This document shows, piece after piece, positions 1-44,320 of a DNA stretch of 44,320 nucleotides. A program made the position numbers and the translations under genes. The notes below the pieces were generated by a model that saw only the letters and a program-made list of their open reading frames with translations, did not search any database and was not told where the DNA came from. This DNA comes from Spirochaetia bacterium. Lineage in GTDB: Bacteria > Spirochaetota > Leptospiria > Turneriellales > JAOUFE01. The stretch spans positions 1-44,320 of the forward strand of contig JAOUFE010000003.1 in NCBI GenBank assembly GCA_029858425.1, given 5' to 3'. Every line of letters begins with the position of its first letter. The stretch's first letter is position 1.

Positions 1-591
1 GATGAAGTGGATTTTTTACACCTTGATGTCATGGACGGTCATTTTGTTCCGCAGTTATCTTACGGAGAAGCCATTTGTGAAGCCATTTCAAAGGAAACCA
101 GCATCCCCCTTGATGTGCACTTGATGGTTTCTGCGCCTGAAAAAGAAGTTCCAAAATATTTTGCCATGAAGCCTGGTTATATTACATTTCACTACGAAAC
201 CACAAGTTTTCCCATACGACTTTCACAAAGCATTCGAAGTCAGGGAATAAAGGCCGGTCTTGCTGTTAATCCAGTAACTCCGGTTGAAGCCATTTTTGAT
301 TTAATCCCGTATTTTGATATGTTTTTAATTATGAGCATTGAGCCGGGTTTTTACGGGCAGAGTTTCCTGGAAATATCGTACGACAGGATCGAACGCTTTT
401 CAAGAATGCGCCGCAAGTATTGCGAAAAAACCGGAAATGAAGTATTCATTGAGATCGACGGAGGGGTAAATGATCAAAACATTTGTTCCCTGAAGGATGC
501 CGGAACAGATATCTGCGTAGCTGGCTCTTTTGTATTTAAAGGCGGCAACCCTCAAGAAAAAATAAATCTCCTCAAGACAAAATGTCTGTAA
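1..591 (+). CDS. rpe: Ribulose-phosphate 3-epimerase (5' end outside window)
   Basis: Frame open from base 1; motifs FLHLDVMDGHFVPQLSYG, DVHLMV, MSIEPGFYGQSF, EIDGGV typical of Rpe. Confidence 0.93.
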   Translation, partial: DEVDFLHLDVMDGHFVPQLSYGEAICEAISKETSIPLDVHLMVSAPEKEVPKYFAMKPGYITFHYETTSFPIRLSQSIRSQGIKAGLAVNPVTPVEAIFDLIPYFDMFLIMSIEPGFYGQSFLEISYDRIERFSRMRRKYCEKTGNEVFIEIDGGVNDQNICSLKDAGTDICVAGSFVFKGGNPQEKINLLKTKCL

Positions 592-1451
592 TGCAAACAC
601 CAGAACCTCCCCTGACAACAGCCATAAGCCCTTGCCCTAACGATACTTTTGTATTTTATCACTTTTTAAATGATCCGCAAAACAAAGAAAAATATCAGCC
701 GGTATTTCTGGATATTGAAGAACTCAATCTCGGCATGATAAATAAAAAATGGGATATTGTAAAAGCTTCTTTTCCCATGGGGGCGGTTCTGGAAGAGTCT
801 TATGAATTGCTGCCTTCAGGTTCCGCTCTCGGTTATGGCGTTGGTCCAGTTGCGGTATACCGGGATGAAGATATTTTTCAAAAAGATAGATGGATTATCG
901 GCCTCCCGGGAGAGCACACTACCGCTCATTTTTTATGGAATTATTATTTTAAAACAATGAAGGACAAAATTCCCCAAAATATAGAAAAAAAGTATTTGTA
1001 TTTTGGCGCTATTATGGAAAAAACGGCTTCGGGAGATCTTGATATGGGAATAATTATTCATGAAGGACGTTTTGTTTTTAAAAATTTAAAACTGAAGATG
1101 TATCGGGATCTCGGAGAGTTCTGGGAAAAACAAACAGGACTTCCGGCGCCTCTTGGGGGAATTTTTATAAGAAAGGATCTACCTGAAAGTAAAAAGAAAA
1201 TGGCGGCCTCGGATCTTAAAAAGAGCGTTTCTGATGCCATGCAGCAAAAATCTGAAAATAGTGAAATCTACCAACAAAGAATACTGCCGTATATCAAAAA
1301 ATATTCACAGGAACTCCCGGATGATGTTGTTGAAAAGCATATTGAGTACTATGTCAATGCGGATACGGTCGAACTATCGCCGCGCGCCCGTGAAGCAATA
1401 AATCTCATGTTCTCGATTCATAAAGGAATGGAAAAAAATGGACTTAAATAA
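582..1451 (+). CDS. mqnD: 1,4-dihydroxy-6-naphthoate synthase (futalosine menaquinone pathway)
   Basis: SPCPNDTFVFYHF N-terminus, GYGVGPVAV, LPGEHTTAHFL; overlaps rpe by 10 bp. Confidence 0.88.
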   Translation: MSVMQTPEPPLTTAISPCPNDTFVFYHFLNDPQNKEKYQPVFLDIEELNLGMINKKWDIVKASFPMGAVLEESYELLPSGSALGYGVGPVAVYRDEDIFQKDRWIIGLPGEHTTAHFLWNYYFKTMKDKIPQNIEKKYLYFGAIMEKTASGDLDMGIIIHEGRFVFKNLKLKMYRDLGEFWEKQTGLPAPLGGIFIRKDLPESKKKMAASDLKKSVSDAMQQKSENSEIYQQRILPYIKKYSQELPDDVVEKHIEYYVNADTVELSPRAREAINLMFSIHKGMEKNGLK

Positions 1452-2037
1452 TATAGATAAAAAAATAATTCAAATTCGCAAAAACCTGAAAAATATTATT
1501 GTTTCAAGGTCGTATCGGGAAAATCACCGTGAGATGTACACGCTGGCTTCGGGAAAAAAAAGCCCTTACTATTTTGATCTAAAGCAAACATTGCTGCATC
1601 CCCAATTTCTCACAGAAGCGGCAGAGGCATTGTTTTATTTAATGTTGAAAAATCTGCGGCAAATGCCCGCAGCTATTGGCGGCTTAACCATGGGAGCCGA
1701 TCCTCTGATTTATGCCATTTCCATCTTATCGCTGGAGTCTGGAACTTTAATATATCCTTTTGTAATCCGGAAAGAGGCCAAAGATCATGGCAGCAAAAAA
1801 CGCATTGAGGGACTGGTCTCCGAGGTAAATACCGCCGCCAGCATTGTTTTAATTGATGACGTGATAACTACCGGCAGGTCTACTATAAAAGCCCTTTTAG
1901 CTTTGAAAGAAACCGGATATCAGCCAACGGATGCGTTTTGTGTGGTCGACCGCCTCGAGGGCGGAAGGGAAAATCTTGCGCAAGCAGGAATTAGACTACA
2001 CAGCCTGTTTGATTTAAATGATTTTATTTCAAAATAA
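1438..2037 (+). CDS. pyrE: Orotate phosphoribosyltransferase
   Basis: ASGKKSPYYFDLKQTLLHP and PRPP motif VLIDDVITTGRST; overlaps mqnD by 14 bp. Confidence 0.9.
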   Translation: MDLNNIDKKIIQIRKNLKNIIVSRSYRENHREMYTLASGKKSPYYFDLKQTLLHPQFLTEAAEALFYLMLKNLRQMPAAIGGLTMGADPLIYAISILSLESGTLIYPFVIRKEAKDHGSKKRIEGLVSEVNTAASIVLIDDVITTGRSTIKALLALKETGYQPTDAFCVVDRLEGGRENLAQAGIRLHSLFDLNDFISK

Positions 2038-2096
2038 GAGCCCAAACGCTTCAACCGTCTGACCCACATTCCTGTGTCGATTGTTCCAGGTATCGT

Positions 2097-2981
2097 TTAT
2101 TTCAGTCTTGGGCGAAACATTTCCAGTATTTTATCTTTTGCTACTGCCTTTGGCTTCAATTCGTTTTGAAGTTCCTTAAGTAAATCCGTATAGCTTGGAC
2201 CCGGGTTTGGATCTTTGTAAAAGATTCCTGTATGCAGTTTATCTCCATATTGATGAGCAATTTCAATAGCCTTAAACTTGTCAGACGGATCATGGTTTAA
2301 TTCTTCCAGATTTACCATAACTTCTTTTTGTCCTTTAATCATATCCCTCTCTTCGCCGTAGGTCACACAGGGCGATTGAATGTTTACAAAGGAAAAGCCC
2401 GGGAATCGTATGGCCTCTTCAAGGATTTTAGTCAATCCTTTCATATCGCCGGGAGTTCCCTGCGCTACAAATTTTGCTCCGTAACTTAAAGTGTATAGGA
2501 GAGGATTTACCGCTTCTTCCATGCTACCATATGTCGTTGAAACTGTTTTTAATCCTTTCCGGGAAGTAGGAGATACCTGGCCTTTGGTTAATCCATAGAT
2601 AAAATTATCCATAACAAGAAATGTAATATCCGGATTTTTGCGGATAATGTGAGGAATGTGACCTCCACCGATTGAAAAACCATCTCCGTCGCCGCTGGCG
2701 ACAATTACAGTTAGATCAGGATTGGCCGTTTTTACTCCCAGGGAAATAGGAAGCGCCCGGCCATGAACCGCGTTAAATCCGTAAGATGTGGCATAACCCG
2801 GAATCCGGCTGGAACATCCAATACCGCTGACAAATGCAAGTTCATGCGGCGGCTTGCCAATTTCAGCAAGCGCTCGATATAGCGCCGTTAATACTCCGAA
2901 GTCGCCGCAACCTGGACACCAGATGGGCTTTAAATCGCTTTTAAAATCTTTTGGAACGAATTGTGCAGTTGCTGTACTCAT
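2097..2981 (-). CDS. 2-oxoacid:acceptor oxidoreductase, beta subunit (TPP-binding)
   Basis: WCPGCGDFGVLTAL, GIGCSSRIPGY, ASGDGDGFSIGGGH; KorB/OorB-like. Confidence 0.9.
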   Translation of the reverse strand: MSTATAQFVPKDFKSDLKPIWCPGCGDFGVLTALYRALAEIGKPPHELAFVSGIGCSSRIPGYATSYGFNAVHGRALPISLGVKTANPDLTVIVASGDGDGFSIGGGHIPHIIRKNPDITFLVMDNFIYGLTKGQVSPTSRKGLKTVSTTYGSMEEAVNPLLYTLSYGAKFVAQGTPGDMKGLTKILEEAIRFPGFSFVNIQSPCVTYGEERDMIKGQKEVMVNLEELNHDPSDKFKAIEIAHQYGDKLHTGIFYKDPNPGPSYTDLLKELQNELKPKAVAKDKILEMFRPRLK

Positions 2982-2998
2982 AATATTTCTCCTGTTAA

Positions 2999-4741
2999 TT
3001 ATAGTTCTTTAATTTTCTTTAAAATTTCATGTTCCCCAAAAGGATTGGATCCCGCTTTTGCAAAGGACTTTAGTCCATCTGGAACATTTACAAACATTCG
3101 TATTATATGGTATAATTGACCAAGAACATTTTGTTCTATTACCAGTCCTTTTTTTACCGATTTAAAATAATCCATATATACGGATTCGGCCACAGGAAAT
3201 AGCAATTTGGGAACCAGTAGTTTCACTTTAATTCCTTCGGCCTCTGCAAGATCCCGGGCTTCCATGGCTACTCCTGCAACGGTACCCCAGCTTATCATAC
3301 ACAGCTCGGCATCCGATGGGCCAAAGGTTGAAAACAGGTCTGATCGTTTCTTCAAAGGATCCAGTTTTCTGGTTCTTTTCTCAATCATTTTTGCGTGAAG
3401 TTCTCCGCTGGAAGTTGGCGCCCCGGACTCCGAATGTTCGATACCGGCGGCAAGATAATTTCCATGCAGCATTCCTGGATGAGAAACGGGGCTGATATGA
3501 TTTTCAGTAAACTTGAATCTTTCATAATTCTCCATTTCTGCTTCAGTAGGTAGCTGACGATTAATTATTTTAAAAGCGCTAACATCTATTTCATCAATAA
3601 CTTCTTTTCTCTGGGAAAGCTCCTGATCCGATAAAATGATTACCGGTGTTTGGTAATATTCTGCAATGTTAAACGCTTCTACGGTCGTTGAAAACATATC
3701 GTGAACATCTACTGGAGCAAGTATTGGTCTGACTACATCGCCATGCGCAGAAAATGCCGCTTGAAACAAATCGGCCTGTTCACTTTTTGTGGGGATTCCT
3801 GTTGAGGGGCCGCCCCTTTGAACATTTACAATGACCATGGGAAGTTCGGCCATGGTAGCCAGGCCGAAAATTTCGGATTTTAAAGACATTCCAGGACCGG
3901 ATGTTGCGGTAAGCGCTTTTTTACCAGCAAACGAAGCTCCAATAACCGAGGCAACTCCGGCAATTTCGTCTTCCATTTGAATCATGGAACCGCCGTATTT
4001 CCAGATTTCCCGATTAAGCAGTTGCATAATTTCAGATGATGGGGTAATGGGATAACCGCCAAAAAATTCGCAGCCTGAGAAAATAGCGGCTGCCGCGCAG
4101 ATGTCATTGCCATCGGTCAGCAGCTTTCCCTTTGCTCCGGCTGGAGGCTTGCTTATCGTAATGTCTTTATCAGAAATCGGGTTTTCCTTTGCATATTTAA
4201 CGCCTTCGTAAAAAGCATCCTCATTTCCCTTTAAGACTTCCGGGCCTTTTTTGGTAAATTTATTTCGAATACCGGTAATAATTCCGTCTTCGGCAATTCC
4301 AAACCAGCCTGATATTAATCCCAGAACAACTGTATTTTTTGCGCGATTTGTTTTTGCAGTATTTACGGCCATTTCTTCTATGGGTATGGAAAGTACTTTG
4401 AAGGGCTTTCCTTTAACAGGTATATTTTCCGGCGCAATGCCCGTATTTGAATCGTAAATTACAATGGTTTTTTCTGTTATAGGTAATTCGGCGCCAAACT
4501 TCAGGAAATCTTCCCAGTTTAGAGCAATGGCAACATCCAGATACTCGCCAATACTTCGAACGGGACTTGTTGATACCCGAATTTTCATGGAAGATTCTCC
4601 TCCCCGAATTTGCGGCCCAAAGCTTTTCGTTAATAATGCATGATACCCGTCAATAGCAAGTGCGGTAATAAGCGAATCACCTGCCGAAACAACCCCGTCT
4701 CCGCCGGCTCCAGCCATACCAATGATTAGATTTTTATTCAT
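2999..4741 (-). CDS. 2-oxoacid:acceptor oxidoreductase, fused gamma-alpha subunit
   Basis: N-terminal gamma domain (GAGGDGVVSAGDSL, GPQIRGGESS) then alpha domain (GYPITPSSEIMQLL, ATSGPGMSLKSE). Confidence 0.9.
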   Translation of the reverse strand: MNKNLIIGMAGAGGDGVVSAGDSLITALAIDGYHALLTKSFGPQIRGGESSMKIRVSTSPVRSIGEYLDVAIALNWEDFLKFGAELPITEKTIVIYDSNTGIAPENIPVKGKPFKVLSIPIEEMAVNTAKTNRAKNTVVLGLISGWFGIAEDGIITGIRNKFTKKGPEVLKGNEDAFYEGVKYAKENPISDKDITISKPPAGAKGKLLTDGNDICAAAAIFSGCEFFGGYPITPSSEIMQLLNREIWKYGGSMIQMEDEIAGVASVIGASFAGKKALTATSGPGMSLKSEIFGLATMAELPMVIVNVQRGGPSTGIPTKSEQADLFQAAFSAHGDVVRPILAPVDVHDMFSTTVEAFNIAEYYQTPVIILSDQELSQRKEVIDEIDVSAFKIINRQLPTEAEMENYERFKFTENHISPVSHPGMLHGNYLAAGIEHSESGAPTSSGELHAKMIEKRTRKLDPLKKRSDLFSTFGPSDAELCMISWGTVAGVAMEARDLAEAEGIKVKLLVPKLLFPVAESVYMDYFKSVKKGLVIEQNVLGQLYHIIRMFVNVPDGLKSFAKAGSNPFGEHEILKKIKEL

Positions 4742-4879
4742 GATGAACCCCTAAAATAATTTTAATGAAGTTTGCATTTTTACACTTCATCTGAAAGTAA
4801 AGCAAATTTTAGTACATATCCTGTCAAGCGGAGCGATTAATGAACATAACGAAACTGTAAAAAATATTTTTATACATTA

Positions 4880-4932
4880 GGGCATGAATTGCGAAAATTG
4901 TTTCATTCTGGAAGAATTGTGCCCTTTTTTTG
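4880..4932 (+). terminator. Candidate intrinsic terminator with no obvious upstream + strand gene
   Basis: GGGCATGAATT...AATTGTGCCC stem followed by TTTTTTT, in the divergent korA/galU intergenic region. Confidence 0.4.
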
Positions 4933-5135
4933 TTACAAAATGCGCAAAACCCCGTTTTCCTGCTCAAATATATATACTGGATCAGGAATTCATCTCTGCA
5001 ATTTCCGCTACTCCATTGCGGTTGCTTTTATGCCAAATTTGAGCAATTTTGGATAAATTTTGGATAATTATAAATTGTCGAATCCAATCTGGATTTTTAT
5101 TTTGACAGTCGATCTGCTCAAATCCATGTGGTATC

Positions 5136-5957
5136 ATGTTATCTACATGTCTATTTCCGGCTGCCGGATATGGTACGCGATTTCTGCCGGCAACCAAGGC
5201 AATACCAAAGGAAATGCTTCCGGTATTAACCAAACCTTTGCTGCAATATGGCGTAGAAGAAGCTCTTGCTGCCGGTTTCCAGAATATGGCCATCGTTACC
5301 GGGAGAGGAAAACGCGCCATTGAAGATCACTTTGACGTAAGTTACGAACTCGAGCATCAAATCAAGAATACAGACAAGGAATACCATCTTACCGAAATTC
5401 GGGAAATTATGGACAAATGCAACTTCATATATACGCGGCAAAATGAAATGAAGGGGCTGGGACATGCTATTTTAACCGGCAGACCTCTCGTGAATCAAAA
5501 GGCTTTTGCTGTTTTGCTTGCTGATGATTTATGTGCCGCAGATGAAGGCGTTTTATCGCAGATGGTAAAAATATATGAAAAATACAATTGCTCGGTAGTG
5601 GCGATTCAGGAAGTGGAAAAAAGTCAGGTAAACAGATATGGAATTATCGCAGGAGAAAAGCTTGACGATCAATGCTATCGGGTAAACAATATGATTGAAA
5701 AACCTTCTCCCGAAGAAGCGCCTTCAAATCTTGCCATAATAGGCCGGTACATTTTAACTTCTGATATTTTCGATTTGCTGGCAGATCAAAAACCGGGTAA
5801 AAATGGGGAAATACAAATCACCGACTCGCTGATGAAGCAGGCGCAGCAGGGTAAAGTCATCGCGTATAAATTTCATGGTCGCCGGTTTGACTGCGGAAAT
5901 CTGGATGGCTTTATGGATGCGTCAAACTTTTTTTATACCCAATTCAAGGAGCGGTAA
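5136..5957 (+). CDS. galU: UTP--glucose-1-phosphate uridylyltransferase
   Basis: FPAAGYGTRFLPATKAIPKEMLPV; LLADD; IEKPSPEEAPSNLAIIGRYIL. Confidence 0.95.
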   Translation: MLSTCLFPAAGYGTRFLPATKAIPKEMLPVLTKPLLQYGVEEALAAGFQNMAIVTGRGKRAIEDHFDVSYELEHQIKNTDKEYHLTEIREIMDKCNFIYTRQNEMKGLGHAILTGRPLVNQKAFAVLLADDLCAADEGVLSQMVKIYEKYNCSVVAIQEVEKSQVNRYGIIAGEKLDDQCYRVNNMIEKPSPEEAPSNLAIIGRYILTSDIFDLLADQKPGKNGEIQITDSLMKQAQQGKVIAYKFHGRRFDCGNLDGFMDASNFFYTQFKER

Positions 5958-5958
5958 A

Positions 5959-7056
5959 ATGGTACCATTTATTGACTTAAAATCACAGTATAAGATAATT
6001 CAAAAAAATATCGGGGACGCAATAAAGAAAGTTCTGGACCATGGCCAGTATATCAATGGACCTGAAATTATTCAGCTTGAGGAAATGCTTGCCCGGTATG
6101 TTGGAGCAAAACATTGTATTGTATGTTCCAGCGGTACGGATGCGCTGTTGATGGCGCTCATGGCCATAGAAATAAAACCTGGCGACGAGATTATTACAAC
6201 TCCATTTACTTTTATAGCGACCGCAGAAGTTGTTGCGCTTATTGGCGCGACCCCGGTTTTTGTGGACATTGATTCCAAAACCTACAATATAGATCCTGCT
6301 CTCATTGAAAAAAAAATTACCAAAAGAACCAAAGCCATAATGCCGGTTTCGCTTTACGGGCAATGCGCTGATTTTGATTCTATTAATAAAATTGCGGCGT
6401 CGCATAATATTCCCGTTATTGAAGACGCCGCTCAAAGTTTTGGGGCAGAGTATAATGGCCGAAAATCATGCGCATTGAGTACTATCGGCTGCACCAGTTT
6501 TTTCCCGTCAAAGCCGCTTGGCGCATATGGGGATGGAGGCGCAATATTTACGGATAACGACGACCTCGCAAAACTTTTTAAACAAATCAGGGAACATGGT
6601 CAGGATCGCCGATATAACCATCCGGTGTTGGGGTTAAACGCCAGAATGGATTCCATTCAGGCCGCTGTATTAATTGCCAAAATGAGTATATTCCCCGGTG
6701 AGATTGCCGCCCGAATAAAAATTGGAGAAAACTATTCCAGAAACCTGGGAAATGTGGCTACCACTCCTTTTATCGCAAGAGGAAATTCTTCTGTCTACGC
6801 ACAATACACGATTCTAATTGAAAACCGGGATACGTTTGCCGAAAATCTGAAAGAAAATGGAATTCCAACAGCGGTTCACTACCCCATACCATTGCACCTG
6901 CAACCTGTATTTGCCTACCTGAAAGAAGCCAAAGGGTCTTATCCGGTATCCGAGCGGACAGCAGAACAGGTAATTAGTTTGCCCATGCATCCATATCTTT
7001 CCGGCGAAGATCAAATAAAAATCATAGATTCCGTAAAGCGTGCGTTAAAAAAATAA
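5959..7056 (+). CDS. DegT/DnrJ/EryC1/StrS-family sugar aminotransferase
   Basis: MVPFIDLKSQYK start; CSSGTDALLMALMA; EDAAQSFGAEYNGRKS; SFFPSKPLGAYGDGG (PLP lysine). Start reassigned from the longer ORF at 5875, which overlaps galU. Confidence 0.93.
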   Translation: MVPFIDLKSQYKIIQKNIGDAIKKVLDHGQYINGPEIIQLEEMLARYVGAKHCIVCSSGTDALLMALMAIEIKPGDEIITTPFTFIATAEVVALIGATPVFVDIDSKTYNIDPALIEKKITKRTKAIMPVSLYGQCADFDSINKIAASHNIPVIEDAAQSFGAEYNGRKSCALSTIGCTSFFPSKPLGAYGDGGAIFTDNDDLAKLFKQIREHGQDRRYNHPVLGLNARMDSIQAAVLIAKMSIFPGEIAARIKIGENYSRNLGNVATTPFIARGNSSVYAQYTILIENRDTFAENLKENGIPTAVHYPIPLHLQPVFAYLKEAKGSYPVSERTAEQVISLPMHPYLSGEDQIKIIDSVKRALKK

Positions 7057-7077
7057 TAATTTCTTGAGGAGATGAAT

Positions 7078-8445
7078 ATGACCAATATTGTTCTATGCGG
7101 CGGAAGCGGTACGCGCTTATGGCCGCTCAGTCGAAAACTCCTTCCCAAGCAATTTGTAAAAATATTTGACAACAAATCTCTATTCCAGATGACTCTGGAA
7201 AGAAACCAAAATCATGCAAAAAAATTTTTAATCGTTACCAATGCTGAACAATACTTTCTTGCGCAGGACCAGGCGCTTGCACAGGGATGTACTGCTATTG
7301 ATATCATTCTGGAGCCAGTTGGAAGAAATACGGCGCCAGCTATTGCGTTGGCATGTCTGGATATTAATCCGGAAGAAATTGTATTGGTTACTCCCTCCGA
7401 TCACTTGATAAAGAACGCAAAGGATTACGAGGCCTCGGTGGCATCAGCCGTAGAATTTGCAAAGGAAAATTATCTGGTTACATTTGGCATTCTTCCTGTT
7501 TTACCAGAGACTGGATATGGTTATATTCATTTTAACAATAATGATGTTATTGCCTTTAAGGAAAAACCCGACAGGAAAACTGCGGAGGAATACATTGACC
7601 GGGGCGATTATTACTGGAACAGCGGAATGTTTTGCTTTAAAGCCGGAGTATATCTGGATGAGTTAAAAAAACATGCGCCGGAAATTTACGAGGCATCTTT
7701 GTATGCATTCAGACAAAGTCAAAAAGATGGAGAAAGGCGAATTCGGTTGCAAGATATGGAAAAAATACCCTCCAATAGTATCGATTATGCGGTAATGGAA
7801 AAAAGCAGCAAAGTTAAGGTGGTGCCCTGCAATGCCGGCTGGAGCGATGTTGGGAGCTTTGACAGTTTGCATGAAGATATGGAGAAAAATGAAAACCATA
7901 ACGCAGGCGAAAAAGAACTCATAAATATTAACTCTTCCGGAAATCTGGTTATGGCTCAGGGGAAAATGGTGGCTCTTGTAGATATTGAAAACCTGCACAT
8001 TATAGATACTCCGGATGCTCTTCTGGTATGCAAAATGGGAAGCGGTCAGAAAGTAAAAAACGTGGTGGAAGTATTAAACCAGAAGAAACTCCAGATATCG
8101 GACACACATGTAACTATCTACAGACCCTGGGGTTCATTTACGGTTCTTGAAGAAGGTCCTGCTTACAAAATCAAAAGCATTATTGTAAACCCCGGAAAAA
8201 GGCTCAGCCTGCAAAAACACGAACATCGCAACGAGCACTGGGTTGTTGTAAATGGAACAGCAACCGTAACCATCGATTCTGAAATAAAAACCCTGCAGCC
8301 CAATGAATCCACATATATTCCAAAGAACGTGCTGCATCGTCTTGAAAACAAGGGAGAATCCAGTCTTGTTATTATTGAAGTTCAGGCAGGAGATTATCTT
8401 GGCGAAGACGATATCATCAGGGTGCAGGACGATTTCAAACGGTAA
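7078..8445 (+). CDS. manC: Mannose-1-phosphate guanylyltransferase / mannose-6-phosphate isomerase (type II)
   Basis: VLCGGSGTRLWPLSRKLLPKQF; TPSDHLI; C-terminal cupin RPWGSFTVLEEG...LSLQKHEHRNEHWVVV. Start at 7072 or 7078; SD TTGAGGAG favours 7078. Confidence 0.93.
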   Translation: MTNIVLCGGSGTRLWPLSRKLLPKQFVKIFDNKSLFQMTLERNQNHAKKFLIVTNAEQYFLAQDQALAQGCTAIDIILEPVGRNTAPAIALACLDINPEEIVLVTPSDHLIKNAKDYEASVASAVEFAKENYLVTFGILPVLPETGYGYIHFNNNDVIAFKEKPDRKTAEEYIDRGDYYWNSGMFCFKAGVYLDELKKHAPEIYEASLYAFRQSQKDGERRIRLQDMEKIPSNSIDYAVMEKSSKVKVVPCNAGWSDVGSFDSLHEDMEKNENHNAGEKELININSSGNLVMAQGKMVALVDIENLHIIDTPDALLVCKMGSGQKVKNVVEVLNQKKLQISDTHVTIYRPWGSFTVLEEGPAYKIKSIIVNPGKRLSLQKHEHRNEHWVVVNGTATVTIDSEIKTLQPNESTYIPKNVLHRLENKGESSLVIIEVQAGDYLGEDDIIRVQDDFKR

Positions 8446-8549
8446 ACCCCGGAGCAGGCTTCCCCATTTTTTTCTTGACATTTCACTTTTTTTCCGCTTT
8501 TGCGCAGGATTTTTGAGCGCGTTGACCGTCCGTATCCCGAATAAGATGT

Positions 8550-8698
8550 TGGGGTTATCTAAAAAGTCGGCAATGAACCACAGAGGCAGTAGAACACGGA
8601 GATTTTGACGAACTAACGCCTCAAAAAGCATTTTTTTCGCATTTTCTCCGTGCGCCCGTGTCCTCCGTGGTGATATTTTTTTCTTTTTAGACATCCCC
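8550..8698. repeat. Dispersed palindromic repeat (CCACAGAG/CACGGAG type), copy 1
   Basis: GGGG(TTA)TCTAAAAAG...CCACAGAGG...CACGGAG / CTCCGTG...CCTCCGTGGT...CTTTTTAGACATCCCC imperfect inverted repeat; related to 25024 and 14766 copies. Confidence 0.7.
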
Positions 8699-8747
8699 GC
8701 GCATTCCCCGATTGCCAAACCCGGGGAAAAATCACTCTGCCTGTAAT

Positions 8748-9428
8748 TTAAAGCATACCCTTCTCCAAAAAACTGGTATAACCGGAATGCGAAAAAACCA
8801 GGTGATCCAGAATGTTTACTCCCAGAATTTCTCCGGATCTTTGCAGTTTTTTGGTGATAAAAATATCTTCGGGACTCGGATCAGTATTGCCCGACGGATG
8901 ATTGTGGGCAAGGATAATCGATGCGGCGCGGTCTGCAATGGCATCGGCAAACACCTCCCGCGGATGGATCTGGGAACTGTTCAACAGCCCAACGGTTATA
9001 ACCCTGCGCACCATGATCTCATTTCCTCCATTGATTGTAAAAACAATGAAATGTTCCTGTTTTTTATCGCAATACGGGCGCAGCCACGCATAAACATCGG
9101 ATGCGCAATGAATTTTGTTTACGGCCGGAAATTTCTTTCTGCGCACAAACTCCATGGCGGCGCAAATGGAAAAGGCGCGGGCTTCGCCAATGCCGGGAAT
9201 TTTCATTAATCTTGAGAAAAGAGTTTTTGGATCGCTTTCGTCGACCGCATTGCTGACCAGTTCGGCAAGTTTCAGTACGCTTGTTTTGGCGGTTCCCGCG
9301 CCGAGAAATACGGCGATTAACTCCACATCCGTAAGCGCGGCAACGCCTTTGTCCCGCAACTTTTCTCTTGGCCGGTCAAAAACGGGAATTTGGGATATGT
9401 GCAGAATTTTTCCATGACTGTTGTACAT
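8748..9428 (-). CDS. radC: RadC-family (JAB/MPN domain) DNA repair-like protein
   Basis: DRPREKLRDKG, SSQIHPREVFADA, AHNHPSGNTDPSPEDI metal-binding motif. Confidence 0.95.
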   Translation of the reverse strand: MYNSHGKILHISQIPVFDRPREKLRDKGVAALTDVELIAVFLGAGTAKTSVLKLAELVSNAVDESDPKTLFSRLMKIPGIGEARAFSICAAMEFVRRKKFPAVNKIHCASDVYAWLRPYCDKKQEHFIVFTINGGNEIMVRRVITVGLLNSSQIHPREVFADAIADRAASIILAHNHPSGNTDPSPEDIFITKKLQRSGEILGVNILDHLVFSHSGYTSFLEKGML

Positions 9429-9478
9429 ACCATTGGTATAGGGGAAAACCGGATTTTTTTTCAGGATATCAAAAAAAA

Positions 9479-9994
9479 TTATTCTCGCGACAAATCGCGC
9501 AGATCATCGCCGTCGGAATCCAGAACCACATTGATCGGCAAATCATAGTCAATAAAGTCGTCCCTCTGACCGCGCTCGTTGATAATTTCAAATTCAATGG
9601 AGTTTAATATCTCATTTCTCAGGGCAACGGTTAAAAGATATTTTCCAGCCTGCAAATTCGGGTAGTTGTCAATCAGGTAGGCAATTTTTTTGGGAATCTC
9701 CAGATTTTTCAGGTCAATCTCTATCCAGCCAAGACTTTTTCGGGATAAGGAAATGGCGTATTTTTCATGGCTGATTTTCCCGGGCTGAAATGCAAACCAT
9801 AAGGTTTGATTTTCGCCAAACTGAATGGGAGATGTATATTTATTAAAATTTCCCGGGATGTAATTCTTCTTTTGAAATTCCGTAAAGCGCCGCTCGTCAA
9901 CGGAATGAAAGGCAAAACTCCCGTGATTTTTGGCGCACGAAATTAAAAAAACATTGCATACCGTCAAAACCAGCGGGAAAAATAACCTTCGCAT
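9479..9994 (-). CDS. Hypothetical lipoprotein
   Basis: N-terminal signal peptide with lipobox-like VFLISC; no family recognised. Confidence 0.65.
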   Translation of the reverse strand: MRRLFFPLVLTVCNVFLISCAKNHGSFAFHSVDERRFTEFQKKNYIPGNFNKYTSPIQFGENQTLWFAFQPGKISHEKYAISLSRKSLGWIEIDLKNLEIPKKIAYLIDNYPNLQAGKYLLTVALRNEILNSIEFEIINERGQRDDFIDYDLPINVVLDSDGDDLRDLSRE

Positions 9995-10216
9995 ACTATG
10001 ATATCGGCTGATGCGATTATTCTTTTAAAGATAATTTTTCCTGGTGCGGGGCTCGAGAATAAAAAACATGGGCGCGTATGGTTGCCAATGCCCCCCGCTC
10101 CATAACTCGCCGAACATCGTCGAAAATCTTTTCCAAAACGGCGAATTATTACGCTTCCCCCAAATGGTAAAAGCGGGGCGTCATCGCGGTGCAGGTTTCA
10201 GGAGTAGTAGCGCCGG

Positions 10217-10471
10217 TTATAGTAGCGCCCCCACAAATTGCCGTAAAAAAGCACTATCATAATTATATAAATCCTGATTTACTGTAAATTGATCGAGAGT
10301 TACATAGTAAACTGTATTTACGGCAGGCGCTGTCAGTTTATAAAAACAGTTCGAGTCTGCACATGACCTGCGAAATCCAGTCAGAATGATTGGACTGACA
10401 CAGTTTTTGAGCATAAGCATCGACTCAAAAACCAACCACATCAATGCGAAAACAAGCAATATTTTCGCCAA
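10217..10471 (-). CDS. Possible small hypothetical protein
   Basis: ORF starts 14 nt after kdsA stop on the same strand, hydrophobic N-terminus; no recognised homology. Confidence 0.22.
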   Translation of the reverse strand: MAKILLVFALMWLVFESMLMLKNCVSPIILTGFRRSCADSNCFYKLTAPAVNTVYYVTLDQFTVNQDLYNYDSAFLRQFVGALL

Positions 10472-10484
10472 AGCTGTGATGAAT

Positions 10485-11315
10485 CTATTCCTTCACCAAT
10501 CTGTCGATTTTATAGAGATCATGAATCAATATTTCCGCCTCATCATAGGGTAACTGCGTTGTCGCATCGGATTTTGCTTTTTGTGGTTCGGGATGTATTT
10601 CCATAAAAATTCCTTCGACGCCCACGGCAACGGCAGCTCGTCCGACAGGAAAACTCATTTCGCGCTGACCTCCGGTTTGATCGCCTCCGCCGGGAAGCTG
10701 GGTCGAATGGGTAATGTCGATAACAACTTTTACACCTGCCTTGCGAAGGAGTTCAATAGATCGCATGTCAACCACAAGGTTGTTGTAACCAAACGTATAC
10801 CCTCTTTCACAAATCATAATTTTTTCGGAGCCCGATTTTTGAAATTTCTCAACAATTTGCAACGCATCCAGCGGCGCGACAAACTGGCCTTTTTTAACAT
10901 TGACCCATTTTTTTGTTCTGGAAGCGGCTGTAATTAAATCGGTTTGCCTGCACAAAAATGCCGGGATTTGCAGCATGTCGCACACTTCTCCGGAAACTTC
11001 AGCTTCTTCCGGATGATGAACATCGGTGATGATCGGAAAATGATATTTATCCCGAATTTCTTTTAACAACTGGAGACCTTCTTTTAATCCGGGTCCCCGA
11101 AAAGAAGATACGTTGCTTCGATTTGCCTTGTCAAAGGAAGACTTGAAAACAATTCCAATATTCAGATTTTTTTTTATCCGGGTCAAAAATTCCGCTGTTT
11201 TTTCCAGCAATTGAGGCGATTCAATAACGCATGGTCCGGCAATTAAAAAAAAAGGATTCTTACCGCCAAAGCTTAAATCGGGGAAAAGGATTTCTTCTTT
11301 TGTTAATGGTATCAT
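10485..11315 (-). CDS. kdsA: 3-deoxy-8-phosphooctulonate synthase
   Basis: FLIAGPCVIES, FKSSFDKANRSN, FRGPGLKEGL, DITHSTQLPGGG, EIHPEPQKAKSD. Confidence 0.96.
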   Translation of the reverse strand: MIPLTKEEILFPDLSFGGKNPFFLIAGPCVIESPQLLEKTAEFLTRIKKNLNIGIVFKSSFDKANRSNVSSFRGPGLKEGLQLLKEIRDKYHFPIITDVHHPEEAEVSGEVCDMLQIPAFLCRQTDLITAASRTKKWVNVKKGQFVAPLDALQIVEKFQKSGSEKIMICERGYTFGYNNLVVDMRSIELLRKAGVKVVIDITHSTQLPGGGDQTGGQREMSFPVGRAAVAVGVEGIFMEIHPEPQKAKSDATTQLPYDEAEILIHDLYKIDRLVKE

Positions 11316-11680
11316 TTAATTTTATTTTTCAAGTTCGGGTAAGAAATATGTACTACCAGCCGACATTCACTTTTTTCGAGGAACAGGGTTTTGTAAATAT
11401 TTTTATGATAGTGTACTTCTTTAAGTGTCGGGTATAAACTTAACAAGCGTGCGTCAATCAACTCTTTTGCCTTTGTGCATGCTTTCTCTCCCCGCAACGA
11501 ATATGGGATATTCTCTTCATTACTATAACCAACCTGAATCTGCAATGTATCATCGTTCAACCAGTAATTATCGTACAACAACTCGATGGCGTCTCCGTAC
11601 GGAATTTGTGCAGAAGCGCAGTAAAAACTGAACGTGACAAAAAATATTTTCAAAGACAAATAAATCAATTTATTGCGCAT
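11312..11680 (-). CDS. Hypothetical exported protein
   Basis: N-terminal signal-like MRNKLIYLSLKIFFVTFSFYCASA; overlaps kdsA start by 4 bp (ATGA) and hemH end by 11 bp, so likely co-transcribed. Confidence 0.6.
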   Translation of the reverse strand: MRNKLIYLSLKIFFVTFSFYCASAQIPYGDAIELLYDNYWLNDDTLQIQVGYSNEENIPYSLRGEKACTKAKELIDARLLSLYPTLKEVHYHKNIYKTLFLEKSECRLVVHISYPNLKNKIK

Positions 11681-12677
11681 TTATAATCCAGCCCGACAAC
11701 GTATTTACCCAGCTTTCATGCGCGTTTAATGAAGGTATCAAAGTAAATTCCCGAACTCCGGTTTGCAGCGCAGAAGCTTTTGCCCGGATACCAATTTCTT
11801 CCAGCGTTTCCAGATTATCCGTGACAAATCCGGGGCAAATGACAAGAATATTGTTTTTCCCGTTGCTGGCAATGGCGTGCAAAACACTTTCCGTATCGGG
11901 TTTTAACCATGTTTTTAAATTCATCGCCGATTGATACGTATGGCTGCAAATTTCGGGAGCAATGCCCGCCTTGCTTATAAAAAGGCGGGTAGTTTCCATC
12001 GTTTGCGCTTTATAACACATATTGCGTGCCGGATGTTCTGTTTCGCAGCAGTTGTTTTCTACAAGGCAATGGACTCCGCTCTTGTCCATTTTCCGGATAT
12101 GTCTTTCAGGAAGACTGTGATAACTCAAGACAATGTGATCAAATTTTTGTTTTAGATATGGCTGGGCATTCTCATATAACGAGTTGATATATTGGGGATT
12201 TTTATAATATGGATCAACAACTTTCAGCGATGAAAATGCAAAACCGGAATATTCCATTTTTACTTTTTCTACGACCGATTCGTATGTAGACATGGCATAG
12301 TGCGGAAACATGGGAATAAGAATAATTTTTTTTATTTTGTCTGCCTGCATTTGTTCAAGAGTCTGAAGAATACCCGGTTTGCCATATCGCATGGCTGTAT
12401 AAACAGGAATTCCGGTTTTTTGGCTCACTTTTTTTGCCAGTTCCCGCGTGAAAACAATCAGGGGAGATCCTGCTGTTGTCCAGATATGTTGATACAGACT
12501 CGCTGATTTTTTACTGCGAAAAGGAGCGATAATCCCGTAAACAAGCAATTGTCTTTTCCATCGGGGAATATCAATGACTCGTTCATCCATTAAGAATTCC
12601 CGCAGATAGTTTTTTACACTATCGGGACTCGCGCTATCGGGAGATCCCGTGTTTACAAGTAGAACTCCGGACTTCAT
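11670..12677 (-). CDS. hemH: Ferrochelatase
   Basis: GVLLVNTGSPDSASPDSVKNYLREFLMDERVID, SYHSLPERH, HTYQSAMN, CPGFVTDNLETLEEI. Confidence 0.96.
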   Translation of the reverse strand: MKSGVLLVNTGSPDSASPDSVKNYLREFLMDERVIDIPRWKRQLLVYGIIAPFRSKKSASLYQHIWTTAGSPLIVFTRELAKKVSQKTGIPVYTAMRYGKPGILQTLEQMQADKIKKIILIPMFPHYAMSTYESVVEKVKMEYSGFAFSSLKVVDPYYKNPQYINSLYENAQPYLKQKFDHIVLSYHSLPERHIRKMDKSGVHCLVENNCCETEHPARNMCYKAQTMETTRLFISKAGIAPEICSHTYQSAMNLKTWLKPDTESVLHAIASNGKNNILVICPGFVTDNLETLEEIGIRAKASALQTGVREFTLIPSLNAHESWVNTLSGWIINAQ

Positions 12678-12704
12678 AATCTCTTCATGGTTTTTCAGAT
12701 TGCT

Positions 12705-13352
12705 TCAGGGAAATAATCTTTTTTTATCCCATGTTTCCCTGTTTCTCTCATAAACGATGCGATCGTGAAGCCGGTTCGGCCGCCCCTGCCAGAACTCAAA
12801 GTGATCCGGAACTAAAATATAGCCTCCCCAAAAAGGGGGTATGGGCACTTCCAGTCCCTCATATTTTTTTTTGATTTTCTCAAAAAGCAACTCAAGCTCC
12901 TCCCGGCGGGAAAGAAGCTCGCTCTGGGAGGATGCCCAGGCGCCGATCTGACTGTCTCTGGGGCGGGTAGCAAAATAGTCTGCTGATTCTTGCCGACTGA
13001 CTTTTTGAATGATACCATTTATCCGTATTTGTCTTTCAAATTCAGCCCAATAAAACAAAAGACAGCCCTCAGGACTGGATTCAATTTCTTTTGATTTCTG
13101 GCTACCGTAGTTTGTGTAAAAAACAAAACCGGATTCATCAAAAGATTTTAAGAGAACAACGCGGGCTGAAGGGCGCTTTCCCGATACCGTACAAAGCGTC
13201 ATTGAGTTGCCATCGACAAGTCTGGATTCAATGGCTTCATTAAACCAGACGCGAAATTGATCTACGGGATTTCCAGCCGTGTTTTTTTCAAGCAAGTCTC
13301 CTTTAATATAATCACGTCGAATATTTTGAATAAATTTCTTGTCTCCATGCAT
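12705..13352 (-). CDS. pdxH: Pyridoxamine 5'-phosphate oxidase
   Basis: DPVDQFRVWFNEAIE-like N-terminus, ARVVLLKSFDESGFVFYTNYGSQKS, EFWQGRPNRLHDRI. Confidence 0.95.
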   Translation of the reverse strand: MHGDKKFIQNIRRDYIKGDLLEKNTAGNPVDQFRVWFNEAIESRLVDGNSMTLCTVSGKRPSARVVLLKSFDESGFVFYTNYGSQKSKEIESSPEGCLLFYWAEFERQIRINGIIQKVSRQESADYFATRPRDSQIGAWASSQSELLSRREELELLFEKIKKKYEGLEVPIPPFWGGYILVPDHFEFWQGRPNRLHDRIVYERNRETWDKKRLFP

Positions 13353-13425
13353 ATATCAAAATTTTGCGCATACCCTTGCTGTAAACCAAATAAAATATAC
13401 GGAGACTGGCAAGGCCGTGGGCCTG

Positions 13426-13553
13426 GAGCTTGGGCATGAACTCGAAATTCAGTCAGAATAATCTAAATAAGCGCAGTTTTGGGGCGCTTCACGCCCCAAA
13501 ACTGCGCATTATAATACATTTTGATCTGATTATTGAGGTTCATGCCCAAGCTC
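13426..13553. repeat. Nested palindromic element, copy A (outer arms plus inner hairpin)
   Basis: Outer arms GAGCTTGGGCATGAA / TTCATGCCCAAGCTC; inner perfect 16-bp stem GCGCAGTTTTGGGGCG-cttca-CGCCCCAAAACTGCGC (13471-13507). Confidence 0.85.
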
Positions 13554-13627
13554 CCCTGCCCAGGCTGCCAATGAGGGGTGGAAGAAAAAAAGATTGACTA
13601 AGTAAATCTCTTCAATATTAACGCAGG

Positions 13628-14023
13628 ATGGTAAAAAGCCCTTATACAAAAAAAGAACTCCAGGAGTTTGAGCAATTGTTGCTTCAAAAAAAGGCAACCC
13701 TTCTGAGAGAAATTACCGAACAATCGGAAGAGGTTGCAAACGAGAAATTCGATGAACCGGGTGATCTTGTTGATATGGCGACTGAATTGCTGGAGCAGGA
13801 AATGAATTTAAGTCTGACGACAGCAGAAAAGCAGACTATTAAAGAAATAGATGAAGCGCTTGCAAGAATAAAAAATGGTCAATATGGCATATGCATTGAT
13901 ACCGGCGAACCGATAAACAAAACCCGATTAAAGGCCGTTCCAGAAGCCAAAAGAACTTTGGAAGCGCAAGAAAAGTTTGACAAGAAAAACAAAGAAAACA
14001 AAAAAAGATCATCTTTAACCTGA
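13628..14023 (+). CDS. DksA/TraR-family protein lacking most zinc-finger cysteines
   Basis: YTKKELQEFEQLLLQKKATLLREI, DLVDMATELLEQE, ALARIKNGQYGICIDTGEPINKTRLKAVPEAKRTLEAQ. Confidence 0.85.
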   Translation: MVKSPYTKKELQEFEQLLLQKKATLLREITEQSEEVANEKFDEPGDLVDMATELLEQEMNLSLTTAEKQTIKEIDEALARIKNGQYGICIDTGEPINKTRLKAVPEAKRTLEAQEKFDKKNKENKKRSSLT

Positions 14024-14025
14024 TA

Positions 14026-14757
14026 ATGCACGTTGAGTATTATCCTGAAATACTTGATATTGTTAAAGATCTGCAATTTACCCTTAGAAGCGTTGAATCG
14101 CACAAACTTTTATTCAATCGATCAACTGAAAAGTGGCCCCTGGATATTGATCTGTCCTTTACTCCGGGTATAAGCGAAAAAACTGTTGAAAAGTTTATCA
14201 AACAGGATGTCTGTACCCTCTGTAGCAGAAGAATCAGTTATAAATCCGGCCAATTCTCCAGAAAAAAAATAAAAATTCCCTACATGGTGTTAATCCACAA
14301 TTCCTTTATTTTGTCTGAAAAAAATTATTACGAGCTGCCCGAAGAAGACAATATTTTTCGCAGCATGATTCGCGGCGGTTTAAAATGCCGCGAAGAGGAT
14401 ATTTTAACAAGAGAAATTTTGCGTTGCTATTTTGGCGCTTCCGATGAAAAAAATCCTGAATTTTTACAGAATTGTTTAAAACATTTACGGGAAGATATAG
14501 ACAAATATAAAATTCAGGGAATTCTTGCATTGGGTCAGGCCGCCAGCTTATTGCTCAACAATGATGCGGAAAAAATAAGGCAAACAACAGGAGAAATAAT
14601 TAAAATTGAAGGTATTCCGGCCATGATTTGCCCCGGGCCAAACCGCATTCGCTTTATGAACGAAAAAAAAATGGATCCCGAAATAATAAAAAAAGAAAAA
14701 ATGGTAATTCTGGAATATTTAAATAAATTTAGAACCCAAGTAATGGGAATAGCCTGA
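14026..14757 (+). CDS. Uracil-DNA glycosylase-superfamily-like protein (divergent)
   Basis: CTLCSRR Cys motif near the N-terminus, GILALGQAASLLL core motif; immediately downstream of the dksA-like gene. Confidence 0.5.
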   Translation: MHVEYYPEILDIVKDLQFTLRSVESHKLLFNRSTEKWPLDIDLSFTPGISEKTVEKFIKQDVCTLCSRRISYKSGQFSRKKIKIPYMVLIHNSFILSEKNYYELPEEDNIFRSMIRGGLKCREEDILTREILRCYFGASDEKNPEFLQNCLKHLREDIDKYKIQGILALGQAASLLLNNDAEKIRQTTGEIIKIEGIPAMICPGPNRIRFMNEKKMDPEIIKKEKMVILEYLNKFRTQVMGIA

Positions 14758-14765
14758 AAAATTCA

Positions 14766-14877
14766 CCGCAGAGTTCACAGAGAAAAATTTCAACATTATG
14801 ACCAGCCGCCAAAAGCCTGTCGCGGCTTTTTTGCGGTTGCTACATATATTTGTCTTTTTTCTTCGTGACCTTTGCGG
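14766..14877. repeat. Palindromic repeat of the CCGCAGAG/CACAGAG type
   Basis: Arms CCGCAGAGTTCACAGAGAAAAA (14766-14787) and TTTTTCTTCGTGACCTTTGCGG (14856-14877), 18/22 complementary. Confidence 0.6.
14806..14836. terminator. Candidate bidirectional intrinsic terminator
   Basis: CCGCCAAAAGCC-tgtcgc-GGCTTTTTTGCGG hairpin between the convergent UDG-like gene and ahcY. Confidence 0.55.
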
Positions 14878-14905
14878 CAAGATTTTACTTTAAACCTGAA
14901 CCGTT

Positions 14906-16345
<1,440 letters not shown>

Positions 16346-16394
16346 TCATTTTACCTGTTTGGCGAGCTTACTCAAGTTGTCAATTTGAAAAGAC

Positions 16395-16545
16395 AATGCT
16401 CCCAAACTCGCGCAGGTAAATGGAAAAAATATTTTCCTTTCTCCGGAATTTTTATCCGGAAAGGGCGAAATATTATAGTTTTATCGTCGTTTACAGTTAA
16501 ATCAAATTGGCGCGAGCTTTTTACCTGCGTGAGTTTGGGAGCATT
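16395..16545. repeat. Large inverted repeat with internal hairpin upstream of ahcY
   Basis: AATGCTCCCAAACTCGCGCAGGTAAA (16395-16420) vs reverse complement of 16520-16545, 25/26 match; inner CCTTTCTCCGG...CCGGAAAGG hairpin. Confidence 0.8.
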
Positions 16546-16609
16546 GGAAAAGACTTTTCTTCTTAAAATATATCCTTGACCATAGAATCTTCATCTTCAG
16601 GCTGACAAT

Positions 16610-17980
16610 ATGGAAATGAATGAAAAGCAAAGAAGCCGATTGGCCGGAATCGTACTCTCAATAATATTAATCATTGTTGGAACCTGGGGACAAATACAAG
16701 GAAAATCCACCAAAAATGACATTACTGAACCGGAATATATCTCATTATACAATACAATACTACAACACATAAAAGCAGACTATGTTGAACCGGTAGACAG
16801 CAAAGAGTTATGGCTTGGCGCAATCAAGGGAATGCTGGCGGCGACAAATGATGAACATACAATGTATCTTGACAAGGATGAGTTTTCGGATCTGGAAACA
16901 GCCACAAAAGGTGATTTTGGCGGCCTCGGAATTGAGATCGCCATGCGTGATTCAATTCTTACGGTAGTAACCCCTATGATTGATACTCCCGCCATGAGGG
17001 CAGGGTTAAAGCCTGGCGATAAAATTGTAGAGATAGAAGGCAAAAGTACGAAAGACCTTTCTTTGCGTGACGCAGTAAACATGCTGCGCGGAGTTCCCGG
17101 AACGGCCGTTAATATATCTATTGCCCGTGAAGGAGAAGAAGACTTGATAAAACTGGATATTGTACGAGAAATAATTAAAATCACAATCGTAGAAAGCGGA
17201 ATCATTGAAAAACATAATATCGGCTATATAAAACTAAAGCAGTTTGCAGGGCCGGCGCCGATGGATATGGCCAATGCAATCCGCGATCTGGAAGAAAAAA
17301 AAGTAAAAGGTTTGATTCTCGATCTTCGATGGAATCCAGGTGGACTGCTGACGGCCGCTGTTGACATTGCCAACTTTTTTATCAAAGACGGCATTATTGT
17401 ATCGGCAAGAGGTCGTCACAAAGAGCTGGATAAAATCGAATATGCTGATCCGCGCAAGGCAATTGCCGGCGACCTGCCTCTGGTGATCCTGGTCAATGAA
17501 GGATCGGCTTCGGCAAGTGAAATTGTTACCGGCGCCATTAAAGATCACAAGCGGGGTATTATTGTAGGCACAAAAACATTTGGAAAGGGTTCTGTACAAA
17601 GCGTAATCCGGCTGGATTACAATACTGGATTAAAAATGACCATTCAAAAGTATTATACGCCATCCGGAGAATCCATTCATAAAAAAGGGATCATGCCCAA
17701 TGTTGTTGTAAAGCCATATGAGTTTACAAAAGAAGAGAGGAGACACTTTAGAGATCTTTCAGACGCTAAAGTATTGGGAACATTTGTAAAAGAAAATAAA
17801 GAATACAATGAAGAGTCTGTTAAAAAATTTAAAAAACTTCTCAACGACAAAGGATTGGCGCTAAGCGATTATGCATCAAGGTATGTGCTGAAACAGGAAA
17901 TTCATAATATCGGCAAGCGGCCTTTATATGATCTGGAACTGGACACACAGTTGATAAAAGCCATTGAACAGGTTAAGTAA
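16610..17980 (+). CDS. S41-family carboxy-terminal processing peptidase
   Basis: PDZ domain (GLKPGDKIVEIEGKST), VNEGSASASEIVTGAIKDH with catalytic Ser, TFGKGSVQS with Lys. Confidence 0.95.
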   Translation: MEMNEKQRSRLAGIVLSIILIIVGTWGQIQGKSTKNDITEPEYISLYNTILQHIKADYVEPVDSKELWLGAIKGMLAATNDEHTMYLDKDEFSDLETATKGDFGGLGIEIAMRDSILTVVTPMIDTPAMRAGLKPGDKIVEIEGKSTKDLSLRDAVNMLRGVPGTAVNISIAREGEEDLIKLDIVREIIKITIVESGIIEKHNIGYIKLKQFAGPAPMDMANAIRDLEEKKVKGLILDLRWNPGGLLTAAVDIANFFIKDGIIVSARGRHKELDKIEYADPRKAIAGDLPLVILVNEGSASASEIVTGAIKDHKRGIIVGTKTFGKGSVQSVIRLDYNTGLKMTIQKYYTPSGESIHKKGIMPNVVVKPYEFTKEERRHFRDLSDAKVLGTFVKENKEYNEESVKKFKKLLNDKGLALSDYASRYVLKQEIHNIGKRPLYDLELDTQLIKAIEQVK

Positions 17981-18980
17981 ACTGTTTAATGTTCTCAATT
18001 ATATGGCGGTTAATTTCATGCCGCGCGAAGTCAAGTGTTGTTTTTATTGCATTGCGAACTGCCCATGCGTTGCTTGAGCCATGACCAATGAGTACAATCC
18101 CGTTTACTCCCAACAGCGGCGCTCCACCGTAATTTGAATGATCCATTTGTCCTTTTACTGCCTGAAGAGTCGGCTTTAGAAAAAGCGCCCCTGTCTTTGC
18201 CAGAGGAGAAGCTTCGATGTTTCTTTTTAACGTATTGAAAATTGCTTTGGCGGTTCCTTCTATGGTTTTTATAGCGATATTTCCGATAAATCCATCGCAA
18301 ACCACAACATCTACCGGTTTGCCAAATCCAAAAAGGTCACGACCCTCTACATTGCCTACAAAGTACACAGGCAATTTTTTTAAAGCCTTGAAAACATTCT
18401 GGGTTAATTCATTCCCTTTGTTGTCTTCTTCCCCGTTAGACAACAAACCAATTGCTGGATGAAGAATTCCCAGTATTTCTCTGGAATATATTTCGCCCAT
18501 TATTGCAAACTGTACCAGATATTCGGCCTTGCAGTCTACATTGGCTCCCGCATCAAGCAAAACAGTCGCGCCGGATCCATTTCTGGGCAGGGGCGTTATC
18601 ACCGCCGGCCGCTTGACCCCTGGCAGGCGACCAAGCACAAGCAGCGAAGCCGCCATTGTCGCCCCTGTATTTCCGGGTGAAAACAGTCCTATGGCTTCGT
18701 TATTTTTCACAAGTTTACTGCAGACCATAATGGAGGAATGCGGTTTTGCGCGTACCGCCTTGGCCGGCTGATCTGACATCTGTACTACCGAATCGGAGTT
18801 TTCAATGCGAATATTTGATGGAGAAGCAATATTTTTATGCCCGGAAATTAATTTTGATAGAAGTTGCCTGTCTCCCACAAGAATAACTCTGGCATCAAAT
18901 TCCTTTACCGCCATAAGCGCGCCGTTTACAATGGGTTCCGGACCGAGGTCGCCGCTAACTGTATCAATTGCAATCCACAT
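17973..18980 (-). CDS. plsX: Phosphate acyltransferase
   Basis: IAIDTVSGDLGPEPIVNGA, LFSPGNTGATMAASL, DGFIGNIAIKTIEG, GGAPLLGVNGIVLIGHGSSN. Confidence 0.96.
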   Translation of the reverse strand: MWIAIDTVSGDLGPEPIVNGALMAVKEFDARVILVGDRQLLSKLISGHKNIASPSNIRIENSDSVVQMSDQPAKAVRAKPHSSIMVCSKLVKNNEAIGLFSPGNTGATMAASLLVLGRLPGVKRPAVITPLPRNGSGATVLLDAGANVDCKAEYLVQFAIMGEIYSREILGILHPAIGLLSNGEEDNKGNELTQNVFKALKKLPVYFVGNVEGRDLFGFGKPVDVVVCDGFIGNIAIKTIEGTAKAIFNTLKRNIEASPLAKTGALFLKPTLQAVKGQMDHSNYGGAPLLGVNGIVLIGHGSSNAWAVRNAIKTTLDFARHEINRHIIENIKQFT

Positions 18981-19219
18981 AACTGTATGAAATTCCTCCC
19001 GAATGGATTTTTAGAGTTTCCATTATTCAAGTTATCTTTGCTTTTGCAAGAACTATACGTTACGGGTAGACGCGAGGTGGGGGTTCGGCCAAACCCTATG
19101 CTCAATAATATCCGCTGGTCGCGCTGATTTACCCACAATTGTGTAACTTTTACCAGATTATTTTCATTTTTTTCCTGCCCGACTGAAAAAAAATCCCAAT
19201 ATTTGCAATACTCTTTATT

Positions 19220-19546
19220 ATGAAGATACGATTATATAAAGCAGTTTTTCTTGTCCTTTTGAACAGGTTCGGCAATAACCAATTGAAGTGGGAACGGCAC
19301 CTTAGCCAGTGGACAGGCGTGCGTATTAACCTCCCAAAATATTTCTGGGAGGTTCATTTATACATCATAAACGACAAAACTCCCAAATTTTTAACTATTG
19401 ATTCGGCCCCGGAAAAAGGCTGGCATTCGGTTTTCTACAGCTACAACCTGAAAGGCGACATGCAAAAATACATTGAGCTTTGCATTATCCGAAAATGCAA
19501 GCAGTACAGAAATAATAATATTTCTATAATTAAAAAGGCTGGTTAG
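19220..19546 (+). CDS. Hypothetical small protein
   Basis: 108-aa ORF, convergent with and overlapping the slt 3' end by 17 bp; no recognised family. Confidence 0.3.
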   Translation: MKIRLYKAVFLVLLNRFGNNQLKWERHLSQWTGVRINLPKYFWEVHLYIINDKTPKFLTIDSAPEKGWHSVFYSYNLKGDMQKYIELCIIRKCKQYRNNNISIIKKAG

Positions 19547-21845
19547 GGAAGTCATAACCCAGCAATATTTTATACCTGTCGTAATACTTGCGGGTGATTT
19601 GTACATATGCGTAAGTTTCATCGGTGGGGATTTTTTCGAAAAAATACTCGGGATCTCCGCCTTCATACCGGTTTTCCCATTGATGGAGCCTGCCCGGTCC
19701 AGCATTATAGGCGATCGCCATTTTCTCAAAACTTCCATCTGAAACCTTGTTCAGCCATGAATAAAAAAATGATCCCAATATTATGGATTGCCCGGGATCA
19801 TACAAATTCATATTTTTCAATTTTAATCCCTTGTTGAGCCATTTGGCCGTTGCCGGCATTATTTGCATAAGCCCCCTGGCGCCGGACGGGCTTGTGGCTC
19901 CAGGATGAAAAGCAGATTCCTGCTTCATCAGGGCATATACGCTTGCCTCCTCAATGCCATACTTTTTGCTTGCGGCAGAAACCTCATCCCGAAATGGAGT
20001 CGGGAAAAGACAATGAGCCGCAAAAGATGAAAGCGTCATTATATCGACCTGTTTTCCGTAGAAACTCATCAGTAGCTTCATGTATGTAAATTTTAAATAC
20101 GCATCATTGGCAATAACGCCGGAATTTAAAAGGATCATATATTTTCTTTCGCTGTTGGTATCAAAGTTTAAATAATCTTCCGCCAGGTTATCATAGCCCA
20201 TGGCCGAGAACAGGGATGCTTTTTTTTCAACCGGCGTCATGGAGTTTACTGTCTCGTGGAGTTTTTTCTCAAATGTAATCCAGAATTTATCTACCCCAAA
20301 ATCATGTCTCTTGTTTTTTTCCTGAAAATACTCCTCCATGACAGATTTTTTATTGAAATTTTCAGCTATCCAGTCCCGCATGAGAGGTTGATTTTCAATG
20401 CCCTTGTTAAAAGCTCCCACCCCGCCTTCCGGCATTAAAGATGACGGAGTGGATAACACATTTATTTTTCGCAGAGCCGAAAAAGCATAAAAGTGTTCCG
20501 GAGAATTAACATAGACCTCTTTGTACATCTCGCGGGATTTTTCCAGTTGACCGTTTTTTTCGTACAGTCTTGCAAGAAAATAGCGGGATCTCCCCCCGAC
20601 GGAGACATTTACTGTCGCATCGCGCAACTCTAAAAGACATTTTATTGCAGAATCCGTATTTGATTTTTCCAGGAACTCAAAGCAAGCCCCAAAAAATACG
20701 CCTTCGGCATATTGAGAATCCCTGTCAAATTTGTTCAGGTATTGTTTGGCCGTCTCCATTCTATCGGGACTTTTAATTTTATCGAGGGCTCGTAATCGAA
20801 TCAGGGAAGGGTATCTCAATTCTGTTTGAGGAATCATCTGCGTTAGCAAAAAAAACTGCCCGTTGGAATAATACCGGTCTCCAAGATCGGTATATAATGC
20901 GTCCCTCTGCGATACGTCCAGCTTGCCTGCATGCTGATTCACCAGTTGAGTGCAGTGCGAAAACTGTCGTATATTGATATCCAGACGACAGTAGTTTTGA
21001 AGAAAGGTGAATATTCCTTTTCCGCTCAAACGCTGCGGATCAATGGATTTCCACATGGCAAGCGATTGGGGAAATTTTTTCTCCAGCCGCAGACCTTCAG
21101 CCCATTGTGTTTTTTTAAAATCGTCAACCTTTGTCAAGAGGGATGGGGAATTTTTACTTAAATATTCTATTTGATGTACACTTTTTATATACGCCCAGGT
21201 GTTGTCCGGAAAATTTAATACATAAAAATAATCATCAAAAGCTTCTTCTGTTTTTCCTGTTGCAAGTTCAAGCCCCCCAAGCTTCAGGTATAATACCGGG
21301 GATTGATAATCGACCAGGATTCTCCGGTACACTTCAATAGCCATAGGGGCATTTAAGCGTCCGATAATTTCAACACGCAGTTCCAGAGATCTTTTCTTCA
21401 AAATGTCATCAATATCTCCAGGAAGCATTTGCAAAACTGTGGAAGCCGACTCTGCGCTCTGGGTAATAAAAAATATCTGCGCTAAAGAAAAAACACAGTC
21501 ATAATATAAAGGCGATCTTCTTATGCCGGATTCCATATATTCAACAATAGTGGAAAGCGAACCACCCGGAGGAAAATCTTTATATTTAAAAGCAGCGCGC
21601 GCGTACCACAATATCGAATCTTTATATTGTTTTTCGTTTTGTAAAATCATGGCCATTAAATAAGATTCCGCATACGCAGGTTCTTTTACAGCCATGATCT
21701 TCTTTTTTAGTTCCACATTGTTCCTGCTGCGAACCAGAAAGTTATAATCTTTCATTAACGCTAAATCTGCTTCGTCAATGTCGTCGGCCAGGATATTGGA
21801 AGAAAGAAAAATACAAACAATTAGAAAGTACAAAAATTTGGTCAT
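19530..21845 (-). CDS. slt: Soluble lytic murein transglycosylase
   Basis: C-terminal SLT domain: YALMKQESAFHPGATSPSGARGLMQIMPATAKWL...AYNAGPGRLHQW; N-terminal TPR-like helices; signal peptide. Confidence 0.92.
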   Translation of the reverse strand: MTKFLYFLIVCIFLSSNILADDIDEADLALMKDYNFLVRSRNNVELKKKIMAVKEPAYAESYLMAMILQNEKQYKDSILWYARAAFKYKDFPPGGSLSTIVEYMESGIRRSPLYYDCVFSLAQIFFITQSAESASTVLQMLPGDIDDILKKRSLELRVEIIGRLNAPMAIEVYRRILVDYQSPVLYLKLGGLELATGKTEEAFDDYFYVLNFPDNTWAYIKSVHQIEYLSKNSPSLLTKVDDFKKTQWAEGLRLEKKFPQSLAMWKSIDPQRLSGKGIFTFLQNYCRLDINIRQFSHCTQLVNQHAGKLDVSQRDALYTDLGDRYYSNGQFFLLTQMIPQTELRYPSLIRLRALDKIKSPDRMETAKQYLNKFDRDSQYAEGVFFGACFEFLEKSNTDSAIKCLLELRDATVNVSVGGRSRYFLARLYEKNGQLEKSREMYKEVYVNSPEHFYAFSALRKINVLSTPSSLMPEGGVGAFNKGIENQPLMRDWIAENFNKKSVMEEYFQEKNKRHDFGVDKFWITFEKKLHETVNSMTPVEKKASLFSAMGYDNLAEDYLNFDTNSERKYMILLNSGVIANDAYLKFTYMKLLMSFYGKQVDIMTLSSFAAHCLFPTPFRDEVSAASKKYGIEEASVYALMKQESAFHPGATSPSGARGLMQIMPATAKWLNKGLKLKNMNLYDPGQSIILGSFFYSWLNKVSDGSFEKMAIAYNAGPGRLHQWENRYEGGDPEYFFEKIPTDETYAYVQITRKYYDRYKILLGYDFPNQPF

Positions 21846-21851
21846 AACTTT

Positions 21852-22250
21852 TTAAACAAGCTTCAAAAACTCCCAAGGCAAACGTACAGGGCGTCCTTTT
21901 TTCAGGCAAATTGCAGTCATCCTGGCGTTTAAAATCAGGGTGTTCCGGGGTAAACCGAATATATCCTGGATAAAAATCATACGGACTTTGTTCTCCAGCA
22001 AAATCCGGCTGCCTATAATAAATTTTTCCGGGCTGCGCAATGAATATATATAATCAATTTCAGAGCGAATCAAAACCGGATCAATTCCGCTTTTGTGCAG
22101 ATCAACAAAATCAATATTCATGGTACGCAAAAAATCATGCCGCGCATGCTCCAGATAGTTTTGGTAAACGGCATTGTTTACAATTCCCTGCATATCACAT
22201 TCGTAATCTCGAACCTGGAGTTCTATAATATGCTGGTATTTATTTTTCAC
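21852..22250 (-). CDS. Acyl-CoA thioesterase, hotdog (4HBT/YbgC-like)
   Basis: RDYECDMQGIVNNAVYQNYLEHARHDFL. The ORF track start (22343) lies in a palindromic repeat; GTG at 22250 fits the domain boundary better. Confidence 0.85.
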   Translation of the reverse strand: MKNKYQHIIELQVRDYECDMQGIVNNAVYQNYLEHARHDFLRTMNIDFVDLHKSGIDPVLIRSEIDYIYSLRSPEKFIIGSRILLENKVRMIFIQDIFGLPRNTLILNARMTAICLKKGRPVRLPWEFLKLV

Positions 22251-22310
22251 ATCTAAAGAAATTCTGCGCGCAACAACCCGTCTACTCTTTTTAAGAGATA
22301 TTTGGATTTG

Positions 22311-22348
22311 AGAGCTTGGGCATGAACGCCAGTTCATGCCCAAGCTCT
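22311..22348. repeat. Nested palindromic element, copy B (outer arms only)
   Basis: GAGCTTGGGCATGAAC-gcca-GTTCATGCCCAAGCTC, perfect 16-bp arms; same arms as copies A and C, no inner hairpin. Confidence 0.85.
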
Positions 22349-22362
22349 TGACGCCCCATTGG

Positions 22363-24064
22363 GGGCCAGGCCGGAACTCGCCAGATTTTTTGAATAATAC
22401 CTGTCATTTTGAAAATTATATAGGAAACCTGAGGTGTATTTGGAGTTTGGCATATGAAAAGAGTTAAGCCATCGATGAAATCACAGGGTATGATGTTTGC
22501 CGAATATTTTATAGATGATCGCCTGCCAGATGACCATGAGGTCTATGTTTTTGATGCATTGGTAGATGAGCATGATTTAAGAGAGATTATAGATTCATAT
22601 AGTAGTGAAGGCGGTAAAGTGTACAATCCGCGCGATATGGCAGCAATTCTTCTCTATGCTTATTCAAAAGGTATCACAAGCAGTTATCGCATCGCTGGGG
22701 AGGTTTGTACAAATCTTGCCTTTATTTATCTGGCGGGCGGCAATCAGATAAGTCGTCGAACGCTGTGCCAATTTCGTCGGAGAAATGCGAGTTTGCTTAA
22801 AAAATTATTTTCCTCAACGGTTCAAAATGCGATTGAGGTTGGCCTGATCGATCCGGATGGTTTATTTGCCATTGATGGGAGCAAATTTGCCGCAGATGCA
22901 AGTAAATCTAAAACAAAGACCAAAAAGGAATGGGTGGATCGGAAGGCAAAAATTGAATCCAGCATTGATCAATTTTTAGACGAGATTGAAGTAAATGACC
23001 TGGCCGAAGAAGGGCTTGAAGAGGAACGATCCCGCAAGTTTAAAGAAGCGATGCAGAAAATAAAAGACCGCAGAGAGAAAAAATTAAGTAAACCGGAGAC
23101 AAGAGAACTCAATCGCGTAGAAAAGCAGGTTTTTGAGCATGAGAAAATTGGAAGACTGCTTAAGCTTCATCCGGATTTGAAAGATGATGAGAATATCAAT
23201 TTAACCGATCCTGAAAGTCGTTTGCAAAAAAATGGTACCGGCGAATTTTTGCAGGGCTATAACGGCCAGATAATTACATCAAATCAGATCATCGTTTCAG
23301 CCGATCTAATACAGGATGAAAATGATCAGTACGCTTTGCAGCCGATGGTACAAAAACTGGAAAAAGAACTGCCAGAGAATGCGCAATTTAAATTTTTAGG
23401 CGACGCAGGTTATAATAGAGGCGAGAATTTAAAATGGTTAGACGGAAAGAAAAATATTGATCCGTATATTTCCATGGCAGATCGTCGCGAGGACAATAAA
23501 ACTGATCTGGAAAAAGCAACCGGCAATGATGCCTTTCAATACGATGAAAATGAAGATCGTTATATTTGTCCGACCGGAGAGCCTTTGGAATTTTTTAGAA
23601 ATCGGGAATCGAAGGGCAAATTATACAAAGATTATCGGGCAGCTATTTCGACGTGCCAGCAATGTCCCGGCCGACACAAATGTTTAAATACCGCCGCCGA
23701 TTTGAAAGCGGGCGCAAAAATAATCGCAGACGATGGAACGCTGGTTTTTCGCAAAGCAATGCGTGAAAAGATGGCCTTGCCTGAATCAAAAATCATTTAC
23801 GCTGAGCGAGCTGTCGAACCAGAACCTGTTTTTGGCCACATAAAATTCAATTTGGGGATCCGGCGATTCAGAATGCGGGGGTTTTCGGCTGTTAAAGGCG
23901 AATTTCTACTAATAAGCGCGGCAGTAAATCTCTCAAAGTTAGTCAGATTCAAGCAAAGGCTAACAATCCATACGATTTGATCAGAAAACCAATTCCACTC
24001 AACCATCCCCGGATGAAAATCTGTACCATGACACCTCGTGCGACCTGAAGTTCCGGCCTGGCCT
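22363..24064 (+). mobile_element. IS1182-family-like insertion sequence
   Basis: Terminal inverted repeats [G/A]GGCCAGGCCGGAACT (22363-22378 / 24049-24064) around one transposase; CATTGG on both sides (22357-22362, 24065-24070). Confidence 0.8.
22454..23980 (+). CDS. IS1182-like DDE transposase, intact
   Basis: RPSMKS..MMFAEYFIDDRLPDDHEVYVFDALVDEHDL; YNPRDMAAILLYAYSKGITSSYRIA; AIDGSKFAADAS; FLGDAGYNRGEN; FGHIKFNLGIRRFRMRG; DUF4372/4277-like cysteine motif CQQCPGRHKC. Confidence 0.88.
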   Translation: MKRVKPSMKSQGMMFAEYFIDDRLPDDHEVYVFDALVDEHDLREIIDSYSSEGGKVYNPRDMAAILLYAYSKGITSSYRIAGEVCTNLAFIYLAGGNQISRRTLCQFRRRNASLLKKLFSSTVQNAIEVGLIDPDGLFAIDGSKFAADASKSKTKTKKEWVDRKAKIESSIDQFLDEIEVNDLAEEGLEEERSRKFKEAMQKIKDRREKKLSKPETRELNRVEKQVFEHEKIGRLLKLHPDLKDDENINLTDPESRLQKNGTGEFLQGYNGQIITSNQIIVSADLIQDENDQYALQPMVQKLEKELPENAQFKFLGDAGYNRGENLKWLDGKKNIDPYISMADRREDNKTDLEKATGNDAFQYDENEDRYICPTGEPLEFFRNRESKGKLYKDYRAAISTCQQCPGRHKCLNTAADLKAGAKIIADDGTLVFRKAMREKMALPESKIIYAERAVEPEPVFGHIKFNLGIRRFRMRGFSAVKGEFLLISAAVNLSKLVRFKQRLTIHTI

Positions 24065-24143
24065 CATTGGAGACTTTATGAAGAAAAAATTGTTCTTGAT
24101 CTGGAGGGAAGAAAAAAAATTATGTGTCAGAGAAGAGGATGCA

Positions 24144-24902
24144 ATGCCACGAAGACCGATACTTGCCGCAAACTGGAAAATGAACCTGACCTCCAATCAG
24201 TCCAAATTACTGGTGGACAGTATTTTGAACAATCTGGGCGCCCCGGTCAACTGTGAAATCATTCTTTTTCCATCTTTTTTACACATACCCATGATTGCTG
24301 AAAAAATTGCTGGCAAAAATATTGGCATTGGCGGTCAAAACCTTTACTTTGAAGAAAAGGGAGCCTATACCGGGGAAATAGCCGCTTTTCAACTGGTAGA
24401 CAGCGGCTGCACTCATGTTCTAATTGGGCATTCGGAAAGACGACACTACTTTCATGAAAACTATGAAACCGTAAATAAAAAAGTTCTGCGGGCGTTGTCT
24501 GCAGGTTTAAAGGTCATGCTTTGTGTGGGAGAATCTCTTGAAGAACGCGAAAACAATGTGACTGAAATGGTCGTTGTCGATCAAATTGAAAGCGCCATGC
24601 AAAATATCTCGCATAAAGATATGAACGATATTTCCATTGCATATGAACCTATCTGGGCCATTGGAACGGGCAGAATTGCCACTCCCGATGATGCGGCGCA
24701 TGTTCACCAGATAATTAGAAAAGCTCTGGGAAGAATATTCGACAAAGAAATTGCATCAAAAATTTGTATTCTATATGGCGGCTCGGTAAAACCAGACAAT
24801 ATTAAGGAAGTAATGGCTGAGGAAGATATTGACGGCGTGCTTGTTGGGGGAGCCAGCTTAAAAACCGATTCTCTTCTGGAACTAATGAGATTTTTAAATT
24901 AA
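24144..24902 (+). CDS. tpiA: Triosephosphate isomerase
   Basis: ILAANWKMNLTS, LIGHSERRHYFHE, IAYEPIWAIGTGR, ILYGGSVKPDN, LVGGASLK. Start at ATG 24144 rather than 24078. Confidence 0.96.
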   Translation: MPRRPILAANWKMNLTSNQSKLLVDSILNNLGAPVNCEIILFPSFLHIPMIAEKIAGKNIGIGGQNLYFEEKGAYTGEIAAFQLVDSGCTHVLIGHSERRHYFHENYETVNKKVLRALSAGLKVMLCVGESLEERENNVTEMVVVDQIESAMQNISHKDMNDISIAYEPIWAIGTGRIATPDDAAHVHQIIRKALGRIFDKEIASKICILYGGSVKPDNIKEVMAEEDIDGVLVGGASLKTDSLLELMRFLN

Positions 24903-25023
24903 TCGGTATAATTTGTTCTTTTAAAATTTAGCTCAAATGTGATTCCTTTGATTTCATATTCAACATGATCCCGGACTGGAACTCAAAAATCAGCCTTATC
25001 ATTGGTATAAATAACCGTTTTTT

Positions 25024-25127
25024 GGGGATGTCTAAAAAGAAAAAATATCACCACGTAAAACATATGAGACAGGGAAACACGTAGATTAAAATATAGATAA
25101 TCTATTCTTTATATTCTCCGTGCCCTG
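25024..25127. repeat. Dispersed palindromic repeat, copy 2 of the 8550 family
   Basis: GGGGATGTCTAAAAAGAAAAAATATCACCAC matches the reverse complement of 8665-8698 nearly base for base; opposite end has CTCCGTGCCC. Confidence 0.65.
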
Positions 25128-25153
25128 GTAAAATTAAATTTAAGGAGTTCGCA

Positions 25154-25648
25154 ATGAAAAAAACAATTTTGATATTTACTGCTCTGGTTATCTTACAGAC
25201 AGGATGCAAGGGAAAATCACCAGGTTATGACGAGCGCATGGGCGATATGGCAGGCGACGCAAAACTTGCAGAAAACAATGTTACAAAGCTAATCAGAGTA
25301 GACGACCTTCATGTGGCGTTTGACTTTATGGCGATGCCCTACCACATGCAGATGATGAAACTCATGCACGCCGACATGAAATACGAAGAGGGAGCCACCC
25401 ACGGCCTTATGGTAACGGTAATGGATTACCAGACCAAGAAAATTCTCAAAGATGCGCAGGTCTCGCTGACCATTACGGCTCCCGACGGCAAGGTAACGCA
25501 GCATGAAACGGAAATCATGCACGGCGCGGGAATGCACCATTATGCCGTTCATCTCAAGGCAGCAGAGCGCGGAAATTATTTAATCAGCGCGCAGATCAAG
25601 CACAATGGGAAAACGTATAACGCCAAAACGGAGTTTACCACCAGGTAA
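25154..25648 (+). CDS. Met/His-rich hypothetical lipoprotein (possible metal-binding)
   Basis: Signal peptide with lipobox-like LQTGC; FMAMPYHMQMMKLMHADM and EIMHGAGMHHYAVHL segments; Ig-like C-terminus. Confidence 0.75.
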   Translation: MKKTILIFTALVILQTGCKGKSPGYDERMGDMAGDAKLAENNVTKLIRVDDLHVAFDFMAMPYHMQMMKLMHADMKYEEGATHGLMVTVMDYQTKKILKDAQVSLTITAPDGKVTQHETEIMHGAGMHHYAVHLKAAERGNYLISAQIKHNGKTYNAKTEFTTR

Positions 25649-25768
25649 CCTTGAAGGTGTTTCAAGTCTTGCTTTTTAAAAGTTTTTTGGAAATATGGCT
25701 ACGCGGAGTTTATTAAACGACTCTCAAGATTTTTTGCCTTTTCCTCAATAATCCTCTACAATGGGTGC

Positions 25769-25976
25769 ATGAAACGTACAAATCTTGTGCTTGAGGATAA
25801 ATTGTTGCCAGAAGCTTTGAAGGTATCGGGCAGCCGACCTATTCGGCGGCAGTTCATGAAGCTCTTGAAGAATATTGTCGGTTGCCTCGTGTTCAGGAAA
25901 TTTACAAATTAAAAGATCTGGCATACGGAAAGAGGATCTGGCCGAAATACGCGCATTTCACAGCATCCTGACGTGA
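25769..25976 (+). pseudogene. Decayed VapB-type (MRTN-L family) antitoxin
   Basis: Frames give MKRTNLVLEDKLLPEALKVSGS | PTYSAAVHEALEEYCRLPRVQEIYKLKDLAYG | EDLAEIR, the canonical VapB layout split by two frame changes. Confidence 0.7.
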
Positions 25977-26060
25977 ACATCGAAGTTCTTGCCCAGGCAT
26001 CTGACAACAGTATGAAAACAGTTGATTGACATAATATTCTAATATTTATATGTGGAATCC

Positions 26061-26690
26061 ATGAATTATAAAGAGCACTGGGAAAAAGTCTATACAGAAA
26101 AAAAACCAGATGAAGTCAGTTGGTTTCAGGAGCATCCCAAAACCTCCCTTGAACTAATATATTCCCTAAATGTAGATAAAAAAGCAAAAATTATAGACGT
26201 GGGCGGCGGCGATTCGCTGCTTGCAGATCATTTGCTGGATAATGGTTTTGAAAATATTACCGTTCTGGATATTTCAGGACATGCGATTGAACGAGCCAAA
26301 AAACGTCTTGGAGGCAACGCATTTAAAGTTACCTGGATTGAAAGCAATGTTCTGGATTTTAAACCGGAGCAAAAATTTGATCTATGGCATGATCGCGCTG
26401 CTTTTCATTTTTTGACAAAGCAGGAAGAAATTGACAAATATATTGAAGAGTGCCACAGATTTTTAAGTCCGCAGGGATTATTAATTCTCGGAACATTTTC
26501 TGACAGCGGCCCGGAAAAATGCAGCGGACTGGAAGTCCATCGCTATTCCGAAGAAAAACTCTCTGGTAGATTTAAAAATTATTTTGATAAAATCCGGTGT
26601 CTACATGAAAATCATGAAACCCCTTCGCACAAAATACAAAATTTTTTATTTTGCAGTTTTCGTCACATTTCCGTTGCAGGGGCAGTCTAA
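26061..26690 (+). CDS. Class I SAM-dependent methyltransferase
   Basis: MNYKEHWEKVYTEKKPDEVSWFQEHP; IIDVGGGDSLLADHLLDNG; VLDIS; DLWHDRAAFHFL. Confidence 0.88.
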   Translation: MNYKEHWEKVYTEKKPDEVSWFQEHPKTSLELIYSLNVDKKAKIIDVGGGDSLLADHLLDNGFENITVLDISGHAIERAKKRLGGNAFKVTWIESNVLDFKPEQKFDLWHDRAAFHFLTKQEEIDKYIEECHRFLSPQGLLILGTFSDSGPEKCSGLEVHRYSEEKLSGRFKNYFDKIRCLHENHETPSHKIQNFLFCSFRHISVAGAV

Positions 26691-28726
26691 GCGGTTTCAG
26701 AGCCTTTTATTTCTACAATTCTCAATTGATATTTCTCAATACCCCTGAAATAATTTATTTGCGGTTCGGCAATAATTTTCAGCAATTCAAATTCCTGCAA
26801 ATTGTGTATTTCTTTGCCGAAGTTAAACCATACGGCTTCGATCAGTGTATTTTTTATTCCCGAAAAAGCAATTCGAGCATGATTCTTGTCTTTACCCATC
26901 GTTTTGTACGACATGGCTGCGGTAGGCTCAATTAAAAGACGCGGTCTTGGATTGCCGTTTCCGTAAGGCGCAAATATCTGTAACTCTTTCCACAATGAAG
27001 GGTAAAGGTCACAATCCCTGATTTCGATTACGGGAAAATCCTGAATATTACCTGAACGTTTGCTTTTGTTTTGGAGCAGCTCCCCCGATTTATCGATAAA
27101 TTTCTTAATAAAATCATCTTTTTTTTCATGTTCCAATGAAAAACCGGCCGCCTGAATATGGCCTCCAAATTGAACAAACCACGACGATAGCTCGGTTATA
27201 ATTTGCAGCACATTTTCATTTTGATACGATCTGACGGAACCTCTCAAATATTGGCCATCATTGACCAGCACCAGAGCCGGTTTTTCGTATTTTTCGGCCA
27301 ACTTGCTTGCGACAATCCCGGAAATCCCCCGGTGAATATCGGCGTGGTAACCAACTACTACGCTTTGATGAGGCTGGGATTTTATGGCATCTTCGAGAAG
27401 CAACAAGCTGCTTCTCGATAAGGCTTTTCGCTTTTCGTTTTCCTCTTTGAGTAAAAATGCATGCCTTGCACACTCCAAAGGATCTTTGTGAATCAAGGTA
27501 TTTAGCGCCAGTTTTGCCTGCCCCATTCGACCGGCAGCATTTATCGCCGGACCAAGGCTAAAGGCCAAATCTACTTCATTGATGGCAGTCCCGGAGAGAT
27601 CCATGACCTTTAGCAATTCCTTGATGCCATAAGTTAATCCTGATTTATCGTCGTTTAATACGGATAATCCTTCTGAAACAAGAATGCGGTTATCATCGGT
27701 CAGCAACATGGAGTCGGCAATGGTTCCTATGGCAGCCATGGGTAAATATGGCTTGATTTTATAATGGATTTTTTTCATTTTTATATTTTGGTATATAAAA
27801 AATTTTTCAATCATGGTGAGAGCCGACGGATATTTCTGTAGAAACAAGTCGACCTTTAAAAGACGTAAATTTTGGGCGCATTCTTCATTCCATAGTTTCA
27901 AAAAGCTATGTCCCTCCCCTTCAGAATATCCTGAATCGAATATTTTATCATATTGATCTCCGGAAACAGAGACTCCATTTTTAATAAAATAATCCGAATC
28001 GGCGCGAATTAAAACAGTTTTGTTATATTCCTCCGTAAAGGAATACGTTATGGCATATGCAAAAAGATAGGCAAGGCCTGATGTGCACATATTCCTTCGA
28101 GAATCATTGTGGGGCAGCATACAGGGATTTATAAAAGAATTTACCGCCGGATAATTTTCTTTATCTTCCGGAATGGAATGATGGTCAATGATGATAATTT
28201 TTAGATTTGGATGAACCGATTTTATGTAATCAAAGGAATCCTTGTTTGATGATCCATTATCAAGGGTGATTAGTACATCCGGAGTTTCTGCCAAAATTCT
28301 GTTGGCAACTTCCCGCGTAATACCATATTTGTCCTCAACGTCGGGAACCATAACCTTGATATGATCCTCCAAAACGCCCATTTTATCCCGCAGAAATAAA
28401 AATAAAATCGAAGATGAGCAAATGCCATCGGCATCCCGATCGCCATAAATCAACAGTTTCCTGTTCTGTCTGTTATGGAAAAAATCCTGTATAATTTCAA
28501 TAGCTTCATACATCCCCGAAAGATCAAAGGGGGACTTAATCAGGAAAAGATAAGGGAAAATATATTTCAGGTTTTTTTGAGTTACCTGAGTGTCCGTACG
28601 TTCCGAATGAATATTTGATTCAACCTGTAATTCGTTCCATTTCTGATAAATATATCGCTGAAATTCTGAAGGGGTATCCGTTAACAATTCAAGGTCTGAA
28701 AGAAAATCGGAAAAAGCAGAATCCAT
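26687..28726 (-). CDS. recJ: Single-stranded-DNA-specific exonuclease RecJ (DHH family)
   Basis: LIYGDRDADGICSSSIL, VLITLDNGSSN, IIIDHHSIPE, GPAINAAGRMGQA, GGHIQAAGFSL. Confidence 0.92.
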   Translation of the reverse strand: MDSAFSDFLSDLELLTDTPSEFQRYIYQKWNELQVESNIHSERTDTQVTQKNLKYIFPYLFLIKSPFDLSGMYEAIEIIQDFFHNRQNRKLLIYGDRDADGICSSSILFLFLRDKMGVLEDHIKVMVPDVEDKYGITREVANRILAETPDVLITLDNGSSNKDSFDYIKSVHPNLKIIIIDHHSIPEDKENYPAVNSFINPCMLPHNDSRRNMCTSGLAYLFAYAITYSFTEEYNKTVLIRADSDYFIKNGVSVSGDQYDKIFDSGYSEGEGHSFLKLWNEECAQNLRLLKVDLFLQKYPSALTMIEKFFIYQNIKMKKIHYKIKPYLPMAAIGTIADSMLLTDDNRILVSEGLSVLNDDKSGLTYGIKELLKVMDLSGTAINEVDLAFSLGPAINAAGRMGQAKLALNTLIHKDPLECARHAFLLKEENEKRKALSRSSLLLLEDAIKSQPHQSVVVGYHADIHRGISGIVASKLAEKYEKPALVLVNDGQYLRGSVRSYQNENVLQIITELSSWFVQFGGHIQAAGFSLEHEKKDDFIKKFIDKSGELLQNKSKRSGNIQDFPVIEIRDCDLYPSLWKELQIFAPYGNGNPRPRLLIEPTAAMSYKTMGKDKNHARIAFSGIKNTLIEAVWFNFGKEIHNLQEFELLKIIAEPQINYFRGIEKYQLRIVEIKGSETA

Positions 28727-28727
28727 T

Positions 28728-29036
28728 TTAGCTCATTATTGTAGTGCCGTTATGAACTCCGCCCCGGTCAACCTGAAGTTGCTTGCAATGAATATCGCCA
28801 AATATTTTTCCACTATTTTGTATGGTAACCAGTTCACAGTTGAGATTTCCGTATATTTCGCCCTTTAATGAAACCTGCCTGACCTGGATATCTCCTTTCA
28901 GATAGCCTCCGACATTAACCGACAAGGCTCCGTCGCTGACTATTTTTCCTTCTACCTTGCCGCTTATATCAACGCGACCTTCATAATAAATTTCACCCCG
29001 GAAGGCGATATCTTCGGTAATTTCTGATGTATCCAT
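28728..29036 (-). CDS. Bactofilin (polymer-forming cytoskeletal protein)
   Basis: AFRGEIYYEGRVDISGKVEGKIVSDGALSVNVGGYLKGDIQVRQVSLKGEIYGNL beta-helical repeats. Confidence 0.9.
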   Translation of the reverse strand: MDTSEITEDIAFRGEIYYEGRVDISGKVEGKIVSDGALSVNVGGYLKGDIQVRQVSLKGEIYGNLNCELVTIQNSGKIFGDIHCKQLQVDRGGVHNGTTIMS

Positions 29037-29046
29037 ATTTTTTCTT

Positions 29047-30642
29047 TTATTTCAAGGCTTTGTCGTTAACCGTAAACTTTACAGACTGCAATAACTCTTG
29101 TGTTTTTTGCTGGGTTATGGCATTGATCTTCTGCCCTCTTACCTGTCGAATGATATCGTCTTTCATCTCGGCGAAGGTTCCCATTTTTTTTACATGCGGC
29201 GGCATGCCTTTTTTCATTTTATTGTATTCGTCCATTAATTCTTTTTCAGTCCAGCTAACCTGTCCATACCACATTTTCTTTTTATAGAGCTCTGCTAAAA
29301 ACTGTTTCCTTTCAAAATCAGCCCTGTTTTTGTAAGATTTGGATTCGAATACTTTTTCTCTCTGCCCTTCAAGACTGTACAGTTGAAGCTCTGTAAATAT
29401 CCGGAAATATCTTTGAAGCTGGTCCTTGTCAGAGTAAACCGATTCAGGTTGCAACCCCTGGTCTTTTGAAACCCATTCGATAAAATTTTTGAAATCGTTT
29501 GCGGATATTTTTAATTTTTCGTTATCAATCAGGCTTGCTTTTGTTTTCCAGTCAGGCGTCAATTCCGGGAATTTCACCGGATCAAGGCCATAATCTCGAT
29601 ATAGTTGCTGCTGCCACTCTGAAAGTTTGGCTCCCTTGATTCTTGACCAGTACATTTTGGCGCGGGATAACGCAATATTGTCAGCATCTTTTTGATCCTT
29701 CAATTCGCTTTTTTTTATCAACTTGCCGTAGTCCTCGACAGTAACATTTTTCTTGTCCAGAAGTTCTATGATATGCCATCCATACAGCGTTTTTACAGGA
29801 GCAGAAATCTTTTTTTCATCATCGATTGGTTTCAGTTGATTTGAAGGAATGTAAACGGTATAATTGTCTTTGGAGATTTTACTCCATCCGGGCGGGTTAT
29901 TGTCTATAACCATTACAACGGCATCTTGTTCGAGATTGACATTTTCCACAGGAGCGCCGTCAGGTTTCGACAGAAGTTTTACCTTGTCTACTGCAATTCT
30001 CATGGGCGTACCCTGAACATCTCCGGCCATGCGATTTAATGCATCCTGAAATTCTCCCAGCATAATTCCCTTGGTAAAAAATCCAAGATCGCCTTTTTTT
30101 ACTTTTGAGGCATCATCCTCGCTGTATTTTTGCGCAGCGTCTTCAAACGTAATTTTCTTGTTTAAAATATCGCCTCTAATTCCGGCAATGGTTTCATATT
30201 CTTTTTGCCCATCGGAAGTTGCTTCGGCTTTCGCTCCTTTTGTATTTTTGTGGGAATCGACCGGGATTTTTATCAATATATGGCGGGCATGGAAAACAGG
30301 CTCTTTTTCCTTGTTTAATTCTTCTTGTTTTTGTTGATATAAAATATTTCGAATAATATTTCCTTCAAATAATTTTTTTAAATAAATGGCCTCGCCTTCC
30401 TTCTCAAGGTTTTGTTTCCCGGCAAGTCCGCTTAATATTTCTATGACGCCATAATCCTGAACAATGCGGCGCTTGAAGTCTGGATTGTCGAGCCGGCTTT
30501 TTATGTTATATAACCCGGCAAGAGCATTAATTTCTTTTGATGTTACCGTTCCACCTTCGTATGTGGCCAGCGTTTTATTGCAATTTGTTGTTACAAAAAC
30601 AAGCAACAATACGGCTGCAAAGGACAGTTTCAATTTTTTCAT
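29047..30642 (-). CDS. PpiC/SurA-type peptidylprolyl isomerase lipoprotein
   Basis: Signal peptide to TNC; HARHILIKI...FEDAAQKYSEDDASKVKKGDLGFFTKG...PVKTLYGWHIIELLDKK rotamase motifs. Confidence 0.9.
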   Translation of the reverse strand: MKKLKLSFAAVLLLVFVTTNCNKTLATYEGGTVTSKEINALAGLYNIKSRLDNPDFKRRIVQDYGVIEILSGLAGKQNLEKEGEAIYLKKLFEGNIIRNILYQQKQEELNKEKEPVFHARHILIKIPVDSHKNTKGAKAEATSDGQKEYETIAGIRGDILNKKITFEDAAQKYSEDDASKVKKGDLGFFTKGIMLGEFQDALNRMAGDVQGTPMRIAVDKVKLLSKPDGAPVENVNLEQDAVVMVIDNNPPGWSKISKDNYTVYIPSNQLKPIDDEKKISAPVKTLYGWHIIELLDKKNVTVEDYGKLIKKSELKDQKDADNIALSRAKMYWSRIKGAKLSEWQQQLYRDYGLDPVKFPELTPDWKTKASLIDNEKLKISANDFKNFIEWVSKDQGLQPESVYSDKDQLQRYFRIFTELQLYSLEGQREKVFESKSYKNRADFERKQFLAELYKKKMWYGQVSWTEKELMDEYNKMKKGMPPHVKKMGTFAEMKDDIIRQVRGQKINAITQQKTQELLQSVKFTVNDKALK

Positions 30643-30860
30643 ATTTTTTCCTTAAAATTATATATGGACAATCCTAAAAACCAGTCTTTGGTACATGAAC
30701 AGACAACGTCTTCCTGTGAGGTTATTAAATTTCTCCAAGAGCAAACATAGATCATGTCTTTCTCAAGGCGTCAATATTAAATATGGATATAAATACAAAA
30801 AAAATGAGCGCTGGCTCGATCCGTAGAAAATGTTTTTTGCCCGGTTAGACAATAACTTCG

Positions 30861-30888
30861 ATATTCATGTTATAATATTCATGTTATA
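30861..30888 (+). promoter_or_regulatory. 14-bp perfect tandem repeat carrying duplicated TATAAT-like boxes upstream of the MFS gene
   Basis: ATATTCATGTTATA x2, creating two TTATAAT sequences 14 bp apart, 40-65 bp before ATG 30928. Confidence 0.4.
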
Positions 30889-30927
30889 ATTAACTTTTCA
30901 GCAGAGTCCGCATTTTTTTAATGCTCC

Positions 30928-32142
30928 ATGAAAAAATCAAAGTCGCTAAAGTTTACAAAAAATGAAAAACTTCTTGTAAGCGCTCTGGCATTTTTTCAGT
31001 TTACTCATATTGTAGATTTTATGTTATTGATGCCGCTTGGGCCGGTATTAATAGACCAGTTTGCCATCAATAACGAAGAGTTTTCCTACCTGGTTTCAGC
31101 GTATACATTTTCAGCGGGGCTTACGGCTCTTTTTGCATCCACTTTTATAGACCGGTACAGCCGCAAAAAAGTACTTATTTTTGTGTTTACAGGGTTTTTA
31201 TTTGGAACGCTGCTTTGCGGGCTTTCGCCCACATACCAGCTCTTGCTGTTTTCGCGGATTATCACGGGCGCATTTGGCGGGCTGATAAATTCCATGGTAT
31301 ATTCTATTATCGGAGATTCTTTTGCGTACGAAAGGCGCGGTTCGGCAACGGGCATTGTCATGGCGTCTTTTTCAGCGGCGTCGGTTCTGGGGATTCCGAT
31401 TTCCTTATTTATCGCAAACCGCTTTGGCTGGAACTGGCCGTTTATAGTTTTGTTCCTGGTGGGTTTTGTGTTTATTGCCTACGCATTTTTTGCCATTCCT
31501 ATTTCTGACCGTGTGCCGCAAAAACATGCGTATGCAGATATTTTCAGGGAAAAAAATCATTATCCCGCTTTTTTTTTGATACTGGCCATGATGCTGGCCG
31601 GATTTTCCATGATCCCGTATATCAGCAATTTTTTGGTTTTTGATACGGTGATGACGCAGGAAAAATTACCCATGATGTATTTGCTCGGAGGCGCGGCAAC
31701 GTACATCACATCAAGATTGTTTGGATATCTTTCTGATCGTTATGGCAAAAAAATCATGTTTTATATTCTGGCCACTTCTTCCATGGTACCCATGTACATG
31801 ATCAGCAGGATCAACTACGCATATTCGGTTTATGGAATTTTAGCCATTACAACCATGTTTTTTATTTTCACATCCGGTCGGATGGTTCCGGGAATGGCGC
31901 TGATAACATCGGTAGTGAGTCCCAAAATGCGGGGTTCCTTTATGACCTTTAACACGGCCATACAGCAAATGAGCGCCGGTCTTGCGACTTTTTTGGGCGG
32001 AAAAATCATTGCGGCAGAAAGCGGGCATCGAATGACGGGATACCAGTATGTAAGCTATCTGGCCATTGCGGCCACTTTCCTGAGCATAGGGTTTGTGTAT
32101 ATAATGCGCCTTCACGATGAAAAAAACAGGGTGTTGGAATAG
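30928..32142 (+). CDS. MFS transporter
   Basis: Twelve hydrophobic segments; DRYSRKKVL loop 2-3 motif, LSDRYGKKIM second half. Confidence 0.92.
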   Translation: MKKSKSLKFTKNEKLLVSALAFFQFTHIVDFMLLMPLGPVLIDQFAINNEEFSYLVSAYTFSAGLTALFASTFIDRYSRKKVLIFVFTGFLFGTLLCGLSPTYQLLLFSRIITGAFGGLINSMVYSIIGDSFAYERRGSATGIVMASFSAASVLGIPISLFIANRFGWNWPFIVLFLVGFVFIAYAFFAIPISDRVPQKHAYADIFREKNHYPAFFLILAMMLAGFSMIPYISNFLVFDTVMTQEKLPMMYLLGGAATYITSRLFGYLSDRYGKKIMFYILATSSMVPMYMISRINYAYSVYGILAITTMFFIFTSGRMVPGMALITSVVSPKMRGSFMTFNTAIQQMSAGLATFLGGKIIAAESGHRMTGYQYVSYLAIAATFLSIGFVYIMRLHDEKNRVLE

Positions 32143-32295
32143 CAGAAGGGGGGAGGATTATAATATGTCAGCAGAGCATATTTTTGTCCCCCCTGCCTGC
32201 GACCCCCTTTGGCGTTCTCCGGCACCCCCCGTGTAGATGTCGACGAAAGTGGGTTTTACTCATTCTGGGTGAATATTGAAACTCCTGCACCCTCC

Positions 32296-32377
32296 GAGCT
32301 TGGGCATGAACTCGAAATTCAGTCAATTTGATTTAACTTGGCGCGTTTATGGGGCGCTTCGCGCCCCATAAACGCGC
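32296..32377. repeat. Nested palindromic element, copy C (left arm plus inner hairpin; right arm lost)
   Basis: GAGCTTGGGCATGAACTCGAAATTCAGTCA then GCGCGTTTATGGGGCG-cttcg-CGCCCCATAAACGCGC; same 45-nt arm-to-hairpin offset as copy A. Confidence 0.85.
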
Positions 32378-32465
32378 AATTTAATACATTATGATGCAAT
32401 ATAATTTTTAGTAAAAAATGATTGATAAGGTGTCTAAAGTAGCTATTTTGTCTAAAATCCAATAT

Positions 32466-32741
32466 ATGGAAATAAGACATTACATTATTCTCGGAAAAGT
32501 TCAGGGTGTGGGTTATCGTTATTACACCGAAGACATTGCCAAATCTTCCAGAATCAGAGGTTGGGTAAAGAATCAACCCGATGGAAGCGTGGAATGTCTG
32601 GCCGCCGGCCAACCAGCAGATCTGGAGATGTTTGAAAAAAAAATCCGAAAAGGTCCGCCATTGTCGCGGGTTGTAAATATGGAAAGAAAAATTCTCGTCG
32701 AGGGAGAAATCGATATTCCGGAAAATTTTTCAGTCTTGTAG
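32466..32741 (+). CDS. acyP: Acylphosphatase
   Basis: GKVQGVGYRYYTEDIAKSSRIRGWVKNQPDGSVECLAAG. Confidence 0.93.
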   Translation: MEIRHYIILGKVQGVGYRYYTEDIAKSSRIRGWVKNQPDGSVECLAAGQPADLEMFEKKIRKGPPLSRVVNMERKILVEGEIDIPENFSVL

Positions 32742-32756
32742 GAAAGTTTTTATTTT

Positions 32757-33683
32757 TTATCCTTTGGTAAAAAATCTTATAATAGATTTTTGAGATCTCA
32801 CGAGGGCTTTAATTTCAACCATTTTTTCCATCGTGCTATTGTATCCGGACTCAATAATGCTTTCGTAGTTGTGGTAGTCCGCCCAGTGAATCGGGGCATG
32901 CACAGGTTTTATTACAATAGCCGCTTGTTTTAACTGATAGTTTTTTCTGTAAATGGACGAAATTTCCTCGCTGCGCAACATGATGTCCAGGGCTGTTTTA
33001 ATCTTTTTACGCTCAAAAAAATCATTAGATACATCTACCGCAATAATTTTTTGAACGCCAAGAATAAATGCCGAATCTACTCCAACCCTGTCTACAATAC
33101 CGCCGTCGGTATACAATCCTTCTTCAATTTGAACCGGCGGAAAAACAAGGGGCATGCTCAAAGACGCTAATACCGGTTTACGCAACGGACCTTGATCAAA
33201 GATTTTTGGCTTTCCACTTTCGAGGTCTACCGCCACGCACGCAAAGGGCATTTTTAAATCGGAAAAACGCACGTTTGGAATCAAGGGATATACCACATCC
33301 TGAATATCATCGTCGTCCAGAATTCCCGGAGCCAACAATAATCGGCCGTAAAGTTCGGTTTGTTTGTACAAACGGTTAAATTTTAATAAAAACTTTTTGC
33401 TGCGACTAACCATCTCCCTGTGATCGTCGGAGCGCCAGGTTCCCAGCAGGGAATGTTTAAACACGTCCTTGTTTATGTGATTGATAATATGGTTTTCCAC
33501 TTCATCAATATCGAGAGTATAAGCGTAATGAGCAGCGATCAGGGCGCCCATGGAAACTCCGATCAGGATATCAAATTTGACCTTGTTTTCCTGTAATGCG
33601 CGCAGCACGCCAAGATGCGCCAAACCTCTGGCTCCCCCGCCTCCAAGGTTCAGCGATACTCTAAAAGACTTTCTCGAATTCAT
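32757..33683 (-). CDS. Patatin-like phospholipase
   Basis: LGGGGARGLAHLGVL oxyanion motif, GVSMGALIAA (GXSXG), TDGGIVDRVGVD (DGG). Confidence 0.93.
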   Translation of the reverse strand: MNSRKSFRVSLNLGGGGARGLAHLGVLRALQENKVKFDILIGVSMGALIAAHYAYTLDIDEVENHIINHINKDVFKHSLLGTWRSDDHREMVSRSKKFLLKFNRLYKQTELYGRLLLAPGILDDDDIQDVVYPLIPNVRFSDLKMPFACVAVDLESGKPKIFDQGPLRKPVLASLSMPLVFPPVQIEEGLYTDGGIVDRVGVDSAFILGVQKIIAVDVSNDFFERKKIKTALDIMLRSEEISSIYRKNYQLKQAAIVIKPVHAPIHWADYHNYESIIESGYNSTMEKMVEIKALVRSQKSIIRFFTKG

Positions 33684-34996
33684 ATAAAAACTGTTAAACC
33701 GGATTTACATCTGTCAAATATTTTATTAATATTTTTCAAAAATGATTTCGGGTCGAAAACAAAATCCCAGTCTTTTGGAGTAAGGCTTTTTAATTCGGGA
33801 TTTTTTTCAAAGCGCTGTCTTAAATTCGGGCCATCTGGATCAGACCAGAGATCCATGGCTTCTTTTTGAACTATTTCATAGGCTCTTTCGCGTGAAATTT
33901 CAAGCTTTTCGGTAATGGTCAACAATGCCCTTGATGAATAAATCAATCCCCCGGTAATGTCCATGACCCTTTGGCAGTTTTTCTCGTGAACTTCCAGATT
34001 ATCCATTACAAAAGTCATTTTAACAAGCATGTATTCAAACAAACTTGTGGCATCCGGTAAAATAATGCGCTCGCTTGAAGAATGAGAAATGTCGCGCTCA
34101 TGCCAGAGCATGATATTTTGCTGCGCCGTCATGCTGTATCCCATAAGGGTTCGCGCAAGACCTGCCATTCTTTCGCATAAAATCGGGTTTCGCTTGTGCG
34201 GCATGGCGCTGGAACCTTTTTGTCCTTTTTGAAACGGCTCTTCAATCTCGCGGCTTTCCGTCTTTTGCATCAAACGTATTTCCTGGGCAAAGCGAGCCAC
34301 TCCCTGCGCGGCTACCGATAAGGCATTGAGGAATACTGCGTGACGATCGCGCGGTACGACCTGGGTACTGACAGGTTCCGCATTTAAATTTAATTTGTCC
34401 AAAACATATTTTTCGAGTTCGGGCGGCAATTGTGAGTATGTGCCCACGGCTCCGGATATTTTACCGTAGCGCATTTCTTCGATAGCAGCTTCCAGCCGCA
34501 CGAAATTTCTGTGGGCTTCTTCCAAAAATCCCAGAAGTTTCAGACCGAGCGTTGTTGGTTCTGCATGCACTCCATGAGTTCTGCCAACCACAACGAGATC
34601 TTTGTATTTTAAGGCCTGTCCGTATAAAGATTGCAAATACTTTTTATAGCGCTCGCGGATAAGCTTGCCGGCATCCTGCACAATTACAGACAACGAAGTA
34701 TCGACAACATCGGAAGATGTCAAACCGTAATGCACATGTCTTGACGGGGCGCCAATTTTTTCGGCCATATTGGTTAAAAAGGCAATAACATCGTGATGAA
34801 CCGAATCTTCAATTTCGAGAACGCGCTGAGTATCAAATCCAGCTTTTTCCCGAATTTCTTCCATTTCTTCGTTTGTTATATGACCTTGCTGATGCCGGTA
34901 TTCGCACGCATATATTTCCAGTTTTTTCCAGACTTCAAACTTGTGATCCAGCGACCAGAGGTCGCGCATTTCGGAAGTGGAATATCTGTCGATCAT
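33680..34996 (-). CDS. purB: Adenylosuccinate lyase
   Basis: RYSTSEMRDLWS, SSDVVDTSLS, GRTHGVHAEPTTLGLK, KGSSAMPHKRNPI signature. Confidence 0.96.
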   Translation of the reverse strand: MIDRYSTSEMRDLWSLDHKFEVWKKLEIYACEYRHQQGHITNEEMEEIREKAGFDTQRVLEIEDSVHHDVIAFLTNMAEKIGAPSRHVHYGLTSSDVVDTSLSVIVQDAGKLIRERYKKYLQSLYGQALKYKDLVVVGRTHGVHAEPTTLGLKLLGFLEEAHRNFVRLEAAIEEMRYGKISGAVGTYSQLPPELEKYVLDKLNLNAEPVSTQVVPRDRHAVFLNALSVAAQGVARFAQEIRLMQKTESREIEEPFQKGQKGSSAMPHKRNPILCERMAGLARTLMGYSMTAQQNIMLWHERDISHSSSERIILPDATSLFEYMLVKMTFVMDNLEVHEKNCQRVMDITGGLIYSSRALLTITEKLEISRERAYEIVQKEAMDLWSDPDGPNLRQRFEKNPELKSLTPKDWDFVFDPKSFLKNINKIFDRCKSGLTVFI

Positions 34997-35160
34997 TGCG
35001 CTAAAGCCTATTCCCGAAACAGGACATCAAGTATTTATTGATGCCGGGAACAGTACATTCTTTAAAGAGTTCGAAAAGCAATGTTTGCGGGTCAAAGATT
35101 GATGGATAAAATTAATAACCCCGCCCACGCCGAAGCACACGAGGTGCGTAGGCGAGTAAA

Positions 35161-37665
35161 TTAAAATAATGACCTGATATCCGATTCCTCATTACCTTCT
35201 TCAATAAAATAGAATTCTACAGAGTCACTTACATTACCAAAAGGTAAAGCAGGTTGATCGTATGTTTTGGTCTTCTTTTGCTTCTTCTGATTTGTCATCA
35301 AATCAAAGACTTGCTTTTTATAAATTGAATCAGCATTTCCTTGAAGATGTTCACCCTTACTTTCCAATACATACACAAGTTCAACTTTACCATTCTCTTT
35401 TTTTGCAGCAACAAAATCAGGACGAATTTTATTTTCTCGCCAACCCTGAATTGAATACCACTCTTTGCCGGTTTTATTTCGAAACCACCAGAGTATTTTT
35501 GACTGTTTGTCGAGAATATCGCCCACTTTCTTTTCAAGGCTATTCATTCCAGAAATTTCTACATCCTGAAACAAATAAAATTTATAAGGGTTTGGCAGGT
35601 TATCTATGTTTATATCATCGAATTCTGGAACTCGCCAACCTGAATCAGTATCCGTAGCAACTGCAAGAACAAGTTTACCCGTATCTATTAATGAAGAAAA
35701 CGCTTTTTCCTCCTGGATACGTTGTTCTTTTTCAAGTTCCTGAAAAAGCATAGAGGTAATAAAACCAAAATGGTCTTTTAATACATCCGGTCCTAATGCT
35801 TTTTTAAGATTTTCTATATGTGACGTTGCAATCGCCCGGGCAAGAAATGGATTTTCAGAAATCTCCGTGTACCGACGAGTCATATATTCAATATTAATAG
35901 AATCTTTACCGTTTGAAAGTTTCCCTTCAATATAAAAATCCATTTTTTTATCTTCTGAAATCGTGACAGCATAAACGGTACGATCTTTGGTTTCGTTGCT
36001 TAATGATTTTTTAATTATTTCGACAAACCCCGCATCGAGTTTAAATTGGCCGGGATTTAGCAATGGTTTAATATCGTTGGAAAATGAAAATCGACGTTTG
36101 GAGTTATTCTCATCGACCATGACCCATGCGGGCAGATAAAAAGAGTTTTCAAATTGATGAAAATCTTTGCGAATATTTACCCTTTTGGTTTTGGTTTCTG
36201 GCGCATCACCGCCTATGACAATTTTACCTATGAGATCTTCCAAACCTTCATTTTGAAAACCCGAGGCGACCTTTTCAAGCATGGGGCGTGTGTCGCCTTT
36301 TGAAAAATATACATAACTTTCATCCAGTTCTTTTATGCCGGTTTTTTTTGCGTCGGGCTGTCTGAGAATTCGCCCAATGAGCTGGGTAATTCCCGTGTCG
36401 GAATTTACATTGGGTATGATACCGAGAATATAAGCATAAGAACAATCCCAACCTTCGCGCAATGCTTCTTTTGTAATCAAATACCGAATCGGGCAATCCG
36501 AAGAAAATAAATTCACATCTTCAATGTCATTTTGAGAGCTGGTTTTGATGGCAACTTCATCGGGATTACATTTTAGCTCAACAAGAAAATCTTTAACATC
36601 CAGACTATGTACCCTTCCTTTACCTCGTTGATCTTTACCTGTGGCTTCAACCTGTATCAACGCCATTGGGCGAATATAAATTCCTTTATCGCTTTGAAGT
36701 TTTCGGGCATGTTTTTCGAGCTTATCGCGGTGTTTCTTTATTTCACGAATCATGCTTTGCCAATCAGATTGTTCGGCCTGCCGGGGCGGTATAATGTGCA
36801 TATCGAGTTTTACCATTTCTTCTTGCTTTAATTCAAGGCCAGTTATGGTAACAAGAATGTTCATGTTGTCTTTTGGCGTTGCGGATAAACCAAGAACAAA
36901 CTCCGGGTTAAGACTATCGATAGCAGAACGAGCTTGATCGGTAAATACTTTATGAATTTCATCAATGATGATAAACGGACGAGAAACCCGAATTGCATTG
37001 GCAAGGCTTGTGCGTATTATGGAGCCAAACTCGGTGAGTAAATCCAGATTAGGAAATTGCTCGATTAATTTTGCATGTAGATCGCCTCGGTGATCGGCTG
37101 GAAAAAAATTTTCATAACCGCCTGAGTCTTGAAATACTTTTAATGCTTCTTTTCCATTTTTTCGACTCACAGACTGAATCATCACAAACAAAATAACCAG
37201 ATTATTTTCGATATCGTGGGCAGAGAGACGTTGACCTTTTTCGAGAATAACCGTTTTGCCAGCGGAAGATTGGTCAATGAGTTGGCGAAGAGGGTTGGCT
37301 TTATCGCGAATTTTGGCAACCGTTTGAGAGTAGATAATCTCTGATGGAACAACCCAGACCACAAGGCCGGTGCGTTTTTGGGCAAAGCGTTCCTGGTATT
37401 CACGTATGGCTTCGACAGCAAGCAGCGTTTTACCGCCGCCGGTTGGTACTTTAAAAATAACCCTTGGATAATACCAACCCAGACCATTTACGGGATTATC
37501 TTTAATCGCAAGTTTTTTCTGGCGATAAAGCTCTTGAATCCAGTTATGATTGATATTTAAAGTTTCTTTGGCCTGTAGAGCCTTGGCATGTTCTTTTTTA
37601 CCTTCGGTAAGAAATTCTTTAAGAGTATTGACTACCTTTAACTGATATTCCTTGAGATACATCAA
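35161..37665 (-). CDS. Type III restriction endonuclease subunit Res (SF2 helicase plus PD-(D/E)XK nuclease)
   Basis: FKVPTGGGKTLLAVEAI (Walker A), IIDEIHKVF (DEIH), LGLSATP, QLIGRILRQP; C-terminal RPDFVAAKKENGKVELVYVLESKGEHL. Confidence 0.9.
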   Translation of the reverse strand: MMYLKEYQLKVVNTLKEFLTEGKKEHAKALQAKETLNINHNWIQELYRQKKLAIKDNPVNGLGWYYPRVIFKVPTGGGKTLLAVEAIREYQERFAQKRTGLVVWVVPSEIIYSQTVAKIRDKANPLRQLIDQSSAGKTVILEKGQRLSAHDIENNLVILFVMIQSVSRKNGKEALKVFQDSGGYENFFPADHRGDLHAKLIEQFPNLDLLTEFGSIIRTSLANAIRVSRPFIIIDEIHKVFTDQARSAIDSLNPEFVLGLSATPKDNMNILVTITGLELKQEEMVKLDMHIIPPRQAEQSDWQSMIREIKKHRDKLEKHARKLQSDKGIYIRPMALIQVEATGKDQRGKGRVHSLDVKDFLVELKCNPDEVAIKTSSQNDIEDVNLFSSDCPIRYLITKEALREGWDCSYAYILGIIPNVNSDTGITQLIGRILRQPDAKKTGIKELDESYVYFSKGDTRPMLEKVASGFQNEGLEDLIGKIVIGGDAPETKTKRVNIRKDFHQFENSFYLPAWVMVDENNSKRRFSFSNDIKPLLNPGQFKLDAGFVEIIKKSLSNETKDRTVYAVTISEDKKMDFYIEGKLSNGKDSINIEYMTRRYTEISENPFLARAIATSHIENLKKALGPDVLKDHFGFITSMLFQELEKEQRIQEEKAFSSLIDTGKLVLAVATDTDSGWRVPEFDDINIDNLPNPYKFYLFQDVEISGMNSLEKKVGDILDKQSKILWWFRNKTGKEWYSIQGWRENKIRPDFVAAKKENGKVELVYVLESKGEHLQGNADSIYKKQVFDLMTNQKKQKKTKTYDQPALPFGNVSDSVEFYFIEEGNEESDIRSLF

Positions 37666-38039
37666 AGCTCCCTGTATTTATCAAAAACCGAATCAGTATA
37701 AAGAAACTCTAAATTCTCGACAATACTTTGTGCAAAGATCAATCTGTCAAAAGGGTCGCGATGGTAAAATGGCAGATTTGACTGTTTAAGTATGTGGCTT
37801 TCATCAATCGATAAAATCAGAAAATTATATTTCCACCGAATTTCGTCAAGAAAGACTTCGAGCGGGCAAGGAATTTTAAGTTTGCCCAGAGATTGTTTGA
37901 TGGCAATCTCCCACAGTGTTGCCATACTTACATATATAATTGATTTTTCATCTAAAAGCAGTTCCCTTATACGAATAGGGATTTGTTCGTTTCCTTCGGC
38001 AAACCATAAAAGCAAGTTTGTATCGATTAGATACTTCAT
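37662..38039 (-). CDS. PIN-domain toxin (VapC family, Sll0205-like subgroup)
   Basis: MKYLIDTNLLLWFAEGN, MATLWEIAIKQSLGKL, YHRDPFDRLIFAQSI, YTDSVFDKY; acidic residues intact; 4-bp overlaps with antitoxin and res. Confidence 0.93.
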   Translation of the reverse strand: MKYLIDTNLLLWFAEGNEQIPIRIRELLLDEKSIIYVSMATLWEIAIKQSLGKLKIPCPLEVFLDEIRWKYNFLILSIDESHILKQSNLPFYHRDPFDRLIFAQSIVENLEFLYTDSVFDKYREL

Positions 38040-38263
38040 TCCATATACTCCCGGAAATCTTCAAGAGGTTCATTAAAATCGGGAGATATCCAAATTTTGC
38101 CTGCGTATTTTCCATAATATTCTTTCCGGCTGGCTTTATTCTCATTTCCTTTTTCGAACGGAATTATGATGACTTCTAGCTTTTCCTCATCTGAAAATTC
38201 CTCCGGAAGTTCTATGGTTATGTGGTGGTTTTCTGGTTTTACTATTTTTCTAAGGGCCTTCAT
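38036..38263 (-). CDS. Antitoxin (DUF2281-like)
   Basis: C-terminal KYAGKIWISPDFNEPLEDFREYME; ATGA overlap with downstream PIN toxin. Confidence 0.85.
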   Translation of the reverse strand: MKALRKIVKPENHHITIELPEEFSDEEKLEVIIIPFEKGNENKASRKEYYGKYAGKIWISPDFNEPLEDFREYME

Positions 38264-38266
38264 AAA

Positions 38267-39883
38267 TTACTTTCCTGTTTTTGCAAACATTCCATACGGA
38301 ATATTTACATATTCTATTTGATTGGCTTCGAGATAATCTTCATCGAGAAAACATGCCGGGGCATAAACAATGAGCCGCTCGTTTGGATTTGCAGCGCGTA
38401 TCTTTTCAGCCAGGGTTAAATTTAAGGCAAGTCTTGTCATTTCTGTAAAATCGGGTTTGTACACCAGGTAAATGGCAGACCTGCCATATCTACCTGCAAA
38501 ATAATGATCTGCATTGATTTCTTTTTCATTTGTATGGTGTTCGCCTGTGCAAAGATAATAAACGTATTTCGCAAATTCTTCATAAAACGGTAAGTCGCCG
38601 GATAAAATATTTTCCGGATCAATAGCCCTGCCGACTCGAAGATACCGAAAACCAGAATCATAACCATTTTTTTCAATAGCGCGCTTTACCCTTTCACGAG
38701 TGATGTCGCGACAAATATTTTTCTCCGGTTCAGCGGCAGAAGCTTCGGTCATTTGAACCATGATACACTTGCGATTACCACCGTCTTCTTTGTTGAGTTC
38801 CATTACCGCGTGCATCGTTGTACCGGAACCAGCGAAAGAGTCGAGAATGATTGAATCGGGGGAAGTCGAGATTTGGAGAATACGTTTGATTAGACTTGTT
38901 GGTTTTGGAGATTCAAATGGGTTAGCTTCCAATAATTCTTTTACTGTACGCTTAGCATCGTCATTACTACCCACTTCATCATAGAGCCAAATAGACTTGG
39001 GGACTAACTCCTGTTTTACTTCGGATAAAAATGTTTTTCTTGAAGGTGTCGCATTACCATCTTTGCCAAACCAGATTTCATTGTTGGCATCCATTTTTTT
39101 TAAAGTTTCTTCACTAAATCTTGGGTAAGTACCTTTGGGTGGAGACCAGGCCACGCCATTAATAAATTTAAAATGGAAGTCAATTTTGTTGCCGCTTTTT
39201 GCATGTAAAGGCGTAGCTTTCCATGGTCCGCGCAAATCACTATCTGGATTTTTATATGCATCGTTTTGTTTATCGCCGCGAGGAAGTCCGTTTAATTCAA
39301 ATATTTCTTTTTGCTTTGCAAATAGTAAAATAAAATCATGATTTCCACTAAAAAATTCAGCATCGTTGCTTTGTGTATATTTTTTTTGCCAGACAATATT
39401 TGTAATAAAATTATTTTCGCCAAATACCTCATCCATGATTTGTCGCAATGTATGTTGCTCATTATCGTCAATGCTAATGAATATTGCTCCATCATCAGCC
39501 AACAATTCCCTCAACAACTTCAACCTCGGAACCATCATACACAGCCATTTGTCATGACGGGTTAAATCTTCTTTGCCAACTTCTTTATATAGCCACTCCT
39601 TAATCAAGGGACTGTTTACATTATCATTGTAAACCCAACCTTTTCCGTTGCCATTATCATTGCCCGTGTTATACGGCGGATCAATATAAATACATTTAAT
39701 TTTCCCGGCATATTGTGGGAGTAAAGCTTTCAACGCTAAAAGATTGTCGCCTTCTATAATGAGATTATCTGCGCCTTTTTCTGCTTGAAAATGAAGTTTT
39801 TTATCTTCTTCGAGTGTATGATAAGGAATGGATAAATGATGATTCCAGATTACGGTTTTACCTTTAAATTGAAGTGTGGGCAT
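38267..39883 (-). CDS. Type III adenine-specific DNA methyltransferase subunit Mod
   Basis: IYIDPPYNTGNDNGNG (motif IV), ILDSFAGSGTTMHAVMELN (motif I), NLIIEGDNLLALKAL; ATG at 39883 has SD AAAGGA. Confidence 0.93.
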   Translation of the reverse strand: MPTLQFKGKTVIWNHHLSIPYHTLEEDKKLHFQAEKGADNLIIEGDNLLALKALLPQYAGKIKCIYIDPPYNTGNDNGNGKGWVYNDNVNSPLIKEWLYKEVGKEDLTRHDKWLCMMVPRLKLLRELLADDGAIFISIDDNEQHTLRQIMDEVFGENNFITNIVWQKKYTQSNDAEFFSGNHDFILLFAKQKEIFELNGLPRGDKQNDAYKNPDSDLRGPWKATPLHAKSGNKIDFHFKFINGVAWSPPKGTYPRFSEETLKKMDANNEIWFGKDGNATPSRKTFLSEVKQELVPKSIWLYDEVGSNDDAKRTVKELLEANPFESPKPTSLIKRILQISTSPDSIILDSFAGSGTTMHAVMELNKEDGGNRKCIMVQMTEASAAEPEKNICRDITRERVKRAIEKNGYDSGFRYLRVGRAIDPENILSGDLPFYEEFAKYVYYLCTGEHHTNEKEINADHYFAGRYGRSAIYLVYKPDFTEMTRLALNLTLAEKIRAANPNERLIVYAPACFLDEDYLEANQIEYVNIPYGMFAKTGK

Positions 39884-39904
39884 GGTTTTCCTTTGTGGAT
39901 ACAA

Positions 39905-39910
39905 ATTATA
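39905..39910 (-). promoter_or_regulatory. Candidate -10 box of the mod-antitoxin-PIN-res operon
   Basis: TATAAT on the minus strand ~22 nt from mod ATG, between mod and the IS inverted repeat; no strong -35 seen. Confidence 0.35.
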
Positions 39911-39960
39911 CCCTGCAAACGGTCTGACCAGTATTTTTATGTCACACTGGAATTTATTAT

Positions 39961-41544
39961 GTAACTTCTCAATAATCAGGATATATATACAAAACGACGC
40001 AGGAAATATTAATGTCCTATTTAAGACATGGAATTCAAATTATCAGATATTCCGGAGAACGAAAAAACTCCCCTGGTTTGTTTCTTATTGGAGATGATCC
40101 AGCAACTGACAGAAGAAGTTCGGCAGCTCAAAGACGAAGTCGCCCGATTAAAGGGGCATCCCGCCAGACCCAGCTTAAAACCAAGTACCACGATTGACAT
40201 TGATAAACTGGAAAGACAAAAAACCAGCGGCGGTTCGAAAAAAAAACTTCAAGAAGAAAACGAAGAAAAATCTTGTAATACATAATATAGAAAACGTTGA
40301 GCTGACCGTTATTCCCGAGGGTTCTGTGGCGATTTGCAGCGAATCCATCAAGGTTCAGGATATCCTGATTCGCCCCAATAATACGCGGTATACTCGCAAG
40401 GTCTGGAAAACTCCGGATGGAAAATTAATCAGAGCCAAGTGGCCTGTACATATTAACGGTCAATTTGGGTTTCATTTGAAGAGCTACATTATTTCGTTGT
40501 ACTTTGATTCCCACATGACGCAGCCTGCCATTTTACGCCACTTAACCGAAATTGGAATTGATATTTCATCGGGAGAAATTCACAATATTCTAATCGAAAA
40601 TAAGGATTTATTTCATAAGGAAAAAGAAGATATTTTAAAAGTCGGCTTGCAGATTTCAAAATCCATCACAACCGATGATACCGGCTTGCGTCATCGCGGC
40701 GCAAATGGATATTGTACGCACATCGGAAATGAATTCTTCGCCTACTTTAAAAGTTCCAACAGCAAAAGCCGGATAAATTTTCTGGAAATACCCTTAGAGT
40801 TTTGTCTGCTTCCAGGGGCAGAGATTTCAAAAATAAATCGGAATGGGAAAAGTATCTAAAAATTCTGGGCATACGCGACGAGTACTCTGCCAAAAAAGCT
40901 ACGGAAGGCGCTTTATTGGGCGTGATCATGAAAAAAATACAACCGGCTCTGGCGATTGTAAGCGATGATGCCGGTCAGTTTGATATTTTAAGACATGCTC
41001 TGTGTTGGGTTCATTCAGAACGCTGCATTACATCGATTCACGCCGTTAGCTACGATCAGGATCAAATAATAAAAGATATCCTTGAAAAATACTGGGAATT
41101 AGTTCGAAAACTTCATGAATACAAAAGAACTCCAATAGACAGAATACGCAAAGAGATTGTGGTGGATTTTGATCATCTTTTTAGCATAAAAACAGAAATG
41201 CCTTCGCTAAACAAAGCGCTGGCGTCTCTTTTCAAAAAGAAACAAGAATTATTGTTGGTACTTGAAGAGCCTGAAATTCCACTGACGAACAATATTAGCG
41301 AAAGGGATATTCGGGACCAGGCAAAAAAGAGAAAAATTTCAGCGGGAACCAGAAGCGAATCGGGCAGAAATGCCCGCGATACATTCATGACCCTGCAAAA
41401 GACCTGTAAAAAACTGGGGATTTCCTTCCACGATTATTTGCTCGACAGACTTTCCGGCGCTCATCTGATAGCTGACCTGACAAAATTAATGAAAACCAAA
41501 GCTGGAACAATTTACAAAGCCTTACCTGATTATTGAGAAGTTAC
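39961..41544 (+). mobile_element. IS66-like insertion sequence, decayed
   Basis: Perfect 20-bp terminal inverted repeats GTAACTTCTCAATAATCAGG (39961-39980) / CCTGATTATTGAGAAGTTAC (41525-41544); no convincing target duplication. Confidence 0.8.
40028..41536 (+). pseudogene. IS66-like transposase split across frames
   Basis: Three overlapping ORFs (40028-40285, 40194-40859, 40802-41536) form one protein: coiled-coil N-terminus (QQLTEEVRQLKDEVARLKG), TTDDTGLRHRGANGYCTHIGNEFFAYF, LTNNISERDIRDQAKKRKISAGTRSESG. Confidence 0.8.
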
Positions 41545-41674
41545 AAAAATGTTCATAAAAATGTTCATTTTTTCATTGACTTTTTCTCTATGGATTAAAG
41601 TATAAACAAAGAAGCTTGTAATTTAAAGAATATAACCAGTTTTTAAAGTTATTTAACTTCTTAAGGAGATTAAA

Positions 41675-43147
41675 ATGAAAAAAATACATAAAACTGTAGT
41701 GATCATATTTACCCTGCTGGTGATTTCCATGCAAAACTTTTCTGCCTCGTCGGTTGACTCGATACCTTATCAAAACCAGACGCCGCCAACGGAAAATCAA
41801 CAAAATACGGATGATCAAACGCCTGCCGAACCCGAAATCCGGAGCGAAACCAATAAAAACGATCAAAATAAAGCGGAAATAATGGAAAAAAGAATGCCTG
41901 ACCTGGCGCGCATTGCCATCATTCCCATGCAAGATAGAACTGGTACTGAAAATTTTCAGTATTTGTCGGAAAGCTTAAGCGAGGCCATCCATTCTTCCAT
42001 GCAGAAAAATTTTCTCTACGCTCAAATTGACTCTTTAGAGGTAAAAAAGGCCATTTTTGATCTTGAACAGGAAGCCCTTGCCGTGGAAAAAGAATCCAAT
42101 GCGCGAAAAAATTTTTTTCTGGATATTTTTAGACCCCGACGAAAGCCCAAATCTGTCGAGAGAATTCAATTGGAAAAAACTCAAAAATTAGCCAAAAAAC
42201 TAAATGCCGATATTGTTATTTATGGAAATTACATTTTTGATGAAAAGAGTAATGAAATGGTTATTTCGACCAGTTTATACTTCGGACTTATAAATGCTAT
42301 CAGGCCAATCAGCGATATGCGGAATCCTGTGGACAATACCATCTTTACGACAACGGACAAAGCGGCAAAGGCAATTATTGTTGAAATTGACCTTATGGTG
42401 GTTTCCTTTGAAAAGAATCATCCGGAAATTGTCGAAAAAATAGAGACAAAAATGGACGAAAAAGCCGCTTCTGCGGAAGTTTTAACTGAAAAGACTTCAA
42501 CAGCATTCGCCGTTGAATCATCTGTTGAAGATGAAAAAGCGGTTTCTGAAATCAACGTTGAATCTGCAGAAAACGATTCCATAATCGAAGAGCCGCCCAA
42601 AAAAACCCTGACAAAAGAAATGGCCAGGGAAACAACGGGTAAACCCATTGAAGAAGAACCAATAGAAATGACAGAGATCGCCCCAGGCTGGGAAACAAAG
42701 AAAATGTCGCTCAGCCTGTTGCCGGGATTCTATATCAACAAAACATCTGCATCCGGTTTTTGCGGTACCTGCGATATGCAGTTAGGGCTGGCTGGCCGTT
42801 ACTGGATTTTTTCCCGTTTATACATGGGTTCAAAAATTGACCTTGCTGAAATCTGGAGTGAAAAAGTAGCTCCTGGCAGCCTTGCCCTGCTCGACGGTTT
42901 TGCCACCGTTGGTTACAGTATTTCCCATAAGCGATTTCTATTCAGCGCAGATCTGGGTATGGGTTACTACTTCGCTCCAGGAAAGACAAGAATCGATAAC
43001 CCAACCTTTGGCGTAAGCGCCTCTGCCGAGTATCTGCTCTCGAGGTCTTTTTCGATTGGTTTATCGGCCAACGCTCAAATGTACTACGATCAGCCAAACC
43101 CGCTTAACTTTGTCGGCCTGGGACTAATGTTAAATTATAATTTGTAG
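41675..43147 (+). CDS. Exported protein with an N-terminal CsgG/LpoB-like domain and C-terminal outer-membrane-barrel-like domain
   Basis: Signal peptide; ARIAIIPMQDRTGTENFQYLSESLSEAIHSSMQ, LAKKLNADIVIYGNYIFDEK; C-terminus alternating strands ending FVGLGLMLNYNL. Confidence 0.65.
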   Translation: MKKIHKTVVIIFTLLVISMQNFSASSVDSIPYQNQTPPTENQQNTDDQTPAEPEIRSETNKNDQNKAEIMEKRMPDLARIAIIPMQDRTGTENFQYLSESLSEAIHSSMQKNFLYAQIDSLEVKKAIFDLEQEALAVEKESNARKNFFLDIFRPRRKPKSVERIQLEKTQKLAKKLNADIVIYGNYIFDEKSNEMVISTSLYFGLINAIRPISDMRNPVDNTIFTTTDKAAKAIIVEIDLMVVSFEKNHPEIVEKIETKMDEKAASAEVLTEKTSTAFAVESSVEDEKAVSEINVESAENDSIIEEPPKKTLTKEMARETTGKPIEEEPIEMTEIAPGWETKKMSLSLLPGFYINKTSASGFCGTCDMQLGLAGRYWIFSRLYMGSKIDLAEIWSEKVAPGSLALLDGFATVGYSISHKRFLFSADLGMGYYFAPGKTRIDNPTFGVSASAEYLLSRSFSIGLSANAQMYYDQPNPLNFVGLGLMLNYNL

Positions 43148-43171
43148 AAATAGAAATATATGAGGTGTAAT

Positions 43172-44320
43172 ATGAAATATTTTAAAGAATTGCTGATAAT
43201 CTCTGTGCTTTTAATTTTTTCTTCATGCAAGGCATCCTATTTATATGATTTGGTGAATGGAAAAAATACAATCACAAATACAGGCGCCATTGCAAGTACA
43301 AGTACAACAAGTACAAGTACAACAAGTACACAATCACCCATCTCTGCATTTGCATATGTGGCGAACAATGGCAATAACAACGTTTCGATGTATGCGATCG
43401 ACGCTGCCACGGGCGTACTTACCGCAAACGGAACCATTGCGGCCGGGACAGGTCCAATTTCTGTAACGGTAGACCCCACCGGACGATTTGCATTTGTGGC
43501 GAACTCTGGCGGCAACAACGTGTCCATGTACACCATCAACCCTGCCACGGGCGTACTTACCGCAAACGGAGCCATTGCGGCCGGAACAGGGCCAATGTCT
43601 GTAACGGTAGACCCAACCGGGCGATTTGCATTTACGGCAAACTCCACCACTAACGATGTGTCCATGTACACAGTAAACCCTGTCACGGGCGTACTTGCCG
43701 CAAACGGGATGGCCATCCCGGCAGGGACACAGCCAATGTCTGTAACGGTAGACCCAACCGGAAGATTTGCATTTGTGGCGAACTATGTCAGTAACAACGT
43801 GTCCATGTACACCATCAACCCGGCCACGGGCGTACTTGCCGCAAGCGGGACAGTCGCGGCCGGGACAGCTCCAATTTCTGTAACGGTAGACCCAACCGGA
43901 CGATTTGCGTTTGTGGCAAACGGCGCCAGCTCCAACGTGTCGATGTATACGATAAACTCAGCCACGGGAGCGCTTACCGCAAACGGAACCATCGCAGCAG
44001 GGACAACTTCACGTTCTGTGACAATCGACCCAACCGGACGATTTGCATTTGTGGCAAACACCGCCAGTAACGACGTGTCGATGTACACGATCAACACATC
44101 GACGGGCGCGCTTACCGCAAACGGTACCATCGCAACAGGAGCAAGTCCATTATCTGTGACGGTAGACTCAACCGGACGATTTGCATTTGTGGCAAACGCT
44201 GGCAGCGCCAACGTTTCGATGTACACGATCAACTCGACCACGGGCGTACTTACCGCAAACGGCAGCAGCGCGGCCGGGACAAACCCGGCTTTTGTAACGG
44301 TAGTGCGCAGCAAACCGCGC
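43172..44320 (+). CDS. Lactonase/YVTN-type beta-propeller lipoprotein (3' end outside window)
   Basis: Open for 383 codons to the window end and absent from the ORF track. Signal peptide with lipobox-like IFSSC; repeats FAFVAN..NNVSMYTINPATGVLTANGTIAAGTGP.SVTVDPTGR. Confidence 0.88.
   Translation, partial: MKYFKELLIISVLLIFSSCKASYLYDLVNGKNTITNTGAIASTSTTSTSTTSTQSPISAFAYVANNGNNNVSMYAIDAATGVLTANGTIAAGTGPISVTVDPTGRFAFVANSGGNNVSMYTINPATGVLTANGAIAAGTGPMSVTVDPTGRFAFTANSTTNDVSMYTVNPVTGVLAANGMAIPAGTQPMSVTVDPTGRFAFVANYVSNNVSMYTINPATGVLAASGTVAAGTAPISVTVDPTGRFAFVANGASSNVSMYTINSATGALTANGTIAAGTTSRSVTIDPTGRFAFVANTASNDVSMYTINTSTGALTANGTIATGASPLSVTVDSTGRFAFVANAGSANVSMYTINSTTGVLTANGSSAAGTNPAFVTVVRSKPR
43295..43330 (+). 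repeat. 15-bp in-frame tandem repeat (Ser/Thr linker)
   Basis: AGTACAAGTACAACA x2 plus partial third; encodes STSTT repeats. Confidence 0.75.
43347..44300 (+). repeat. 138-bp coding tandem repeats (one unit 141 bp), about 7 copies
   Basis: GATTTGCATTTGTGGC-type landmark at 43485, 43623, 43764, 43902, 44040, 44178: spacing 138, 141, 138, 138, 138. Confidence 0.9.

Follow-up and report, generated by a model that had tools for sequence, protein, structure and literature searches.

The minus strand of the window, a 44,320-nt stretch of contig JAOUFE010000003.1 (C84) from the genome of a Spirochaetia bacterium (2.65 Mb in 220 contigs), carries from position 39883 to 35161 a Type III restriction-modification operon in which a VapBC-type toxin-antitoxin pair is embedded between mod and res. 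Probably, the operon is intact and its mod-res junction, where small cargo genes land repeatedly, captured the VapBC pair, which would be expected to act by addiction and, secondarily, to have an abortive effect. The arrangement is not a composite system that has been conserved, and it is not an isolated accident either. In order, the operon includes mod, the gene for a VapB-like antitoxin, the gene for a VapC-like PIN toxin and res, with spacing near zero, as follows.

38267..39883, minus strand: mod, Type III DNA adenine methyltransferase subunit, 538 aa, with DPPY (residues 68-71) and FAGSGT (350-355)
38264..38289, minus strand: mod-antitoxin junction, with a 3-nt gap (38264-38266) and an SD-like AGGAAAG within the final mod codons
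38036..38263, minus strand: vapB-like antitoxin gene, 75 aa, with a DUF2281-type C-terminal part and a distinct N-terminal part (MKALRKIVKPENHHITIELPEEF)
37662..38039, minus strand: vapC-like PIN-domain toxin gene, 125 aa, with acidic D6, E44, D95 and D116 invariant among relatives
37655..37680, minus strand: toxin-res junction, with a TGATG stop-start overlap and an SD-like AGGGAG within the final toxin codons
35161..37662, minus strand: res, Type III restriction subunit, 833 aa, with Walker A GGGKT, DEIH, motif VI and PD-(D/E)XK

The sequence and its open reading frames bear out what the first-pass annotation gave as gene order, as strand and as outer limits (35161-39883), and also its placement of the antitoxin SD in the last codons of mod, where AGGAAAG is present. 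The tight translational spacing that it described is real, and two of its three spacings stand, namely the 3-nt gap after mod and the 4-nt overlap (ATGA) of the antitoxin and toxin genes. The third, a 4-nt overlap of the toxin gene and res, needs TTG at 37665 as the res start, but the start kept in relatives is the ATG at 37662 (M-x-L-K), which gives a 1-nt overlap with the toxin gene. A terminator scan found no terminator-like site on the operon strand inside the junctions, and a weak one directly past res. The promoter scan returned 8 sites versus 14.9 in shuffled sequence and, being below the shuffled level, is uninformative on internal promoters. The VapBC pair would be co-expressed with the rest of the operon. 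A 4.7-kb run in which four ORFs abut and have specific homology, and which recurs in a second phylum (see below), is not due to chance; the observed mod-VapBC-res arrangement is confirmed as real.

Beyond the operon, an IS66-type transposase gene, split over overlapping frames and probably broken, adjoins mod at 40028-41536 of the window. A beta-propeller-like repeat protein (FAFVANxxxNNVSMYTINPATG repeats) is encoded at 43160-44320 and runs off the contig end.

The catalytic motifs are intact in all three enzymes, Mod, the PIN toxin and Res. Mod matched the PADLOC model MTase_III with 529 bits, is homologous to EcoP15I Mod (4zcf_A, E 9e-48) and includes the N6-adenine methyltransferase motifs of Type III Mod subunits. 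Res matched REase_III of PADLOC with 426 bits and EcoP15I Res (4zcf_C) in a profile comparison (E 6e-12), and has the SF2 helicase motifs and C-terminal PD-(D/E)XK nuclease of Type III Res. In an alignment with relatives, the intact nuclease residues D749, E767 and K769 are invariant, as are Walker A, DE.H and motif VI. Thus, both subunits resemble those of EcoP1I/EcoP15I in being homologous to the EcoP15I proteins, although the window Res is shorter, at 833 aa versus 970. To our knowledge, no genes lie between mod and res in EcoP1I/EcoP15I.

The toxin matched PF01850 (PIN) with 50.3 bits (cut-off 23.6) and has the PIN domain and conserved acidic residues of a VapBC toxin. Its AlphaFold model has a pLDDT of 94.6, and the top PDB fold matches are mostly VapBC complexes; PDB sequence searches with VapC gave no match, so these come from the fold search alone. 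For the antitoxin, family matches cover the C-terminal half only and lie under the curated cut-offs (NF050009 TA_VapB, 43.6 bits, cut-off 60; PF10047 DUF2281, 20.8 bits, cut-off 26.5), and the structure model has a low pLDDT of 39.7, two points that count against the preferred reading. A homologue in a Candidatus Brocadiaceae genome clears the DUF2281 cut-off with 27.6 bits, and the antitoxin gene is small, directly upstream of the toxin gene and overlaps it, as in VapBC. The pair is like type II VapBC modules in its small antitoxin gene overlapping that of a PIN toxin, its intact acidic residues and its VapC fold. It differs in lying inside another operon, with no promoter of its own recognised in the scan that fell below the shuffled level. 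Searched against the PADLOC models at E 0.01, VapB and VapC of the window had no match, and hence neither matches a phage-defence candidate catalogued there.

Relatives of Res were found in 18 of 393 genomes of the same phylum, the window genome included, and the three closest outside the window genome belong to plain mod-res operons. The sister Res operons (L010/L050, L011 and L012) are plain, and a sister and a same-class genome are among the plain relatives. In the sister species G115, purB adjoins a folP-like gene and the restriction operon is absent, so that the window operon looks like an acquired island. A wider set was formed from the best 80 of 522 confirmed Res relatives in a collection of ~85,000 species genomes, with mod upstream of res in 72 of the 80. 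Only one of these 72, locus L036 from Ca. Brocadiaceae (Planctomycetota), has the order mod-VapB-VapC-res, with VapB and VapC 44% and 47% identical to those of the window. Among the Res relatives listed, two such loci, the window and L036, were thus found in total. Wider Res searches covered 392 genomes of the L036 phylum and 396 of the L038 phylum and identified no further mod-VapBC-res locus. On plasmids, 54 Res relatives were found, all at most 60% identical, and at listing level none of them had VapBC as a neighbour. Viral contigs included 19 Res and 20 VapC relatives, with mod-VapBC-res in none. In the phylum of L036, a further locus (L149:1498-3513) has mod beside a 217-aa C-terminal Res fragment only, in matching frame.

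The Res tree groups the window with the plain operon L050 (100/100) and L036 with L035 (100/99), and well-supported branches force at least two changes between presence and absence of VapBC. Given that the window and L036 lie on separate branches among plain operons, two acquisitions are favoured over one origin followed by many losses, and parsimony on the tree favours VapBC having been captured twice, separately. The operons of L036 and L035 are close, with res 89% and the 3' end of mod 85% identical in DNA, and homology breaks exactly from the mod stop to the res ATG, where L036 has VapBC and L035 a 136-bp repeat-like insert. The G+C content of vapBC in L036 is 35.7% versus 44% for mod and res; no such difference is present in the window (36-37% versus 38%). 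Within mod itself (L036:5348-5821, L035:1400-1966), the two are ~85% identical at both ends with an unalignable middle, which fits an exchanged target recognition domain.

Thus, the VapBC genes lie between core genes, on the same strand, and recur in independent operons, as represented by the window and L036. The first-pass annotation had reasoned that a chance insertion would be indicated if the order occurred only here and relatives were plain. Relatives are indeed mostly plain, but the order does not occur only here, as L036 has it on a separate Res branch. Since close relatives are plain, the composite does not form a lineage that has been conserved, and since the same order is found in Ca. 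Brocadiaceae, it is not unique.

A same-strand gene was found at the mod-res junction in 19 of the 72 relatives with both genes (from the best 80 of 522). This is about a quarter, and the junction is therefore a recurrent cargo site. The cargo includes DinD/Bro-N, ORF6N, AlbA_2, a GxxExxY nuclease (PDDEXK_3), MNT-HEPN, an HD/HATPase protein, SEC-C proteins, HTH-ImmA/IrrE with a DUF4411 PIN protein, DUF1016, NYN and one unnamed 116-aa family. Bacteroidales-type operons that are closely similar to one another differ here, with DinD, GxxExxY or no gene at the junction. Of the gene-bearing inserts, 19 of 20 lie on the operon strand, though these loci are related and not independent. Several cargo families match the PADLOC phage-defence candidates PDC-S13, PDC-S05 and PDC-S02. 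Repeated uptake of small defence or toxin genes at the junction is probably why the arrangement arose separately in an unrelated phylum.

Among the individual junctions, those of four Bacteroidota loci (L067:6651-7001, L069:6651-7001, L096:3820-4167 and L219:1151-1501) encode a conserved 115-116-aa protein (EPIPYFYESINRNAIVV...), the gene for which abuts or overlaps res. The L067 copy had no Pfam match, and the protein is a candidate accessory subunit. HTH-ImmA/IrrE and DUF4411 PIN genes lie directly upstream of res at L098:5315-6990 and L100:3-1578, with the families assigned by Pfam for L098 and by sequence likeness for L100, where the start of the contig cuts off the mod side. A Neomarinimicrobiota operon (L062:5795-6545) has an MNT nucleotidyltransferase and HEPN pair at the junction.

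The option that the pair is a passenger in the mod-res junction, raised in the first-pass annotation, is thus the best supported, given the plain relatives, the position of L036 on a separate branch and the recurrent cargo. The four genes would probably form one transcript, and VapB would bind and silence VapC. If the antitoxin supply stopped, through loss of the operon or phage shut-off of host expression, VapC would be freed to cleave RNA and arrest the cell. The predicted outcome is stabilisation of the operon by addiction, with an abortive effect as a secondary back-up for restriction. As judged from the protein families, VapBC would probably act as an ordinary addiction or abortive module. 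The observations behind this reading are the gene identities, the intact active-site residues, the seamless junctions, the occurrence in a second phylum on a separate Res branch, the sister operons without VapBC and the other cargo at the same junction, from which we infer co-transcription, activity, addiction and defence.

The window and L036 VapC proteins fall in one subclade (100/99) alongside those of spirochaete pairs outside restriction operons, and the N-terminal type of their antitoxins is shared with one other pair, L168. A toxin family specific to restriction-modification was ruled out, as the VapC subclade includes stand-alone pairs. In L168 (853-1855), from the same order as the window, VapBC follows a 5-hydroxyisourate hydrolase-like gene at 1 nt and precedes a malate synthase gene at 9 nt, these names having been read from the sequence. 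This pair is equally tight in a urate/glyoxylate operon. Hence, VapBC of the window kind can settle in metabolic operons too, the embedding is not restriction-specific, and the spacing is no evidence of a restriction-specific link. The L168 pair and the stand-alone members of the subclade are consistent with VapBC being a neutral, selfish passenger that settles in any operon, uses it as an expression site and adds nothing to restriction. However, several of the junction cargo families are catalogued defence candidates (PDC-S13, PDC-S05 and PDC-S02) rather than random genes, and the inserts keep the operon strand, so that strict neutrality appears rather unlikely.

Wiring of VapBC to Mod and Res, such that the pair guards the restriction enzyme, is improbable. 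There is a precedent in PrrC, the gene for which, encoding a toxic RNase, lies within a restriction operon (PMC3710099, PMC12707154). PrrC resembles the window toxin in this respect, but works with no separate antitoxin, being kept in check by the Type IC enzyme EcoprrI, whereas the window includes a dedicated antitoxin. By analogy, inhibition or loss of Mod/Res would free the toxin and infection would be aborted. A block of operon expression would also free VapC, because vapB and res would be translated off the ends of mod and vapC, respectively. The operon would then combine restriction, addiction and abortive infection, assembled more than once. Seamless embedding on two separate Res branches agrees with such a role, as does other toxin-like cargo at the same junction, e.g. 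MNT-HEPN (L062) and HTH-ImmA with DUF4411 PIN (L098, L100). Against it, VapC has its own antitoxin and so needs no Mod/Res inhibitor, most relatives do without VapBC, and the related L168 pair is as tightly placed in a metabolic operon. Finally, that mod-VapBC-res is one old composite, spread between phyla and stripped of VapBC in most descendants, would account for the shared VapC subclade and the same full-length antitoxin architecture, but is improbable given that the Res proteins of the window and L036 are each sister to VapBC-free operons with starred support, that the G+C content of the L036 vapBC is unlike that of its mod and res, and that the VapC subclade also holds stand-alone pairs.

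Capture of VapBC at the mod-res junction, the preferred reading, has a parallel in DarTG2, which in EPEC separates hsdS from hsdR within a Type I operon, is experimentally supported and, as its authors suggest, occupies an insertion site that is a recombination hotspot for defence genes (PMC12255303). Both are complete toxin-antitoxin pairs inside a restriction-modification operon. The DarTG2 locus differs in being of Type I and not Type III, in its DNA ADP-ribosyl toxin in place of a PIN RNase, in the RptR repressor and in having been tested with phage. The guilt-by-embedding phage-defence candidates of Payne et al. (2024 preprint, as cited in PMC12255303 and PMC12988326), among them PDC-M05 (MNT-HEPN) and PDC-S70 (PIN nuclease) (PMC12988326), are likewise small genes inside immune operons, and several of the junction cargo families match PDC models; in contrast, VapB and VapC of the window do not. 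Makarova et al. (2012) noted that loci of Types I and III include toxin-like domains, with antitoxins generally lacking (PMC3506569). The literature searched, preprints being outside its scope, gave no account of a toxin-antitoxin pair lying in a mod-res junction.

Embedding of one defence system in another is already known, and VapBC in a Type III mod-res operon extends it: toxin-antitoxin embedding in restriction operons, shown for Type I, now includes Type III. The 2012 view that typical antitoxins do not seem to be encoded in immune loci (PMC3506569) is thereby qualified. As a cargo site, the mod-res junction can be searched for new defence or toxin genes, and L036 and L035, close operons with and without the pair, are natural material on whether embedded pairs help the host operon.
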